Source of the DNA: Prevotella sp.
Lineage (GTDB): Bacteria; Bacteroidota; Bacteroidia; Bacteroidales; Bacteroidaceae
Assembly (NCBI GenBank): GCA_017470345.1
Contig: JAFUEP010000042.1
Location: forward strand, 124,001-188,000
Reading direction: 5' to 3'
DNA: 64,000 nucleotides
The stretch's first letter is position 1, and every line of letters starts with the position of its first letter. The notes beneath the pieces were generated by a model. That model saw only the letters and a program-made list of their open reading frames with translations. It had not been told where the DNA came from and did no database searches. Of this stretch, positions 1-64,000 are shown in pieces. Position numbers and translations under genes: made by a program.

Positions 1-7
1 TCACTTT

Positions 8-1969
8 TCAATTTGTAATGATGCGCCCCCTGTGTGGCAGGGCTTTGATGCTGAATGAGTTCGTAAACTCTTGGTAGCCACTGTTGGTGACAACGCCCAT
101 AGAGACTTCATCGACTTTCTTGCCGAGGGGCGGGAAGACGAGACACACCTGATAGACGTAGCTCGTGTCGCCCGGTTCAACATCCTTTTTCACAAACTTC
201 AGGTAAGAGTCGTCCAGCGACCGAAGCATGTATTTGTCGTTCGTCTGCTTGTCGCAGATATGCATCTGCCACAGTTTAAAAATGTTCTGCTCAGAGTCGT
301 TTTTCAGTGATGCCATTTGGGTGGCATTGAGGTCGTGGGCGCTCCAGGCATACATAAAGACGCGCGTCTCCTTCTTCGATCGTTCGATGGCAACAGGATA
401 ATAGCTCGGCAGGTAGCCACGCTTCGTCAGCACGCTGTCCGTTGAGAGCAGTTTCGGGTCGACGGCCTTACGGTCGTAGTTGCGGAGTTTCGACGAGACG
501 GGCCGCAGGTAGCGGATGTAGTATCCCGTGCGCTCCTTGCGGGTCTCGGCGTTGAGGGTGACGTTGTAGGCGTCGGCTCTGTCGGCATGCTGGCTGAAGC
601 GGTGTCCGTCCGTCTGGCGGCTCTGGCGGTCGAGAATGGTGGCCTGGGCTATGCGCACGGTGTCGCTGTCAAGACTGGGCTGGAAGTGGCCGACGTAGGT
701 GCCTTCACCTATCTTCCGCGCGCCTACGGCCTGCATGGTGCTGTCGAGCAGCTCGACGGCCGACTTGGCGGAGGAAGCGCCAGGCACCGTGGCGCCCGAT
801 TCGCGCAGGTCGGCAGCGACGAGGTTGCTGTCGGTGCCCATGATGCGGGTCGTGTCAGCGGCCTCATGCCCGCCGTCGGCCTCATCGGTTTCCACGGGCA
901 ACTCGTTTTCCTCGGCCGCGACTGTCTCAGCCAGCAACGGAGCGTCGTCAGCGGCGGTGCCCGTCATGACGGCCACGGCCTCCTTCACCGTTGCCTTGAC
1001 GGTCTGTGCGACGGCAGGCGCCGCCTGCTCCACATGTTTCTCTATCTCGCTCATCGTCTGCGGACGGGCGAAAGCCACGAGCGCCAAGGCGGCGAGCGGC
1101 AGCAGATAGGCAGCCTTCAGTGCCACCCATCGTCGTGATGGTTTCTTGTACATCATTTGGAATCTTCTTTTAATTGGACTTTGGTTGAGGGCGTTCACCA
1201 CAGGCTGCAGTCCCGTAGAGGTTGCCTTACGTATCAATAACAGCTGATATTCATTTTCGTCGATGCCGCTCCGCAGCACACGGCGGTCGGCCTGAAACTC
1301 ATGGACGTCGCGCAGGTCCTGGCGCAGCATCCAGACGAAGGGCACCGGCCATAGCATGCAGCAGGTCAACTCGCAGAGCAGCATGTCGAACGAGTGGCCA
1401 TAGCGGATGTGGGCCAGCTCATGGCGCAGTAGCCCCTGCCCCGCCTGGCCCGGCTGCATGAGGAGCTGGGCGTCGTCAGGGCTGAGCATCACCCATCGCA
1501 TCCAGCTGCACGGGGTCGTGATGGCCTTATGTGCCACCACCTTCACCCCTCGTGTCAGATGGCCGACGCTGACGGGTCGGCTCTGGCGGATGAGCCTCAG
1601 CAGCGAGGCGAGCGACCAGAAGTAGCGCAGCCATGCGACGACCACACCTATTATATATATAGCGATCAGGCCCATGACGACTCTCCCGGTCGGATTCGTC
1701 GTCTGGGCGCCATGAGCATCGTTGGGCCGCAGACCAAAATCGACCGTACTGAGTGGCATCTCTACGGCCTCACGGATCTCCGTAATGACATTGGCCTCAC
1801 GCGTCTCCACCTGCACCAGCGGCAGCAGCATGGCGGCCACGAGGATGACGAGCAGCACCAGGCGATTGATCGAGTGGAGCGTCTCGCGCTTCATGAACAG
1901 CCCATAGAGCGAGTAGAGCATGGTCAGCACGACGGCCCAGCGAATGATATAGATAAGAAATTCGGTCAT
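8..1969 (-). CDS. BlaR1/MecR1-like M56 metallopeptidase sensor
   Basis: A 653-residue membrane protein of the M56 (BlaR1) family, which senses an envelope signal and inactivates a partner BlaI repressor by proteolysis. Hydrophobic segments lie near residues 4-24, 36-52 and 97-125. The zinc protease motif HELAH is at about 183-187, and another membrane segment is near 286-304. The remaining ~350 residues form a long, mostly polar C-terminal region. It has no recognisable penicillin-binding SxxK/KTG domain, so beta-lactam sensing is not supported and the ligand is unknown. It follows its BlaI partner by 39 bp on the same strand, which implies a two-gene operon. The family call is firm; the inducer is not known. 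Confidence 0.85.
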   Translation of the reverse strand: MTEFLIYIIRWAVVLTMLYSLYGLFMKRETLHSINRLVLLVILVAAMLLPLVQVETREANVITEIREAVEMPLSTVDFGLRPNDAHGAQTTNPTGRVVMGLIAIYIIGVVVAWLRYFWSLASLLRLIRQSRPVSVGHLTRGVKVVAHKAITTPCSWMRWVMLSPDDAQLLMQPGQAGQGLLRHELAHIRYGHSFDMLLCELTCCMLWPVPFVWMLRQDLRDVHEFQADRRVLRSGIDENEYQLLLIRKATSTGLQPVVNALNQSPIKRRFQMMYKKPSRRWVALKAAYLLPLAALALVAFARPQTMSEIEKHVEQAAPAVAQTVKATVKEAVAVMTGTAADDAPLLAETVAAEENELPVETDEADGGHEAADTTRIMGTDSNLVAADLRESGATVPGASSAKSAVELLDSTMQAVGARKIGEGTYVGHFQPSLDSDTVRIAQATILDRQSRQTDGHRFSQHADRADAYNVTLNAETRKERTGYYIRYLRPVSSKLRNYDRKAVDPKLLSTDSVLTKRGYLPSYYPVAIERSKKETRVFMYAWSAHDLNATQMASLKNDSEQNIFKLWQMHICDKQTNDKYMLRSLDDSYLKFVKKDVEPGDTSYVYQVCLVFPPLGKKVDEVSMGVVTNSGYQEFTNSFSIKALPHRGRIITN

Positions 1970-2008
1970 GTTTTAAGTGAATAGTGAAAAGTGAACAATC
2001 GGCTTCGC

Positions 2009-2371
2009 CTATTGGTTTTTCTCGCGCAAGTCTTTCAGGAAGTCGAGCAGCTCCTGCTCGCTCACCTTCTCCTCAGCCACGAGCGACGACACCAGCTCGA
2101 TATACGAATGTTTGAAGTAGCGGTCGACGAAGCCGCCGAGCTTCGTCCGCCCGTAGTCCTCCTGTTTCACCAAGGGGAAATAGATGTATCCCCTACCCTG
2201 CTGACGGTGGCCGACGAATCCCTTGCGCTCCAGCGACTGCACCATCGTGGCAACAGTGTTCACATGGGGCCGCGGCTCGGGGTATTGCGCCACGATGTCC
2301 TTCGGCGCGCACTCGCCCAGCTGCCACATCAGCTCCATCACCTCTTCTTCCTTAGCGGTCAGTTTCTGCAT
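2009..2371 (-). CDS. BlaI/MecI-family transcriptional repressor
   Basis: A 120-residue winged-helix repressor. The N-terminal DNA-binding domain (about 1-70) carries the typical recognition-helix stretch NTVATMVQSLERKG, followed by a C-terminal dimerisation helix region. A longer frame opens upstream with a TTG codon, but a -7 box (TACTTTTG at 2405-2412) overlaps that region, so transcription must begin downstream of it. The ATG at 2371 gives the usual family length of ~120 residues. Members repress their own operon until the M56 partner cleaves them. The downstream gene, 39 bp away, is that partner. Confidence is high for the family and moderate for the target promoters. Confidence 0.87.
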   Translation of the reverse strand: MQKLTAKEEEVMELMWQLGECAPKDIVAQYPEPRPHVNTVATMVQSLERKGFVGHRQQGRGYIYFPLVKQEDYGRTKLGGFVDRYFKHSYIELVSSLVAEEKVSEQELLDFLKDLREKNQ

Positions 2372-2404
2372 AACTCTTTCAACGAACTTTTTAGTTTGAC
2401 GCTG

Positions 2405-2412
2405 CAAAAGTA
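2405..2412 (-). promoter_or_regulatory. Bacteroidetes -7 box for the first blaI-blaR pair
   Basis: On the minus strand the sequence reads TACTTTTG, matching the TAnnTTTG consensus of the Bacteroidetes primary sigma factor. It lies about 33 bp upstream of the ATG at 2371. The region between 2412 and 2565 is AT-rich and contains no gene that I can see. Confidence 0.6.
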
Positions 2413-3960
2413 AACTATTCTTTCTTAACCTCCAAATATATGCCGCTGCTTTTAAATTATTTTTTTAGTTGAAAACAATACTAAAGCTAATACAACGGAA
2501 AACCGCACGACTCGTCGCGAGCAATGCGGTCTGAATTGGCGCCATAAAGATGTATTTACTAACTTTTATTCTTCGTTGATGTATGCCGCGGGGGCGAAGG
2601 CCCGCAGCAGATGGGGCGGCATCGTCGTACGGCGGTAGGCCTCCTGCACCTTGCCTTTTTCGTCGAGCAGTTCCAAGTGGTCGGCATCTGTCTGCCGCAG
2701 ATATGAAGACAGCATGCTCAGCGATCCGCACAGGCCTGAGCCCGCATAGCGGAAACCACGGACGACGGTCGTCGGGTTCCAGCGCAGCTGCATGAAAATG
2801 GTGTCGTTGACCAGGCAGTAGCGTTCTGTATGGTCCCACTCATGAATGGTCTCCGTGCGCACCCATACGCCGTCCAGGGGTCGGTCGGCCCGCGGCGCAG
2901 CCTCGATGGCGGCGCGGAAGACGGTGACAATGTCGGCATTCGGCTCTATGCGGCTCCACTGCTCAGTGATGTCAGGGCCAGGGACGCCCGCATTCTGCGT
3001 CGAGTCGCGATACCAGCGGGAGACGACCGTATGGTCATCGGGGAATGTGTAGTCCGTGGGCCGTCCGTCGGCACTCACCAGCGTGTCGCCACGCCAGGTG
3101 TAGCCCTCGCCCGAGATGCTGAACCGCATGTTGACGCCCTGTCGGCGCTGATAGCTGAAGCAGAGGAAGGTCGAATCGTTGTAGAAGCCGTAGTGCATCG
3201 AGACGGGATGCACCTCCATGCCTGACCCCGTGTCCGCAATCCAGTCCATCGTCCAGCAGCCGCGCATGGGATGACGGTGGTCGGCGGGCAATCGGTTCAC
3301 GTGCGACTGACAGCCTATAGCTGCAGATGCTGCCACGACCAGTGCAAAGAGGAGTGCAGCGGCCATCTCGCGGCGACGTACCTGCCGTTGGTTCATCGCG
3401 GAGTTCATGAAGATGATGCGCTGCTTGAGCGGCTGAAGGTTAAAGGTGGAGCGCATCAGGATCCACTTGCCGGGCTGACTGACGCAGACGCGCAGCAGGG
3501 CCAACTGATAGGCCTCGCGGTCCTCGCCCGAACGGAGCACATCATCGTCTACCTACAATTCCTGCCCAAGGCGCATCTCGCCCAAGAAGAGCCATGCGAA
3601 GGGATTCCACCAGCAGAGGGCCACGAGCGCCTGCAGGGCGCAGAGCTTGGCAAAATGGCGGTGGCTGAGATGGGAGCGCTCGTGGAGCAGCACGTAGCGC
3701 TCGATGTCATCCGGCAGTCGGCGCGGCAGGAAGATGCTGCGTCCGAAGGAGAAGGGCTGAGCGTCGTCCGTCAGGTAGATCCCCTCGCCCACGCCGGTCT
3801 GGCGGCGGCGGTAGGCATGCAGGTAGAGCAGCTGAGCCAGCATCCATAGCAACACCGCCACGACACCTATTATATATATAAGGCCCAGAAATGGTGAGGC
3901 GTCGGCAAAGATTACTCCCAGCGAAAGATGGGGTACATCGGCCCGTTCTGCCACCGCCTG

Positions 3961-4032
3961 CTCCTCATGGGCATCGGACGGCGCAGCCACTCCATGCTCC
4001 TCATGGGCATCAGACAGCGCAGCCACTCCCCT
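3961..4032. repeat. 36-bp direct repeat, two copies, inside the M56 gene
   Basis: Two adjacent 36-bp copies start at 3961 and 3997 and differ at only a few positions. On the coding (minus) strand they give two 12-residue units containing SDAHEE. This is a minisatellite in the linker between the first helices and the protease domain of the interrupted BlaR1-like gene. The length is a multiple of three, so the frame is preserved. Confidence 0.8.
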
Positions 4033-4111
4033 CCCCTCCGCTCGGCCGAAGGACGCTTGCCACCGAAGGGACGCAAGAAGGGGAGGGGTCAGGGGTGGGG
4101 TCTGTAACGTT
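4028..4111. repeat. GC-rich palindromic element copy inside a coding sequence
   Basis: A C-rich arm and a G-rich arm surround a short centre. The stretch GGGTGGGGTCTGTAACGTT (4093-4111) matches, with one change, the right arm of the long palindrome at 7323-7410, and CCGCTCGG and CCGAAGG are also shared. On the minus strand it is translated in frame as a Pro/Thr/Leu-rich linker. Family membership rests on this shared sequence; the element's mobility is inference. Confidence 0.6.
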
Positions 4112-4363
4112 CCCCCCGCCGTTTGTGGAAAAATCTCACCCCTCAAGGGGAGAGGAGATGCGGCGCGGTCCAACCCGTCCACCACGACAGGAGTAGTCTC
4201 CGACCTGCTCACTGTGACGAGCGAACAGGCCGTCGACAGCATCATGGCGGCCATGATGAAAACCTGCACCCCGCGCGCCGTGCACTTCAGCCGCAGGACC
4301 CAGCGCTCCACGCCGTAGAGCACAGCGGCCACAAGCAAGCCCATCAGCGGGAAAAACCCGTAA

Positions 4364-4744
4364 TCAAGCGTCAGCATGGTCGCCTCCTCTCTCTATGATG
4401 CTCAGGATTTCAGCAATCTGATCGTCTCTCAGTCGCTCCTCGCGGGCAAAGAACGACACGAGCGACGTCAGCGAACCGCCGAAGAAGGTCTGCTTCACGT
4501 CCTCCATCATCTCGCGGCGATAGCGCTCGCGGGTCATCATGGGTGTATAAAAGAACAGCTTTCCCTGCCCCTTGCGTCGCTCCACGAATCCCTTCTGCTC
4601 CAGAATCTTCATAAACGTGGCGACCGTCGTATAGGCCGGCCGCGGCTCGTCGTAGCGGGCCAGCACATCGGCCACGCAGGCCCCGCGCTGCATGTCCCAC
4701 AGGATGTTCATCACCTGCATCTCGCTTTTGGTCAGTGTCTTCAT
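4364..4744 (-). CDS. BlaI/MecI-family transcriptional repressor (second pair)
   Basis: A 126-residue winged-helix repressor starting MKTLTKSEMQVMNILW, with the family recognition region (YTTVATFMKILEQKGFVERR, about 39-58) and a C-terminal helical part. The ATG at 4744 is well placed behind a -7 box (4791-4798) and a perfect inverted repeat (4813-4828). Its 3' end overlaps the start of the M56 gene by 14 bp, so the two were co-translated. Because the partner sensor has an in-frame stop, this repressor may now be uncoupled from its protease. It may also respond to the neighbouring intact sensor (8-1969). The family call is secure; targets are inferred. Confidence 0.88.
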   Translation of the reverse strand: MKTLTKSEMQVMNILWDMQRGACVADVLARYDEPRPAYTTVATFMKILEQKGFVERRKGQGKLFFYTPMMTRERYRREMMEDVKQTFFGGSLTSLVSFFAREERLRDDQIAEILSIIERGGDHADA

Positions 4745-4790
4745 ACGCTTTGCTAATCTACTGTGAATAGTGACTGATGTTTATCGACGG

Positions 4791-4828
4791 CAAAATTACT
4801 AAACTTATAGAATACTAAGACTTTAGTA
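4791..4828 (-). promoter_or_regulatory. Promoter with BlaI-type operator palindrome
   Basis: The minus strand has the -7 box TAATTTTG (4791-4798). Fifteen bases further upstream is TACTAA-N4-TTAGTA (4813-4828), a perfect 6-4-6 inverted repeat overlapping where the -33 element should be. BlaI-type repressors bind inverted repeats containing TAC/GTA half-sites. Further TTAGTAATT motifs occur around 4872-4900. Operator function is inferred from position. The rest of 4829-4970 holds no gene. Confidence 0.55.
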
Positions 4829-4970
4829 GACCAAAAATCATGCTCATGGCCGACGCTTTTAACTTTCGTTTTTAGTAATTCGGCCCGCCTTATTAGTAAT
4901 TAACGCGATGGGCACGGCATTTTCTCCCAAGCAAATCAATCATTCCAATTCACCTTAGAATACCTACTGT

Positions 4971-6656
4971 TCAGCCGCCTGTGCGCGTCAGCTTGAAGTC
5001 AGTGGCCGAGAACCACTGCGAGCGGCAGGGTTGGCCCGTGAAGGGCTCGTTCGTGGAGATGCCGTAGGCGATGCTGTCGCCCGTGACGACGATGCCGTCA
5101 ATCTTGAGTTCCGACCATCCGTAGCCACGGTTGTTGTTGGCCATGGCGATCTGACGTCTCTGTTGTTGCTCCCATTTCGGGTCGGCCGCCTCCTGTGTTT
5201 TCTTCAGCGAATCCCCTTCGGCAGCGGCCTCCATGCGGGTGACGCTTTCCCAGAGTTCGCCGCCTTCATTGCCGTATGGCGGAATCTCTTTCAGCATGAG
5301 CTCCTTGCCACGGACGTAGACAAAGATGCCACGCCCCTCAGCCCTCACGTGGCAGCTGAGCGAATAGACGCCCGGCTCCACCTTCTCGCTGCGCTCTGCC
5401 TGAAAAATCTCTTCGCACGATTCGTTGTAGACGTCCATGTAGCGCATATTGCGGTTGTTGGTGAGATACTGTCCCCTGTAGGTGTAGTGATCGCAGTTCT
5501 CCGCCTTCAGCAGGTCCCAGCCGCCCCGTCGCAGGTAGGTGGCGTCCTCCACTCTCATCTCCACGCCCTGATATTCCGTAGTTGCGGGCTCGTAGTATTT
5601 CTCGTGGTAGTATCTGTCGCTATAATCAGCCATCGTCATGCTGCACGGCACGACGCAGCACAGCGCAGCCACCCACAGCACGATCCACAGGATGCGCTGG
5701 GCCGTGCCCATCGGCCTGACGCGGCGGGCCAGCGAGAGCACCATGTGGACGATGGCATAGATGGGGATGAGCAGCAGCATGAACAGCGAGATGGCAAAGA
5801 GGATGAGCACCAGCGGATTGCTCTGGTAGAGTCCGGCCAGGCCCATCGTCTCGAGACTGAAGGGCAGACTGCTCGACACGGGTAACACCAGGGCCGACAC
5901 CAGCACGACGAGGGCGAACAGGGCGCCCAGGGCCGCGAGGATGCCCACGACGACGGCGATGGCCACGAAGAAGCCGAACAGCACCTTGAGCATCAGCGAG
6001 CAGAGCTTATGGAGCAGGGTGGGGTGCTGTTCCTCATCCGTGTTGCCTGTGTCGACCACCACGTCGGCCAAGTTCTGCGGATTGATTTCCTTGCCCTCCA
6101 TCTGCAGCAGCTGCTCGGGCGTCTTGGCCTCGGGCACCACGATGGCCAGGATGATATAGGCCAGCAGTCCGAAGCCGTAGCAGCAGAACAGCAGCACGGT
6201 GGCCAGTCGCCAGCCGATGGGATTGGTGTCGGTGTAGGTGGCCAGACCCGACAGCACGCCGGCCAGCATCTTGTCCTTCGGGTTGCGGAACAGCTTCTTG
6301 CCTGCCGTCCGCTCGCGAACATTATTATATATGCTTTGGGCAGCATCGCTCACCGACTCGTAGCGGTGGCCGTTCGGGCCGTCGGCTTCCTCGTCGCCCG
6401 TCAGTTCCTCCGGCCGTCCGATGCGGCTGATGATGTCCTTCACGTGGCTGATGTTGATGGCTTCGTTGCCTTGCATCTTCAGTTCGTCGAACAGCTCGGC
6501 AATGCGCGTCTCGATGTCGTCCACGATCTCGTCGCCGCCCTCCTCTTTGCCGAAGGCCGAGCGCAGCGAGTCAACGTAGTGTTGCAGCATGTTGCAAGCG
6601 TCCTCGTCGATCTGGAAGAGGCGCCCGCTGAGGTTAATGGTAATATTCTTTTTCAT
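4971..6656 (-). CDS. PspC-domain membrane protein
   Basis: A 561-residue protein. Residues 1-80 form a cytoplasmic module seen in Bacteroidetes PspC proteins (MKKNITINLSGRLFQIDEDA...). The PspC domain follows at about 120-180, with the block KMLAGVLSGLATYTDTNP and a hydrophobic helix. After it come several more membrane segments (about 220-270, 280-310 and 325-350) and a C-terminal extracytoplasmic region. PspC proteins respond to envelope stress; the role of this long version is not established. Its start lies 4 bp after a PadR regulator on the same strand, so expression is probably controlled by that repressor. Family assignment is good; the function is inferred. Confidence 0.85.
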   Translation of the reverse strand: MKKNITINLSGRLFQIDEDACNMLQHYVDSLRSAFGKEEGGDEIVDDIETRIAELFDELKMQGNEAINISHVKDIISRIGRPEELTGDEEADGPNGHRYESVSDAAQSIYNNVRERTAGKKLFRNPKDKMLAGVLSGLATYTDTNPIGWRLATVLLFCCYGFGLLAYIILAIVVPEAKTPEQLLQMEGKEINPQNLADVVVDTGNTDEEQHPTLLHKLCSLMLKVLFGFFVAIAVVVGILAALGALFALVVLVSALVLPVSSSLPFSLETMGLAGLYQSNPLVLILFAISLFMLLLIPIYAIVHMVLSLARRVRPMGTAQRILWIVLWVAALCCVVPCSMTMADYSDRYYHEKYYEPATTEYQGVEMRVEDATYLRRGGWDLLKAENCDHYTYRGQYLTNNRNMRYMDVYNESCEEIFQAERSEKVEPGVYSLSCHVRAEGRGIFVYVRGKELMLKEIPPYGNEGGELWESVTRMEAAAEGDSLKKTQEAADPKWEQQQRRQIAMANNNRGYGWSELKIDGIVVTGDSIAYGISTNEPFTGQPCRSQWFSATDFKLTRTGG

Positions 6657-6660
6657 GATC

Positions 6661-6993
6661 CTAAACTTTTAATTCTTTCAGATAGTTGATGGTTCGGTCG
6701 AGCTCCGTCCAGGCGGCGTCGAGGCCTGCGAGGAACTGCTCGCCCTCGGGGCTCAGCGCATAATATTTGCGGGGCGGTCCCTGCGTCGACTCCTGCCACT
6801 GGTAGGAGAGCAGGCCGTCGTTCTTCAGTCGGGTGAGCAGCGGATAGAGCGTGCCCTCCACGACGAGCAGCTCGGCTGCCTTGAGCTGCTGGATGATGTC
6901 GCTGGCGTAGCTGGGTCGGTGCTTCAGCAGGAGCAGCACGCAGTATTCCAGCATTCCCTTGCGCATCTGTGACTTGGCATTTTCGATGTTCAT
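6661..6993 (-). CDS. PadR-family transcriptional regulator
   Basis: A 110-residue PadR-type winged-helix regulator (MNIENAKSQMRKGMLEYCVL). The stretch GTLYPLLTRLKNDGLLSYQW is the family wing/recognition signature, and GPPRKYYALSPEGEQFL follows. I use the ATG at 6993 rather than an upstream in-frame start, because the upstream residues overlap the promoter box at 7021-7028. It lies 4 bp before the PspC gene, an arrangement repeated in many Bacteroidetes, and probably represses both genes. An inverted repeat at 7042-7060 is the likely site. The inducer is unknown. Confidence 0.88.
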   Translation of the reverse strand: MNIENAKSQMRKGMLEYCVLLLLKHRPSYASDIIQQLKAAELLVVEGTLYPLLTRLKNDGLLSYQWQESTQGPPRKYYALSPEGEQFLAGLDAAWTELDRTINYLKELKV

Positions 6994-7020
6994 TTTCTTT
7001 TGTTGAATGGTTTGACGCTG

Positions 7021-7060
7021 CAAAGATAGGTAAAATATTAGTACCTTGCAATACAAGGTA
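7021..7060 (-). promoter_or_regulatory. PadR-pspC promoter with inverted-repeat operator
   Basis: The minus strand carries TATCTTTG (7021-7028), a Bacteroidetes -7 box. TACCTTG-N5-CAAGGTA (7042-7060) is a perfect 7-5-7 inverted repeat covering the -33 position. PadR dimers bind palindromes of this size. Autoregulation is inferred. Confidence 0.6.
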
Positions 7061-7180
7061 TTATAAAAGTGTAATAAATTAGTATTATTTAACCATTGAA
7101 ACGACTCCTCCTGCTGTCCGTATGGTAACTTGAGGAGGTGCTAAGCATTGGTATTTATTTTTACATCCGATGCTTCGTTA

Positions 7181-7268
7181 GAACAAACTCGGCGATTTTG
7201 ATTAACAAAGTCGCCGAGTTTGTCCTACAAAATCGCCGAGTTTGTTCTACAAAGTCGCCGACTTTGTT
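7181..7268. repeat. Tandem array of four 22-bp quasi-palindromic units (CAAA...TTTG type)
   Basis: Four units have cores starting at 7184, 7206, 7228 and 7250, exactly 22 bp apart. Each core is CAAA-N9-TTTG with a centre related to GTCGCCGAG. The first unit has the centre in the opposite orientation to the next two, and the fourth is nearly fully palindromic. The spacers are 5 bp. It lies in the 600-bp region between the divergent PadR and GH53 genes. It has the same architecture as the AAG...CTT arrays elsewhere in the window but a different core. Confidence 0.85.
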
Positions 7269-7322
7269 ATAGAGCAGGTATTCTAAGGTGAGTTGGAAGG
7301 ATTGATTTGCTTGGTAGAAAAT

Positions 7323-7410
7323 ATTACAGGCCCCACCCCCCGCTCGGCCCGAAGGGGTTCTTGCTTAGGCAAGCGTCCCTTCGGACCGAGCGGGGGGTGG
7401 GGTCTGTAAT
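7323..7410. repeat. Long GC-rich palindrome (hairpin element)
   Basis: An 88-bp imperfect palindrome. The left arm runs from ATTACAGGCCCCACC through the C-rich part and GCTCGG/CCGAAGGG. The right arm is its near-complement and ends GGTGGGGTCTGTAAT, with a ~20-base loop that contains a smaller hairpin (CTTGC/GCAAG). Related sequence is found inside the M56 gene (4028-4111). It is not immediately downstream of a gene, so it is unlikely to be a simple terminator. The rest of 7269-7538 holds no gene that I can see. Confidence 0.75.
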
Positions 7411-7538
7411 GTTTTTCTCTTTAGTTGTTCTCTATCTGTACCATTATTCCTAAGTTATTCCTTATCTGCTACAATTTGGATTAGTTCTTGGGTCTCTCAG
7501 TTAGCGGGCAGCGACTGAACATATTTGGGTCGGAAAGA

Positions 7539-7570
7539 TTTGCTAATATGAAATAAAAAGCGTAACTTTG
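7539..7570 (+). promoter_or_regulatory. Promoter of the GH53 gene
   Basis: TTTG at 7539-7542 and TAACTTTG at 7563-7570 with a 20-bp spacer match the Bacteroidetes -33/-7 pattern. They lie 28 bp before the ATG at 7599. Confidence 0.7.
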
Positions 7571-7598
7571 CCCCAAATTAGCAACCAAAAACTTCTAT

Positions 7599-8648
7599 AT
7601 GATGACATTCCGACTTATGCTGTTAGCAGCGACCATGATGGTGCCGAGGATGGCACAGAGTCAGACAAACGATGACTTCGTGAAAGGGGCCGACGTGGGA
7701 TTCCTCACCGCTCAGGAGCAGCGGGGCGTCCGCTTCCACGACCGCGAGGGCCGCGAGCGAGACTGCCTGGAACTGCTCAAGAACGACTATCAGATCGGGG
7801 CCGTGCGCATGCGCGTATGGGTCGACCCGAAAGGGGGCTCCTGCGACAAGCACGAGCTGCTGGCGATGGGCCGCCGGGCTAAGGCGCTCGGCATGCAGCT
7901 GATGGTGGACTTCCACTACGCCGACTCATGGGCCGACCCAGCCAAACAGCCCATCCCGAAGGCCTGGCAGGGCCATTCGTACCGACAGATGCAGCAGGAC
8001 CTGCGGCGTCACACCGTCGACGTGCTCTCGCTGCTCAAGCAGAACGGCATCGCACCGCGATGGGTGCAGGTGGGCAACGAGACGGCCAACGGACTGCTGT
8101 GGCCCGTGGGGCACATCAAGGAGCACCCGGAACAGTATGCGGGCTTCATCCGCACGGGCTACGACGCCGTGAAGGAGGTCTTCCCCGAGGCCATCGTCAT
8201 CGTCCATCTGGACCGCGGACACAAGCAGAGCCTCTACGACTGGAACCTCGACATCTTGCGACAACACGGGGCGCGATGGGACATGGTCGGCATGTCGCTC
8301 TACCCCTACTGGGCGATGAAGGATCACCCGAAGCTCGTGGCCGACGACATCATCACCGACTGCATGGCCAACATACGCCACGTCAGCGAGAAATACGGGT
8401 GCGACGTGATGATTGTCGAGACGGGCTATGAGGTCGACGAGGCGCATCCCGAGGTGATGGACGAGGGACGGCGCCAACTGGCACGCGTCATCCGCGAGGC
8501 GCAGACGGAGACGGGCGGGCGCTGCCGCGGCGTCTTCTACTGGGAACCGCAGTGCCTGCCCGGCGGATATCGGCTGGGCGCCTTCGACAGCAATGCCGCG
8601 CCGACGGCCATCATGGACGGATTCCTGGACCAGGACGAGCCGCAGTAG
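7599..8648 (+). CDS. Secreted GH53 arabinogalactan endo-beta-1,4-galactanase
   Basis: A 349-residue protein that begins with a signal peptide (about 1-22, ending MAQSQ) followed by one glycoside hydrolase family 53 domain. The acid/base Glu is at 161 (WVQVGNE) and the nucleophile Glu at 274 (MIVETGY). The typical N-terminal block KGADVGFLTAQEQRGV and the strand VRMRVWVDP are also present. GH53 enzymes cleave beta-1,4-galactan, the side chain of type I rhamnogalacturonan. The length is normal for a single-domain enzyme. There is no lipobox, so it is probably periplasmic or exported. It has its own promoter and no SusCD partner nearby. The family is very likely; exact substrate preference is unproven. 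Confidence 0.93.
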   Translation: MMTFRLMLLAATMMVPRMAQSQTNDDFVKGADVGFLTAQEQRGVRFHDREGRERDCLELLKNDYQIGAVRMRVWVDPKGGSCDKHELLAMGRRAKALGMQLMVDFHYADSWADPAKQPIPKAWQGHSYRQMQQDLRRHTVDVLSLLKQNGIAPRWVQVGNETANGLLWPVGHIKEHPEQYAGFIRTGYDAVKEVFPEAIVIVHLDRGHKQSLYDWNLDILRQHGARWDMVGMSLYPYWAMKDHPKLVADDIITDCMANIRHVSEKYGCDVMIVETGYEVDEAHPEVMDEGRRQLARVIREAQTETGGRCRGVFYWEPQCLPGGYRLGAFDSNAAPTAIMDGFLDQDEPQ

Positions 8649-8689
8649 CACCCCCAGGGAGATGAGGGATGGAATTTTCAGCCATTTTT

Positions 8690-8720
8690 TTTGCACATTA
8701 AAAATAAATGATTATCTTTG
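8690..8720 (+). promoter_or_regulatory. hutH promoter
   Basis: TTTG (8690-8693) and TATCTTTG (8713-8720) with a 19-bp spacer lie 28 bp before the hutH ATG. This placement rules out the longer reading frame that begins inside the GH53 gene. Confidence 0.72.
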
Positions 8721-8748
8721 CAGCCGAAATCTAATTAAAACCTTTACT

Positions 8749-10227
8749 ATGAATATCCATCACATCTCGGCCGAACACCTCACCATAGAGCGCATCGGCG
8801 AAATCATTAAGAATGGCTACAAACTGGCACTGAGCGACGATGCACGCGAGCGCATCCTGCGCTGTCGGAAGTATCTGGACGAGAAGATCGCTTCGCAGAC
8901 GGAGCCCGTCTACGGCGTCACAACGGGATTCGGATCGCTCTGCAACGTGAGCATCAGCCACGAACAGCTCTCGCAGCTGCAGGTCAACCTGATCAAGAGT
9001 CATGCCTGCGGCGTCGGCGAGCGAGCCCCGAGGGACGTCGTGCGCATCATGCTGCTACTCAAGGTGCAGTCGCTCAGCTACGGCTACAGCGGATGCAAGC
9101 TCGACACGGTGGAGCGGCTCATCGACTTCTTCAACTACGACATACTGCCCGTCGTCTACCGACAGGGCTCGCTCGGCGCCTCGGGCGACCTCGTGCCCCT
9201 GGCTCACATGAGTCTGCCGCTGGTCGGCGAGGGCGAGGTAGAGATGGACGGACAGGTCATCTCGAGCAACAAGATGCTGCACCGCATGGGATGGAAGCCC
9301 ATCAAGATGGCATCGAAAGAGGGACTGGCCCTGCTCAACGGCACGCAGAACATGAGCGCCTACGCCGTGTGGAGCCTCATCGAGGCACAACGGCTGAGCG
9401 ACTGGGCCGACCGTATCGCGGCCATGAGCCTCGACGCTTTCGACGGCCGCATCGAGCCGTTCCTGCCGGCCGTCCACGCCGTGCGCCCTCACCTGGGACA
9501 GATAGAGACGGCCCGCAACATGCGCGAGCTGCTGCAGGGCAGCGAGCTCATCGCGAGCGAGAAGACCAACGTGCAGGACCCCTACTCGTTCCGCTGTGTG
9601 CCGCAGGTGCACGGCGCCGTGAAGGACACACTGCGCTACGTCCACTCGGTCATCGACATCGAGATCAACTCGGCCACGGACAACCCGACGGTCTGCCCGG
9701 ACGACGACCTCATCATCTCGGCCGGCAACTTCCACGGCGAGCCCATCGCCCTGCCCATCGACTTCCTGTCGATAGCGATGAGCGAGCTGGCCAACATCTC
9801 GGAGCGACGCATCTACCGACTGGTCAGCGGCCTGCGCGGGCTGCCCGACTTCCTCGTGGCGAACCCGGGACTGAACAGCGGATTCATGATTACGCAGTAC
9901 ACGGCCGCCTCGTGCGTGTCGCTGAACAAGAGTCTGGCCATGCCGTCGTCGGTCGACTCCATCCCCTCGTGTCAGGACCAGGAGGACCTCGTCTCTATGG
10001 GTGCCAACGCCGCGCTGAAGCTGCAGAAGGTGATCCTCAACACAGAGCGCGTGCTGGCCATCGAGCTGATGAACGCCGCACAGGCCCTGGAGTTCCGCTT
10101 CCCCAAGAAGTCGTCGCCCACGATCATGAAGATTCACGACGAGTTCCGCCGCGAGGTGCCCTTCATCTCAGACGACGTCGTGATGTACCCGCTCATCGAG
10201 AAGGCCATCCAGTTCCTGCGCAAGTAA
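8749..10227 (+). CDS. hutH: Histidine ammonia-lyase
   Basis: A 492-residue enzyme that removes ammonia from L-histidine to give trans-urocanate, the first step of histidine breakdown in the cytoplasm. The MIO prosthetic group forms from Ala144-Ser145-Gly146 in SLGASGDLVPLAH. Other family blocks include YGVTTGFGSL near 55-64 and LLNGTQNMSAY. The length is close to the usual ~500 residues. I chose the ATG at 8749 because it sits behind a good promoter and because the longer frame would extend back into the GH53 coding region. Imidazolonepropionase lies 1.2 kb downstream, but urocanase and the formimidoyl-transfer enzymes are not in the window. Confidence 0.96.
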   Translation: MNIHHISAEHLTIERIGEIIKNGYKLALSDDARERILRCRKYLDEKIASQTEPVYGVTTGFGSLCNVSISHEQLSQLQVNLIKSHACGVGERAPRDVVRIMLLLKVQSLSYGYSGCKLDTVERLIDFFNYDILPVVYRQGSLGASGDLVPLAHMSLPLVGEGEVEMDGQVISSNKMLHRMGWKPIKMASKEGLALLNGTQNMSAYAVWSLIEAQRLSDWADRIAAMSLDAFDGRIEPFLPAVHAVRPHLGQIETARNMRELLQGSELIASEKTNVQDPYSFRCVPQVHGAVKDTLRYVHSVIDIEINSATDNPTVCPDDDLIISAGNFHGEPIALPIDFLSIAMSELANISERRIYRLVSGLRGLPDFLVANPGLNSGFMITQYTAASCVSLNKSLAMPSSVDSIPSCQDQEDLVSMGANAALKLQKVILNTERVLAIELMNAAQALEFRFPKKSSPTIMKIHDEFRREVPFISDDVVMYPLIEKAIQFLRK

Positions 10228-10260
10228 ACACTTCATTCACACAAAGACTACAACGACTCT

Positions 10261-10446
10261 ATGAAGATTCTGATCATTGGCGGCACGGGCACCATCAGCA
10301 GTGCCGTCAGCCGACTGTTAGCGGAGAGCGGCCACGACCTGTGGCTGCTCTACCGCGGCTGGCGGTCTGAGGACATGCCCTCAGGCATCCATCATACTGC
10401 GGCCGGCGAATCGCAGACACGGGCTATGAACGATTTCAAATTCTAA
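10261..10446 (+). pseudogene. Remnant of an NAD-dependent epimerase/dehydratase
   Basis: A 61-codon frame. Residues 1-35 (MKILIIGGTGTISSAVSRLL...) are the Rossmann-fold start of an extended SDR (GGTGTIS nucleotide-binding loop), but the protein ends after a short unrelated tail. The family is normally ~300 residues or more. It appears to be a large internal and 3' deletion that left the first coding segment 33 bp after hutH and 5 bp before the next gene. It may still be transcribed with hutH. A functional small protein is unlikely. Confidence 0.7.
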
Positions 10447-10451
10447 CGACT

Positions 10452-11429
10452 ATGAGAGTAGGTATCATCGGAACGGGATGGATAGCCGAGAAAGCGGCCA
10501 TCACACTCAGCGGGTTGACGCAAGCAGAGGCTTTTGCCATAGGGTCAAGAACGGCCGAACGGGCTGACGCCTTCGCCACGAAATGGGGTATTCCACGGGC
10601 GTATGGTTCTTATGAAGAACTAATCCACAACCCCGACGTTGACCTCGTCTATATCGCCACGCCTCATTCCCATCATTATGCACCGACGTGCATGGCTCTG
10701 CAAGCAGGCAAGCCGTGCCTCGTCGAGAAGGCATTTATGGCCAACTATGCTCAGGCTGCCGACGTGGTGGCGATGGCCCGGGAGCGTAAGGTGCTGCTGG
10801 CCGAGGCCATTTGGACACGCTATCAGCCTGCTGTCGGAATTGTGCGCAGCCTCATCGACAGTGGACGCATCGGCACGCCTCGACTGGTCACGGCAACGCT
10901 GGGCTATTCGATGGGCAAAAAGGAACGCATCATGCGGCCTGAGCTTTGCGGCGGTGCACTGCTCGACTTGGGTGTCTATGCACTCAACTTTGTGCGAATG
11001 TACTTCCCTGCCGACATTGTGAGCATCGACGGACACTGCGTGAAATCAGACACAGGCATGGATCTGACCAATGCCATCACGATGACGCTCAGCGACGGCA
11101 CACTCTGCAACCTGCAGTCAAGTGCCGCCTGCGTAGGCGACAACATCGGAGTCATTGCCGGCACAGAGGGAAATCTGATTATCGACAACATCAACAATCC
11201 ACGACACATCACCGTCAACGGCCCCGACCGAACTTTCGTGGAAACCATCGACGTGCCGGCACAAATTACGGGATACGAATATCAGTTTCTCAGCATGCGC
11301 CAAGCCCTGCTCGACGGAAGGACGGAGGTGAGCGAGATGCCGCTCGACGAGACTCTCCACATCATGCAGCTGATGGACGGTCTGAGGCGTCAGTGGGGCG
11401 TCCGCTATCCCATGGATGAAGCGTGGTGA
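10452..11429 (+). CDS. Gfo/Idh/MocA-family oxidoreductase
   Basis: A 325-residue NAD(P)-dependent dehydrogenase. The Rossmann motif GIIGTGWIAEKAA is at residues 4-16. YIATPHSHH and CLVEKAFMANYAQA (the EKP-type catalytic loop, here EKA) follow, then AEAIWTRYQPA, a block typical of the dihydrodiol-dehydrogenase-like branch. The C-terminal alpha/beta domain is complete. The branch acts on sugars or trans-dihydrodiols; the substrate cannot be told here. It lies between hutH and hutI on the same strand, directly after an epimerase remnant. It may be a carbohydrate gene that entered the hut region with that remnant. The family is secure and the substrate unknown. Confidence 0.85.
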   Translation: MRVGIIGTGWIAEKAAITLSGLTQAEAFAIGSRTAERADAFATKWGIPRAYGSYEELIHNPDVDLVYIATPHSHHYAPTCMALQAGKPCLVEKAFMANYAQAADVVAMARERKVLLAEAIWTRYQPAVGIVRSLIDSGRIGTPRLVTATLGYSMGKKERIMRPELCGGALLDLGVYALNFVRMYFPADIVSIDGHCVKSDTGMDLTNAITMTLSDGTLCNLQSSAACVGDNIGVIAGTEGNLIIDNINNPRHITVNGPDRTFVETIDVPAQITGYEYQFLSMRQALLDGRTEVSEMPLDETLHIMQLMDGLRRQWGVRYPMDEAW

Positions 11430-11465
11430 AACAACTATGTAACCCCTAAAAACCTGAATCTAATT

Positions 11466-12758
11466 ATGAAACAAATACTGGTAAAGAACATTGGCTTGCT
11501 CGTGGCCGACCGCCACGGCAAGCCCCTGCTGGCGGGCGAGGAGATGAGCCGACTCGACGTGATCAGGAATGCCTGGCTGCTAATTGAGGACGGGCGCATC
11601 AAGGAGTTCGGCGAAGACGTGGATGGCACGCCCCCATGTGACGATGCGGAAGGCGTCGACGCGCAGGGCGGCACAGTGATGCCGTCGTTCTGCGATTCTC
11701 ACACCCACCTCGTCTATGCCGACAGCCGCGAGGGCGAGTTTGTCGACAAGATCCGCGGACTGAGCTACGCCGAGATAGCCCGCCGGGGCGGCGGCATCCT
11801 CAACTCGGCCGACCGGCTGCATGAGCTCAGCGAGGACGAGCTCTACCGTCAGGCCATGCACCGCATCGACGAGATCATCCTAAAGGGCACGGGCGCCGTA
11901 GAGATCAAGAGCGGCTACGGCCTCAACCTGGAGGACGAGCTGAAGATGCTGCGCGTCATACGCCGCATCCAGGAGACGGCTCCCCTGAAAGTGATGTCGA
12001 CCTTCCTTGGCGCTCATGCCGTAGGGCGAGCCTACGCCGGACGTCAGGGCGACTATGTCGACCACATCATCCGCGACATGATTCCCGAGGTGGGCCGTCA
12101 GGGGCTGGCCGACTTCATCGACGTCTTCTGCGACGAGGGCTTCTTCACCCCCGACGAGACAGCCCGCATGCTCGAAGCCGGACTGAAATGGGGCATGCGC
12201 GGCAAGATCCACGGACAGGAGCTGGCCGACTCGGGCGGCGTCGAGGTGGCCGTCAAGTACGGTGCCCTCAGCGTTGACCACCTGGAGAGCATGACCGACA
12301 GGGACATCCAGCTGCTGAAAGGGAACGTAGGACATCCACCTCTCACTTCCCCGCAGACCATCCCCACCGCTCTGCCCGGCACGTCGTTCTTCCTCAACAT
12401 GCCGTTTGCACCTGCCCGCAAAATCATTGAGGCCGGACTGCCACTGGCCACCGCCAGCGACTACAACCCTGGCTCCACGCCGTCGGGCGACATGAAGTTC
12501 GTCGTCTCACTCGCCTGCATCAAGATGCGCCTGCTGCCCGAGGAGGCCATCAACGCCGCCACGCTCAACACGGCAGCCGCCATGGGCATCAGCCGCGACT
12601 ACGGCTCGCTGGCCAAGGGCAAGGTGGCCAACTTCTTCATCACCGAGCCCATCCCCAGCATCGCCTACATCCCCTATGCCTACACCCAGCCCATCATACG
12701 GCGCGTCTTCCTGAACGGCGAAGAATTACGAGGCGCTGCCGGCGATCAGCAATCTTGA
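11466..12758 (+). CDS. hutI: Imidazolonepropionase
   Basis: A 430-residue amidohydrolase that opens 4-imidazolone-5-propanoate to N-formimidoyl-L-glutamate, the third step of histidine degradation. The metal-binding HxH is His79/His81 (CDSHTHLVYADSREGEF). Typical blocks include KSGYGLNLEDELKMLRVI and ATASDYNPGSTPSG. The ATG at 11466 follows the oxidoreductase by 36 bp with no separate promoter visible, so it is probably read from upstream. Urocanase, which makes its substrate's precursor, is not in this window. The length is normal for the family. Confidence 0.95.
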   Translation: MKQILVKNIGLLVADRHGKPLLAGEEMSRLDVIRNAWLLIEDGRIKEFGEDVDGTPPCDDAEGVDAQGGTVMPSFCDSHTHLVYADSREGEFVDKIRGLSYAEIARRGGGILNSADRLHELSEDELYRQAMHRIDEIILKGTGAVEIKSGYGLNLEDELKMLRVIRRIQETAPLKVMSTFLGAHAVGRAYAGRQGDYVDHIIRDMIPEVGRQGLADFIDVFCDEGFFTPDETARMLEAGLKWGMRGKIHGQELADSGGVEVAVKYGALSVDHLESMTDRDIQLLKGNVGHPPLTSPQTIPTALPGTSFFLNMPFAPARKIIEAGLPLATASDYNPGSTPSGDMKFVVSLACIKMRLLPEEAINAATLNTAAAMGISRDYGSLAKGKVANFFITEPIPSIAYIPYAYTQPIIRRVFLNGEELRGAAGDQQS

Positions 12759-12779
12759 AGATAGGCATTCCAAACCGAG

Positions 12780-12836
12780 AAACGGTGCTTTTCGAAGGTA
12801 ATATAGGGGTATATTACTATCGAAAAGCACCGTTTT
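12780..12836. terminator. Bidirectional hairpin between hutI and glnA
   Basis: A large imperfect hairpin. AACGGTGCTTTTCGA at its left end pairs with TCGAAAAGCACCGTT at its right, with GTAATAT/ATATTAC inside. It lies 21 bp after hutI and in front of the convergent glnA 3' end. The stem termini resemble the cores of the 22-bp repeat arrays. Confidence 0.7.
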
Positions 12837-12911
12837 CATGATTTAGTCATCATCCTAACCTCTCATTCTTCTGGTCCTCCTCAGACGATCATCTGACGAG
12901 GGAAGAGAGGG

Positions 12912-14417
12912 TCATCCGCAATGGAAATAGCGCTCGACGAGCTTCTGGATCTCTTCGGGGTTGTCGGCAATGTCGGCACGGAGGGTGCGGTCGTCGAAAG
13001 CACGGAGCTGGGCGATGATGCCGTCGATCATGGCGGGACTGAAGACGCCCTGCTCCTCGAAGACGCTGCGCTGGCGCTCAAGGCAGTCGGCCGAGGCGGC
13101 ACAGCTGTCGGGCAGCTGGGCGAGCTGCGAGAGGCGGTCGGCATTCTCGGCGTCGTGGATGTTGACGTTGACATAGTTTCTGGCTGCCACTTCGAGCGCA
13201 TCGGCCATCTCGAAGCCATGACGGCAAGCCACGCAAAGGCCGGACAGCAACTGGTAGAGATCGGCTGAGCCGTCGGGAGAGCGCATCTCCACGGTCTGCT
13301 TTCCACTCATGTCGCGATCCTGAACGGCCTCCAGCGGATTAGCCTTGGCCGACATGTCGACACCTGCGGCCCACCCCAGTGGCACGCGCACGAGGACGGA
13401 GCGGTTGCGGTCGCCCCAGCAGACATTGGTGGGAGCCTCCTGATGAGGCACGAGGCGGAAGTAGCTCGTCGGATTCTTATTGCCGAAAGCGGTGATGGCT
13501 GGGGCCACGTCCATCATGCCGGCAATCATCTTGCGAGCTGCTTCAGAGAGCACCCCGTCGGCAAGCATCTGATTCCGGCCGTCGCGCGTCATACGCATGT
13601 GGATATGGAGTCCGCTGCCGGCCTTGCCTGTCGTGATCTTCGGAGCGAAGGTGACGTCGTAGCCCTCCTCATAGGCCAGGTTGCGAATGACCCACTTGGC
13701 CAGCATCAGCTGGTCGGCAGCCTGCTCGACAGGCACGGGGAGGAACTCGATCTCATTCTGTTCGTATGTGAGTCCGTCAAGCGTGAAGTTGCCCACCTCG
13801 GAGTGGCCGTACTTGATCTGGCCGCCCGTCTGGGCTATCAGCTTCATGCACTTGGTGCGGAAAGCGTTGGTCTTGGCATAGGGCGACGACTCGTGATAGC
13901 CGTGCTGGTCGACAGCAGGGAACACCTCCTCGTCGGCCGAGATGACGTAGTACTCCAGCTCGCCCATGGCCTCGAACTGCATGCCTGTGGTGCGGGTGAA
14001 GGCTTCGCTGGCCTTGCGCAACGTCTGCTCGGGGGCACTGGCCAGGGGCTGTCCGTCCTTATCGAAGAAGGAGCAGAGCATCGAGAGCGTAGGAATCTCG
14101 GCAAAGGGGTCGAGGAAGGCGGTTCGGAATCGTGGGAGCACGTAGAGGTCGCTTGATCCGGCCTCGATGAACGAGAAGAGACTGCTGCCGTCGACGCGCT
14201 CGCCACAGGTGAGGATGGTGTCGAGGTAGGCCAGATTGGTGATGACAAAGTTGAGAGTCTTGAGTTTTCCGTCGCCGCCGGGATACATGAAGTTGATCAT
14301 GCGGATGTCATTCTCGCGGACATACTTGATGATGTCAGCCTTGGTCAGCGATTCGGCTGGTTTCTGCAGAAAGGCCACCACGGGGTTGGCGTTCAGAAGG
14401 AGTTGGTCGTTGTTCAT
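12912..14417 (-). CDS. glnA: Glutamine synthetase (type I-like fold)
   Basis: A 501-residue glutamine synthetase: glutamate + NH3 + ATP to glutamine. An N-terminal beta-grasp part (FMYPGGDGKLKTLNF, CGERVDGSSLFSFIEAGSSD) precedes the catalytic domain with GELEYYV, GSGLHIHM, WGDRNRSVLVRVP and VEMRSPDGSAD. It is shorter than the ~700-residue GSIII enzymes common in Bacteroides, so it is a second class for this group. I place the start at the ATG at 14417, 36 bp after a -7 box; upstream in-frame residues overlap that promoter. It is monocistronic between two terminators and convergent with hutI, which fits ammonia assimilation linked to amino acid use. Regulation by adenylylation cannot be judged. 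Confidence 0.9.
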   Translation of the reverse strand: MNNDQLLLNANPVVAFLQKPAESLTKADIIKYVRENDIRMINFMYPGGDGKLKTLNFVITNLAYLDTILTCGERVDGSSLFSFIEAGSSDLYVLPRFRTAFLDPFAEIPTLSMLCSFFDKDGQPLASAPEQTLRKASEAFTRTTGMQFEAMGELEYYVISADEEVFPAVDQHGYHESSPYAKTNAFRTKCMKLIAQTGGQIKYGHSEVGNFTLDGLTYEQNEIEFLPVPVEQAADQLMLAKWVIRNLAYEEGYDVTFAPKITTGKAGSGLHIHMRMTRDGRNQMLADGVLSEAARKMIAGMMDVAPAITAFGNKNPTSYFRLVPHQEAPTNVCWGDRNRSVLVRVPLGWAAGVDMSAKANPLEAVQDRDMSGKQTVEMRSPDGSADLYQLLSGLCVACRHGFEMADALEVAARNYVNVNIHDAENADRLSQLAQLPDSCAASADCLERQRSVFEEQGVFSPAMIDGIIAQLRAFDDRTLRADIADNPEEIQKLVERYFHCG

Positions 14418-14452
14418 AGATATACAAAAAAAAAGGTTAGTTGATTGTGCGG

Positions 14453-14460
14453 CAAAGATA
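14453..14460 (-). promoter_or_regulatory. glnA promoter -7 box
   Basis: TATCTTTG on the minus strand, 36 bp before the glnA ATG at 14417. It fits the Bacteroidetes consensus and sits just after the mutB terminator. Confidence 0.65.
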
Positions 14461-14484
14461 ATCATTTTTATTGAAACGGCAAAC

Positions 14485-14518
14485 AAAAAGACGGGCTTTT
14501 TTCATAGCCCGTCTTTTT
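14485..14518 (-). terminator. Intrinsic terminator of mutA-mutB
   Basis: AAAAAGACGGGCT and AGCCCGTCTTTTT pair as a perfect 13-bp stem with an 8-base loop, with a T-run on the minus strand. It is located 36 bp past the mutB stop. Confidence 0.85.
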
Positions 14519-14553
14519 TATCAGTATTTCGCGATGGAGAATTCTCTTTTCGC

Positions 14554-16719
14554 TTATTCCTCGTCGAGCAGGATCTTCATCATCTCGACGGCAGCCTTGG
14601 CAACGCTGGTGCCAGGGCCGAAGATGGCGGCAACGCCGGCCTTGTAGAGGAAGTCGTAGTCCTGAGCGGGAATGACACCGCCTGCGATGACCATGATGTC
14701 CTCACGACCGAGTTTCTTCAGCTCCTCGATGAGCTGCGGGATGAGCGTCTTGTGACCAGCGGCGAGCGACGAAGCACCCACGATGTGGACGTCGTTCTCG
14801 ACAGCCTCACGGGCAGCCTCGGCGGGCGTCTGGAAGAGCGGACCCATGTCGACGTCGAAACCGCAGTCGGCATAACCCGTAGCGACCACCTTTGCACCAC
14901 GGTCGTGACCGTCCTGACCCATCTTGGCGATGAAGATACGCGGACGACGACCCTCCTTCTGAGCGAACTTCTCTGTGAGCTGGCAGGCCAGTTCGAATTC
15001 GCTGTCGTTCTTTGATTCTGAGCTATACACGCCTGAAATTGTTCTGATTACTGCTTTATAACGGCCCACGATCTCCTCGCAGGCATCACTGATCTCACCC
15101 AGGGTGCAGCGCAGCTGAGCAGCCTTGACGGCCAGGTCGAGCAGGTTGTCCTTCGACTTGCGGCCCTCGTTGAAGTCGCGCACGCACTCGGTGATGGCCT
15201 TCAGGGCAGCCTGGCAGGCAGCCTCGTCGCGAGTGGCTCGCACCTGGGCGAGGCTCTCCTCCTGCTGCTTGCGCACGGCGGTGTTGTCGACCTCAAGGAT
15301 GTCGATGGGATCCTCGTGCTCCAGACGATACTTGTTGGTGCCGACGATGGTCTGCACGCCTGAGTCGATGCGGGCCTGCGTACGGGCAGCGGCCTCCTCG
15401 ATGCGCATTTTGGGCAGACCCGTCTCGATAGCCTTAGCCATACCGCCGAGCTTCTCAATCTCCTGGATGTGCTCCCAGGCCTTGTGAACCAGCTCGTTGG
15501 TCAGCGTCTCCACGTAGTAGGAACCAGCCCACGGGTCGATCTGCTTGCACACCTTGGTCTCGTTCTGAATGTAGATCTGAGTGTTACGTGCGATACGAGC
15601 CGAGAAGTCAGTAGGCAGGGCGATAGCCTCGTCGAGGGCGTTGGTGTGGAGCGACTGGGTGTGACCCAGCACGGCAGCCATAGCCTCGATGCAGGTACGT
15701 CCGACGTTGTTGAAGGGATCCTGCTCGGTGAGCGACCAGCCAGAGGTCTGCGAGTGGGTACGCAGGGCCAGCGACTTGGGATTCTTGGCACCAAACGACT
15801 TCACGATCTTAGCCCAGAGCAGACGTCCGGCACGCATCTTGGCAATCTCCATGAAGTGGTTCATGCCGATGGCCCAGAAGAACGAGAGTCGGGGTGCGAA
15901 GGCATCGACGTCGATACCGGCGTTGACACCCGTGCGGAGATAGTCCATACCGTCGGCCAGGGTGTAAGCCAACTCAATGTCAGCCGTAGCACCAGCCTCC
16001 TGCATGTGGTAGCCCGAGATGGAGATCGAGTTGAACTTAGGCATCTTCTGCGAGGTGTACTCGAAGATGTCGGCGATGATCTTCATCGAGAATGCGGGCG
16101 GGTAGATATAGGTGTTGCGCACCATGAACTCCTTCAGAATGTCGTTCTGAATCGTTCCGGCCATTTCCTCGAGCTGAGCGCCCTGCTCCAGACCGGCCAC
16201 GATGTAGAAGGCCAGGATGGGCAGCACGGCACCGTTCATCGTCATCGAGACGGACATCTTGTTCAAGGGAATGCCCGAGAAGAGCACCTTCATGTTCTCC
16301 TCATTGCAGATAGACACACCAGCCTTACCCACATCGCCGACGACACGGGCATTGTCGGGGTCGTAGCCACGATGCGTGGGCAGGTCGAAGGCAACGGACA
16401 GACCCTTCTGGCCGCTGGCCAGGTTGCGACGATAGAAAGCATTCGACTCCTCAGCCGTGGAGAATCCGGCATACTGACGGATGGTCCATGGGCGGAAGGG
16501 ATACATCATCGAATACGGGCCACGCAGGTAGGGAGGAATACCGGCAGTGAAGTCCAGATGCTCCATGCCCTCCAGGTCTTCCTTCGTATAGACGGGGCGC
16601 ACCTCGATGTGCTCGGGTGTCTTCCAGTTCTCAACAATATGATTGTCTTTAATCCACTTGGCACCATCCTGAGCCTTGATGCCTGCATAGATATCAATAT
16701 CCTTAAATTGTTTACGCAT
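14554..16719 (-). CDS. mutB: Methylmalonyl-CoA mutase large (catalytic) subunit
   Basis: A 721-residue adenosylcobalamin-dependent mutase subunit interconverting succinyl-CoA and (R)-methylmalonyl-CoA on the route to propionate. The TIM-barrel catalytic domain (about 1-560) contains [19 protein letters not shown] and [12 protein letters not shown]. The C-terminal B12-binding domain has the base-off motif DGHDRG near residue 600 and GASSLAAGH. It lies 19 bp after mutA on the same strand and ends at a strong terminator. The length is normal for the family. The epimerase and decarboxylase of the pathway are not adjacent. No cobalamin riboswitch is visible upstream of the operon. Confidence 0.97.
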
Positions 16720-16738
16720 AGTTCAAGTCTCCTTTCTT

Positions 16739-18592
16739 TTAAATACCAAGTTTCTGATTATACTCTTTCAAAGTCTCAAGAACATTGCACTTCACGTGGA
16801 TGAAGTTCTCGATGCCGGCAGCCTTCAGGTCCTCCATGCAGGCAGGAGCGCCAGCCACGACGAACATGGCGCGGCCGTCGAGATACTTGAAAGCAGGGAT
16901 GGCATACTCAGCATACTCATCGTCGCTCGAGCAGATGACCACGATGTCGGCCTTGGCCTCCAGGGCGGCGTCGACACCTTCCTCGACGGTCTTGAAGCCG
17001 AGGTTATCAATCACCTTATAGCCGGCGCAGGCGAGGAAGTTGCACGAGAACTGTGCGCGGGCCTGACGCATGGCGAGGTTGCCGATGGTCAGCATGAAGG
17101 CTGTGGGCACGCGGGTCTCCTCGGTGTGGATGCGCAGATCCTCGAAGTCGGCGGCCAGACGGGTCGACTCGAGCTTCTTGAACGTGGGCTCACATTCGCC
17201 CTGATGGCATCCGCAAGCAGCAGCAACGGCGCGCTTGCCTTCGCTCTTCTCCGTGAAGTTGGGGAACTGGTTGGTGCCGAGCAGGAACTCCTTGCGCTTG
17301 GCGGCATCGCCGTGGCGCTTCACGTTGGTGGCGTTGATGTCGTCCTGCACGGTGCCCTTCTTCAGGGCCTCGAGGAATCCGCCCTCCTCCTCGACCTTGA
17401 GGAAGAGTTTCCAGCCTTCCTTGGCCAGTGCGTCAGTCAGATGCTCAATGTAATAGGAGCCGGCCGAGGGGTCGACGATGCGGTCGAAGTGGCTCTCCTC
17501 CTTGATGAGCAGCTGCTGGTTGCGGGCGATGCGCTCGCTGAAGTCAGTAGCCTTCTCGTAGGGGGCGTCGAACGGAGTGACGACCATCGAGTGGACACCG
17601 CCCAGAGCGGCCGACATAGCCTCGGTCTGCGAGCGGAGCAGATTGACGTAGGAATCGAACAGCGTCTGGTTATACGTTGACGTTGAAGCGTTTATCACCA
17701 TCTTGCAGGCGCAGTCGCACTTGGGCTCATACTGCTTGACGATCTGTGCCCACAGCATGCGTGCGGCACGGAACTTGGCAATCTCCATGAAGTAGTTCTC
17801 CGAGATGCCCATGTAGAACTTGATGCTCTTGGCAGCCAGATCCACATCGACGCCAGCGTCGACCAGCTGCTGCAGGTACTCGTTACCCCAAGCCAAGGCA
17901 TAGCCGAGCTCCTGGACGATGTAGGCACCAGCATTGTTGAGCGTATCTGAGTGGACCATGACGCAGCGCAGGTTGGGATAGTCCTTGAGGGTTTCCACCA
18001 GCTTAGGCATTTCGGCCAGCAGGGCGGTGGTGTCCTTGCCCTTCTGCAGCATCTTGTCCATCGGGTCGAATCCGACGCCGCCGACAATCTTCTCCTTGTC
18101 GTAGCCCATCTTCTCGAAGTACTTCACCAGAATCTCGGCCAGCTCGACGGCGTGGCGCGGGCAGGTGCGATAGCTCACCTCCACGATGTCGAGGCGGATA
18201 TCTTTGAGCAGGGTCTCGATGAACTCGGGGCTCACCTGGTCGCCGCCGAAGCGGAAGCCCAGCGAGTCGACGCCCTTGTTCAGAATGTCGAGGGCCTTCT
18301 TGTTGGCCTCCACGGGGTCGTCGACCTTGATGTTCTGACGGACATACCACTCGTTAGAGTCTTTCTTGTTGCCACGCACGAAGGGGAATTCACCAGGCAG
18401 TGAGTCGGGCGTCTTCAGGTCCTTCAGGTCTTCGCGACGATAGAAAGGCTGCACGTTAAAACCTTCGTTTGTTCTCCACACAAGGCGCTTCTGGAAGTCG
18501 GCACCCTTCAAGTCTACCTGAATCTTGTCCAGCCACTCCTGGGTGGTAGGCGCGGTAAACTCGGTGAAGAGTTTCTCTCTGTTGTTTGACAT
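16739..18592 (-). CDS. mutA: Methylmalonyl-CoA mutase small subunit
   Basis: A 617-residue paralogue of the large subunit that forms the heterodimer with MutB. It starts MSNNREKLFTEFTAP and keeps the barrel fold (WRTNEGFNVQPFYRREDL, AGSYYIEHLTDALAKEGW). It lacks the DxHxxG cobalamin motif, as expected for the non-catalytic subunit. A degenerate C-terminal flavodoxin-like domain (VVICSSDDEYAEYAIPAF) remains. It is first in a two-gene operon from a promoter at 18635-18642. The middle region has a Cys-rich insertion (ACGCHQGECE) whose role I cannot tell. Confidence 0.96.
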   Translation of the reverse strand: MSNNREKLFTEFTAPTTQEWLDKIQVDLKGADFQKRLVWRTNEGFNVQPFYRREDLKDLKTPDSLPGEFPFVRGNKKDSNEWYVRQNIKVDDPVEANKKALDILNKGVDSLGFRFGGDQVSPEFIETLLKDIRLDIVEVSYRTCPRHAVELAEILVKYFEKMGYDKEKIVGGVGFDPMDKMLQKGKDTTALLAEMPKLVETLKDYPNLRCVMVHSDTLNNAGAYIVQELGYALAWGNEYLQQLVDAGVDVDLAAKSIKFYMGISENYFMEIAKFRAARMLWAQIVKQYEPKCDCACKMVINASTSTYNQTLFDSYVNLLRSQTEAMSAALGGVHSMVVTPFDAPYEKATDFSERIARNQQLLIKEESHFDRIVDPSAGSYYIEHLTDALAKEGWKLFLKVEEEGGFLEALKKGTVQDDINATNVKRHGDAAKRKEFLLGTNQFPNFTEKSEGKRAVAAACGCHQGECEPTFKKLESTRLAADFEDLRIHTEETRVPTAFMLTIGNLAMRQARAQFSCNFLACAGYKVIDNLGFKTVEEGVDAALEAKADIVVICSSDDEYAEYAIPAFKYLDGRAMFVVAGAPACMEDLKAAGIENFIHVKCNVLETLKEYNQKLGI

Positions 18593-18634
18593 AGTTTTTT
18601 AGTATTACAATATAAGTTTTACGTTTTCAGTCTG

Positions 18635-18642
18635 CAAAGGTA
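18635..18642 (-). promoter_or_regulatory. mutA-mutB promoter -7 box
   Basis: TACCTTTG on the minus strand, 42 bp before the mutA ATG. The resulting leader of ~36 nt is too short for a cobalamin riboswitch. Confidence 0.7.
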
Positions 18643-18698
18643 CAACTTTTTCAGGAAGCCACAAAGAAATAATTCATAATATTCCTAAAAGAATTCAG

Positions 18699-18808
18699 AA
18701 AAGCGCCACTTCCCCAAAAGAGAAGTGCCGCTTTGAAGGCAGAGAAGCGGTCCTTTGAGGGCAGAGAAGTACCGCTTTGAGGGCAGCGAAGTGCCACTTT
18801 GTCAAGAG
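18699..18808. repeat. Array of five 22-bp units (AAG...CTT type)
   Basis: Cores start at 18702, 18724, 18746, 18768 and 18790, an exact 22-bp period. The ten-base cores read AGCGCCACTT, AGTGCCGCTT, AGCGGTCCTT, AGTACCGCTT and AGTGCCACTT, so the flanks stay constant while the centre varies and flips. Linkers are close to TGAGGGCAGAGA. The array begins 3 bp past the stop of the ABC transporter gene and lies upstream of mutA. Confidence 0.9.
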
Positions 18809-18811
18809 GGG

Positions 18812-20650
18812 TCAAATGCCGTCGCCTGTGTATAGGCTATAATACTGTCCGTGGAGGTCGAGCAGCTCCTGGTGCGTACCATGCTCGGCAATGCGTCCAT
18901 GGTCGAGCACGATGATCTGATCGGCATTGCGGACGGTCGAAAGGCGATGGGCGATGACAAAGGTGGTGCGCCCCTGCATGAGCGAGTCCATGCCCCGCTG
19001 GACGAGCTGTTCCGTGCGGGTGTCGATGGAGCTGGTGGCCTCGTCGAGGATGAGCACAGGCGGATTGGCTACTGCGGCGCGTGCAATGGCCAGCAGCTGG
19101 CGCTCGCCCTGCGAGAGGTTGCCGCCGTCGCCCTGCAGCAGAGTCTGATAGCCCTGAGCCAGACGGAGGATGAAGTCGTGGGCTCCGACGAGCTGGGCAG
19201 CGCGCACGCAGTCGTCGTCAGTAGCCTCGAGACAGCCGTAGCGGATGTTGTCGAGCACCGTGCCCGTGAAGAGATGGGTCTCCTGGAGGACGATGGTCAT
19301 GCTGCGGCGCAGCGATGTCTTTCGGATGTCGTTGATGGGAATACCGTCGTAGAGTATCTCGCCCTTCTGGATATCATAGAAGCGGTTAATGAGATTGATG
19401 ATCGTGGTCTTGCCCGCCCCCGTTCCGCCCACGAAGGCAATCTTCTGGCCAGGGTTGGTGTTGATGTCGATATCGAACAGCACCTGCTTCTCAGCCGTAT
19501 AGCCAAAGTCGACGTCGCGGAAGTCGACATCGCCCTTGGGGTCTGTCAGCTCGCGCGTGCCCTCGTCCACCTCTAGAGCGGCATCGCCCAGGGCGAAGAC
19601 GCGCTCAGCGCCCACGGATGCATTGAGCACGGAGTTGATCTGCTGGCTGACGTGCGAGATGGGCTGGGTAAAGCTCTTGTTCAGCTGTAGGAACGAGACG
19701 ATGGTGCCGAGCGTAATGGAGAATTGAAAATTGAGAATTGAGAAGTGGTTGAGTGCGAGTGATGCGCCCACGACGGCTATCAGCACATAGGCCAGGTTGC
19801 CAAGGTTGCCATTGACAGGCATGACGATATTGGCGATCTTATTGGCATTATAGGCCGACGAGCGAAGCCGCTCGTTGATCAGCTCGAACTGGCTGATGGC
19901 CTGCTGCTCATGACAGAACACCTTGACGACCTTCTGCCCCGTCATCATCTCCTCGATGAAGCCGTTGACCTGAGCCAGCGACTCCTGCTGGGTGCGGAAA
20001 TAGCCGCGCGACCACTGGCCCAGACGGGTCGTGACGACCATCATGACGGCTGCCATCACGATGCTGACCAGCGTCAATGGTACGGAGAGCACCACCATCG
20101 ACGAGAAAGTGGCCACGATGGTGATGACGCTGGAGAAGACCTGTGCCATCGCCGTGGAGATCATCTGGCGCAACGAGTCGACATCGTTGGTATAGACAGA
20201 CATCAGCTCGCCATGGGAGTGCTGGTCGAAATAGCTGATGGGCAGCTTCTGCATGCGCTCGAAGATCTGCTTTCTGAGGCGCAACATCGTGCCCTGCGAG
20301 ACATTGATCATCAGGCGGTTGTAGGTGTAGCTGGCAATGACGCCAAGCAGCAGCACGAGTCCCAGCTTGAACAGAGTCTGCATGAGCGAGGCATACTCAG
20401 GATTGGCCACCTGGGTGAGAGGCACGATGTAGTCGTCGATGAGCGTGCGGGTGAAGAGCGTGGAAGCGAGCGACGTGATGCTCGACACGACGATGCAGGC
20501 GAGCACGGTCAGGATGGAGAAGCGATAGTTGCGCATGACATAGCCAAAGAGCCGCAGCATGACCTGACGCTGCTGGCGCGACGCCCGCTGAAATCCGGCA
20601 TTCTGTCCTGGGTGCCCCTGCGGGCCTCGATTGAAGTTAGGCTGTCTCAT
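18812..20650 (-). CDS. ABC exporter subunit with canonical ATPase site
   Basis: A 612-residue half-transporter of the multidrug/lipid exporter type. A six-helix membrane domain (about 30-345) precedes a nucleotide-binding domain with Walker A GGTGAGKTT, signature LSQGERQ and Walker B LILDEATSSID (catalytic Glu present). The start overlaps the stop of the upstream ABC gene by 4 bp, so the two are translationally coupled and very likely form a heterodimer. Its N-terminal tail is Gln/Arg/Pro-rich. A short low-complexity insertion (HFSILNFQFS) in the membrane domain is encoded by a repeat tract at 19719-19746. The substrate is unknown. Confidence 0.92.
   Translation of the reverse strand: MRQPNFNRGPQGHPGQNAGFQRASRQQRQVMLRLFGYVMRNYRFSILTVLACIVVSSITSLASTLFTRTLIDDYIVPLTQVANPEYASLMQTLFKLGLVLLLGVIASYTYNRLMINVSQGTMLRLRKQIFERMQKLPISYFDQHSHGELMSVYTNDVDSLRQMISTAMAQVFSSVITIVATFSSMVVLSVPLTLVSIVMAAVMMVVTTRLGQWSRGYFRTQQESLAQVNGFIEEMMTGQKVVKVFCHEQQAISQFELINERLRSSAYNANKIANIVMPVNGNLGNLAYVLIAVVGASLALNHFSILNFQFSITLGTIVSFLQLNKSFTQPISHVSQQINSVLNASVGAERVFALGDAALEVDEGTRELTDPKGDVDFRDVDFGYTAEKQVLFDIDINTNPGQKIAFVGGTGAGKTTIINLINRFYDIQKGEILYDGIPINDIRKTSLRRSMTIVLQETHLFTGTVLDNIRYGCLEATDDDCVRAAQLVGAHDFILRLAQGYQTLLQGDGGNLSQGERQLLAIARAAVANPPVLILDEATSSIDTRTEQLVQRGMDSLMQGRTTFVIAHRLSTVRNADQIIVLDHGRIAEHGTHQELLDLHGQYYSLYTGDGI
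19719..19746. repeat. TCAATTCTC-type low-complexity tract within the ABC gene
   Basis: On the minus strand the sequence is a run of TCAATT(C/T)TC units encoding HFSILNFQFSI. The tract is AT-rich in an otherwise GC-rich gene and lies before ITLGTIVSFLQ in the membrane domain. It looks like an in-frame insertion of an intergenic-type repeat. Confidence 0.5.
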
Positions 20651-22446
20651 GCCGCACCTCCTTTCTTTGTTTCATCCGTTGCGGCCTTAGGCTTGTCAAA
20701 GTCGCCCGTATCGGCCATCTGGATGTCATAGATTTCTCGATAGAGCGCATTCGTCTGGAGAAGCCGTTCGTGGGTATCGAAGCCCGTGACGACACCATTG
20801 TCCATCACCAGGATGCGGTCGCAATGCTCCACGCTCGAGATGCGCTGGGCGATGATGAGCTTGGTCATCTCAGGCAGCTCCTCACGGAAGGCTCGCTGGA
20901 TGAGGGCATCTGTGCGCGTGTCGCAGGCTGAGGTGGAGTCGTCGAGCACCAGCACGCGGGGATGCTTCAGCAGGGCGCGGGCGATGCAGAGGCGCTGCTT
21001 CTGGCCGCCACTGACATTGGTGCCGCCTTGCTCGATTCTCGTGTCATACTGATTGGGCATCTCCATGATGAAGCCGTCGGCCTGGGCCATGCGGCAAGCC
21101 CTTCGGCAATCGTCCAGGGTCGCTTCAGGATTGCCCCAGCGGAGGTTGTCGATGACGGAGCCGCTGAAAAGCGTATTCTGCTGGAGCACCACCGCAACGG
21201 CCGCGCGAAGGGTCGTCAGGTCATATTCCCTGACGTCGCGTCCGCCTACCAGCACCTGACCTTTGTTCACATCGTAGAGCCGGGATATCAGGCTGACCAG
21301 TGTTGACTTGCCAGAGCCTGTGCCGCCAATGATGCCAATCGTCTCGCCTGACTCGATGCGGAACGAGACGTTGTAGAGAGCCGAACGGCGATGCTCCTTG
21401 GTCGGGCTGTCTGTTTTTGTCGTATAATCAAACCTGACGCCACGGAACTCCACACTGCCGTCAGCAAGTTCGAAGATGGGATCTGCGGGGTTGACGATAT
21501 CGGCTTTTTCCTCAATCACTTCGCTGACACGACGGGCCGAGGCGGCACTCTGGGTCAGCATGACGAATATCATGGAGAGCATCATCAGCGCCTGAAGGAT
21601 TGACATGACGTAGGTGAAGAGCGAGGTCAGCTCACCCGTCGTCAGCGTGCCGCCAACTATGAAGTGGGCGCCCCACCAGGAGAGGGCGATGATGCAGCCA
21701 TAGACCACCATGTTCATCACGGGATGATTGAAAGCCATAAGGCCCTCGGCCTTGGTGTACAACTTATATAAAGCCTCGGCTGCACGGTTGAATTTGTCAG
21801 TCTCGTAGTCCTCGCGGACGAAGGCTTTCACCACGCGGATGCCGCTCACGTTCTCCTGCACGCTTTGGTTCAGGTCGTCATAGCGTTCATAGACTTGACG
21901 GAAGAGCTTCACCACACGCGAAATGATCTGCCAGATGCTGAAGCCAAGCACAACCATCGCCACGATAAAGATCAGCGACAGCCGCGGATCGATGATCAGA
22001 CACATGACCACTGACAGCAACAGACGGAACGGCGCACGCACCGTCACGCGGAGAATCTGCTGATAGGCTTGCTGAAGGCTCTGCACGTCAGTCGTCATGC
22101 GGGTGACGAGGCCCGAAGTAGAATACTTGTCGATGTCGGAGAAAGCGAACGTCTGGACATTGCGATACATAGCCCGACGGAGGTTGGCCGCAAAGCCCGT
22201 CGAGGCGTAGGCAGAGACACGGCCTGCCATAATGCCGAAAAAGAGCGACAGGGCGGCCATGAGGAGCATCAGCAGGCCCTCGCGATAGACCTCCTGAATA
22301 TTGCCGGCATTGAGGCCAAGGTCGATGAGACGGGCCGTCACGTAGGGTATCATGACGTCCATCACCACCTCCAAGGCGGTCAGCAGCGGCGTGGCGAGCG
22401 ATGCACGGCGATATTCTCCTATTTGATTATAAAGTGTTGAAAGCAT
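20647..22446 (-). CDS. ABC exporter subunit with degenerate ATPase site
   Basis: A 599-residue half-transporter. The membrane domain (about 15-310) precedes a nucleotide-binding domain with Walker A GGTGSGKST, signature VSGGQKQR and Walker B VLVLDDSTSACD. The catalytic Glu after Walker B is replaced by Asp, the usual mark of the degenerate site in heterodimeric exporters such as TM287/288 and BmrCD. It is the first gene of a two-gene operon with its own promoter (22498-22505), divergent from msrC. Family and heterodimer inference are strong; the cargo is unknown. Confidence 0.93.
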   Translation of the reverse strand: MLSTLYNQIGEYRRASLATPLLTALEVVMDVMIPYVTARLIDLGLNAGNIQEVYREGLLMLLMAALSLFFGIMAGRVSAYASTGFAANLRRAMYRNVQTFAFSDIDKYSTSGLVTRMTTDVQSLQQAYQQILRVTVRAPFRLLLSVVMCLIIDPRLSLIFIVAMVVLGFSIWQIISRVVKLFRQVYERYDDLNQSVQENVSGIRVVKAFVREDYETDKFNRAAEALYKLYTKAEGLMAFNHPVMNMVVYGCIIALSWWGAHFIVGGTLTTGELTSLFTYVMSILQALMMLSMIFVMLTQSAASARRVSEVIEEKADIVNPADPIFELADGSVEFRGVRFDYTTKTDSPTKEHRRSALYNVSFRIESGETIGIIGGTGSGKSTLVSLISRLYDVNKGQVLVGGRDVREYDLTTLRAAVAVVLQQNTLFSGSVIDNLRWGNPEATLDDCRRACRMAQADGFIMEMPNQYDTRIEQGGTNVSGGQKQRLCIARALLKHPRVLVLDDSTSACDTRTDALIQRAFREELPEMTKLIIAQRISSVEHCDRILVMDNGVVTGFDTHERLLQTNALYREIYDIQMADTGDFDKPKAATDETKKGGAA

Positions 22447-22497
22447 TCTGTTTTTGTTCAGTTAATCATCTTGAGTTGGTCATCAATAAAACGACGG

Positions 22498-22505
22498 CAA
22501 AGGTA
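22498..22505 (-). promoter_or_regulatory. ABC exporter operon promoter -7 box
   Basis: TACCTTTG on the minus strand, 52 bp before the ATG at 22446, divergent from the msrC promoter. Confidence 0.65.
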
Positions 22506-22510
22506 CAAAG

Positions 22511-22550
22511 AAAAAATGGAACCGCCAAATATTTGGTTGTTCCATTTTTT
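22511..22550. promoter_or_regulatory. Symmetric inverted repeat between divergent promoters
   Basis: AAAAAATGGAA (22511-22521) and TTCCATTTTTT (22540-22550) are perfect complements around a central 12-bp palindrome CCAAATATTTGG (22525-22536). The element spans the upstream parts of both divergent promoters. It could be an operator for one regulator controlling both units; this is inference from position and symmetry. Confidence 0.55.
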
Positions 22551-22555
22551 ATTCG

Positions 22556-22563
22556 TACCTTTG
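22556..22563 (+). promoter_or_regulatory. msrC-pfkB promoter -7 box
   Basis: TACCTTTG, only 8 bp before the ATG at 22572, so the mRNA leader is nearly absent. It excludes the longer upstream reading frame. Confidence 0.65.
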
Positions 22564-22571
22564 CACGACTT

Positions 22572-23033
22572 ATGAATAAGGAGCAAAAATATCAGCAGAT
22601 GCTGCCGCAGTTGGCGGCACTCATCGAAGGCGAGAAGGACGAGGTCAGCGTTCTTGCCAATACCAGTGCACTACTCAGCGAGACCTTCGGATGGCTGTGG
22701 ACGGGATTCTATCTCGTACGCGACGGAGAACTCAGGCTGGGTCCTTTTCAAGGCAGCGTCGCCTGCATGCACATCGCCAAGGGGCGCGGCGTCTGCGGAA
22801 CGGCCTGGGAGCAAGATGCCACTCAGGTCGTGGCCGACGTCGAAGCCTTTCCCGGTCACATTGCCTGCAGCAGTCTATCACGTTCGGAGATTGTCGTTCC
22901 GATGCACAACAGCCAAGGCGAGGTCGTCGGAGTGCTCGACATCGACCATTCCGAGCTCAGCACCTTCGATGACACGGACCGTAAGTATCTTGAACAGGCA
23001 GTCCTGCTGATCACCAACACATTATATCTATGA
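22572..23033 (+). CDS. msrC: Free methionine-(R)-sulfoxide reductase (GAF-domain)
   Basis: A 153-residue single GAF-domain protein of the fRMsr/YebR family, which reduces free methionine-R-sulfoxide using three cysteines. They are visible here as Cys65 (GSVACMHI), Cys75 (GRGVCGTAW) and Cys99 (GHIACSSLSRSEIVVPM). The ligand block GVLDIDHSELSTFDD follows. The start at 22572 lies just after the -7 box. The stop overlaps the next gene's ATG by 4 bp, so a sugar-kinase-like gene is co-translated. The role is protection of free methionine against oxidation in the cytoplasm. Confidence 0.9.
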   Translation: MNKEQKYQQMLPQLAALIEGEKDEVSVLANTSALLSETFGWLWTGFYLVRDGELRLGPFQGSVACMHIAKGRGVCGTAWEQDATQVVADVEAFPGHIACSSLSRSEIVVPMHNSQGEVVGVLDIDHSELSTFDDTDRKYLEQAVLLITNTLYL

Positions 23034-23911
23034 AGAAGAATATCCTATGTATCGGCCATATTACGCACGACCGAATCATCACACCAGCACAGCCGCAAGG
23101 AGTCGACTGCGCAGGAGGAACAGCCTACTATGTGGCGTGGGCTATGCAACACCTGCCTCACGACGTTAGTTTCGGAGTCGTCACCGCTGTCGGCGAAGAC
23201 CTTAAGCAAGAAATTGAGAAACTAAGCCAAGCCGGCATTGACATCAACGACCTGGGCAGTCCTTCGAGTGTCTACTTCGAAAACAGCTATGGCCGGAACA
23301 TGAACAACCGTCGGCAGCGAGTCATGTCGAAGGCTCAGCCCTTCAGCATAGAACAGCTGAAAGACTATGAGGCCGACGTGTTCCACTTAGGCACTCTGCT
23401 ACAGGATGATTTCGCTCCTGAAGTGGTGGAATATCTGGCCAGCAAGGGACGCATCTGCGTCGACGTGCAGGGCTATCTGCGCGAAGTGCGTGGACAGCGT
23501 GTCTATGCCGTCGACTGGCCTGACAAGCTGCGTGTTCTTGAACACACTGACATACTAAAGGTGAACGAGCACGAGATTGACGTGCTCACCGACGGTGAGC
23601 GCGACCTTCGGCGAGGCGCCCGTCTCATAGCCAAATGGGGCGTTCGCGAAGTCCTTGTCACGCTGGGCAGCTACGGCTCGCTCATCTACGACGGAGACCG
23701 CTTCTACGAAATCCCAGGCTATCCCCCTCATCGCGTGGTTGACGCAACAGGATGTGGCGACACTTATGCTGCGGGATATCTCTATGCCCGTGCACTCGGC
23801 GCTTCCTGCGACGAGGCCGGACATCTGGCAGCCGCCATGTGCACGCTCAAATTGGAGCACACAGGACCATTCGACAGCACGATTGAAGCCGTCCGAAAGA
23901 TTGTTGGATAA
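23030..23911 (+). CDS. PfkB-family carbohydrate kinase
   Basis: A 293-residue ribokinase-like kinase. The N-terminal strand NILCIGHITHDRI starts the fold. The C-terminal active-site block DATGCGDTYAAGYLYARALG has the catalytic Asp near 244 and the GxGD anion hole. The substrate cannot be read from the sequence; family members phosphorylate sugars or nucleosides. The ATG overlaps the msrC stop (ATGA), so the two are translationally coupled. Its 3' end lies 14 bp from the convergent esterase gene, with no clear terminator between. Confidence 0.85.
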   Translation: MKKNILCIGHITHDRIITPAQPQGVDCAGGTAYYVAWAMQHLPHDVSFGVVTAVGEDLKQEIEKLSQAGIDINDLGSPSSVYFENSYGRNMNNRRQRVMSKAQPFSIEQLKDYEADVFHLGTLLQDDFAPEVVEYLASKGRICVDVQGYLREVRGQRVYAVDWPDKLRVLEHTDILKVNEHEIDVLTDGERDLRRGARLIAKWGVREVLVTLGSYGSLIYDGDRFYEIPGYPPHRVVDATGCGDTYAAGYLYARALGASCDEAGHLAAAMCTLKLEHTGPFDSTIEAVRKIVG

Positions 23912-23925
23912 TAAGCTCTCAGGGA

Positions 23926-24933
23926 CTATTTCCACTGAGCGCCCTCACGCAGGACGAATGTGATTTTCGATTTGCGTGGCAGTTGGGGCTTGCTCCATTC
24001 ACCTCCAAGAATCTGAATGGTGGTAGTAGCATTGGAGCGGAGCAGGGCTGCATCGACAGCGGGCTGCAGGTCGAGATAGTTGCCGCGGCCACGACGATCG
24101 ACAGTGAAGTCGGCCTCTGTGCGATACTTCTTGAGCAGAGGCACTTCTTCACAAAGCGCATCGGCCAGCAGGCGGGCCACGACCTGTGCTCCATGAACAT
24201 TATAGTGGGTATTGTCCTGACGGCCATCGGGCACAGAGGGCTCTTCACCTGGCAGGAACCACATGTGGAGCTTTTTGGAGGCCTCACGTCCCAATCCTTG
24301 CTCAAGATCGTGGGTCAACTGGTTTGCGTCGACGAAATGACAATGCATGCGACGGGCCACATCACGCGGGGCCACGGCATAGAGTCCATGTGTATCAATG
24401 AGAGAGTCGCCCTCCACCATCTTCACGCCGTCCTTGAACGTTGTGGCGCGTAGTTTTTCGTCATCATCATTCTCAGGAGCCGCTACAAAATAATTTCGTC
24501 GGACGACACAGTTCATCAGGACAGGTATGCCGCCATGCTCACGTGTCTCACGAACGAACTTAGCTAAGTTGTAGTCGAACGTCGAGCCTGGGTCGGTATG
24601 ACGATCCTTGGGCGACTTCTCATCATTATGTCCAAACTGTATGATGACATAGTCGCCTGGTACCATCTTTTCAAGCACCTTGTCCCAGCGGCCTTCGTTG
24701 ATAAAGCTCAGCGTAGAACGTCCATTCACCGCATGATTATCAATGCGGATGTTGTCGTCAAAAAAACACTGCAATGCCATTCCCCATCCACGTTCCTGCT
24801 TGCCGTTGGAGATATCCTTGTTGGCCATTGTCGAGTCGCCAATCATAAAGATGGTAGTTGGCCGGCGGTCATTAGCCGAGATTAACATCAAGGTCAGGAG
24901 TGCTACAGCGGCACCTGTCAACAGTCTGTTCAT
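23926..24933 (-). CDS. CE12-type rhamnogalacturonan acetylesterase with pectinesterase-like stub
   Basis: A 335-residue secreted SGNH hydrolase. The signal peptide is about 1-20. The nucleophile is Ser34 in IGDST, with Gly/Asn blocks (HAVNGRST, then GHND at 101-104) and the catalytic Asp/His near 240-247 (DNTHYNVHG). This is the CE12 pattern of enzymes that remove acetyl groups from rhamnogalacturonan. Residues ~272-335 (DFTVDRRGRGNYLDLQPAVD) resemble only the first strands of a CE8 pectin methylesterase and then stop, as if a CE12-CE8 fusion had been cut short. It lies 5 bp after hisS on the same strand, so it is read with a housekeeping operon. Confidence 0.85.
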   Translation of the reverse strand: MNRLLTGAAVALLTLMLISANDRRPTTIFMIGDSTMANKDISNGKQERGWGMALQCFFDDNIRIDNHAVNGRSTLSFINEGRWDKVLEKMVPGDYVIIQFGHNDEKSPKDRHTDPGSTFDYNLAKFVRETREHGGIPVLMNCVVRRNYFVAAPENDDDEKLRATTFKDGVKMVEGDSLIDTHGLYAVAPRDVARRMHCHFVDANQLTHDLEQGLGREASKKLHMWFLPGEEPSVPDGRQDNTHYNVHGAQVVARLLADALCEEVPLLKKYRTEADFTVDRRGRGNYLDLQPAVDAALLRSNATTTIQILGGEWSKPQLPRKSKITFVLREGAQWK

Positions 24934-24938
24934 ATCCG

Positions 24939-26300
24939 TTACTTCAAGTTTTCTATGAGTTCGTCGGGATTGACTAAGCTTTGTTCGCCGGTCAGCATGT
25001 TCTTCAGAGTGACCTTACCCTGGGCCATCTCGTTCTCGCCTGCCAGCACCACGAAAGGAATCTGCTTTTGGTTGGCATACGACATTTGCTTCTTCATCTT
25101 CGACTGGTCGGGGTAGAGCTCTGCACGAATACCTGCCTGGCGCACACGGGCCAGGATAGGCAGCTGGTAGGACGTCTCACGGTCGCCAAAGTTAATAAAC
25201 AGCACACGACTCGTCTGCAGTGCGTCGTCAGGATAGAGATTAAGTGCTCCTAACACATCATATATGCGGTCGACACCAAAAGAAATGCCAACGCCAGAGA
25301 GTCCTGGCAGCCCAAAGATGCCCGTCAAGTTGTCATAACGGCCACCACCAGAGATACTACCCATTGGTGTGTCGAGTGCCTTCACCTCAAAAATTGCTCC
25401 TGTATAGTAACTGAGCCCACGAGCCAATGTAAGATCAAGTTCTATCTGATTACGGAGTGACAAATGTTGAAGCGTATCAAGAATAAAACGGGTCTCTTCA
25501 ACGCCTTTCTGACCTGCCTCGCTTCCGCTCAGGACCTGCGCAATAATAGCGAGTTTCTCTGAGTTGGAACCGCTGAGGTTAATAATGGGGCGCAAACTTC
25601 CAATCTGTTCTTCTGATAGTCCTTTTTCTGTCAGTTCTGCCACAACGCCGTCCTCACCGATTTTGTCGAGTTTGTCAATGGCTACGGTAATGTCGACAAT
25701 CTTATCGGAAGCTCCGATGACTTCGGCGATGCCAGTCAAGATTTTGCGGTTGTTAATCTTTATCTGTACACGCACACCCAGACGGCTGAACACCTCGTCC
25801 TCAATCTGCATGAGTTCCACTTCGTTAAGCAGAGAATCACTTCCTACGATATCCCCGTCAAATTGATAGAACTCACGATAACGCCCTTTCTGAGGGCGAT
25901 CGGCCCGCCAGACAGGCTGAACCTGATAGCGACGGAAAGGCAACTGAAGTTCCTCACGATGCATCACCACATAACGGGCGAATGGTACAGTCAAGTCATA
26001 ACGGAGGCCTTTCTCGCATAAGCGGGCAGCCAAACGCAACGAATTGCGCTCGGCCAATTCCTCATCAGTCACCTTGCTAAGATAGTCGCCACTGTTGAGC
26101 ACCTTGAAGAGCAGTTTGTCTCCCTCCTCGCCATACTTGCCCATGAGCGTTTGAAGCGTCTCCATGGCAGGTGTCTCAATCTGCTGAAATCCATAGAGTT
26201 CATAGACTTCGCGTATGGTGTTCAGAATGTAATTGCGCTTAGCCATCTCCATCGGGCCAAAGTCGCGTGTACCCTTGGGAATGCTTGGTTTATTTGCCAT
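24939..26300 (-). CDS. hisS: Histidine-tRNA ligase
   Basis: A 453-residue class II aminoacyl-tRNA synthetase. Motif 1 region KGTRDFGP is near residues 9-16. Motif 2 ([18 protein letters not shown]) and the histidine-binding block [14 protein letters not shown] are present, and the C-terminal anticodon-binding domain is complete. The first 11 bp overlap the 3' end of purA, so the two are translationally coupled. The length is normal for the family. The CE12 esterase follows 5 bp later. Confidence 0.97.
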
Positions 26301-27567
26301 TTCTTAGAATTGTTTGTTCGCGGTCAGGACCGATGCTGATGATGGTAATGGGTGTTTCGAGCTGTTGTTCAAGGAAGTTGATGTAGTCGCAGAAAGCCTT
26401 GGGGAACTGGTCCTCGCTGGTCAGATGCGTCATGTCGGTCTGCCAACCCGGCAGTTCTTCGTAGACGGGCTCAATGCCGTCAGTAATATCATAAGGGAAG
26501 TCGCGTGTCAATTCACCCTTAACCCGATAGGCCACACAAGCCTTGATGGTTGGGAACTGGTCGAGCACATCGCTCTTCATCATAATGAGTTGAGTGACGC
26601 CATTGATCATAATGCTGTAGCGCAATGCTACCAAATCAATCCAGCCACAACGGCGCTCACGCCCCGTGACGGCACCATACTCATGGCCGAGATCGCGGAT
26701 GCGCTGTCCTGTTGCATCGAAAAGCTCTGTAGGGAACGGGCCGGCACCAACGCGGGTGCAATAAGCCTTCATGATGCCAAAAACCTCACCAATGCGATTA
26801 GGTCCGATGCCAAGGCCCGTACATGCACCAGCACAAATGGTATTCGACGATGTGACAAAGGGGTAGGAACCAAAATCGACATCCAGCATCGTTCCCTGAG
26901 CGCCCTCGCACAGCACGCTCTTGTCTTCGCGGAGCAGACGGTTGACCTCATACTCTGAGTCAACAATTTGGAATTGGCGCAAATAGTCTATACCCTCCAT
27001 CCAACGGCGTTCTACTTCAGTGATGTCAAATTCGAAGTGGAGAGACTTCAGAATGGCTTCGTGTCGAGCCTTAGCCGCAGCATATTTTTGTTCGAAATTA
27101 TCGAGGATATCACCTACGCGCAGACCTACACGAGAGACTTTGTCCGTATATGTGGGGCCAATACCCTTGCCCGTCGTTCCTACACGGTTTTTGCCTTTCT
27201 GAGCCTCATAGGCCTGGTCAAGCACACGATGGGTAGGCATGATAAGATGAGCCTTCTTTGAGATGTGGAGACGCGACTTCAAGTCGTGTCCGCTCTGTTC
27301 AAGAGCCTGTGCCTCCTCCATGAAGAGGTCAGGGGCCAGCACTACACCATTGCCGATGATATTGATTTTGTCACCCTGGAAAATACCTGAGGGAATGGAA
27401 CGGAGCACAAACTTCTGTCCTTCGAACTCGAGCGTATGACCTGCATTAGGGCCACCCTGGAATCGGGCTACCACATCATAGCTCGGAGTCAGCACATCGA
27501 CGACCTTTCCCTTACCTTCGTCGCCCCACTGTAGCCCCAGCAGGACGTCAACCTTACCTTTGTTCAT
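26290..27567 (-). CDS. purA: Adenylosuccinate synthetase
   Basis: A 425-residue enzyme joining IMP and aspartate with GTP to form adenylosuccinate, the first committed step to AMP. The GTP loop GDEGKGK is at about 15-21 ([18 protein letters not shown]). [19 protein letters not shown] and [20 protein letters not shown] are further signatures. It follows the Fur-like gene by 13 bp and overlaps hisS by 11 bp, so it belongs to a four-gene run. The length is normal. Confidence 0.97.
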
Positions 27568-27580
27568 CTTCTATATATTC

Positions 27581-28075
27581 TTAGTCGTGTTTGATTTTAC
27601 TATTCTTCTGCCTTGTAATGGCGGCTTGGCACGTTGAACAGATGCCATAGATATAAAGCGAAAAGCCATCCTTACGGAATCGCTTCAGATGTAGCGACTC
27701 TATGGCACGGCTCACTTCTGTCGACTTCACCTCAGTCACTTTGCCGCAGACCGTACAAATCTGATGGCAATGACTGTCGTCTGCATAGCACGCCTCATAT
27801 TTCGTTGCCCCTTGGAATCGATGGCGAATGACCAGACGCAACTCCATGAACAGGTTCAGCGTATTGTAGAGCGTGGCACGCGAGACGGGGAACTTATATT
27901 CTTCTGTCAGTTTCTCACCAAGCTCATCGACCGTGAAATGACCTTCAATGCTGTAGACAGCACGCAAAATCGCATAGCGCTCAGGCGTCTTGCGATGATT
28001 GTTCATCTCCAAGTAACCATCCAGAATGCGCTCAACGGCTTGGCGCACACTGGCTTTCTTTTCATTTGTCTTCAT
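27581..28075 (-). CDS. Fur-family metalloregulator (Fur/PerR/Zur type)
   Basis: A 164-residue regulator. The N-terminal winged helix (about 10-90) includes RATLYNTLNLFMELRLVIRH. The metal-binding part has HCHQICTVCGK with CxxC at 107/110 and a second pair CSTC at 147/150, forming the structural zinc site. Fur, PerR and Zur cannot be separated by eye here. The ATG at 28075 is preferred to an upstream start because a -7 box lies at 28086-28093; this leaves a leader of only ~4 nt. It heads a run with purA, hisS and the CE12 esterase. Confidence 0.88.
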   Translation of the reverse strand: MKTNEKKASVRQAVERILDGYLEMNNHRKTPERYAILRAVYSIEGHFTVDELGEKLTEEYKFPVSRATLYNTLNLFMELRLVIRHRFQGATKYEACYADDSHCHQICTVCGKVTEVKSTEVSRAIESLHLKRFRKDGFSLYIYGICSTCQAAITRQKNSKIKHD

Positions 28076-28085
28076 AAACCGAGCG

Positions 28086-28093
28086 CAAAGATA
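28086..28093 (-). promoter_or_regulatory. Promoter -7 box of the fur-purA-hisS run
   Basis: TATCTTTG on the minus strand, 10 bp before the ATG at 28075. It predicts an almost leaderless transcript. Confidence 0.65.
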
Positions 28094-28141
28094 CTCATTT
28101 TTCCGCAAACTCGGTGTCTCTTTATCTATAAAAAGTCTAAA

Positions 28142-28167
28142 AAGGGACGGAAAACCTTCCGTCCCTT
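28142..28167 (-). terminator. Terminator of the nqr operon
   Basis: AAGGGACGGAA and TTCCGTCCCTT form a perfect 11-bp stem with a 4-base loop, 5 bp past the nqrF stop. A T-rich tail follows on the minus strand. Confidence 0.88.
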
Positions 28168-28171
28168 CTTC

Positions 28172-29437
28172 TTAACCGCCAAAGTTGTCGTACATGATTG
28201 ACTCGGGATCGACGCCAAGCGAGTCGAGCATCGAGACGACAGCTGCCGACATCGGGCCAGGTCCGCACATATAGTACTCGACATCCTCTGGGGCCTCGTG
28301 ATCCTTCAAGTAGGTGTTGAGCATCACTTGATGAACGAAGCCCGGTGTGTACTTCACACCTGCAGCATCAGCCGCTGGATCAGGCCGATCAAGGGCCAAA
28401 TGGAAGTGGAAGTTGGGGAATTCCTTCTCCAGACCGAGGAAGTCGTCGAGATAGAACACCTCGTTGAGCGCACGTGCTCCATAGAAGTAGTGCATCTCTC
28501 GGTCTGTCGTATGAAGTGTCTTTGTCATGTGCATAATCTGAGCACGGAGCGGAGCCATACCGGCACCGCCGCCTACCCATATCATCTCCTTCTTCGAATC
28601 GAAGTGGGGATGGAAGTCGCCGAAGGGTCCGCTCATAATGACCTTGTCGCCTGGCTTCAGCGAGAAGATGTATGACGAAGCGATACCAGGATTCACCTCC
28701 ATGAAACCACTTCTATCAGGTTTGAAAGGCGGTGTGGCAATACGCACGGTGAGCATGAACACGTCGCCCTCAGCAGGATAGTTGGCCATCGAGTAGGCGC
28801 GAATCGTAGGCTCTGGGTTCTTACACTTCAGGTCGAACATCTTAAACTTCTCCCACGATGGCACGTATTCAGCACCGATGAGCTCACGATCGTAGTCGTT
28901 ATAGTCGATGCAATCGAAAGCAGGAATCTTGATCTGAGCATAAGAGCCGGGGATAAAGTCCATGTGGGCTCCTGCAGGGAGCTGCACCTTAAACTCCTTG
29001 ATAAACGTTGCCACGTTCTTGTTCGAGATAACCGTGCACTCATACTCCTTCACGCCAAGAATGGATTCGGGCACATGAATCTTCAGATCGCCCTTCACCT
29101 TGCATTGGCAACCCAGACGCCAGTGGTCCTTTATCTCCTTGCGGGTGAAGTGAGGCTTCTCTGAGTCGAGGATCTCTCCCCCACCCTCCAGGACTTGAAC
29201 CTTGCATTGTCCGCATGAAGCCTTTCCGCCACAGGCCGAAGGCAGGAAGATGCCATTCTCGTTGAGCGTCGTCATCAGGCTTGAGCCCTGTCCGACGCTG
29301 ATGGTACGGTCACCATTGATTTCTATGTTCACATTGCCCGATGGCGAGAGATATTTTTTGGCCACGAGCAGGATGACGACAATGGCAATGATTGTCACCA
29401 GAAACACCAGGATGCTGTATAATATAAACTGTCCCAT
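28172..29437 (-). CDS. nqrF: Na+-translocating NADH:quinone reductase subunit F
   Basis: A 421-residue electron-entry subunit. After one N-terminal membrane helix (about 4-26) comes a plant-type [2Fe-2S] ferredoxin domain with cysteines in CGGKASCGQC and GCQC. An FAD domain (RAYSMANYP) and an NADH-binding domain (WVGGGAGMAPLRA) follow, and the C-terminal block ends SIMYDNFGG. It oxidises NADH and passes electrons through FAD and the iron-sulfur centre. It is the last gene of the operon, 9 bp after nqrE and before a strong terminator. Confidence 0.97.
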   Translation of the reverse strand: MGQFILYSILVFLVTIIAIVVILLVAKKYLSPSGNVNIEINGDRTISVGQGSSLMTTLNENGIFLPSACGGKASCGQCKVQVLEGGGEILDSEKPHFTRKEIKDHWRLGCQCKVKGDLKIHVPESILGVKEYECTVISNKNVATFIKEFKVQLPAGAHMDFIPGSYAQIKIPAFDCIDYNDYDRELIGAEYVPSWEKFKMFDLKCKNPEPTIRAYSMANYPAEGDVFMLTVRIATPPFKPDRSGFMEVNPGIASSYIFSLKPGDKVIMSGPFGDFHPHFDSKKEMIWVGGGAGMAPLRAQIMHMTKTLHTTDREMHYFYGARALNEVFYLDDFLGLEKEFPNFHFHLALDRPDPAADAAGVKYTPGFVHQVMLNTYLKDHEAPEDVEYYMCGPGPMSAAVVSMLDSLGVDPESIMYDNFGG

Positions 29438-29446
29438 AAGCGTCGA

Positions 29447-30073
29447 TTAGATATTAAGTCCTGAGAAACACATCATGGCCATAGCCATCAGTCCGACGGT
29501 GATAAACGTAATGCCGAGTCCCTGAAGAGGCTTTGGCACATCACTGAACTGCATCTTCTCGCGGATAGCGCCTAACGAAACGATCGCCAACGTCCATCCA
29601 AGACCAGAGCCGACGCCGTAGACAATAGCATCCCATACGGAGGTGATTGACTGCGTGTTTGTGGGGTCGAGCAGGATACGCTGTTGCATGAACAGCGAAG
29701 CGCCCATAATGGCACAATTGACAGCGATCAGCGGCAGGAAGATGCCCAATGCAGCATAGAGTGAAGGAGAATACTTCTCAACCACCATCTCAACGAGCTG
29801 CACAATACCGGCAATGACACCAATGAAGAGAATGAACGACAGATAGCTCAGGTCGATGCCCTCAACAAGACAGTCGGGACCTAAGACCTTGGTCTGCAAC
29901 AGATAGTTCACAGGGACGGTCACCGTCAGCACGAACGTGACAGCCATACCAAGGCCCAGCGACGTCTTCACAGTCTTCGACACTGCCAGGTAGCTGCACA
30001 TGCCGAGGAAGAACGCAAATATCATGTTGTCGACAAAAATCGACCGGAAGAATAGACTTATTGCATGTTCCAT
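29447..30073 (-). CDS. nqrE: Na+-translocating NADH:quinone reductase subunit E
   Basis: A 208-residue integral membrane subunit with six predicted helices (for example [20 protein letters not shown] and [13 protein letters not shown]). NqrE and NqrD are homologous and inverted in the membrane; each contributes conserved cysteines to a shared iron site. It lies 3 bp after nqrD and 9 bp before nqrF. The length is normal for the family. Confidence 0.96.
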
Positions 30074-30076
30074 AAC

Positions 30077-30700
30077 TTACTTCTCCTTATAAAAATATGC
30101 ACGATGAATCCAAATCACGATACCCACAAGGATAAGCGCCATGGCAGGCATCGTCATCATGCCGTTGTTGATATAACCCCAGTCGTAGCAGGCGTCAGGT
30201 ATAATCTGGAAGCCCAGCAGCGTACCGCGGCCGAAGAACTCACGTACGGCTCCGACGATGACCAGAATCATGGCGTAGCCCAGACCATTACCAATGCCGT
30301 CGAGGAACGAAGGCCAAGGCTTGTTCTGCATGGCGAATGCCTCCAAGCGTCCCATCAGGATGCAGTTGGTGATAATAAGTCCGACATAGACGGACAGTTG
30401 GACGCTGACGTCGTAGACATATGCTTTGAGCACTTGGCTCACGATGGTCACCAATGCAGCGACCACCACCAGCTGCACGACAATGCGGATACGATTAGGA
30501 ATGGTGTTGCGCAAAATCGAGATGATCACATTCGAGAATGCCGTAATCACCGTCACGGCGAGGCCCATCACGATGGCGGGCTTCAGCTGCGACGTCACGG
30601 CCAGCGCCGAGCAAATGCCCAGCACCTGAACGAGTATCGGGTGGTCGAGGTTTAACGGATTGGTCAGAGCCTCTTTGTTTTGTTTATTGAATAATGCCAT
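30077..30700 (-). CDS. nqrD: Na+-translocating NADH:quinone reductase subunit D
   Basis: A 207-residue membrane subunit starting MALFNKQNKEAL, with the helices PILVQVLGICSALAVTSQLK and GLIITNCILMGRLEAFAM, where a conserved Cys sits in the iron-site region. It pairs with NqrE. The gap to nqrC upstream is 44 bp, the largest in the operon. The length is normal for the family. Confidence 0.96.
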   Translation of the reverse strand: MALFNKQNKEALTNPLNLDHPILVQVLGICSALAVTSQLKPAIVMGLAVTVITAFSNVIISILRNTIPNRIRIVVQLVVVAALVTIVSQVLKAYVYDVSVQLSVYVGLIITNCILMGRLEAFAMQNKPWPSFLDGIGNGLGYAMILVIVGAVREFFGRGTLLGFQIIPDACYDWGYINNGMMTMPAMALILVGIVIWIHRAYFYKEK

Positions 30701-30744
30701 AATAGTAACTTACGATTTTCAGATTTACGATTTACTATTGATTC

Positions 30745-31452
30745 TTATTCTGCTGTTGCAACGGAGTCTTTGCAGCAGCCACTGACGGAATCCGTCTGAC
30801 AGCATTTCCCATCAGAAGCCTTGCAGCATGCCTGCACTTCCTGCATCAGCGGCTTCAGCCCCTCGTGAAGCATATCGTTCACGCCATTGGATGTAAGTGT
30901 AGCACCTGTCACGCAGTCCACCTGAGTGGCTGGATCATCGACCTTCTTGAGCACCGACAGAGCCACACGGCTGTAGTCACTACCCTGAAACACTTTCTTG
31001 CCGATGAACTTCTCCTGCCATGCCTGTGAGTCTTTAATCTCGGCTCCTAGACCAGCGGTCTCGCTCTCGTGGTTGAAGTAGGCGCCATAGACCGTCGGGC
31101 CGTCCTGATCGTGAATGGCCACATAACCGCTGATGCCACCCCAGAGGCCCATGCCCTTCAAAGCAAAGACGCAAACCTCCTCACCGTCGACATTGCAGAG
31201 ATAGACCTTCTGGCCGTTCTCGTCCTTCTCTTCCTTCACCACTTCTGCATATCTGGCTTCGGCTTCAGCACCATCCAGATTGCGGATGTTGAGGGAGTAG
31301 AGGATCTGCTTCTTCACGTCGAGGGCCACATTGGCATCCTGCATGGGTTTCAGGATCTGGAAGATGAAAGCCAGCAGGAAGGCCACGATGACCACCAGCA
31401 CCGTACTATATATAAATATGTACGTATTGGAATTAGTATTCAGCTTACTCAT
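30745..31452 (-). CDS. nqrC: Na+-translocating NADH:quinone reductase subunit C
   Basis: A 235-residue subunit with one N-terminal membrane helix (about 11-32) and a periplasmic FMN-binding domain. FMN is attached to the second Thr of the motif CVTGATLTSNG. The last ~30 residues are Cys-rich (CCKASDGKCC, SGCCKDS), an extension that is not part of the catalytic fold. Its start overlaps nqrB by 4 bp. The family call is certain; the role of the Cys-rich tail is unknown. Confidence 0.96.
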   Translation of the reverse strand: MSKLNTNSNTYIFIYSTVLVVIVAFLLAFIFQILKPMQDANVALDVKKQILYSLNIRNLDGAEAEARYAEVVKEEKDENGQKVYLCNVDGEEVCVFALKGMGLWGGISGYVAIHDQDGPTVYGAYFNHESETAGLGAEIKDSQAWQEKFIGKKVFQGSDYSRVALSVLKKVDDPATQVDCVTGATLTSNGVNDMLHEGLKPLMQEVQACCKASDGKCCQTDSVSGCCKDSVATAE

Positions 31453-32609
31453 TTTATACCTCCTCTCTTCATACGTTTTGAGATATTACGCTCCACAACG
31501 AAATGATCGATGGTCGGAGCAAACATGTTCATCAGCAGGATGGCCAGCATCATGCCCTCAGGATAGCCTGGGTTCATCACGCGGATAATGACGGCCATGG
31601 CGCCAATGATGAAGCCATAGAACCACTTACCAGTCTCTGTTCGGCATGAGGTCACAGGGTCGGTGGCCATGAAGACGGCACCAAAGGCGAATCCTCCCAG
31701 CACCAAATGCTCATACCAGGGTATCACGGACTGGCCCGTCATCTGGAACACATAGGCCATCAGCGAACCGCCGACGAAAACGCTCAGCATCGTCTTCCAC
31801 GAGGCAATGCGAGTGACGAGCAGGATCAGGGCGCCAATAGCTATGCAGATGACGCTCGTCTCTCCGATACTGCCTGGGATGAAGCCCGTAATCATGTCGT
31901 TGAGCGATGCCGTCACCTCGACATTCTGTCCAATCTGGCCAAGCGGAGTGGCCTGCGTGAAGCCGTCAGGCAGATTGTTGCCCAGGCCAAAGATCGTGTC
32001 CTGAGCCACCCACACTTGGTCGCCGCTCATCTTTGTGGGATAAGCAAAGAAGAGGAATGCGCGGCAGATGAGGGCCGGATTGAAGATGTTCATGCCCGTT
32101 CCGCCAAAGATCTCCTTGCCGATGATGACAGCAAAGGCTACGGCGATGGCCAGGATCCACAGGGGACAGCCCACAGGAATGATCATCGGGATGAGCATGC
32201 CGCTGACGAGGAAGCCCTCCTGAATCTCCTCGCCTTTCCACTGTGCCCATGCAAACTCAATGCCGAGGCCCACGATATAGCTGACCAGAATCTTCGGCAG
32301 GACAGCCAGGAAGCCATAGAAGAAAATTTCGAGGAACGAGGCCGTAGCCAGCGTGCCGGCAGCGGCATAGTTCTGATATCCGACGTTATACATACCAAAC
32401 AGCAGGGCGGGAATCAAGGCGATGACCACGAAGCTCATGATGCGCTTCGAGTCGATGGCATCGTGGATGTTGACACCCGTCTTAGCCGTTGTGTTTGGCA
32501 CGTAGAGGAACGTCTCGAAGCCATCGAAGAGCGATCGGAAGGCATGCAGCTTGCCGTCGGGTTCGAAGTTCGGCTTAATCTTATTGAGGTAATTTCTTAG
32601 TGCACTCAT
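31449..32609 (-). CDS. nqrB: Na+-translocating NADH:quinone reductase subunit B
   Basis: A 386-residue membrane subunit with about ten helices that carries the Na+ path, riboflavin and a covalently bound FMN. The likely flavin Thr lies in DGFTQATPLGQIG, which aligns with the SGAT-type site of other NqrB proteins. Starts MSALRNYLNKIKPNFEPDGK. It lies 5 bp after nqrA and overlaps nqrC by 4 bp. Confidence 0.96.
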   Translation of the reverse strand: MSALRNYLNKIKPNFEPDGKLHAFRSLFDGFETFLYVPNTTAKTGVNIHDAIDSKRIMSFVVIALIPALLFGMYNVGYQNYAAAGTLATASFLEIFFYGFLAVLPKILVSYIVGLGIEFAWAQWKGEEIQEGFLVSGMLIPMIIPVGCPLWILAIAVAFAVIIGKEIFGGTGMNIFNPALICRAFLFFAYPTKMSGDQVWVAQDTIFGLGNNLPDGFTQATPLGQIGQNVEVTASLNDMITGFIPGSIGETSVICIAIGALILLVTRIASWKTMLSVFVGGSLMAYVFQMTGQSVIPWYEHLVLGGFAFGAVFMATDPVTSCRTETGKWFYGFIIGAMAVIIRVMNPGYPEGMMLAILLMNMFAPTIDHFVVERNISKRMKRGGIK

Positions 32610-32614
32610 AACGT

Positions 32615-33955
32615 TTAAGCATTTTCTTTTCTAAGATTGTTAAGACCCTGACGGACAATTCGTTGCAGCTCAAGCTTCGACGAATCCACGAACTCGGCCA
32701 GAGCGAAGTCCTCAGGGCTGACCTCGTAGATGCCGAGCTGCTCCATGCGGTCGATATCGCCAGCGATGATGGCCTTGATGAGATACTCGCCGTAGATGTC
32801 CATAGGCAGCACGCGATCATACTCGCCACTCATGATAATGTGGCGCTCGCCACCCTTCACACGAGCGTCGAGCGCATACTTCTTGCGGCCAAAGAGCCAC
32901 GAGAAATAGCTGCGGCTGGTGGAGAACTGATTCAGTCGTGGCATGATCCAGCCAGCAAACTCGTCAGCGTCGTCACCTTCAGGAATGACGGTGACCTCTG
33001 ACGAATGGGCTCCAAGATAGCCATCCTTCGTCGTGGGGCGGCCTGTCAGCACGTTGCCGTTAATAATACGCGTATGACGAGTCTCGTCAATGCTGTTGGC
33101 GAGCAACGTCTGAAGCTCCTGTCCGACAAGCATTTCCACATGGGCGGGCTGCTTCACCTCGCTGCCGCAGAAGGCGACAAGACGGCGCAGGTCGACACGG
33201 CCCGTATTGAAAAGACGTCCGAAGAAAAGCACAGCCGTCGGCTCCACCGTCCAGACCACCTCGCCCTTGTTGACTGGGTCGATATGGTTCACCTGAACGC
33301 CCACGTTGCCTGCAGGGCAGGGGCCGTCGAAAACGGTCGTCTCAACGTCTTTCATATCTGTCAGTGCCGAGCCCACGCCCACGCCAAGATGGGTCATGGC
33401 GATGCGCGACAAGGCCGTCAGACCTGTCTGGAAATCATTCTCCTGACCCTTCACTTCGTATTCGAAGTCGCAAGCCAGAGGCTTGTCTCTCAGAGCCGAG
33501 ACGAAAATGGCCTTAGGCATCACCGTCGGATTGGTCGAGACGGCATAGGGCAACTGGTCGATGTAGCCAAAGAGGCCTGCCTCGAGGAGTGCATCGATGA
33601 CGCCCTTGGCGTCGAGCTTGCTGACATCCCGTTTGCCGTAATCCACATAGCTCTGCTCCTTGTCGGCTTCCACCTTGACGCAGAGCACCTTTCTCCGCTC
33701 GCCCCGCTCCACAGCAGTAACGACACCACTGACAGGTGAGGCGAACTTCACTTCCGGATACACCTTATTTATAAATAGTGCATCCCCAGCCTTGACATGA
33801 TCACCTTCGCGGACGACGACCTTGGGCGTCACGCCCTCGAAGTCGTCAGGCACAAGGGCAAATCTGCCATTGGGAGACAGCACAATCCTGCTCTCAGCGG
33901 CCTTACCCTGAAGCTGAATGTCTAAGCCTTTGCGTAGCTTAATTACATTTGCCAT
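32615..33955 (-). CDS. nqrA: Na+-translocating NADH:quinone reductase subunit A
   Basis: A 446-residue peripheral subunit that stabilises the quinone-binding region. Starts MANVIKLRKGLDIQLQGKA and shows the family blocks FALVPDDFEGVTPKVVVREG and GPCPAGNVGVQVNHIDPV. It is the first gene of nqrABCDEF, with a promoter at 33994-34001, divergent from tamB. The complex couples NADH oxidation to Na+ export in the inner membrane. Confidence 0.96.
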   Translation of the reverse strand: MANVIKLRKGLDIQLQGKAAESRIVLSPNGRFALVPDDFEGVTPKVVVREGDHVKAGDALFINKVYPEVKFASPVSGVVTAVERGERRKVLCVKVEADKEQSYVDYGKRDVSKLDAKGVIDALLEAGLFGYIDQLPYAVSTNPTVMPKAIFVSALRDKPLACDFEYEVKGQENDFQTGLTALSRIAMTHLGVGVGSALTDMKDVETTVFDGPCPAGNVGVQVNHIDPVNKGEVVWTVEPTAVLFFGRLFNTGRVDLRRLVAFCGSEVKQPAHVEMLVGQELQTLLANSIDETRHTRIINGNVLTGRPTTKDGYLGAHSSEVTVIPEGDDADEFAGWIMPRLNQFSTSRSYFSWLFGRKKYALDARVKGGERHIIMSGEYDRVLPMDIYGEYLIKAIIAGDIDRMEQLGIYEVSPEDFALAEFVDSSKLELQRIVRQGLNNLRKENA

Positions 33956-33993
33956 AAATATTTAAATCTATAGATTTGTTCGTCTTGCGCATG

Positions 33994-34001
33994 CAAAATT
34001 A
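33994..34001 (-). promoter_or_regulatory. nqr operon promoter -7 box
   Basis: TAATTTTG on the minus strand, 39 bp before the nqrA ATG and divergent from tamB. Confidence 0.65.
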
Positions 34002-34040
34002 GTAAAAAAAAGGTAACTATCGAAGAAAATAGCAACAAAA

Positions 34041-37000
34041 ATGATTGGAATCAGAAATTTTTATCGTAAATTTGCAAGTCGGTTAGCCGAAGTCACAAAC
34101 TTTTGGCAACTCTGTCTGTCAGTTTTGAAGCATTTGAAGAACATCATCAGCTGGACCATCTGGACGCTCGTCGCCCTCTATGTCCTTGGATTGATCCTCG
34201 TCCACCTGCCCCCTGTGCAGGAGCGTCTGGGGTCGAGGGTGGCCGCTATGCTTGCAAAGAAGCTCGACACGGAAGTCAATATCGGGCGCATCGACTTGGG
34301 GCTGTTCAATCGGATCATTGTGGACGACGTGCTCATCAAGGACCAGGCCGACAGCACCCTGCTGAAAGCCAACAGGTTGTCAGCACGAATCGAGCTACTG
34401 CCCTTGCTCAACGGGCGCGTCAGCATCTCGTCGGCCCAGTTGTTCGGCGCCCAAGCTCATGTCTATAAGGCTGACTCCGTCGCACCGCTCAACATGCAAT
34501 TTGTGCTCGACGCCTTCGCCTCGAACGACACGACCAGCCAGTCGGGCCTCGACCTGCGCATCAATTCGCTCATCATCCGCCACTCGTCAGCCCGCTACGA
34601 CAGATACGACGTCCTTGAGACACCTGGCCGTCTGAATGCCCGTCACGTGAACCTGAGCGACATCAGCGCCCACATCCAGCTACGCGCCCTGCGCCCCGAT
34701 TCAGTCAACCTCACCATCAAGCGACTGGCCATGCGCGAGCAGTCAGGTCTCAACGTCAAGCGACTGTCGCTCCGCGTCGAGGGCAATGACGAAGAAGCGT
34801 ATTTATCTGATTTACAACTTCAAATGCCTGCTTCGCTGATTCGTATTGATTCGCTTTCGGCAAAGTACCGCTTTGAAGGTCGCAAAGCGGCACTTCGCTT
34901 CAAGGGAAGTGCCGCTTCGCCAGGCTTGAAGTTGCCCGACTTCGCATTCATTTATCCCGACCTTCGAAAGTTTGGCGAAGCACTGGCTTTCAACGTCGAA
35001 TTCAGCGGCACGGAAGAGAGTATCGACATCCCTCGTCTCAACATCCATTCAGAGTCAAACGACCTGTCGCTCATGGCCACATTATCAGCCAGCAAGCAGG
35101 ACGAGCGACTCATCTGGTCGGCTCCGGACTATCAGTTGAGCGCCAGCAGCCAGCTGATTGCCCAGTTGAAACAGGCTTTCGCTCAGATGCCCGACCTGGC
35201 CACCCGACTCGGCGATGTCAGGATTTCAGGACGGACCAACAGGCTTGCCTCTGGCGACATCACTTCCGAGAACGACATTGCCACCTCGATCGGACGGCTC
35301 AGCACCCTCCTCACCATCGGAGCCGACAAGCAGTTCCGAGGCCACCTCGACACGGATAGTTTCCATCTCGGCCAGCTGCTCGACCAGTCGAAACTGGGCG
35401 TACTCGCCACCAAGGTCAACCTGAGTGGCACCCCGCAGGCCGTCAACGCCGAAGGAACCATTGCCCGCCTCGATTTCAACGACTACCATTATCAGGGCAT
35501 TGAGCTCAACGCCACCTACAGCGACGGCGACATTGCAGGCAAGCTGAAGATCGACGACCCCAACATTACGACTGACGTGGAGGGCGAGTTGCGCAAGGGC
35601 CCGCGCTCGGCTGTCAGGCTGACAGGCTTCATCCGCAACCTATCACCCCATGCGCTCCACCTCACCGACCAATGGGGCGACGCCCAGTTCTCGGCCATCA
35701 TCGACGCCGACTTCGTCGCTTCGTCGCTCAACGATGCCGAAGGAAGTCTCGATCTCGACGACTTTTACATGACAAGGCCCGACTCCGCCGCTGTCGTCTA
35801 TCATCTCGACAACCTCCACATCAAGTCTGGATATGAAGACGACTTGCACTTCATGCGCCTCAACGGCGACATGGGCGAGATGGAACTGGAGGGACAGTTC
35901 GACTGGGCCACCCTGCCTCAGAGCTTCATCAACTACACAGGCTCAAAACTCCCCACCCTGCCTGGCCTGCCTAAGACCACACGCACGTCAGACAACAATT
36001 TCGACGTCAGCATCCGACTCTCTGACGCCCAATGGCTCAGCAACCTGTTCGGACTGCCCCTGACGCTCAATCGTCCCTTAGCGCTCACAGCCAAAGTCAA
36101 CGACCAGACCAGCGAGCTCGACATCAACGCTGAGATTCCTGACTTCATCTACGACGGCAGTCAATATGCAGGCGGAATGATCCAGCTGACCACCATTGGC
36201 GACACAGCCCTCTGCGACGCACGACTCACCCGTCTCACGGAAAGCCAGCGCCGCATGAATCTCCATCTGACTGCCCAAGCTGCTGACAACAACCTGGTCA
36301 CGTCGCTCGCCTGGGACAACGAGAATCGCACGGACGGCGAAGCCTTCAGCGGCATCATCAACGCCATCACACAGCTCTACACCAACGACAGCGGAAAGCC
36401 TGAAGCACACGTGCGAGTACAACCATCGCGCGTCAACATCCAAGGCACGGAGTGGGAGCTCGAGCCTTCCGACATCCTCTACTCCGACCAGCGACTCATG
36501 GTCGACCGCTTCAACCTGCGCCACGACGACCAGCACCTCATCGTCGACGGCATCGCATCGAAACAGACATCCGACTCGCTGATGATCGACCTCAACGGCA
36601 TCGAGGTAGCCTACGTCCTTGAACTCGTCGACTTCCATGCCGTCGACTTCGGAGGCAAAGCCTCAGGAAAGGCCTTCATCACCCAAGCCTTCAGCGACTT
36701 CAACGCCTGGGCCGACCTCGAAGTGGCCGACTTCACGTTCCAGGACGGCCCCATGGGCACGCTCGTCGCCAGAGCAGAATGGAGCAAGGAGGACAAGCAG
36801 GTAGAGCTCGACGCCTTTGCTGACGACGGTCCTGACGCACAAACCTTCATCGAGGGATTCATCGCTCCCAGCCGCGACGACATCAATCTGCTCATTCGCG
36901 CCCGAGGCACCAACATCGCCTTCGTCAACTCCTTCACTGACAGCTTTCTCGACAGGGTGAGCGGACAGGCCAACGGCGACGTCAGGCTCATCGGGCCTCT

Positions 37001-38519
37001 GAGCGGTGTCAACCTCACAGGTGAGCTGGCCGTCGACGGACAAGCCACGGTGACGGCACTCAACACGACCTACCAGCTGCGCGGCGACTCCATCGTCTTC
37101 GTCCCCAACGACATTCAGATCCGTCGCCATCGCATCTACGACAGCGACGACCACGTCGGCTACGTCAGCGGTGCACTCCATCATCGCAACTTCACCAACT
37201 TCACCTTCGACATCGATGTCGAGGCCCAGAACCTGCTGGCCTACGATTTCAACGACTTTGACGACGGCACCGTCTGCGGACATGTATTTGCCACAGGCCA
37301 TGCCGACCTGCACGGACGTCCTGGCGAAATCACCATCAACTGCAACGTCACGCCACAACGCGGATCGTGGTTCGCCTACGACGCCGCCAACCCCGATGCC
37401 ATCTCCAACCAGCAGTTCATCACATGGGGCGAAAAGACTGCCACTGACAGCATCGGCGTCCTCTCCGATGTCATGCAGATCCAGCCGCCCACGCATTCCG
37501 ATCTGGCCGATATGCCGTCAGACATCTACATCAACTTCATCATCAACACCACGCCAGAGGCCACGCTCCGCGTGCTCATGGACCAGCAGACCAACGACTA
37601 CATCACCCTCAACGGAACGGGCACTCTCAGCGCCTCGTTCTACAACAAAGGTCCATTCCAGATGTTCGGCACCTACAATGTCGAGCGCGGCACGTATGGC
37701 ATTACCATTCAGAACATCATCAAGAAGAACTTCAACTTCCAGGAAGGCGGCAGCATCGTCTTCGGGGGCGACCCCTTCGACGCCAACCTCAACCTCAAGG
37801 CTGTCTATACAGTCAACGGCGTCAGCCTTTCCGACCTCAACATCGGCAATTCATTCTCCAACAACACCGTCCGCGTCAACTGTCTGATGAACATCCAGGG
37901 CACCGCAGGTGCACCACGCGTGGAGTTCGACCTCGAGATGCCTACCGTCAACAGCGAGGAGGAACAGATGATACGTTCCATCATCGCCAGCGAGCAAGAG
38001 CTCAACCAGCAGGTCGTCTATCTGCTTGGCATCGGCCGATTCTACACACAGGGCACCAACAACGCCGGCACCCAGCAATACGGACAGACTGAACTGGCCA
38101 TGCAGTCGTTCCTCTCTGGCACCGTCTCGACACAGATCAACGAGCTGCTCTCGCAGGTCATCAAGAACGACGACTGGAACTTCGGCGCCAACATCTCGAC
38201 GGGCAACGAGGGATGGCACAACGCTGAATACGAAGGTCTCGTCAGCGGACGCATGCTCAACAACCGCCTCCTTATCAACGGCCAGTTCGGCTATCGCGAC
38301 AATGCAACCCAGGCGACGCCCTCCTTCATTGGCGACTTCGACATCCGCTACCTGCTCCTGCCCAACGGAAACTTCGCCCTGAAGGTCTATAACCAGACGA
38401 ACGACCGCTACTTCACCCGCTCATCGCTCAACACCCAGGGCATCGGCCTTATCATGAAGAAAGATTTCAACGGACTCGGCGACCTCTTCCATCAGCGCAG
38501 AAACAGGAAGTCGAAGTGA
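34041..38519 (+). CDS. tamB: TamB-like translocation and assembly module protein
   Basis: A protein of up to 1492 residues with one N-terminal membrane anchor (about 36-56, IISWTIWTLVALYVLGLILV). A very long run of beta-rich repeats follows, as in AsmA/TamB lipid-transport bridges. The C-terminal DUF490 part (about 1150-1480) includes GPFQMFGTYNVERGTYG and GGDPFDANLNLKAVY. It spans the periplasm and serves outer-membrane assembly or lipid transfer. The ATG at 34041 precedes a likely promoter box (34067-34074), so translation may instead begin at a TTG near 34125 or 34134. A three-unit 22-bp repeat array lies in frame at 34861-34926. Confidence 0.9.
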   Translation: MIGIRNFYRKFASRLAEVTNFWQLCLSVLKHLKNIISWTIWTLVALYVLGLILVHLPPVQERLGSRVAAMLAKKLDTEVNIGRIDLGLFNRIIVDDVLIKDQADSTLLKANRLSARIELLPLLNGRVSISSAQLFGAQAHVYKADSVAPLNMQFVLDAFASNDTTSQSGLDLRINSLIIRHSSARYDRYDVLETPGRLNARHVNLSDISAHIQLRALRPDSVNLTIKRLAMREQSGLNVKRLSLRVEGNDEEAYLSDLQLQMPASLIRIDSLSAKYRFEGRKAALRFKGSAASPGLKLPDFAFIYPDLRKFGEALAFNVEFSGTEESIDIPRLNIHSESNDLSLMATLSASKQDERLIWSAPDYQLSASSQLIAQLKQAFAQMPDLATRLGDVRISGRTNRLASGDITSENDIATSIGRLSTLLTIGADKQFRGHLDTDSFHLGQLLDQSKLGVLATKVNLSGTPQAVNAEGTIARLDFNDYHYQGIELNATYSDGDIAGKLKIDDPNITTDVEGELRKGPRSAVRLTGFIRNLSPHALHLTDQWGDAQFSAIIDADFVASSLNDAEGSLDLDDFYMTRPDSAAVVYHLDNLHIKSGYEDDLHFMRLNGDMGEMELEGQFDWATLPQSFINYTGSKLPTLPGLPKTTRTSDNNFDVSIRLSDAQWLSNLFGLPLTLNRPLALTAKVNDQTSELDINAEIPDFIYDGSQYAGGMIQLTTIGDTALCDARLTRLTESQRRMNLHLTAQAADNNLVTSLAWDNENRTDGEAFSGIINAITQLYTNDSGKPEAHVRVQPSRVNIQGTEWELEPSDILYSDQRLMVDRFNLRHDDQHLIVDGIASKQTSDSLMIDLNGIEVAYVLELVDFHAVDFGGKASGKAFITQAFSDFNAWADLEVADFTFQDGPMGTLVARAEWSKEDKQVELDAFADDGPDAQTFIEGFIAPSRDDINLLIRARGTNIAFVNSFTDSFLDRVSGQANGDVRLIGPLSGVNLTGELAVDGQATVTALNTTYQLRGDSIVFVPNDIQIRRHRIYDSDDHVGYVSGALHHRNFTNFTFDIDVEAQNLLAYDFNDFDDGTVCGHVFATGHADLHGRPGEITINCNVTPQRGSWFAYDAANPDAISNQQFITWGEKTATDSIGVLSDVMQIQPPTHSDLADMPSDIYINFIINTTPEATLRVLMDQQTNDYITLNGTGTLSASFYNKGPFQMFGTYNVERGTYGITIQNIIKKNFNFQEGGSIVFGGDPFDANLNLKAVYTVNGVSLSDLNIGNSFSNNTVRVNCLMNIQGTAGAPRVEFDLEMPTVNSEEEQMIRSIIASEQELNQQVVYLLGIGRFYTQGTNNAGTQQYGQTELAMQSFLSGTVSTQINELLSQVIKNDDWNFGANISTGNEGWHNAEYEGLVSGRMLNNRLLINGQFGYRDNATQATPSFIGDFDIRYLLLPNGNFALKVYNQTNDRYFTRSSLNTQGIGLIMKKDFNGLGDLFHQRRNRKSK
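34043..34074 (+). promoter_or_regulatory. Candidate tamB promoter inside the annotated 5' end
   Basis: ATTG (34043-34046) and TAAATTTG (34067-34074) with a 20-bp spacer match the Bacteroidetes pattern. If it is used, the ATG at 34041 is not in the mRNA. Confidence 0.5.
34861..34926. repeat. Three 22-bp units (AAG...CTT type) in frame inside tamB
   Basis: Cores AGTACCGCTT, AGCGGCACTT and AGTGCCGCTT start at 34864, 34886 and 34908, exactly 22 bp apart; the middle one is inverted relative to the others. Together they are 66 bp, i.e. 22 codons, so the tamB frame is kept (protein KYRFEGRKAALRFKGSAAS). Confidence 0.85.
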
Positions 38520-38606
38520 CGGAATGCGACTGCCGTCCGCCCTCAGCCCTGCTGTCAGATCAAGGATTTATAATCTTTAGCAATTACGTTAATGTTCTCA
38601 AAATGC

Positions 38607-38637
38607 TTTGATATGTCAGCCATAATTCGTAACTTTG
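38607..38637 (+). promoter_or_regulatory. Promoter of the nucleotidyltransferase gene
   Basis: TTTG (38607-38610) and TAACTTTG (38630-38637) with a 19-bp spacer. It starts transcription downstream of an alternative upstream start at 38635, which supports the ATG at 38686. Confidence 0.7.
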
Positions 38638-38685
38638 CAAAAGAATAAAACATATCACCAAACAATATTAATAACCTTATTGCAA

Positions 38686-39627
38686 ATGAAACCAACTCTT
38701 TTCCTGCTTGCAGCAGGCATGGGTAGCCGCTACGGCGGACTCAAACAACTCGACGGCCTCGGCCCCAACGGCGAGACCATCATGGACTACAGCATCTACG
38801 ACGCCATCCAGGCTGGCTTCGGCCGCATCGTGTGGGTCATCCGCAAAGATTTCGAGGAGCAGTTCCGCACGCAGATCCTCGCCAAATATGAGGGTCAGGT
38901 GCCCTGCGAGCTCTGCTTCCAGGCCCTCGACGCACTGCCCGAAGGATTCACCGTCCCTGAGGGTCGCCAGAAGCCCTGGGGCACCAACCACGCCGTGCTG
39001 ATGGGTAAGGACATCATCCGCGAGCCCTTCTGCGTCATCAACTGCGACGACTTCTACGGACGCGACGCCTTCATGCAGATTGGCCATTGGCTCGCCGCCC
39101 TCCCCGAGGGTTCGAAGAACACGTATGCCATGGTGGGATTCCGCGTGAGCAACACGCTCTCTGAGAATGGCACCGTGGCCCGTGGCGTCTGTGCCTACAA
39201 CGAGAAGCGCCATCTGACGGACGTCGTCGAGCGTACAGAAATCGTGCGCTGCGCTGCCGATGGTTCGAAGGCTGGCGACCCGCAGGAGCCCATCCGCTAT
39301 AAGGACGAGCAGGGCCAGTGGCAGCCGCTGGGTGAGAACGTGCCCGTCTCGATGAACATGTGGGGCTTCACGCCTGACTACTTCGAGCACTCCGAGCAGT
39401 ACTTCCGCGAGTTCCTCAGCGACCCGAAGAACATCGAGAACCTCAAGGCCGAGTTCTTCATCCCCCTCATGGTCAACAAGCTCATCAACGAGGGGACAGC
39501 CACCTGCGAGGTGCTCGACACCACCAGTGTCTGGTTTGGCGTCACCTACGCTGCCGACCGTCAGGCCACCGTCGAGCGTATCCAGCGTCTCGTCGACGAG
39601 GGTGTCTATCCCAATAAGCTGTTCTAA
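38686..39627 (+). CDS. Sugar nucleotidyltransferase-like protein
   Basis: A 313-residue protein of the NTP-transferase fold. The N-terminal signature LLAAGMGSRYGGLKQLDGLG matches the GxGxR pyrophosphorylase loop and is followed by INCDDFYGRDAF, the metal-binding Asp region. The C-terminal part (EFFIPLMVNKLINEGTA) is typical of a Bacteroidetes group of unassigned substrate, distantly like UTP-glucose-1-phosphate uridylyltransferases. It is a single-gene unit with its own promoter and terminator. Family call good, substrate unknown. Confidence 0.82.
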   Translation: MKPTLFLLAAGMGSRYGGLKQLDGLGPNGETIMDYSIYDAIQAGFGRIVWVIRKDFEEQFRTQILAKYEGQVPCELCFQALDALPEGFTVPEGRQKPWGTNHAVLMGKDIIREPFCVINCDDFYGRDAFMQIGHWLAALPEGSKNTYAMVGFRVSNTLSENGTVARGVCAYNEKRHLTDVVERTEIVRCAADGSKAGDPQEPIRYKDEQGQWQPLGENVPVSMNMWGFTPDYFEHSEQYFREFLSDPKNIENLKAEFFIPLMVNKLINEGTATCEVLDTTSVWFGVTYAADRQATVERIQRLVDEGVYPNKLF

Positions 39628-39651
39628 GACAGGACATACATTCCATCAATA

Positions 39652-39692
39652 AAGCGAGAGGGCTTGCCGGACGGCGCCCTCTCGCTTGTTTT
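39652..39692 (+). terminator. Intrinsic terminator of the nucleotidyltransferase gene
   Basis: AAGCGAGAGGGC (39652-39663) pairs with GCCCTCTCGCTT (39676-39687) and is followed by GTTTT. It lies 25 bp past the stop. Confidence 0.88.
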
Positions 39693-39743
39693 ATATAAGC
39701 CATGTCCAACAACGCTCCATAAAAGGCATTACATAAGCTCCGA

Positions 39744-39831
39744 CGAAGCGGTCCTGTGTGCAGGACACAACGGTCCTTCGAGGTGGTCAAAGCGGTACTT
39801 TGAACGGTCTGAAACGGCACTTCGTTTCTGC
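39744..39831. repeat. Array of four 22-bp units between convergent genes
   Basis: Cores AGCGGTCCTG, AACGGTCCTT, AGCGGTACTT and AACGGCACTT start at 39747, 39769, 39791 and 39813, an exact 22-bp period. All four have the CGG end on the left, and the units are more degenerate than in other arrays. It lies between the nucleotidyltransferase terminator and the 3' end of dacB. Confidence 0.85.
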
Positions 39832-39863
39832 CGTCAGATTATTATCCATTTAGGGTCGCCACC

Positions 39864-41021
39864 CTATCTGCATAACTCGACGCAGAGGCGGTCGATGAGG
39901 TCGCGGCCTTCGCTGGCATGCATGACGCCCTGGACGATGACGGCGAAGCAGAGACGATGGTCGTCAGGGGCGGTGCAGTAGCCCGCCAGCGAGGTGATGC
40001 CAGTGAGGGTGCCCGTCTTGGCCTGTACGTTGCTGGCGGCTGGCGTGCCCACAAAGCGTTTCTTCAGCGTACCGTCCTGAGCGGCCACGGGCATCGTGGG
40101 CAGCAGATGGCTGTAGATGCGGTTGTCGAACCATGCATAGCGAAGGAGCATCGTGAGCGCCTCGGCTGAGAGGTAGTTATAGAGCGACAGTCCGCTGCCG
40201 TCGGCAATGCGATATTGCTGGGGCAGCAATCCGGCTCGCAACATGACGTCGCGTTCCATCTTGCGGCCGTCCTTGGCAGTAGCGGGTCGATGGCCGGAGT
40301 GCATGGCTGTCTGATAAAACATGGACTCGGCATAGAGGTTGTTGCTCTCCTTCATCATCTCGAACATCACCTGATCGATGGTGTGAGTGCGGGCGCAGAC
40401 AAACGTTGTGCCGCCTGGCAGACGGCCGCGCACCACGGATGTCCCATCCGTCACCACCCCACCCCGCTGCAGGGCGCTGAGGAGCTGCTCGCCAAAGTCG
40501 AGTCGGCGCTCCATCCGCAGGGGCGTCAGCACGGGGTTGTCGTCGTCCCAGCACCAGCCCTCGCCATAGCGCAGGGTGTCCTTCATGCTCACATCGCAGA
40601 CGATGCGGCCACGAAGCGTGTCGACGCCCAGGCGCCGCACATTGGCCACAAGAGCTTCCATGTCGTCACGATCGAACATGGGGTCCATGCCGCCCACGAC
40701 GATAAGGTCGCCACGGAGCGAACGGCCAGCAACGCTGCCCTTATAATATAAAGAGGTGGAGAAGACATAGTCGCCCCCCAGCTGGTCGAGGGCTGCCACA
40801 GCGGTCAGCACCTTCTTCGTCGAGGCAGGCCTCATGAGCTGGCGCTCGTGGTGACTATAGAGCGGGCGGTCGGCCGTGAGGTCCCACACCATGAGGCCGA
40901 TCTGGGCCGTCTGGAGCAGCGGGTCAGTAGCGACGATAGAGTCGAGCCGCTGGCTGACGTCCTGTGCTTTAGCTGATCCGAAGAGAACGGTCAGCAGGAA
41001 TAATACAATGGTTTTCTTCAT
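39864..41021 (-). CDS. dacB: D-alanyl-D-alanine carboxypeptidase (PBP4, S13 family)
   Basis: A 385-residue periplasmic peptidase that trims or opens peptidoglycan cross-links. The signal peptide is about 1-19 (ending GSAKA). The active-site triad is visible as SxxK in PASTKK (Ser67/Lys70), SxN in KESNNLYAES and KTG in QAKTGTLTG. The ATG at 41021 is chosen over an upstream TTG, which overlaps the promoter. The gene ends in TAG. It is divergent from nadB, and its 3' end faces a repeat array. Confidence 0.92.
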   Translation of the reverse strand: MKKTIVLFLLTVLFGSAKAQDVSQRLDSIVATDPLLQTAQIGLMVWDLTADRPLYSHHERQLMRPASTKKVLTAVAALDQLGGDYVFSTSLYYKGSVAGRSLRGDLIVVGGMDPMFDRDDMEALVANVRRLGVDTLRGRIVCDVSMKDTLRYGEGWCWDDDNPVLTPLRMERRLDFGEQLLSALQRGGVVTDGTSVVRGRLPGGTTFVCARTHTIDQVMFEMMKESNNLYAESMFYQTAMHSGHRPATAKDGRKMERDVMLRAGLLPQQYRIADGSGLSLYNYLSAEALTMLLRYAWFDNRIYSHLLPTMPVAAQDGTLKKRFVGTPAASNVQAKTGTLTGITSLAGYCTAPDDHRLCFAVIVQGVMHASEGRDLIDRLCVELCR

Positions 41022-41030
41022 AAGTTGGTG

Positions 41031-41038
41031 CAAAGGTA
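41031..41038 (-). promoter_or_regulatory. dacB promoter -7 box
   Basis: TACCTTTG on the minus strand, 10 bp before the ATG, so the leader is very short. It is divergent from the nadB promoter; the AT-rich 41039-41082 lies between. Confidence 0.65.
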
Positions 41039-41082
41039 CAAAAAAGTTCGTAATTCATTGTTCTTAATTCATTATTTTTTCG

Positions 41083-41090
41083 TACCTTTG
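41083..41090 (+). promoter_or_regulatory. nadB promoter -7 box
   Basis: TACCTTTG, 19 bp before the nadB ATG at 41110. Confidence 0.68.
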
Positions 41091-41109
41091 CCACGTAATA
41101 ACTAAAACA

Positions 41110-42696
41110 ATGGTCTACAAATACGACTTTCTGATTATTGGAGCAGGCGTGGCCGGCATGAGCTACGCCCTCAAAGTGGCCCGTGCGAAGAAGGGCTCAG
41201 TGTGCATGATCTGCAAGACGTCGCTCGACGAAGCGAACACATCATTCGCCCAGGGCGGCGTAGCCTCAGTGACCAACCTGGCTGTCGACAACTTCGAGAA
41301 GCACATCGAGGACACGATGATAGCAGGCGACTATATCTCTGACCGTCAGGCCGTGGAGCAGGTGGTCAGGCAGGCGCCCGAACAGATTAAGGAGCTGGTG
41401 CAATGGGGCGTCAACTTCGACAAGAAGGATGACGGCACGTTCGACCTGCATCGCGAGGGCGGACACTCGGAGTTTCGCATCCTCCACCATGCTGACGACA
41501 CAGGCGCCGAGATTCAGCGCGGACTGATGGAGGCCGTGCGCAGCTGCGAGGGCATCACCGTCAAGGAGCACCACTTCGCCGTGGAAATCATCACTCAGCA
41601 TCACATGGGCGTCAGGGTCACGCGGCGCTCGCCTCACATCAAGTGCTATGGCGCCTACGTGCTGAACCCTGAGACGGAGAAGGTTGACACCTATCTGGCC
41701 AAGGTCACCGTCATGTGTACGGGCGGCTGCGGAGCCGTCTATCAGACGACATCCAATCCCGTCATCGCCACTGGCGACGGCATCGCCATGGTCTATCGCG
41801 CCAAGGGAACGGTGAAGGACATGGAGTTCGTACAGTTCCACCCCACCGTACTCCACAACCCCAACGAGACGCATCCCGCCTACCTCATCACGGAGGCTAT
41901 GCGCGGCTACGGCGGTATCCTGAAGCTGCCCAACGGCGAGGAGTTCATGCAGAAGTACGACGAGCGTCTCTCGCTGGCGCCGCGCGACATCGTAGCCCGC
42001 GCCATCGACAAGGAGATGAAAATCCACGGACTGGACCATGTCTGCCTCGACGTGACCCACAAGAACGCTGACGAGACGCGCCACCACTTCCCCAACATCT
42101 ACCAGAAGTGCCTCTCGATGGGCATTGACATCACTCAGGACTACATCCCCGTCCGCCCCGCAGCCCACTACATGTGCGGCGGCATCAAGGTCGACCTGAA
42201 CGGATGCTCCTCGATTGACCGTCTCTATGCCCTCGGCGAATGTTCGTGCACAGGACTGCACGGAGGCAACCGCCTTGCCTCCAACTCGCTCATCGAGGCT
42301 GTCGTCTATGCCGATGCAGCCGCCCGCCACTCGCTGGAGCACGTCGACCTGTACGAATGGAACGAGCAAGTGCCGGAGTGGAACGACGAGGGTACGATGA
42401 CCAACGAGGAGAAGGTGCTCATCACGCAGTCAGTCAAAGAGGTCGGACAGATCATGTCGGGCTACGTCGGCATCGTCCGCAGCGACCTCCGTCTGCATCG
42501 CGCATGGGACCGCCTCGACATGCTCTACGAGGAGACGGAACGACTCTTCAAGCGCGTCAAGGCATCGAAGGACATCTGCGAGCTGCGCAACATGATCAAC
42601 GTGGGCTACCTCATCACCCGCTTCGCCCTGGAGCGCAAGGAGAGCCGCGGCCTCCACTTCACGATTGACTACCCCGTGCATGCCTACGACAAATAA
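41110..42696 (+). CDS. nadB: L-aspartate oxidase
   Basis: A 528-residue FAD enzyme that oxidises L-aspartate to iminoaspartate for quinolinate and NAD synthesis. The FAD loop GAGVAGMSYALKVA is near residues 10-23. The blocks SFAQGGVASV, AAHYMCGGIKVDLNG and GGNRLASNSLIEAVVYAD are characteristic. The helical C-terminal domain is present. nadA and nadC are not adjacent. The length is normal for the family, and the relation to fumarate reductase flavoproteins is distinguished by the NadB-type blocks. Confidence 0.94.
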   Translation: MVYKYDFLIIGAGVAGMSYALKVARAKKGSVCMICKTSLDEANTSFAQGGVASVTNLAVDNFEKHIEDTMIAGDYISDRQAVEQVVRQAPEQIKELVQWGVNFDKKDDGTFDLHREGGHSEFRILHHADDTGAEIQRGLMEAVRSCEGITVKEHHFAVEIITQHHMGVRVTRRSPHIKCYGAYVLNPETEKVDTYLAKVTVMCTGGCGAVYQTTSNPVIATGDGIAMVYRAKGTVKDMEFVQFHPTVLHNPNETHPAYLITEAMRGYGGILKLPNGEEFMQKYDERLSLAPRDIVARAIDKEMKIHGLDHVCLDVTHKNADETRHHFPNIYQKCLSMGIDITQDYIPVRPAAHYMCGGIKVDLNGCSSIDRLYALGECSCTGLHGGNRLASNSLIEAVVYADAAARHSLEHVDLYEWNEQVPEWNDEGTMTNEEKVLITQSVKEVGQIMSGYVGIVRSDLRLHRAWDRLDMLYEETERLFKRVKASKDICELRNMINVGYLITRFALERKESRGLHFTIDYPVHAYDK

Positions 42697-42744
42697 GATA
42701 AGAGATATTAACAGTTCTTTTCTTGTGCTTTCAGAAATTATTCG

Positions 42745-42752
42745 TAACTTTG
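42745..42752 (+). promoter_or_regulatory. Promoter -7 box of the beta-helix protein gene
   Basis: TAACTTTG, 65 bp before the ATG at 42818, after the nadB 3' end. The leader is ~60 nt. Confidence 0.65.
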
Positions 42753-42817
42753 CAGCGGATTCTGACTAAAACGACTACAAAACTCGATAATTATTATTAA
42801 AACTAACAACAAGCATT

Positions 42818-45121
42818 ATGAAGAAAATCTTTACGCTTATCGCACTGGGCACCGTCATGGCTGCTCAGACGGTCTGGGCTCAGGAGACGGTGACCTACGT
42901 CACCAACAAGACTGAGTTCACCAATGCCTTCAATGCCCACCCAGGCACACCAGGCAGTGTCTCGAAGATCATCCTCGCAGGACAGAAGGATGCCGAGGGT
43001 AACTATCCCGTGGCCAACCGCGAGGTCTTCAACATCGGCAACTTCACGCCCTCAGCCCAGTCGAATGCCGACGGAACAATCATCATCTGCTCTGAGCAGA
43101 ACGAAATGGACAAGCAGCCCATCCTGCAGTTCGGCCTCAACCTCGACACGCAGGCTGCCGACAGCCACTTCTCGCTCGTCTTCGAGAATGTCCAGATGGA
43201 GTATCGCTCGGGCAACCTGGCCACCAGCGGACAGATCATCTACTGGAACAAGAAGGACTGCCATGCTGACTCCATCATCTTCCGCAACTGCAACATCACC
43301 AACATCCCGCGCTCGCTCATCCGCACCGTGCCCGCGCAGACTGACGGCGTCTACAACTCGGACAACACGCTGAACCGTTTTGTCATGGAGGGCTGCCGCG
43401 TCTTCGACAACGACATCACGTCGGGCAACAACTGGCCCATTGTCTATCTGGCCACCAAGACGGCTGAGGTCACCTTCCGCAACAACATGTTCTACAACCT
43501 GCCCTTCTCAAAGCAGATCCTGACATGGAACTACTGCGAGCCGACGGGCGAGAACGTCGACGTCAACTTCGAGAACAACCTCGTCGTCGCATCGCGCGGA
43601 ACATGGCGCGGCTACGACGGCACTGAGGGCACCGGCACCTTCGACATCATCAGCGTCGGAGCCTTCCTGGGCAACATGGCCTCCTACAACTTCAACAACA
43701 ACATCGTCCTCACGCCTGAGGTCGGCGTAGACTACACTGCCTATGGCAACCGCGACCAGAAGGGCACCATCGCCCTCATCGATCTCGGCGAGAACCCCTC
43801 GAAGCTGATTGCAGCCACGGGCGGCATGGTCTTTGCTGAGAACAACGTCGTCGAGGGCTATGCTGCATGGTCGGCAGGCAACAATAAGGACGAGGAGACT
43901 GGCGAGCGCACATGGATCGTAGGTCCTGGAGGCTCTGAGACCCCAGGTTCTGAGGGTGTCAGCGAAGGCCGCATCGACATGGCTACGGCCGGACTCGCAT
44001 GGAGCGACTTCTACGACGCCCACGGCTGCGACTTCCGCCTGCTGAAGAGCCATCCCCTCTATGCCCAGAACATCGGCCCTGCCATGATGTATGTCGACCA
44101 GTTCCCCGTCCGCGCAACGGTGACAGTCAACATCCAGGGCTCGAGCAGCGTCGACTATGAGATCTCGCCCGTCAAGGAGAACTATAACGTCGGCGACGAG
44201 GTGACCATCACGCTCAACGACCACAACAGCTACTACCGCACGCTGAACAACTTCCTCGGATGGAGCGACGGCAGCACTGAGAACCCGCGCACCATCACGC
44301 TGGACGGCCCCGTCGAGCTGACGGCCGTCTATGAATCGGTGCCCGTATTCAACTACATCGACTTCAGCCGCCTGACCAAGAACGACAACAACATGGTCAG
44401 CTACGAGGCCGACATCTTCGCCGACGAGGCTAACAAGGCCGTCGTCACCGTCATGTTCGCCGACTCCATCGAGGGCAACCCCTACGTGGCTGCTTCGTCC
44501 GAGGGCTACAAGTTCCAGGGACGTCCCGCCAAGTTCGGCGAGGATCCTGAGGAGAAGCGCATCCCCTGCATCACCCGCCGCACCACGGCCCAGCGTCGCG
44601 GCTATGGCAAGATGGACTACGTCTGCATCAGCTTCTCGACCAAGGACCTCAGCGACGTCAACGTCTCGGCCCTCGTCGGCACTGACAATTTCTGCTACAA
44701 GACCCAGCTGCTCGAGTGCTCGCTCGACGGCGAGAACTGGACCGCCATCGGCACCATCGAGCTGGAGACCCGCGAGGCCGACTTCGCCGGCACTCCCGGA
44801 CTGCTTGCCGGATGGGCCGACCTGAACGGCATGCTGCCTGCTGAGGCCGAGAACCAGGAGAAGGTCTACGTCCGCGTCATCAGCGACCCCGCCAGCGAAG
44901 CCATCACTAACCCCGCTGCTGGTGAGCTCGACCTGACGACTGTCGACGCCTTCGAGTATGTGGGTAGCATCCTCATCACGTCAGGCGAGTCGCAGGGCAT
45001 CAACGAGGTGAACCGCACCATCGAGGCCAACGCCCCCGTCTACAACCTGATGGGTATCCGTGTGAACAACACCCAGAAGGGCCTGCTCATTCAGGGTGGC
45101 AAGAAGTTCATCGTGAAGTAA
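42818..45121 (+). CDS. Secreted beta-helix protein (DUF4957/DUF5123-like)
   Basis: A 767-residue exported protein with a signal peptide (about 1-22, ending TVWAQ). Residues ~30-430 are Asn-rich parallel beta-helix repeats (FRNCNITNI, FRNNMFYNL, FENNLVVAS, FNNNIVLT), as in Bacteroidetes pectate-lyase-like DUF4957/DUF5123 proteins. A bacterial-repeat segment (about 450-510, FLGWSDGSTENPRTITLDGP) and a C-terminal beta domain follow. The last ~28 residues (YNLMGIRVN...KKFIVK) resemble a short C-terminal sorting tail. It is followed by a terminator and then a PL1-type lyase, suggesting a role in pectin binding or cleavage. I see no proven catalytic site. Confidence 0.7.
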   Translation: MKKIFTLIALGTVMAAQTVWAQETVTYVTNKTEFTNAFNAHPGTPGSVSKIILAGQKDAEGNYPVANREVFNIGNFTPSAQSNADGTIIICSEQNEMDKQPILQFGLNLDTQAADSHFSLVFENVQMEYRSGNLATSGQIIYWNKKDCHADSIIFRNCNITNIPRSLIRTVPAQTDGVYNSDNTLNRFVMEGCRVFDNDITSGNNWPIVYLATKTAEVTFRNNMFYNLPFSKQILTWNYCEPTGENVDVNFENNLVVASRGTWRGYDGTEGTGTFDIISVGAFLGNMASYNFNNNIVLTPEVGVDYTAYGNRDQKGTIALIDLGENPSKLIAATGGMVFAENNVVEGYAAWSAGNNKDEETGERTWIVGPGGSETPGSEGVSEGRIDMATAGLAWSDFYDAHGCDFRLLKSHPLYAQNIGPAMMYVDQFPVRATVTVNIQGSSSVDYEISPVKENYNVGDEVTITLNDHNSYYRTLNNFLGWSDGSTENPRTITLDGPVELTAVYESVPVFNYIDFSRLTKNDNNMVSYEADIFADEANKAVVTVMFADSIEGNPYVAASSEGYKFQGRPAKFGEDPEEKRIPCITRRTTAQRRGYGKMDYVCISFSTKDLSDVNVSALVGTDNFCYKTQLLECSLDGENWTAIGTIELETREADFAGTPGLLAGWADLNGMLPAEAENQEKVYVRVISDPASEAITNPAAGELDLTTVDAFEYVGSILITSGESQGINEVNRTIEANAPVYNLMGIRVNNTQKGLLIQGGKKFIVK

Positions 45122-45150
45122 TCACCACAATATAATAAGGATTATCAGGC

Positions 45151-45190
45151 AAAGGTCCCCTGCGGCATTAATGGCCACAGGGGACCTTTT
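45151..45190 (+). terminator. Terminator between the beta-helix and PL1 genes
   Basis: AAAGGTCCCCTG (45151-45162) and CAGGGGACCTTT (45178-45189) form a perfect 12-bp stem, followed by T. It is 30 bp past the upstream stop. I see no clear -7 box for the next gene, so partial read-through is possible. Confidence 0.8.
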
Positions 45191-45225
45191 CGCTCAAACA
45201 CCATTCACCCTCATTCAGAGCTCTT

Positions 45226-47469
45226 ATGAAAATCATCAAGCTACTGACAATCAGCGCCCTGCTCCTCTGCGCGCCCTCCATCGCCAAAGCCGACGAAGCC
45301 AAGGAGCTGACCCCGGCCTTCCCTGGAGCTGAGGGCTACGGACGATACGTCACGGGCGGACGCGGCGGCAAGGTCTATCACGTCACTAACCTCAACGACT
45401 CGGGCACGGGCTCGCTCCGCTGGGCACTCAGTCAGCCAGGACCGCGCATCGTCGTCTTTGGCATCTCGGGCACCATCCACCTGCGGTCGTCGCTCGGCAT
45501 CCCGTCGAACACAACCATCGCCGGACAGTCAGCACCCGGCGACGGCATCTGCGTGGCCGACTATCCCGTCAGCGTCGCTGGCAATAACGTCGTCGTGCGT
45601 TACATGCGCTTCCGGCTCGGCAACAAGTATGTGCTGGAGAACGGGGCCGACGGATGGGACGCCTTCGGAGGCATGGACCAGCAGGACATCATCGTCGACC
45701 ATTGCTCAGTCTCATGGTCCATCGACGAATGTTGCTCCTTCCTTGGCAACAAGAACACCACCGTGCAGTGGTGCATCGTCTCGCAGAGTCTCGTCGACGC
45801 AGGCCACTCCAAAGGCAGCCACGGCTATGGCGGCAACTGGGGCGGCAGCGGCGCCTCGTTCCACCACAACCTCATCGCCCACCACACCTCGCGCACGCCC
45901 CGATTCGGGCCTCGCCCCTCGACACAGATGGACGAGCGCATGGACTATCGCAACAACGTCATCTACAACTTTGGCGGCAATGGCTGTTACGGTGGCGAGG
46001 CGATGAAGGTCAACATCGTGAACAACTACTACAAGCCCGGCCCAGGCTCACCTTCTGGCACGAAGGGCAAGCGCATCGCAGGCATCGGCATCCGTACGAC
46101 GCAATACATCAACACCTACCCTGCCTATGCGCCCGCATGGCATATCTGGGGAAAATTCTTCGTCGAGGGCAACGTCAACGCCACCTACGCCGATGTGGCT
46201 GAAGACAACTGGGCCAACGGCATGTACAACCAGATTGACGCCAGCGGATGCGACGGTACATACACGGCCGTGACCAAGGATACGATCAAGATCGACGAGC
46301 CCATCCCCTTCATCCTGACGACGACCCACTCGGCCGACGTGGCCTATGAACGGGTTCTCGACTATGCCGGCGCCTCGCGATTCCGCGACAGCCACGACGC
46401 ACTCATGGTCAGCGACACTCGCGACCGCGCGGCCACCTATCGCGGCCTTGGCAACAGCCCTGGATTCATCAACTCGCAGGACGACAACCGCCCTGCCGAC
46501 GCCACTGACGACTGGACGGCATGGCCCACGCTCGAGACTCGTGGCAGCATCGTCGACTACGACGGCGACGGGATGGACGACAACTGGGAGGACATGAACG
46601 GACTCGACAACACCGACCCCGCGGACGGCAACATCGTGCGCAAGGACGGCTACACGAACGTGGAATATTACCTGAACTCGCTCGTAAACACGATTACCAG
46701 CCGACAGAACGAGGGTGGCGAGCAGATGGGCGAGCGCCGCTATGTCGAGGTGGGCGACGACGGCTCCGAACCCGGAAAGCAGACCGTCACGACGGGCACC
46801 ATCACGTGGCCCTTCGGCAACGACGTGAACAGCGCCACCATCGACGACGCCCTCAAGCCCTATATCGCGGAGACCCACGTGGAATGGGGCGCCCACGTTT
46901 CTTACAACGCGAGCCGCAGCATCGGGGGCCAGCGATTTGCCGAGGTGAAGCCTTCTGTGAACAATGAGGCGACGGCCAATGCCGACAACGCCGTCTCGTT
47001 CTGCCTCAACATGGCCGACGGCTACTTCTTCCGCCCTACCCACATCTCGTTTCTGGCCTCGCGCATCGGCACTGACGGAGGCATGATCAATGCCGTGTGG
47101 AGAAACGAGAATGGGGAATACGAGGTCGAGAGCGGCATCACACCCGACCGCAACAACACGACACCTGGCTATAGCATGGTCAGCAAGGAGATGAAAGCCG
47201 TCGGCTCGGCCAGTGGAAAGAGCCGACTGGACATCCACGTCTACAAGCTTAGCAACTCAAAAGTCATCGGTCTATCGGACATCGTCGTCAGCGGCGAGTT
47301 GAAGCAACTCGCAGCCGATGCCATCGGCCACGTCAGCTACGGCAACATCGTCACCAGCTATTACTCACTTGACGGCCGACGGACGGCTTTCCCGCACAAG
47401 GGTATCAACGTCGTGACGACAACCATGCCCAACGGCACAAGGAGCATCCGCAAACTATTCGTCGAATGA
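45226..47469 (+). CDS. Secreted pectate lyase (PL1-type) with extra C-terminal domains
   Basis: A 747-residue exported protein with a signal peptide (about 1-22). A PL1-type beta-helix (about 28-430) begins FPGAEGYGRYVTGGRGGKVY. VDHCSVSWSIDECCSFLG, FHHNLIAHHTSRTPRFGP and YRNNVIYNFGGNGCYGGE are the strand blocks around the substrate cleft. Pectate lyases cut polygalacturonate by beta-elimination with Ca2+. A Ca-binding-like segment (DYDGDGMDDNWEDMNGLDN) links to a further beta domain, and the tail YYSLDGRRT...RKLFVE resembles that of the preceding gene. It is likely co-functional with that gene. The family is likely; activity is inferred. Confidence 0.85.
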   Translation: MKIIKLLTISALLLCAPSIAKADEAKELTPAFPGAEGYGRYVTGGRGGKVYHVTNLNDSGTGSLRWALSQPGPRIVVFGISGTIHLRSSLGIPSNTTIAGQSAPGDGICVADYPVSVAGNNVVVRYMRFRLGNKYVLENGADGWDAFGGMDQQDIIVDHCSVSWSIDECCSFLGNKNTTVQWCIVSQSLVDAGHSKGSHGYGGNWGGSGASFHHNLIAHHTSRTPRFGPRPSTQMDERMDYRNNVIYNFGGNGCYGGEAMKVNIVNNYYKPGPGSPSGTKGKRIAGIGIRTTQYINTYPAYAPAWHIWGKFFVEGNVNATYADVAEDNWANGMYNQIDASGCDGTYTAVTKDTIKIDEPIPFILTTTHSADVAYERVLDYAGASRFRDSHDALMVSDTRDRAATYRGLGNSPGFINSQDDNRPADATDDWTAWPTLETRGSIVDYDGDGMDDNWEDMNGLDNTDPADGNIVRKDGYTNVEYYLNSLVNTITSRQNEGGEQMGERRYVEVGDDGSEPGKQTVTTGTITWPFGNDVNSATIDDALKPYIAETHVEWGAHVSYNASRSIGGQRFAEVKPSVNNEATANADNAVSFCLNMADGYFFRPTHISFLASRIGTDGGMINAVWRNENGEYEVESGITPDRNNTTPGYSMVSKEMKAVGSASGKSRLDIHVYKLSNSKVIGLSDIVVSGELKQLAADAIGHVSYGNIVTSYYSLDGRRTAFPHKGINVVTTTMPNGTRSIRKLFVE

Positions 47470-47526
47470 CCAGGAATGGCTCCTGGAATAATTAGATTTT
47501 ATTTTACAAACTGCGGTACATACTCA

Positions 47527-47614
47527 GAAAAGCACCGCTTCTCGCAACGTGAAGCGGTGCTTTTCGACTCAAAAAGCGGCACTTCTCGCATCGAAAAGCA
47601 CCGCTTCTTTTTTC
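47527..47614. repeat. Array of four 22-bp units forming a strong hairpin
   Basis: Cores AGCACCGCTT, AGCGGTGCTT, AGCGGCACTT and AGCACCGCTT start at 47531, 47553, 47575 and 47597, exactly 22 bp apart. Units 1 and 2 are inverted copies and can pair over 15 bp (GAAAAGCACCGCTTC with GAAGCGGTGCTTTTC). T/A runs flank the array. It lies between the convergent PL1 and 2-hydroxyacid dehydrogenase genes and could act as a bidirectional terminator. Confidence 0.92.
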
Positions 47615-47703
47615 ATCAAACAAGAATCGCCTGATAATCAACGATTTAGCAAATTAGCCCCAAATATTCTGAATTTTATTGACAAATCGAGTCTTTCAAC
47701 CAT

Positions 47704-48657
47704 TCAGCTGACTACGTTGACGGGCTCGCCCTCGACGAAGGCACGCAGGTTGTCCTCTGCAATCTTAGCCAGGCGGACACGGGCCTCATAAGTGGCCCAT
47801 GCGATATGAGGCGTCAGATAGGCATGAGGACACGCCAGAAGCGGACCATCAGCCTGAGCCGGCTCCACGGAGAGCACGTCCGCACAATAAGCCGCCAGGC
47901 TGCCGTCGTTCAGCGCATCGGCCACGGCCTGCTCGTCGACCAGCGGGCCACGTCCGGTGTTGATGAGGATGGCCCCCTGCTTCATCATCTTGAGCGTCTC
48001 ACTGTTAATGATGTGATGGGTGGACTCCGTCAGGGGGCAGTGGAGCGAGACGACATCGCAGGCCGCCAGCATCCCCTCGAGTGTCGACTTCAGGATGCCG
48101 TCAGGCAGGTCGGCGTGGTGCTTGCTGGTGACGGCATAGACGTCCATGCCGAACGCGCGGACCATCCGGGCCACCTTCATGCCGATGTGTCCCAACCCGA
48201 CGATGCCGAGCCGCTTGCCACTCAGTTCCATCAGCGGCGTGTCCCAGTAGCAGAAATCCGGACTCGAGGTCCAACGCCCCTGACGGTTCTGCCGCGCATA
48301 ATGATCCACGTGGTTGGTCACATTGAGCAGATGGGCAAAGACAATCTGTGCCACGCTGTCCGTGGAATAGGCGGGAATGTTAGTCACGATGACACCTCGC
48401 TGCCGTGCCGCCTTCACGTCGACGACATTGAAGCCCGTGGCCAGCACGCCGATATACTTCAGCTTGGGCAGCTGGCTCATCACTTCGTCGCTGATGACAA
48501 CCTTATTCGTCAGCAAGGCATCAGCATCCTTGCTTCTCTCGACGACCTCTGCCGCAGCAGTGCGCGGATAGACGGTCAGTTCTCCGAGGGCCTCGAAAGG
48601 CTTCCATGACAGGTCGCCCGGATTGGCGGCATGCCCGTCTAATACAACAATTTTCAT
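47704..48657 (-). CDS. D-2-hydroxyacid dehydrogenase
   Basis: A 317-residue NAD-dependent enzyme of the glycerate/hydroxypyruvate dehydrogenase type. The Rossmann loop GIVGLGHIGMKVARM is near 150-164. The catalytic Arg lies near VSLHCPLTESTHHIIN/INTGRGPLVDE, with the C-terminal catalytic His in TPHIAWAT. Such enzymes reduce 2-keto acids; glycerate dehydrogenase is the closest guess. Its start overlaps the rarA stop by 4 bp, so the two are coupled. A repeat array lies past its stop. Confidence 0.88.
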   Translation of the reverse strand: MKIVVLDGHAANPGDLSWKPFEALGELTVYPRTAAAEVVERSKDADALLTNKVVISDEVMSQLPKLKYIGVLATGFNVVDVKAARQRGVIVTNIPAYSTDSVAQIVFAHLLNVTNHVDHYARQNRQGRWTSSPDFCYWDTPLMELSGKRLGIVGLGHIGMKVARMVRAFGMDVYAVTSKHHADLPDGILKSTLEGMLAACDVVSLHCPLTESTHHIINSETLKMMKQGAILINTGRGPLVDEQAVADALNDGSLAAYCADVLSVEPAQADGPLLACPHAYLTPHIAWATYEARVRLAKIAEDNLRAFVEGEPVNVVS

Positions 48658-49931
48658 TCTTCGTAGCGTTTACCCCAGTAGCTCACCATCCGCTGGTAGA
48701 GTTTCTCTTCTGAGGGATTGTGCTGACCATGCCAGAGCCGCTCGTTAGTGAGGGCGTCAGGCATGTATTGCTGGGTTGTGAAATGTCCTGGATAATCATG
48801 AGGATACAGATAGCCGTCGCTATAGCCGAGCTGCTTCATCAGCTGCGTTGGCGCATTACGCAGATGGAGCGGGACGGGCTGGTTGCCCGTCTGTCGCACC
48901 AGCGACAGGGCCGCATCGATGCCCAGATAGGCGGAGTTGCTCTTTGGCGACGTGGCCAGATAGACAGCGGCCTCAGCCAGCGCGATGCGCGCCTCCGGCC
49001 ACCCGATCTTCATCACCGTGTCGAAGGCAGCGTTGGCCAGGAGCAGGGCGTTCGGATTAGCCAGCCCGATGTCCTCAGAGGCCGAGATGACCAGCCGGCG
49101 GGCAATGAACTGCGGGTCCTCGCCGCCCTCAATCATACGGGCCATCCAATAGAGCGCCGCATCAGGGTCGCTGCCCCGGATCGACTTGATGAAGGCCGAG
49201 ATGATGTCGTAGTGCATCTCGCCGTCCTTGTCGTAGGCCAGCGGATTCTGCTGCAGCCGCGTCACCACCATCTCGTCAGTGATTGTGACGGGCTGTCCGT
49301 CGGGTTCCGACTCGACGACCAGTTCCAGTATGTTGAGCAGTTTGCGGGCATCGCCTCCGCTATAACGCAACATGGCATCCGTCTCCTTCAGCTCTATCTG
49401 CCTTTCCTTCAGGATGATGTCAGTCGTGATGGCCCTATGAAGCAGCTGCAGCAGGTCGTCCTTCTCCAGCGGCTTCAGCACGTAGAGCTGACAGCGCGAC
49501 AGCAGTGGACGAATCACCTCGAACGAGGGATTCTCCGTCGTCGCGCCGATCAGTGTCACGATGCCACGCTCGACGGCCCCGAGCAGCGAGTCCTGCTGTG
49601 ACTTCGAGAAGCGGTGGATCTCGTCTATAAACAATATTGGTGAAGCCTCGTTGAAGAATCGCCCCTTCTGAGCCTTCTCGATGACGTCGCGCACATCCTT
49701 GACGCCGCTCGTGACAGCCGAGAGCGTGTAGAAGGGCGTCTCCAGCCGATGCGCGATAATCTGGGCCAGCGTTGTCTTGCCGACGCCCGGCGGTCCCCAA
49801 AGGATAAATGAAGATATGCGCCCCGAGTCGATCATACGTCGGAGCACAGCCCCCTCGCCTACCAGATGTCGCTGACCGATATAATCGTCGAGCGTTCGAG
49901 GGCGCAGCCGTTCTGCTAATGGTTGTGACAT
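48654..49931 (-). CDS. rarA: Replication-associated recombination protein A (AAA+ ATPase)
   Basis: A 425-residue clamp-loader-like AAA+ protein (RarA/MgsA) that acts at stalled replication forks. It starts MSQPLAERLRPRTLDDYIGQ. Walker A GPPGVGKTT is near 46-54, Walker B ILFIDEIHRF near 102-111, and the sensor block ATTENPSFEV follows. The C-terminal tetramerisation domain includes YPHDYPGHF. The promoter is at 49942-49949. It overlaps the dehydrogenase gene by 4 bp. Confidence 0.95.
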   Translation of the reverse strand: MSQPLAERLRPRTLDDYIGQRHLVGEGAVLRRMIDSGRISSFILWGPPGVGKTTLAQIIAHRLETPFYTLSAVTSGVKDVRDVIEKAQKGRFFNEASPILFIDEIHRFSKSQQDSLLGAVERGIVTLIGATTENPSFEVIRPLLSRCQLYVLKPLEKDDLLQLLHRAITTDIILKERQIELKETDAMLRYSGGDARKLLNILELVVESEPDGQPVTITDEMVVTRLQQNPLAYDKDGEMHYDIISAFIKSIRGSDPDAALYWMARMIEGGEDPQFIARRLVISASEDIGLANPNALLLANAAFDTVMKIGWPEARIALAEAAVYLATSPKSNSAYLGIDAALSLVRQTGNQPVPLHLRNAPTQLMKQLGYSDGYLYPHDYPGHFTTQQYMPDALTNERLWHGQHNPSEEKLYQRMVSYWGKRYEE

Positions 49932-49941
49932 AATTCAGGGG

Positions 49942-49949
49942 CAAAGGTA
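49942..49949 (-). promoter_or_regulatory. rarA promoter -7 box
   Basis: TACCTTTG on the minus strand, 11 bp before the rarA ATG. The region 49950-50183 upstream holds purine-rich runs and no gene that I can support. Confidence 0.65.
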
Positions 49950-50183
49950 CGAAAAAAGACTGTAACAAACGAGCTATTTCAGAAGATTAACGCAGAACGA
50001 CCATAAATAAAAGGCAAGGCGGGGGAAAAAAGGGGAATTGAGGGGTGGAGGGAAAAGGCAGCTCGAACTATGTCCGCATTGCCCTGCAAAGAACATGATG
50101 CGGATTGGTGCAAGAGTCAGGTCACCAAATCGAAACCCATGATCTTTGCGAGTTAGATGATGCCCATGTCGGGCGAAAACATA

Positions 50184-50220
50184 AAGAAGTGCCGCTTGAA
50201 AGAAAAGCGGCACTTCTTTT
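50184..50220 (-). terminator. Hairpin terminator built from two repeat cores
   Basis: AGAAGTGCCGCTT and AAGCGGCACTTCT form a 13-bp stem, 21 bp past the carboxyltransferase stop. The cores belong to the AAG...CTT family, but they are 18 bp apart (50188 and 50206) rather than 22. Confidence 0.8.
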
Positions 50221-50241
50221 GATGACTGTCGAGATAAAAGC

Positions 50242-52023
50242 CTATTTCTGCTCGCGCTCGATCCATGCGAGGGTGTCGCCCTTGCGGACCTTGGCGCCCT
50301 GCTTGGCGCTGACCTCGACGAGCTTGCCGCCCAGAGCGGCGGGGATGGGACGAATCTCGCCCCACTTCTCGACGAGGTAGCAGAAGGTCTGACCCTCCTC
50401 ATACTTCTGGCCGATGAAGGGCTCGATGCAGGGGGCGCACTCGCCGTCGCCGTTGAACTCGTAGAAGATCTGTCCGGCGGAGGGACACACAAGGGCGTCG
50501 GCCTTGGCGTGCTTGAAGGCGGCGAGCTCCTCGGGCTTCATCTTCGAGCCGCCGATGCGGGCGTCCTTAGCCTTCTGGATGTCGGCGAGCAGCTGCTTCT
50601 TGGCCTGTCCGCTGCGGAAGGGGCGGTACTGCTCGGGATGCATGGCGAGCTCGAAGAGTTCCTCGTTGTCGCGGCCGTAGTCCCATCCGTTGTCATCCAT
50701 CTCCTTCTTGAAGCCCTCGAGGGCGTTGGGAATGAGGGTGTGGGGGTCGGCGTCGGTGAACTGACGGCCCTGCTTCTCGGCCAGCTCGATGAGCTCGGGA
50801 GCGATGGTGCCGGGCACCTTGCCGCTCTTGCCGAGGATCATGCCCCAGATGGCGTCGTCCATCATGACGTAGCGGCCCTTGCCCTGCTCCATCGTGAGGA
50901 GGTTCATCAGGGCGATGTTCTTCGTGTACTGCGAGAAGGGGGTCACGAGTGGGGGATAGCCGACGCGCGGCCATACGTACTCCACCTCGTTGAAGAGTTT
51001 GACGAGCATGTCGTCCATCGTCAGGGGCGTCTCGCCCTTCTTCTCGCGCAGCTTGTTGATCATGGTCTGGATGGGGCCCAGGTCGGCCATCATCGAGCCC
51101 ATCATGCCGCCGGGCAGTCCGCTGCCGAGCAGGAGTGAGGACATGTGCTTGTTGGCGGGATTGATGAAATAGCCGAGCCAGTCGTCGATGAACTCCTGAG
51201 TGAGGGTGCGGGCCTGCATGTAGGCGTTCATGTTGAGGTCGGCGACCTCGAAGCCCTCGTTCTTGAGCATGGACTGGACGGAGATGATGTCGGGATGGAC
51301 CTTACCCCAGGAGAGGGGCTCGATGGCGGTGTCGATGATGTCGGCGCCGTTGTTGCAGACCTCGAGGATGGAGGCCATGGAGAGGCCTGGGCCGGAGTGG
51401 CCGTGATACTGGATGATGATGTCGGGATGCTTGGTCTTGATCGACTTGGTCAGTGCGCCGAGCATGGCGGGCTGTCCGATGCCGGCCATGTCCTTCAGAC
51501 AGATCTCCTCAGCGCCGGCGGCGATGACCTCGTCGGCGATGGCGCTGTAATACTCGACGGTGTGGACGGGGCTGGTGGTGATGCAGAGGGTGGCCTGCGG
51601 AATCATGCCGGCGGCCTTGGCCCACTTGATGGAGGGGATGATATTGCGTGTGTCGTTCAGTCCGCAGAAGATGCGGGGGATGTCGACGCCCTGCGCCTTC
51701 TTCACCTTGTACATCAGCTCGCGCACGTCGTCAGGCACGGGGTACATGCGGAGGGCATTGAGACCGCGGTCGAGCATGTGGGTCTGGATGCCCACCTCGT
51801 TGAAGGGCTTGCAGAAGGCGCGCACGGCGTCGTTGGGGTTCTCGCCGGCCATGAGGTTGACCTGCTCGAAGGCGCCGCCGTTGGTCTCCACGCGTGCGAA
51901 ACAGCCCATATCGATGATGACGGGTGCGATGCGCTCTAACTGATCTTTACGGGGTTGGAACTTACCACTTGACTGCCACATGTCGCGGTAGACAAGACTG
52001 AACTTGATTTTCTTTTTTCCCAT
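50242..52023 (-). CDS. Oxaloacetate decarboxylase/pyruvate carboxylase-type carboxyltransferase subunit
   Basis: A 593-residue protein whose N-terminal half is a biotin-dependent carboxyltransferase barrel. It has YRDMWQSSGK (the RDxxQS block), CLKDMAGIG with the active Lys, and the metal-site YHGHSGPG. A post-barrel domain (about 300-480) follows. The C-terminal ~75 residues resemble a biotinyl fold, but YLVEKWGEIRPIPAALGG replaces the usual MKM biotin site, so a separate biotin carrier subunit is expected. It takes part in oxaloacetate/pyruvate or methylmalonyl-CoA carboxyl transfer, linking to mutAB and propionate formation. Promoter 52062-52069; single gene. The reaction direction is not determined. 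Confidence 0.88.
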   Translation of the reverse strand: MGKKKIKFSLVYRDMWQSSGKFQPRKDQLERIAPVIIDMGCFARVETNGGAFEQVNLMAGENPNDAVRAFCKPFNEVGIQTHMLDRGLNALRMYPVPDDVRELMYKVKKAQGVDIPRIFCGLNDTRNIIPSIKWAKAAGMIPQATLCITTSPVHTVEYYSAIADEVIAAGAEEICLKDMAGIGQPAMLGALTKSIKTKHPDIIIQYHGHSGPGLSMASILEVCNNGADIIDTAIEPLSWGKVHPDIISVQSMLKNEGFEVADLNMNAYMQARTLTQEFIDDWLGYFINPANKHMSSLLLGSGLPGGMMGSMMADLGPIQTMINKLREKKGETPLTMDDMLVKLFNEVEYVWPRVGYPPLVTPFSQYTKNIALMNLLTMEQGKGRYVMMDDAIWGMILGKSGKVPGTIAPELIELAEKQGRQFTDADPHTLIPNALEGFKKEMDDNGWDYGRDNEELFELAMHPEQYRPFRSGQAKKQLLADIQKAKDARIGGSKMKPEELAAFKHAKADALVCPSAGQIFYEFNGDGECAPCIEPFIGQKYEEGQTFCYLVEKWGEIRPIPAALGGKLVEVSAKQGAKVRKGDTLAWIEREQK

Positions 52024-52061
52024 AGCTTACATTTATTGGTTGTGGTTAATCGATTTGCATG

Positions 52062-52069
52062 CAAAGGTA
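52062..52069 (-). promoter_or_regulatory. Carboxyltransferase promoter -7 box
   Basis: TACCTTTG on the minus strand, 39 bp before the ATG at 52023. Confidence 0.65.
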
Positions 52070-52175
52070 ATAAAAAAAGGATGAAGCAGGAAGATGGAAG
52101 CAGGATTTCTTCTGTATTTAACTTTTTTTGGGAAAATAGGATTCAGACGCTCCGCATTAAATGGCAACTTTTTCT

Positions 52176-52183
52176 TACCTTTG
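52176..52183 (+). promoter_or_regulatory. Lipoprotein gene promoter -7 box
   Basis: TACCTTTG, 25 bp before the ATG at 52208. It rules out the longer frame that begins at 52094. Confidence 0.65.
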
Positions 52184-52207
52184 CAGACAAAAACGACAAC
52201 TGAGGCA

Positions 52208-52966
52208 ATGAAAAGGAATTATGCTGTAATGATGGCAGTGACTGCGATGATGACGCTCGGATGCAGCCATAAGGATGCGACGGATGAAGTCAGAACGGCT
52301 GCGGCAACCGCGGTCCATGAGGGCGACTCAACCATCTACGGGCTGGCCTGCGACGGTTGCAACGACACAATCGTGGTGTACCTGCGCACGCCTTACACGG
52401 GCTCCGACCCTGACACGCTAAACATCCTCGAGGCATCGCGTCACCACCACGTCTTCGGGCGTGCGATGATCGGCGACCAGCTGGCCATCGTGCGCAATGC
52501 GAACGACACGACCGTGGCCGACCTGATGATCGTCACTGAGGATCTGAAGGCCGAATGGTGCTATCGTGTGCTGCCGACGCTGCGCGAGCGGGTGGATCTC
52601 GAGGGGGTGCGCACGGCTGCCCTGCCAGACTCTATCAAAGAGCTGCTGACGATAGAGCGCGAATATGGGTTCCACCTGAAGAACGAGGGGGTCGCGATGC
52701 CTATAGGCATGAGCTACCGCGCCGCCACGACTGACGAGGAAGAGGCTGTCGTCTATCCTAAGCTGACGCGCTACTTCGAATGGCATATCTATAATGGACG
52801 GCTGGTGCTGGAGGCTTCGAGAAGAGATTCGCTTCAGCAACGACAGATCATTGTCAGCGACACGGCCGACCTCATGATGCTGACGCCCGACACGCTCGTA
52901 CTGCGCTTCAACGATCGCGAACAAGGCTACTATAAGCGGCAGGCAGAAGCGAAGACTGAGGAGTGA
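52208..52966 (+). CDS. Lipoprotein of unknown function
   Basis: A 252-residue protein with a type II signal peptide (MKRNYAVMMAVTAMMTLGC, lipid Cys at 19). The mature part is a beta-rich domain with no motif I recognise; Asp/Thr-rich strands such as DDGCNDTIVVYLRT-like and RHHHVFGRAMIGDQLAIV occur. It probably belongs to a Bacteroidetes-only DUF family, which I cannot name with confidence. It stands alone with its own promoter and is convergent with queF. There is no sign of truncation. Confidence 0.7.
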   Translation: MKRNYAVMMAVTAMMTLGCSHKDATDEVRTAAATAVHEGDSTIYGLACDGCNDTIVVYLRTPYTGSDPDTLNILEASRHHHVFGRAMIGDQLAIVRNANDTTVADLMIVTEDLKAEWCYRVLPTLRERVDLEGVRTAALPDSIKELLTIEREYGFHLKNEGVAMPIGMSYRAATTDEEEAVVYPKLTRYFEWHIYNGRLVLEASRRDSLQQRQIIVSDTADLMMLTPDTLVLRFNDREQGYYKRQAEAKTEE

Positions 52967-52968
52967 CC

Positions 52969-53003
52969 CCACCCCTTCCCCCCAAAGGGGAGGTCGGGAG
53001 GGG
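52969..53003. repeat. C-rich/G-rich hairpin between convergent genes
   Basis: ACCCCACCCCTTCCCC is followed by GGGGAGGTCGGGAGGGG, a GC-rich foldback just after the lipoprotein stop and before the queF 3' end. It resembles the arms of the GC-rich palindromic family (7323-7410) but is shorter. It may terminate transcription in both directions. Confidence 0.55.
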
Positions 53004-53013
53004 ATATTTGTTG

Positions 53014-53478
53014 TCAGATGCACTGATGCTCCATGAGGCGGCGCTCGGCCATGGCCTCATACTTCGTCCCAGGGCGTCCGTAGTTGGCATAGGGATAGAT
53101 GGAGATGCCGCCTCGAGGCGTGAACAGTCCCGTCACCTCAAGATACTTGGGATCCATCAGTCGGACGAGGTCCTTCATGATCGTGTTGACGCAGTCCTCG
53201 TGGAAGTCGCCGTGGTTACGGAAGGAGAAGAGATAGAGCTTCAGGCTCTTCGACTCCACCATCCGCTCGTCGGGCATATAGAGAATCTTCAGTTCGGCAA
53301 AGTCTGGCTGCCCCGTGATGGGACAGAGCGTAGTGAACTCCGGGCAGTTGAACTGCACCCAATAGTCGTTGTCGCGATGACGGTTTTCGAAAGTCTCAAG
53401 CACCTCGGGGGCATAGTCCTGCGAATAGCGGGTGGGCTGGCCCAGTTGCTGCAAGCCTTCGTCTTTTCTTGTTTCCAT
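53014..53478 (-). CDS. queF: NADPH-dependent 7-cyano-7-deazaguanine reductase
   Basis: A 154-residue single-domain QueF that reduces preQ0 to preQ1 in queuosine synthesis. The nucleophilic Cys52 sits in [28 protein letters not shown] (75-88) is the substrate/NADPH motif, and the family tail [12 protein letters not shown] is present. The ATG at 53478 follows the antiporter gene by 31 bp; the longer frame would overlap that gene. The length fits the unimodular class. Confidence 0.95.
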
Positions 53479-53509
53479 AATTCTTAACCTACAAAAACTT
53501 GTGTTATTA

Positions 53510-54472
53510 TCACAGCTGGCTGATAAGCCACCCCAGATAGGCAACATAGAGAGCCGTCAGCACAGCACCTTCCCAGCGCGCTATGGTCAGCTTCGTGGCG
53601 GAGAAAAGCCACACCAACGCTATCGACATGAGCATCATCAGCAAGTCGACCATCGTGATGCCACCTATCTGCATAGGACTGATGAGGGCCGTCAGCCCCA
53701 GAATGAGCAGGATGTTGAAGACGTTAGAGCCAATGACGTTGCCTATGGCGATGGCCGACTGCCCCTTACGGGCTGCAACCACGCTCGTGGCGAGCTCAGG
53801 GAGCGACGTGCCGCCAGCCACGATTGTCAGACCTATCACACCCTGGCTAACGCCAAGCTGCTGAGCCACCTTCGTGGCGGCATCAACAAAGAGATTGGAT
53901 CCGACGACGAGACAGAGGAGTCCCAGCAAGACATAAGCCAGGCCGCGCCAGACGGGCATCTGACCGCCCTCCGCCTCCTGCTGCTCAGCAGCATGACTCT
54001 TGAGGGCCTGACGCAGAGCTACTGCCATGAAGAGTGCAAAGCCCATAAGCATGACGATGCCGTCGAGGCGCGAGATCATGTGCCCGCTGATAGACCAGCA
54101 CAGCATGCCGTCCATGCACAGCAGCAAGAGCAGCACGGAGGCTGCCACAGAGAAGGGGATGTCGCGGCTGACGGTGGAGCGGCTGATGACCATCGGAGCC
54201 ACCATGGCCGAGACGCCTACGATGAGCATGGCGTTCATCGTGTTAGAGCCCACCACATTGCCCACAGCCAGGTCGGGCGTGCCGTTGAGGGCAGAGACGA
54301 CGCTGACGAACAGTTCTGGCGCTGAGGTGCCAGCTGCCACAATGGTCAGTCCGATGATGATCTCTGGCACCTTCAGCCGGCGGGCCAGCGAGGCGGCCCC
54401 CTCTGTGAGACGATCGGCACCCCACAGCACGAGTGCAACGCCAACAACGATGAACAGAAACTGCAGCAGCAT
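53510..54472 (-). CDS. Ca2+/Na+ (CaCA-type) antiporter
   Basis: A 320-residue inner-membrane antiporter of the YrbG-like CaCA family. Ten hydrophobic segments surround two inverted alpha repeats: [15 protein letters not shown]...GNVVGSN and [17 protein letters not shown]...GNVIGSN. The Glu residues in the two repeats bind the cation. The ATG at 54472 is used; a GTG one codon upstream abuts the stop of the preceding gene. It lies between a BACON lipoprotein gene and queF, all on one strand. Confidence 0.92.
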
Positions 54473-54475
54473 CAC

Positions 54476-55576
54476 TTAATACTCAAATGTGTAAACAATT
54501 GTTCCATTGCCGTTTACGACCGTCATACGGCTGACACTCTGGTCGCTGTTCAGTTCTGTCTCAATGGTGATGTCGTCCCTGGCACCACGCGCCCGACGGA
54601 CGATGCTCGTGTTGCGGCAATAGCGATAGAGCGAGAGCAACAGATAGGGATCGCACTCGTCGACGCCCAGCAACAGCTGGTTGACGTCGACAGACTGATG
54701 ACGGTTGTCCTTCTGAGCATACTCGAAGCCCAGCTTGCGCACCAGCTGCTGCCCCTTGAAGTAAGAGAGCGTGTCGGCATTGTGCAGGCTGTCAGCCGAC
54801 AGCGATGCGCCGCCGTTGGGGAAGAGATAGCGCACGCAGGTGTTGAGCTTGCTGTCAGCCCGCCGATGCTCGTAGTTGAAGGCAATATTGGCACTGATGG
54901 GAGTGTAGTTATAATAGAGCGAAGAGTACATGACGGTGTCAGTCGTGGAGCGCAGGACGATGGGCTGATAGTCATTGAGATAGTAGGAACGCATCTCACG
55001 TCCGTCCTGCGTGACGTTCACCATGCTGTCGCGGTCGTTGTAGCTCAGGGTGAGGCGGCAGAGCGAGGCGCCGTCCTTGTCGATCCGGAGCGACGTGGGA
55101 CGATGCAGTCCGTCGTATGCAATGTCGATTCTCGAACCGTCGGAGCCAATGATGGCCTTCACGTCGGCCGCATTGCCCAGCGAGCCGTCGCCACGCGTGG
55201 CATACTGCCAGAAGCCGAACGCCGCGTTGGCATCGCCGGGATGCGACGTGTCGTCGATGCGGAAGAGGGCGCTGCGGCTCTCGCCCGTCGTGTTCTGCGT
55301 CATCTCACAACGGATGCCATAGATGCGCTCTCCCTCACCCGTGGTGAGCGGCAGGGTTACCCAAGAATTGTTGTAACCGCCGTAATTGCTGATCTTCCAG
55401 TTGCCATAGCTGAACAACACGACAGAATCTGCAACGTTGTTGGCATAAAGGAAGCTCACGCCGTTTGCTGGTTTCAGAAAAGAGAAGCCCGCACTGTAAG
55501 GATCATCATTACTCAGGCATGAGGCCGCAAGAACGGCTCCCAGGCCCATTGCCAAAATAGTCTTTATCGTTTTCAT
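54476..55576 (-). CDS. BACON-domain lipoprotein
   Basis: A 366-residue lipoprotein. The type II signal ends LAASC (lipid Cys about 20). Residues ~40-110 look like a BACON domain (SFLYANNVADSVVLFSYGNW ... ALFRIDD), often linked to carbohydrate or mucin binding in Bacteroidetes. The rest (about 120-366) has beta-strand repeats like DUF4595 proteins (YDGLHRPTSLRIDKDG); I am not certain of that family. The start at 55576 gives a complete signal peptide; the longer frame overlaps the S4-domain gene. It follows the S4 gene by 16 bp and abuts the antiporter. Function unknown. Confidence 0.72.
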   Translation of the reverse strand: MKTIKTILAMGLGAVLAASCLSNDDPYSAGFSFLKPANGVSFLYANNVADSVVLFSYGNWKISNYGGYNNSWVTLPLTTGEGERIYGIRCEMTQNTTGESRSALFRIDDTSHPGDANAAFGFWQYATRGDGSLGNAADVKAIIGSDGSRIDIAYDGLHRPTSLRIDKDGASLCRLTLSYNDRDSMVNVTQDGREMRSYYLNDYQPIVLRSTTDTVMYSSLYYNYTPISANIAFNYEHRRADSKLNTCVRYLFPNGGASLSADSLHNADTLSYFKGQQLVRKLGFEYAQKDNRHQSVDVNQLLLGVDECDPYLLLSLYRYCRNTSIVRRARGARDDITIETELNSDQSVSRMTVVNGNGTIVYTFEY

Positions 55577-55592
55577 GTCCTTTGTGAATATA

Positions 55593-56012
55593 TTAGTCGT
55601 CATCATCGTCCCACGAGTCGAAGTCGAAGCCCTCAAAGTCAGTGAAGGCGTCCATGGCGCGGCGGTCCTTCTTCGTGGGGCGTCCTGTGCCACGCGCGCG
55701 GTCGACGAATCCGCTGATGCGGTTCATCTCGAGCAGGTCATACTGATCCTGGGGCGTGACGTTCTCATAAATCTCGGGCAGGAGCTTGGCCCCCACGCGC
55801 TGCTCAATGGTCCGCAGGATGCGGAAGGAATAGGTCACGGGCGGCTTGCGCACGCTGACCGTGTCGCCTTCCTTGACCATGCGCGAGGGCTTCACGTTGA
55901 CACCGTTGACCCCCACCCTGCCGTTCTTGCAGGCATCGGCAGCGATGGTGCGCGTCTTGAAGATGCGGGCCGCCCAGAGCCACTTGTCGATACGGGCTTC
56001 ATTCGTCGTCAT
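55593..56012 (-). CDS. S4-domain RNA-binding protein (Hsp15-like)
   Basis: A 139-residue protein with an S4 RNA-binding domain at the N-terminus (about 7-70; RIDKWLWAARIFKTRTIAADACKN in part, then GRVGVNGVNVKPSRMV). It resembles Hsp15, which handles stalled 50S subunits carrying nascent chains. The C-terminal third is charged and ends in an acidic stretch DSWDDDDD. Its first 14 bp overlap the end of pth, so ribosome-rescue functions are coupled. The family call is good. Confidence 0.88.
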   Translation of the reverse strand: MTTNEARIDKWLWAARIFKTRTIAADACKNGRVGVNGVNVKPSRMVKEGDTVSVRKPPVTYSFRILRTIEQRVGAKLLPEIYENVTPQDQYDLLEMNRISGFVDRARGTGRPTKKDRRAMDAFTDFEGFDFDSWDDDDD

Positions 56013-56604
56013 GCGTAGGTTGCTTCTTGATTCGTCCTTTACCTAATTTATTATATTGGTTCATCGTGACGTCGATGCCGCTGAGCACGAAGCTGCGGAT
56101 GATGTCGACGCACAGGTCGAGGGAGGGCTGCAACAGGCGCAGCTCCTCGTCGGAATAGCGCCCCAAGACCCAGTCAATCTGACCGCCACGAGGGAAGTCG
56201 TTGCCCACGCCCATACGTAGCCGCGCATACTGCTGGCCGATGAGCTGCTGGATATGGCCCAGCCCGTTGTGGCCTCCGTTCGAACCGCTGGCCTTCAGGC
56301 GGAAATCGCCCAAGGGCAGAGCCACGTCGTCGCTGATGACGAGCAGCCGCTGCTGGTCGATGTTCTCCTTGTTGAGCCAGTAGCGCACGGCATTGCCACT
56401 CAGGTTCATATAGGTCGAAGGCTTCAGCAGGAACACCTTGCGGCCACGCACGGTGGTCTCGGCGACGAAACCATAGCGGCGGTCGTCAAAATGAATATTG
56501 GACGCTTTCGCGAAAGCGTCCAATACCATGAATCCCGTGTTGTGGCGGGTCAGGTCGTATTCTTCACCGACATTCCCCAATCCTACAATCAAGAATTTGT
56601 CCAT
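55999..56604 (-). CDS. pth: Peptidyl-tRNA hydrolase
   Basis: A 201-residue enzyme that frees tRNA from peptidyl-tRNA. The catalytic His21 lies in LTRHNTGF, Asn11 in GLGNVGEEY and Asn68-type residues in KPSTYMNLSG. The block ASGSNGGHNGLGHI is typical. It lies 13 bp after rplY and overlaps the S4 gene by 14 bp. The length is normal for the family. Confidence 0.96.
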   Translation of the reverse strand: MDKFLIVGLGNVGEEYDLTRHNTGFMVLDAFAKASNIHFDDRRYGFVAETTVRGRKVFLLKPSTYMNLSGNAVRYWLNKENIDQQRLLVISDDVALPLGDFRLKASGSNGGHNGLGHIQQLIGQQYARLRMGVGNDFPRGGQIDWVLGRYSDEELRLLQPSLDLCVDIIRSFVLSGIDVTMNQYNKLGKGRIKKQPTHDDE

Positions 56605-56617
56605 CTGTCAGAAGCGC

Positions 56618-57214
56618 TTATTCCTCTGCAGCAGCGGCAGCCGAACGTGAAGCACGCGTCTCCTTCACCGAGCAGACGACAACCTGAGCGGGAGTAGCGA
56701 GCTCCAGGCCCTCGTAATGCAGGTCGCCCACCTTGATGGCCTTACCCAGACCGAGGTTGGTGACGTCGATGTCGAGGATTTCAGGAATCTGCTTGTAGGG
56801 AGCCTTCACGTCGATCTTGCGGATCGAGAGGTTCAGCTTACCACCGTCGCGCACACCCTGAGCCAGGCCGTTCAGCTTGACAGGGATGCCAATGGTGATG
56901 GCCTTCGTGTCGTTCACCTCGAAGAAGTCGGCATGCAGCAGGGCATCCGTCGTGGGGTGGAACTGGAGCTCCTTGATGATAGCCTTGTGCTCGGCACCGT
57001 CGATGTTGAGGTTGACGACATAGACATGGGGCGTGTAGACCACCTTGCGGAGGTCAGCAGCGGAAACAGCGAACGAGAGAGCCTCGGGCAGACCGTTCTC
57101 ACCCTTCTTCTCACCATACAGATTGCAGGGCACGAGTCCCTCCTTGCGCATCAGCTTTGAAGCCTTCTTACCTGTGGTCTCGCGCTTCTGACCACTGACA
57201 TTGATTTCTTTCAT
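56618..57214 (-). CDS. rplY: 50S ribosomal protein L25 (Ctc type)
   Basis: A 198-residue ribosomal protein of the two-domain TL5/Ctc kind: an N-terminal 5S rRNA-binding domain (about 1-95, SGQKRETTGKKASKLMRKEG) and a C-terminal beta domain (about 96-185). An Ala/Glu tail ends AAAAEE. It is first in a run with pth, the S4 protein and the lipoprotein. The leader from the promoter at 57297-57304 is ~75 nt; no clear riboregulator is visible. Confidence 0.95.
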   Translation of the reverse strand: MKEINVSGQKRETTGKKASKLMRKEGLVPCNLYGEKKGENGLPEALSFAVSAADLRKVVYTPHVYVVNLNIDGAEHKAIIKELQFHPTTDALLHADFFEVNDTKAITIGIPVKLNGLAQGVRDGGKLNLSIRKIDVKAPYKQIPEILDIDVTNLGLGKAIKVGDLHYEGLELATPAQVVVCSVKETRASRSAAAAAEE

Positions 57215-57296
57215 AACAGTTGTGTTACTCTAAATTAAGTTGGTTTATAAATGATTATTTGCTCACTTAATTCGCCATCACACGAAAAAAGCGGTG

Positions 57297-57304
57297 CAAA
57301 GGTA
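57297..57304 (-). promoter_or_regulatory. rplY operon promoter -7 box
   Basis: TACCTTTG on the minus strand, 83 bp before the rplY ATG, divergent from nusB. Confidence 0.65.
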
Positions 57305-57388
57305 CGACTTTTAATTGAAAAAAGAAAGATAATCGAAGAAAAAATGCAAAAAGAATGTTTTTTTCTTGCGCGATAACAGAAAAATAGC

Positions 57389-57396
57389 TATATTTG
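57389..57396 (+). promoter_or_regulatory. nusB operon promoter -7 box
   Basis: TATATTTG, 27 bp before the nusB ATG at 57423. Confidence 0.65.
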
Positions 57397-57422
57397 CACT
57401 CGATAAAACATAACCACCAAGT

Positions 57423-58373
57423 ATGATTAACAGAGAAATCATCAGAATTAAGATTGTTCAGTTAACCTACGCGTACTATCAAAACGGTAACAAGAACATC
57501 GACTCAGCGGAGAAAGAACTGTTCTTCAGTCTCTCGAAGGCCTACGACCTCTACAATCAGCTGCTGATGCTCATCGTTGCTGTCACCCGCGAATCAAGGC
57601 GCCGTCTGGATGTCGTCCAGGCGAAAGCCCGCAGGGAAGGCACGCCCGAACCGTCGCGAAAGTTCGCAGACAACCGCTTTGCCTTGCAGCTGGAGAGCAA
57701 CAAGCAACTGGGCGAATTTATGGAAACGCAAAAACGGACATGGGCAGACGAGCCCGAGTTCGTCGGCCATCTGTTTGAACTTATCGAGCAGAGCCAGATC
57801 TACAAGGACTACATGGAAAGCGAGGACGACGACTACAACACCGACCGCGAGCTGTGGCGCCGCATCTATCGCACACTCATTCAGGAGAACGACGACCTCG
57901 ACCAACTGCTCGAGGAGCAAAGTCTCTACTGGAACGACGACAAGGAGGTCGTCGACACCTTCGTTCTGAAAACCATCAAGCGCTTCGACGAGAAGAACGG
58001 CGCCAAGCAGGAACTGCTGCCGGAGTACGACTCAGAAGAGGAGAAGGACTACGCGCGCAAGCTGTTCCGATCGACCATCCTCAATGCCGACGACTATCAG
58101 CGGCTCATGAGCGAGTCCTCGCGCAACTGGGACTTCTCGCGACTGGCCTACATGGACGTCATCATCATGCAGATAGCCATTGCCGAGATGATGACCTTTC
58201 CCACCATTCCCCTATCGGTGACCATCAACGAGTTTGTCGAGCTGGCCAAATACTACTCCACGCCACGCAGTGCAGGCTATATCAACGGCATGCTCGACGC
58301 CATCGCACGCCATTTGGTCAAGACGGGCCGCCTGATGAAGCACATCGAAGAACGTCAACCACAAGAAAACTAA
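57423..58373 (+). CDS. nusB: Transcription antitermination protein NusB (long Bacteroidetes form)
   Basis: A 316-residue protein. The NusB fold covers about 195-305 (ARKLFRSTILNADDYQRLM, DVIIMQIAIAEMMTFPTIPL, SVTINEFVELAKYYSTPRSA). An N-terminal helical part of ~190 residues, usual in Bacteroidetes NusB, precedes it. NusB binds boxA RNA with S10 in rRNA antitermination. First gene of a plus-strand run with yajC, ybbR, coaE and a DUF5606 gene. Confidence 0.92.
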   Translation: MINREIIRIKIVQLTYAYYQNGNKNIDSAEKELFFSLSKAYDLYNQLLMLIVAVTRESRRRLDVVQAKARREGTPEPSRKFADNRFALQLESNKQLGEFMETQKRTWADEPEFVGHLFELIEQSQIYKDYMESEDDDYNTDRELWRRIYRTLIQENDDLDQLLEEQSLYWNDDKEVVDTFVLKTIKRFDEKNGAKQELLPEYDSEEEKDYARKLFRSTILNADDYQRLMSESSRNWDFSRLAYMDVIIMQIAIAEMMTFPTIPLSVTINEFVELAKYYSTPRSAGYINGMLDAIARHLVKTGRLMKHIEERQPQEN

Positions 58374-58389
58374 CAATAATTAAGGTATT

Positions 58390-58707
58390 ATGACAACAAT
58401 GTTTTTAGCAGCCCAGGCTGCACAGGGCGGAAGCATGATGAGCTTCTGGGTGATGATTATCCTCATGTTCGCCATCATGTACTTCTTCATGATCCGTCCA
58501 CAGCAGAAGAAGCAGAAAGAGATCCAGAAGTTCCAGAACGAACTGACCGAAGGCACACCCGTCGTCACGGGCGGCGGCATCTACGGCACAGTGAAGGCCA
58601 TCGACCTGGCCAAGAACACCGTCGACGTGAAGATTGCCCGCGACGTGGTCATCACCGTCGACCGCGGCTCCGTCTTCAAGGACATGGCCAACCAGCCCCT
58701 CAAGTAA
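58390..58707 (+). CDS. yajC: Preprotein translocase accessory subunit YajC
   Basis: A 105-residue inner-membrane protein. One hydrophobic helix (about 18-36, SFWVMIILMFAIMYFFMI) is followed by the family motif RPQQKKQKEIQKFQ and a small cytoplasmic domain (VVTGGGIYGTVKAID). It accompanies SecDF in protein export. Located 16 bp after nusB. Confidence 0.95.
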   Translation: MTTMFLAAQAAQGGSMMSFWVMIILMFAIMYFFMIRPQQKKQKEIQKFQNELTEGTPVVTGGGIYGTVKAIDLAKNTVDVKIARDVVITVDRGSVFKDMANQPLK

Positions 58708-58734
58708 GTCTCCCCCCACTACGCGCCGACGACG

Positions 58735-59721
58735 TTGACGACACGCAGGTTCTTTCAATCTGTCAGTAATTTCCTGTTCAGCCGGGCTAACAGGGAATTT
58801 CTGATTTTCCTTTTCTTCTTTGCCATTGCCGGCATCTTCTGGCTGTTGACCACGCTCAACGAGACGACGGAAGTGGAAGTGAAGATACAGGTGCGCTATG
58901 TCAATGTCCCCAAGAATGCTGTCATCACTTCGCCTGACGTCGACACGCTCCGAGTGTCGCTGGCCGACAAGGGCATCAACCTCCTGAGCTATCTCTACGG
59001 AGGGCAGCGCCATCAGGTCAGCGTCGATTTCCAGCGCTACGCCCACTCGGCCGGATCAGGCTCAGTCAGCCAGAGCGACCTGACCCGTCTTGTGAGCAAG
59101 GAGGTGCCCGCGTCGTCAAAAGTGAGCAGCATCAAGCCCGAGAAACTCGTGTTCTATTATAACTATGGTGAGCGAAAGAGTGTGCCGGTGCGACTGCGCG
59201 GACAGGTGACGCCCGAGAAGCTCTACTTCATCAGTGACACCATCGTCGAGCCGGACAGCGTGACTATCTACGCCTCGCGCCAGAAGCTCGACAGCATCAA
59301 CGCCGTCTACACAGAGCAGCTCAACTTCACTGAATGGCACGACACGCTCATCCTGAAGCCATACCTGCAGAAGCTCACAGGTGTCAAGATAATGCCTGAG
59401 CGGGTCTGCTTCACTTTCATCACCGACGTGCTGACTGAGGAAAGCATCGAGGGCATCCCCATCGTAGGCATCAACATGCCTGAGGGCAAGGTGCTGCGCA
59501 CATTTCCCGCCAAGGTCAAGGTGCGCTTCGTCACGGGCATGAAGCGCTATCAGCAGCTCTCGCCCGCCGACTTCCTCGTCGTGGCCGACTACGAAGAGTT
59601 CTCCAGGAGCCAGTCGCCCAAGTGCAACATCTACCTGCGGCGCTCGCCCAGCAACATATCACGAGCCAAACTCGACCTCCAGCAAGTCGACTATCTCATC
59701 GAAGAACGCTCGAAGCCATGA
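58735..59721 (+). CDS. YbbR-domain membrane protein (CdaR-like)
   Basis: A 328-residue protein with one N-terminal helix (about 23-42, FLIFLFFFAIAGIFWLL) and extracytoplasmic YbbR-like beta repeats (about 50-320). CdaR-type proteins modulate the diadenylate cyclase CdaA in other bacteria; cdaA is not in this window. The start is a TTG at 58735, with no better in-frame ATG before the helix. The stop overlaps the coaE ATG by 4 bp. Confidence 0.82.
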   Translation: MTTRRFFQSVSNFLFSRANREFLIFLFFFAIAGIFWLLTTLNETTEVEVKIQVRYVNVPKNAVITSPDVDTLRVSLADKGINLLSYLYGGQRHQVSVDFQRYAHSAGSGSVSQSDLTRLVSKEVPASSKVSSIKPEKLVFYYNYGERKSVPVRLRGQVTPEKLYFISDTIVEPDSVTIYASRQKLDSINAVYTEQLNFTEWHDTLILKPYLQKLTGVKIMPERVCFTFITDVLTEESIEGIPIVGINMPEGKVLRTFPAKVKVRFVTGMKRYQQLSPADFLVVADYEEFSRSQSPKCNIYLRRSPSNISRAKLDLQQVDYLIEERSKP

Positions 59722-60290
59722 AGACCGCTATCACAGGAGGTATCGGCAGCGGGAAGAGCTACGTCTGCCGTCTGCTCAACAAACAAGGCATCGACATCTA
59801 CGACTGCGACGCAGCCGCCAAACGGCTGATGCACTCATCAGCAAAGCTGCGCCGACAGTTGACACAACTCATCGGGCCAGAGACCTATCTGTCTGACGGC
59901 CGACTCAACAAGGCGGCCGTCGCCGCCTACCTGCTCAGCTCAGAAGATCATGCCAAGGCCGTCGACCGCATCGTCCATCCTGCCGTCGCGGCCGACTTCG
60001 AAGCCAGCGGCATGGAGTGGATGGAGTGCGCCATCCTCTATGAGTCAGGCTTCGACCGACTGGTCGATCGCGTCGTCGTCGTCACGGCGCCAGAGGAGGT
60101 GCGCCTCAGCCGCATCATGAAGCGCGACGGCATCACCCGCGACAAAGCCCTCGAATGGCTGTCGCGCCAATGGCCGCAGGAGGCCGTCAGGCGCCTCGCC
60201 GACGTGGAAATCGTCAACGACGGCGTGCGCTCACTCGACGACCAGATCGGCGCCCTGCTCCATCAGCATCACAACAGCAAAACCAATTAA
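59718..60290 (+). CDS. coaE: Dephospho-CoA kinase
   Basis: A 190-residue kinase for the last step of coenzyme A synthesis. The P-loop GGIGSGKS is at about 6-13. The blocks DCDAAAKRLM, VHPAVAADFE and DGITRDKALEWLSRQW are typical. The ATG at 59718 overlaps the ybbR stop (ATGA); the longer frame would run back into ybbR. The length is normal for the family. Confidence 0.95.
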   Translation: MKTAITGGIGSGKSYVCRLLNKQGIDIYDCDAAAKRLMHSSAKLRRQLTQLIGPETYLSDGRLNKAAVAAYLLSSEDHAKAVDRIVHPAVAADFEASGMEWMECAILYESGFDRLVDRVVVVTAPEEVRLSRIMKRDGITRDKALEWLSRQWPQEAVRRLADVEIVNDGVRSLDDQIGALLHQHHNSKTN

Positions 60291-60315
60291 ATCATCACAA
60301 ACAATAGAAAAGAAA

Positions 60316-60765
60316 ATGCAACAGACAATTTTAGCCATTGCCGGAAAGCCCGGACTCTACAAACTCGTTTCGCGCGGTAAGAACAACCTCATCGTCGAGT
60401 CGCTCGACGCCCAGCACCGCCGTCAGCCCGCCTTCGCCTCCGACCGCATCACGTCGCTGGCCGACATCGCCATGTTCACCGACACTGACGATGTGCCCCT
60501 GATGAACGTGCTCGAAAGCCTCAAGACCCTCGAGGAGGGCAAGAAGGCGAGCATCGACTACAAGAAGGCCGGCGGCGACGAGCTGCGCGAATACTTTGGC
60601 AAGGTGCTGCCTGACTTCGACCGCGACCGCGTCCACGTCAGCGACATCAAGAAGCTCCTGCAGTGGTATAACATCCTCATCGAGAACGGCATCACTGACT
60701 TCAAGGAGGAGATGAAGCCCACTGAAGGCGACAACATCGACGACCGCAAGGAAACGGCCGAATAA
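60316..60765 (+). CDS. DUF5606-type conserved protein
   Basis: A 149-residue cytoplasmic protein starting MQQTILAIAGKPGLYKLVSR. An N-terminal small beta domain (about 1-60: KNNLIVESLDAQHRRQPAF) precedes a helical part (YFGKVLPDFDRDRVHVSDIK) that ends in an acidic tail. It matches a conserved Bacteroidetes family (DUF5606) of unknown role, regularly found near coaE and ybbR. It is the last gene of the run, 25 bp after coaE. A repeat array follows. Confidence 0.8.
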   Translation: MQQTILAIAGKPGLYKLVSRGKNNLIVESLDAQHRRQPAFASDRITSLADIAMFTDTDDVPLMNVLESLKTLEEGKKASIDYKKAGGDELREYFGKVLPDFDRDRVHVSDIKKLLQWYNILIENGITDFKEEMKPTEGDNIDDRKETAE

Positions 60766-60793
60766 GCACGACAAGCCATCACATCACACAAAA

Positions 60794-60881
60794 CAAAGCG
60801 GTACTTCTTTGGTTATGAAGTACCGCTTTTCGTATGTCAAAGTACCGCTTCAAGGATGACGAAGCGGTACTTTTTTGTTGA
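60794..60881. repeat. Array of four 22-bp units forming hairpins
   Basis: Cores AGCGGTACTT, AGTACCGCTT, AGTACCGCTT and AGCGGTACTT start at 60797, 60819, 60841 and 60863, exactly 22 bp apart and arranged as an overall inverted repeat. Units 1 and 2 can pair over 13 bp (AAAGCGGTACTTC with GAAGTACCGCTTT). The array ends in a T-run. It lies between the convergent DUF5606 and outer-membrane receptor genes and probably terminates both. Confidence 0.92.
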
Positions 60882-60944
60882 CAGAAATTTCGGATGTATT
60901 TTAGAACCACGAATTTCTCGAATAATCCTTTCTAATTATTGAGT

Positions 60945-63900
60945 TCAGAAGCGTCCCGGACCGCCGAAGCCGCCGCCGAAGCCGCCACGCTGGCCGCCGC
61001 CACGCTGGCCGCCGCCCTGACCTCTGCCAAAGCCGCCACCAGGGCCGCCAGGCCCCATGCGCATGCCCTGGCGGGCCTCGCGCGAGCCGAAGAGGTTGAG
61101 CTGGTAGTTAATGCGGAGCATCACGTAGCTGTTGATCGAGTTATACTCCGTGTCCGTGCGGGCCATGGCATTGAGCGTCCGGGTGAAACTCGACTGCTGA
61201 TGCAGGATGTCGTAGAACTCGAGTCGCACGGAGAGCGGCTTGCCCTTGAGAAAGCTCTGGGCCAGCTGAGCGTTCCAGATCAGTTCATTGGTGTTCATCG
61301 TCGCGTCGCTATAGCCGCGACGGCTCGACATATTGAGGTTGGTCGTCAGCTGCATGCCCCAAGGCAGTTGGGCGGTGGCGTTGAATCCGTAGGAGAAGTT
61401 CCACGTATCCTGATTACCCTGTGCCTGGAGCTTGTTGCGACCAAAGGTATAGCCCACGTTGCCGTTCAGCTCCACCTCCAGCCAGTCGTTGCGATAGCTG
61501 GCGCCGAGGCGTTCGCTGAGGTTGGTCTCGTTGACGGCATTCTTCAGGATTTGGCCGTTGCGGTTGGCGTCGAGATAGCTGACGCTGTGCGTATAGCCAG
61601 CCGATGTGCGCGTGTTGAGGTTGAAGGTGCCGAGGGTATCGAGTGCGGTATTGAACATAAACTCAGCGCCTGCGTTCCAGTTGCCGTTGATGTTGTCGCG
61701 TGTCGACGTACGTCCGCCCGTCAGGGGGTCGTAGTAGACCTTGCTCGTCGTGGCGTTGCTGGTGGTCGAGAAGCGCAGGTTGGCAAACAGGAACTGCTGA
61801 TGACGCTCGAAATAGTCGTTGTAGCGCAGGTTGAGGTTCTGCGTGAACGACGGCTTCAGGTTCTTATTACCGATTGAGATATTGAGCGGGTCGCTGTCGT
61901 CGCGGATCTCGAGCAGGTCGCTCATCGACGGCTGCGAGGTGTTGCCACGATAGGTGAAGCGCAGCTGTCCGCGGTCGCTCTTTTTCCAACGGAAATTAGC
62001 CGTCGGGCTCCAGTTGAGCACGGTCCGCGTGGTGGTGCCATAGTCCACGCCCATATAACGGTAGGTGAACTTCGAGGTCTGGGGGATAACCTGCACGCCG
62101 ACATTGAAGTTATAGGCCTTCCGCACCACGCGCAGCATCACCTCTGCCGTATGGATATAGTTCTTGTATTCTGAGAATCGGCTCAGCGTCGAGTCCTTAT
62201 AGTTCTCCCACGTGCGTGTCCCCTCCGTCAGCAGATCGAGGTTGGGGTCCCACTGACGATAGGACATATCGAAGGCGTCAAAGTCAAACTGGCCGCCATT
62301 ATACACCAGCCGCGTGGGCCACTCGCTGTAGTCGTAGGTCGTGCGGTCGTTCTTGGTGTAGCGATACTGGAAGTTGTAGGAGAACTGCAGGTAGGTCTGC
62401 CGGGCGATGGGTTCGCTGTAGCTCAGTCGGGCCGAGTAGTCGTAGTTCTTCGAAGGGGTCAGGTTGTAGCGGTTGCGGAAATACTCCCTGTAGGCCAGCG
62501 AGTCGGAGTACATCGTCATGGTCGTCTGATATAGGTTGACGTCCTGCAGCGACAGCGATCGCGAGTCGCCCTCGGAGTAGTTGCCAGAGAGACGGAGCGA
62601 GATGTTGCGGCCCTCGTTGCCAAACTTGCGGGTCACAGTCAGGTCACTGCCGAAGCGGTTGTTGTCGTTGTAGCTGATCGACTTGTTGTTGCTGCTATTG
62701 ACGAGGACGGAGTCCGTCGTATTATACAATTCCCTGACAAAATTGAGCAGTCTGGTGCTGCTGTCCAGGGCATAGTTGGCAAAGTTGTAAGGGTCCTGCG
62801 TGAAGGAAGCCGAGGTCGACCATGAGCGTCCGTCGTTGTTCGACCAGCTGAACGTAGGCCGGAAGTTGATGTTCCACAGCGTGTCGGGGGACCACTCCAG
62901 GCGGGCCTGACCGTTCCATGAATTGGAGCGCGAGTAGTTCTGGCTGACGCTGTTGGAGAAGGCACCAGCCTGCGAGACGAAGTTCTCCGTGGCCCGACGG
63001 CTCCAGGCGTCGCCATCGCCGTGGTTCCAGCGCACGCTGCCGCTCAGCTTCAGGCGGTCGGTATCCTCATAGTTGGCGTTCAGACCCACCATCTTCGAAG
63101 CCTGCAGGCCGTTGCGCCCGCCACCGCCGAAGCGTCCGCCGCCGCCACCGCCGCCGAAGCCCATGTCGCCGACGTTGTTGGCCTGGGCGAAGCCCATCAG
63201 CCGCATCGAGCTGTTGAAGCGGGCTCCCATCAGGCGGCCCGAATAGCGCTCCTTGGTGCCCAGTCCGGCGTCGACGTTGGCGAAGGTGCCGCGGTTCATG
63301 CCGCGCTTCAGTCCGAAGTCGAGCACCATCTCCTCCTCACCGTCGTCGATGCCCGTGACGCGGGCCTGGTCGCTCTTCTGGTCGTAGGCCTTCACGCGCT
63401 CCACGATCGAGGTGGGCAGGTTCTTGATGGCCGTCTTCGTGTCGCCCGTCATGAACTCCTTGCCGTCGACCTTGATCTTCTGCACCTTCTTGCCGTTGAT
63501 GGTGATGGAGCCGTCGTCGCCGACCTCGGCACCCGGCAGCTTCTTCACCAGCTCCTCGACGACGGAGCCCTCCGGCGTCTTATAGGCGCCAGCATTATAT
63601 ACTAAGGTGTCATCCTTCGAATAGACCTTCGCCAGGTTCTTCACCACCTCGACGTCCTTGAGCATCTTCGAGTCGACCTGCATGGTCAGCGTGCCAAGGT
63701 CGACGGGCCGTCCGCTGACAGCTACCGACTTGAAGAGCGTCTTATATCCGACGTAGGTGATGCGCAGGATGTAGGAGCCGTCCTGCTGGGCCGTCACCGT
63801 GAATTGTCCGCTGAGGTTTGTCTTTGCATTGGCGACGAGCGAGCTGTCGTTCTTGAGCAATGCGACTGTCGCTCCGATGACGGCTTCCTGCTGGTCGGCA

Positions 63901-63989
63901 TCGATCACCGTGCCGCTCACCGTCCGCTGTGCCTGCGCTGAGAGGGCCGCACCGACGATAACGGCCATCAGGAGTAGAATACGTTTCAT
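60945..63989 (-). CDS. TonB-receptor-like outer-membrane beta-barrel protein
   Basis: A 1014-residue exported protein with a signal peptide (about 1-20, ending LSAQAQ). A carboxypeptidase-regulatory-like domain (about 22-105, VSGTVIDADQQEAVIGATVA) is followed by a plug-like domain (about 110-230, with GDDGSITINGKKVQKIKVDG). A large barrel of the OMP_b-brl_3 kind then runs to ~968. Two Gly-rich runs occur: near 278-295 and at the extreme C-terminus, where ~45 Gly/Arg/Gln residues follow the last strand (INYQLNLF). No TonB box or SusD partner is visible, so the substrate is unknown. The gene is complete, starting 11 bp from the window edge. Confidence 0.85.
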   Translation of the reverse strand: MKRILLLMAVIVGAALSAQAQRTVSGTVIDADQQEAVIGATVALLKNDSSLVANAKTNLSGQFTVTAQQDGSYILRITYVGYKTLFKSVAVSGRPVDLGTLTMQVDSKMLKDVEVVKNLAKVYSKDDTLVYNAGAYKTPEGSVVEELVKKLPGAEVGDDGSITINGKKVQKIKVDGKEFMTGDTKTAIKNLPTSIVERVKAYDQKSDQARVTGIDDGEEEMVLDFGLKRGMNRGTFANVDAGLGTKERYSGRLMGARFNSSMRLMGFAQANNVGDMGFGGGGGGGRFGGGGRNGLQASKMVGLNANYEDTDRLKLSGSVRWNHGDGDAWSRRATENFVSQAGAFSNSVSQNYSRSNSWNGQARLEWSPDTLWNINFRPTFSWSNNDGRSWSTSASFTQDPYNFANYALDSSTRLLNFVRELYNTTDSVLVNSSNNKSISYNDNNRFGSDLTVTRKFGNEGRNISLRLSGNYSEGDSRSLSLQDVNLYQTTMTMYSDSLAYREYFRNRYNLTPSKNYDYSARLSYSEPIARQTYLQFSYNFQYRYTKNDRTTYDYSEWPTRLVYNGGQFDFDAFDMSYRQWDPNLDLLTEGTRTWENYKDSTLSRFSEYKNYIHTAEVMLRVVRKAYNFNVGVQVIPQTSKFTYRYMGVDYGTTTRTVLNWSPTANFRWKKSDRGQLRFTYRGNTSQPSMSDLLEIRDDSDPLNISIGNKNLKPSFTQNLNLRYNDYFERHQQFLFANLRFSTTSNATTSKVYYDPLTGGRTSTRDNINGNWNAGAEFMFNTALDTLGTFNLNTRTSAGYTHSVSYLDANRNGQILKNAVNETNLSERLGASYRNDWLEVELNGNVGYTFGRNKLQAQGNQDTWNFSYGFNATAQLPWGMQLTTNLNMSSRRGYSDATMNTNELIWNAQLAQSFLKGKPLSVRLEFYDILHQQSSFTRTLNAMARTDTEYNSINSYVMLRINYQLNLFGSREARQGMRMGPGGPGGGFGRGQGGGQRGGGQRGGFGGGFGGPGRF

Positions 63990-64000
63990 ACTTTTTTCAG

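Follow-up and report, generated by a model that had tools for sequence, protein, structure and literature searches.

A row of short units spaced exactly 22 bp apart lies at positions 47527 to 47614 of a 64-kb stretch of Prevotella sp. DNA (the window), and the locus raises the question of what such a row is and what would hold its period fixed while its letters vary. The array class is real, occurs far above chance, and is more widespread than first supposed; in part it appears to be already known as PINSR, with one architecture uniting species-specific versions. The arrays may be phased sites for a dyad-symmetric DNA-binding protein, within a chromosome-structuring (BIME-like) element that is partly also a dispersed repeat. 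This reading is preferred tentatively, at not quite an even chance, and is ranked ahead of a selfish dispersed repeat.

Arrays and units in the window

Five arrays with exact 22-bp spacing had been predicted in the window, and all five were found, each in its place and with that spacing (Table 1); TRF reported a period of 22 at two of them (18719 to 18801 and 47527 to 47608). The array at 39744 has the four predicted units at 22 bp, but several of its arms are imperfect. Only three units are exact in the array noted at 34861, and the open frame around it gave a TamB match at residues 1034 to 1476. One more array with a 22-bp period, at 7183 to 7268, had been overlooked, which makes six; its letters are different. 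A TTCGCC-type array in another genome of the genus (L243:4366 in G093) resembles this sixth array.

Each unit has an 11-bp AAG-N5-CTT site and, after it, a linker of 11 bp. The linker comprises two half-arms around about three free bases, so that the 22-bp repeat is an imperfect dyad of about 19 bp plus about 3 bp. The original prediction placed constant flanks around a six-base CGGNNC center; the AAG and CTT flanks are indeed constant, but the core is 5 bp long and in the source genome, apart from a few exceptions, reads CGGYN or the reverse complement of CGGYN. The view of the arrays as a dispersed family rather than a simple tandem duplication was supported.

Heptad tandem repeats, AATTGAG and TTACGAT, are also present in the window (19715 to 19744 and 30710 to 30739), and intergenic self-similarity in the source genome peaks also at lags of 14, 21, and 28. 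No gathering-level match to Rfam was obtained anywhere in the window.

Table 1. Repeat arrays and associated boxes in the 64-kb window (G080, a close relative of the source genome)
Position	Feature	Remarks
7183..7268	22-bp dyad array, about four units, other letters (ACAAAGTCGCCGACTTTGT type)	grouped by geometry only
18701..18799	five-unit array	R and box looked for, neither found
34863..34917	three exact units inside a 1,492-aa open frame	ortholog in G080
39746..39822	four units between convergent open frames	position-weight score 30; ortholog in G080
47495..47510	R-left end box, gattttattttacaaa	conserved in G080 ortholog
47530..47606	four 22-bp dyad units, cores CACCG, CGGTG, CGGCA, CACCG	75/77 bases identical in G080 ortholog
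47632..47648	TGATAATCA box overlapping the presumed IHF consensus WATCARNNNNTTR	two changes in G080 ortholog
47671..47686	R-right end box, gaattttattgacaaa	conserved in G080 ortholog
60796..60872	four-unit array, cores CGGTA, TACCG, TACCG, CGGTA	ortholog in G080; R and box looked for, neither found

Abundance in the source genome

The spacing of exact AAGN5CTT units was examined in 464 kb of the source genome (G000), made up of the window and 400 kb of stretches. Such units were separated by 22 bp 46 times, by 44 bp 30 times, by 66 bp 16 times, and by 88 bp twice, with no distances of 20, 21, or 23 bp. Twenty Markov resamplings produced 0 unit pairs at 22 bp. Across the whole genome, 274 pairs of adjacent AAG-N5-CTT units had the 22-bp spacing, versus 0 for a reversed-pattern control, which places the pattern far above chance, as it is in other Prevotella genomes. 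Sixteen arrays were found from exact seeds in the 464 kb, 11 with four units and 5 with five when end units were accepted with as many as two mismatches in the arms; four is the usual number.

A position-weight scan with a cutoff score of ≥25 retained 17 elements in 444 kb of the source genome, 25 in 399 kb of G080 (RUG12472, whose long matches to the source genome are 88 to 97% identical), and 28 in 379 kb of G039. Retained elements scored 30 to 117, compared with null maxima of 1.0, −0.2, and −6.1 in the three genomes, respectively, and six matches scoring 3 to 22 (four in the source genome and two in G080) were left out. Called open frames contained 4 of the 17 source-genome elements.

Composite elements

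The array at 47527, although present over its predicted extent, is only the middle of a composite of about 192 bp (47495 to 47686), in which R-left, four units, an IHF-consensus-like box, and R-right follow one another at fixed offsets. Among the 22 elements of the source genome and G080 with a box, R-left was identified by pattern in 13 and always ended 21 to 22 bp ahead of the array; R-right was identified in 15 and ended 77 to 78 bp past it, with one additional match at +30. The TGATWATCA box started 25 bp past the array in many elements of both genomes, and in elements with a box the last unit often precedes T-runs. Three of the 22 have just six of the nine box bases and are without R, and are thus chance-like. 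The box test was failed by 20 of the 42 elements in the two genomes, a set that includes several ortholog pairs and is therefore nonindependent; at least one of the 20 (G000C7:24089) has a slightly shifted box. Composites were full-length in only part of the 17 source-genome elements. R-type words that were intergenic or near arrays numbered 11 in 464 kb, with 10 of them located within 80 bp of an array.

The box at 47632 overlaps what we take to be the IHF consensus, as it is in other bacteria. Exact matches to this consensus from other bacteria were found at one shared offset in 13 of the 42 elements (0.006 expected per element), at one offset in 8 of 20 elements of P. histicola, and at two modal offsets in 8 of 28 elements of G039.

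Sequence constraint and core orientation

Substitutions were counted in nine orthologous elements (36 units) of the source genome and G080. AAG and CTT were changed at 2 of 216 positions versus 245 of 2,607 in the flanks (coding sequence included), approximately 10-fold fewer. The cores carried 7 substitutions in 180 positions, all at the two variable positions and none in CGG. Spacers were changed at 13 of 135 positions and outer arms at 24 of 306, the latter nearly the flank rate. At 47530 to 47606, AAG, core, and CTT were unchanged in every unit. Of the proposal that a period of about two helical turns would place protein sites on one face of the DNA, the 22-bp phasing was supported, and AAG and CTT are under constraint.

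The original prediction described a center that flips. Orientation does vary from unit to unit, but no flipping process was seen, with 0 of the 36 units changed in orientation between the two genomes. In none of eight species sets were neighboring cores more complementary than expected under random flipping, and selected pairing between units was rejected on this basis. Source-genome cores were complementary more often within elements than when shuffled across them (P = 0.012 at lag 1 and P = 0.001 at lag 2), which we read as likeness within elements.

Taken with the exact phasing and the constraint on arms and CGG, the random orientation of the cores, which fits sites readable either way round, and the arrays inside an open frame, to which an RNA-only role is unsuited, point to sites in double-stranded DNA. 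A matched base-pair change in units 3 and 4 of one ortholog pair counts against a purely double-stranded reading. It is among the observations that would fit transcription terminators or 3′-end RNA hairpins, as are the T-runs common after the last unit, the frequent use of convergent gaps, and a long hairpin with a T-run in G080 at the ortholog of L008:19395. We regard this explanation as improbable, since complementary neighbors are no commoner than under the flip null, leaving the T-runs of an intrinsic terminator without its selected hairpin pairing, and since arrays also occur in divergent gaps and an open frame.

Genomic placement and turnover

Sixteen of the 70 elements in the source genome, G080, and G039 were inside called frames, some of which are probably spurious given the crude ORF caller. 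The remainder were located in codirectional and convergent gaps and, less often, in divergent ones. Elements in G039 were spaced more evenly than random (coefficient of variation, 0.55 versus 0.91; P = 0.0002), with 0 of 24 gaps of <5 kb versus 8.4 expected; even spacing reached borderline significance in G080 (P = 0.05) and none in the source genome (P = 0.20). Uptake sequences are kept evenly spread and drift in dialects, and a DNA-uptake or self-recognition signal might by analogy account for the high copy number, the species dialects, and the spacing in G039. No link between arrays and competence was seen, however, and known uptake sequences are, to our knowledge, single short words rather than phased arrays; we consider such a signal the least probable of the readings weighed here.

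Genes neighboring 119 elements were compared. The largest clusters contained 3 members from 3 species, giving no recurrent neighbor of the kind that would hint at an autoregulated binding protein, and no mobile-type neighbor gene common to the elements was noticed. An etfB-like gene was upstream of elements in both the source genome and P. histicola, and an FKBP-like gene in both the source genome and SRR2134673; with one neighbor each, this sharing was not above chance by a rough estimate and was discarded as a signal. Some arrays without a box are upstream of what we take to be promoter-like sequence, and phased dyads look like cooperative operators, both of which would suit a global transcription regulator. 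The use of convergent 3′ ends and open frames, together with the limited recurrence of neighbors, makes operators of this kind very unlikely, if marginally less so than an uptake signal.

Two loci were polymorphic between the source genome and G080. The element at L008:19395 of the source genome is absent in G080, where the orthologous region (L167:8884-9120, corresponding to L008:19300-19680) contains a single long hairpin, a T-run, and unit-like letters but no composite. The G080 element at L169:10112 has no counterpart in the source genome. Flanks differed at both loci, and no clean empty site was found at either. Source-genome contig 15 also carries a different dispersed repeat, about 150 bp long and containing GTTGACAACAGC-type words (L008:10141-10291), which has many G080 copies at approximately 80 to 91% identity, and a repeated stretch at L008:3052-3178 has several partial matches in G080.

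Presence and absence at these loci would be expected of a nonautonomous dispersed repeat (MITE- or REPIN-like), in which arrays, R, and the IHF-like box would be sites for a transposase or recombinase and of little benefit to the host. The fixed length of the composite with boxes at both ends, the 39 further copies in G116 (described below), and the long flanks common to several arrays in one metagenome-assembled genome (MAG) also argue for it. Against it are the strong arm constraint at fixed loci, including arrays without R or box, and the lack of both a clean empty site and a shared mobile-type neighbor. With respect to MITEs, R boxes are direct in the source genome and inverted in G116, and there was no empty site from which to read a target duplication. 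The Y1 transposase family PF01797 was absent from 8 of 13 array-rich genomes, a further point against such a repeat, and was found in 5 of the 6 genomes that have zero AAG/CTT pairs; dependence on a RAYT is disfavored by this distribution. A purely selfish repeat is, on balance, a plausible but clearly weaker candidate.

Arrays in other genomes

When named genomes were scanned, at least 103 stretches matched, and among the 80 matches listed were arrays of three units in Prevotella histicola, P. bivia, Prevotella sp. KH2C16, Xylanibacter brevis, Segatella baroniae, and many Prevotella-type MAGs. The cores differ, with CTATS in G039, ATGCC, ACGCC, or GGCAC in P. histicola, and ATGAC or GTAAC in P. 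bivia. Among 398 genomes in the genus, a total that includes the source genome, 42 had 20 or more AAG/CTT pairs and a control count of ≤3. Three others (G376, G380, and G393) reached 20 pairs but had control counts of 493, 7, and 11, and in some the control exceeded the count (e.g., 0 versus 94 in G395). The figure of 42 is a lower bound, because G093, G173, and G232 have 0 AAG/CTT pairs yet contain 22-bp dyad arrays with other arms.

A sequence-free dyad scan (≥19 of 24 pairs) gave period-22 matches in G039 (16), G116 (7), G012 (5), and G383 (3), with at most one match in these genomes at any period of 18 to 21 or 23 to 26. G080 gave 17 matches at period 22 and 0 to 4 at periods 20, 21, 23, and 24. 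The source genome ran against this, with 15 matches at period 21 and 4 at period 22 under a looser threshold, an excess at 21 that was put down to its heptad-like repeats. The AAG/CTT counts of 32 genomes from other families were at control level, and 20 stretches (296 kb) of these genomes gave 0 period-22 matches at a threshold of 19 and one nonarray match at 18. Eleven stretches (203 kb) from genus members without pairs gave one match at 19 and two at 18, none array-like. The match at 19 consists of two strong palindromes 44 bp apart in G024, a genome without AAG/CTT pairs (L278:3195). In the SRR8387716 MAG, several arrays (L046, L063, L082, and L083) have long flanks in common (TCCGCACAGTG...), a sequence likeness that suggests recent copying of a larger repeat.

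Proposed role of the arrays

Under the preferred reading, that of a chromosome-structuring element, sites spaced 22 bp apart, most often four in a row, would be bound by a sequence-specific, dyad-symmetric protein whose specificity would differ from species to species. Many rows lie inside the composite of about 190 bp, with R boxes at both ends; the box, located some three helical turns beyond the final unit, would be of an IHF or HU type and bend the DNA, as in a compact nucleoprotein complex. The complex could act as a BIME-like anchor or insulator, mostly in intergenic regions, and the composite would also spread or turn over as a PINSR-like dispersed repeat. The protein, the bending by the box, and the structuring role are what we infer; no binding protein for the arrays was found. 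The recovery of 22-bp phasing by the sequence-free scan in genomes with other letters, the fixed offset of the IHF-like box, and the even spacing in G039 favor this reading. The elements that failed the box test, outer arms that change almost as fast as flanks, an IHF consensus that belongs to other bacteria, and even spacing that weakens in G080 and is not significant in the source genome count against it, and the conservation of copies might instead reflect gene conversion.

If no trans-acting reader existed, it would be hard to account for scores of loci that keep their geometry while their sequence drifts. The consensus of each species is a ready bait for such a reader, making a test of chromosome structuring possible in Bacteroidota. 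A broader proposal, a Prevotella-wide chromosome-organizing system in which the four-dyad, 22-bp geometry is fixed, recognition drifts with a fast-evolving protein, and PINSR is one dialect, is conceivable, although we would sooner doubt than assert it.

Relationship to PINSR and other repeats

The original prediction knew of no described family with this structure, a claim that did not survive, as PINSR seems to be one such family. As described in the portion of the report consulted, PINSR is a 188-bp intergenic repeat of the P. intermedia/nigrescens group, with 177 copies in one P. intermedia strain and 184 in another, about three-quarters of the places in common, an occurrence downstream of tnaA, and no terminal inverted repeats (Naito et al. 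2015; PMC4755523). In the same portion it was reported as clade restricted, with no PCR amplification from species of other clades, and section 3.4 describes it without mention of a 22-bp period, dyads, or an IHF site (PMC4755523).

G116, an assembly of 2.7 Mb in two contigs, carries a corresponding element downstream of a tnaA-like gene, whose match was below the curated cutoff of its family. Of 286 first-look candidates, 40 were scored, comprising the query and 39 others with 85 to 91% identity over about 188 bp; 22 of the 40 ended exactly at query base 188. Its units are AAAG-N5-STTT at 22 bp (208 pairs on one strand and 206 on the other, versus 0 for the control), and R-like ends and a box-like stretch follow the order of the window composite. 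On these sequence features, we infer that the G116 element is probably PINSR. If so, PINSR resembles the window composite (192 bp; 17 elements in 444 kb) in being a high-copy, intergenic repeat of about 190 bp with 22-bp units in Prevotella. The G116 element differs from that of the source genome in its cores and one arm, in an inverted right R box, and in copies that are more alike. Judged by structural kind and not by the letters of PINSR, the class extends beyond that clade to P. histicola, P. bivia, Xylanibacter brevis, Segatella baroniae, and rumen genomes, so that a repeat reported as clade specific becomes one case of a structural class in many Prevotella species.

No other literature on PINSR was found besides PMC4755523, and no other account of 22-bp or palindromic Prevotella repeats was found in the literature within scope, to which subscription journals and preprints did not belong. 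The parts consulted of PMC5771137, PMC2817692, PMC12306157, and other papers likewise gave no further account of the array. BIME/RIB elements of Escherichia coli are, in the part of the account consulted, mosaics of REP with an IHF site and a proposed chromosome role (PMC2817692). As far as that part describes them, the arrays are similar in being regularly spaced extragenic palindromes, often at gene ends, with a proposed chromosome role and a box at a fixed offset that may be an IHF site, and differ in unit length, letters, 22-bp spacing, lack of a consistent RAYT, and an orientation that is random rather than alternating. Like REP/BIME, the arrays are extragenic clusters of imperfect palindromes, regular in layout and high in copy number; they lack the alternating orientation and the cognate RAYT (Y1_Tnp).

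Iteron arrays of plasmid origins contain a few sites of about 22 bp on one face of the DNA, an IHF site, and AT-rich repeats nearby. The arrays may be comparable to iterons in their few, approximately 22-bp sites on one DNA face and their IHF-like site, and differ from them in their scores of chromosomal copies and in the use of both unit orientations.
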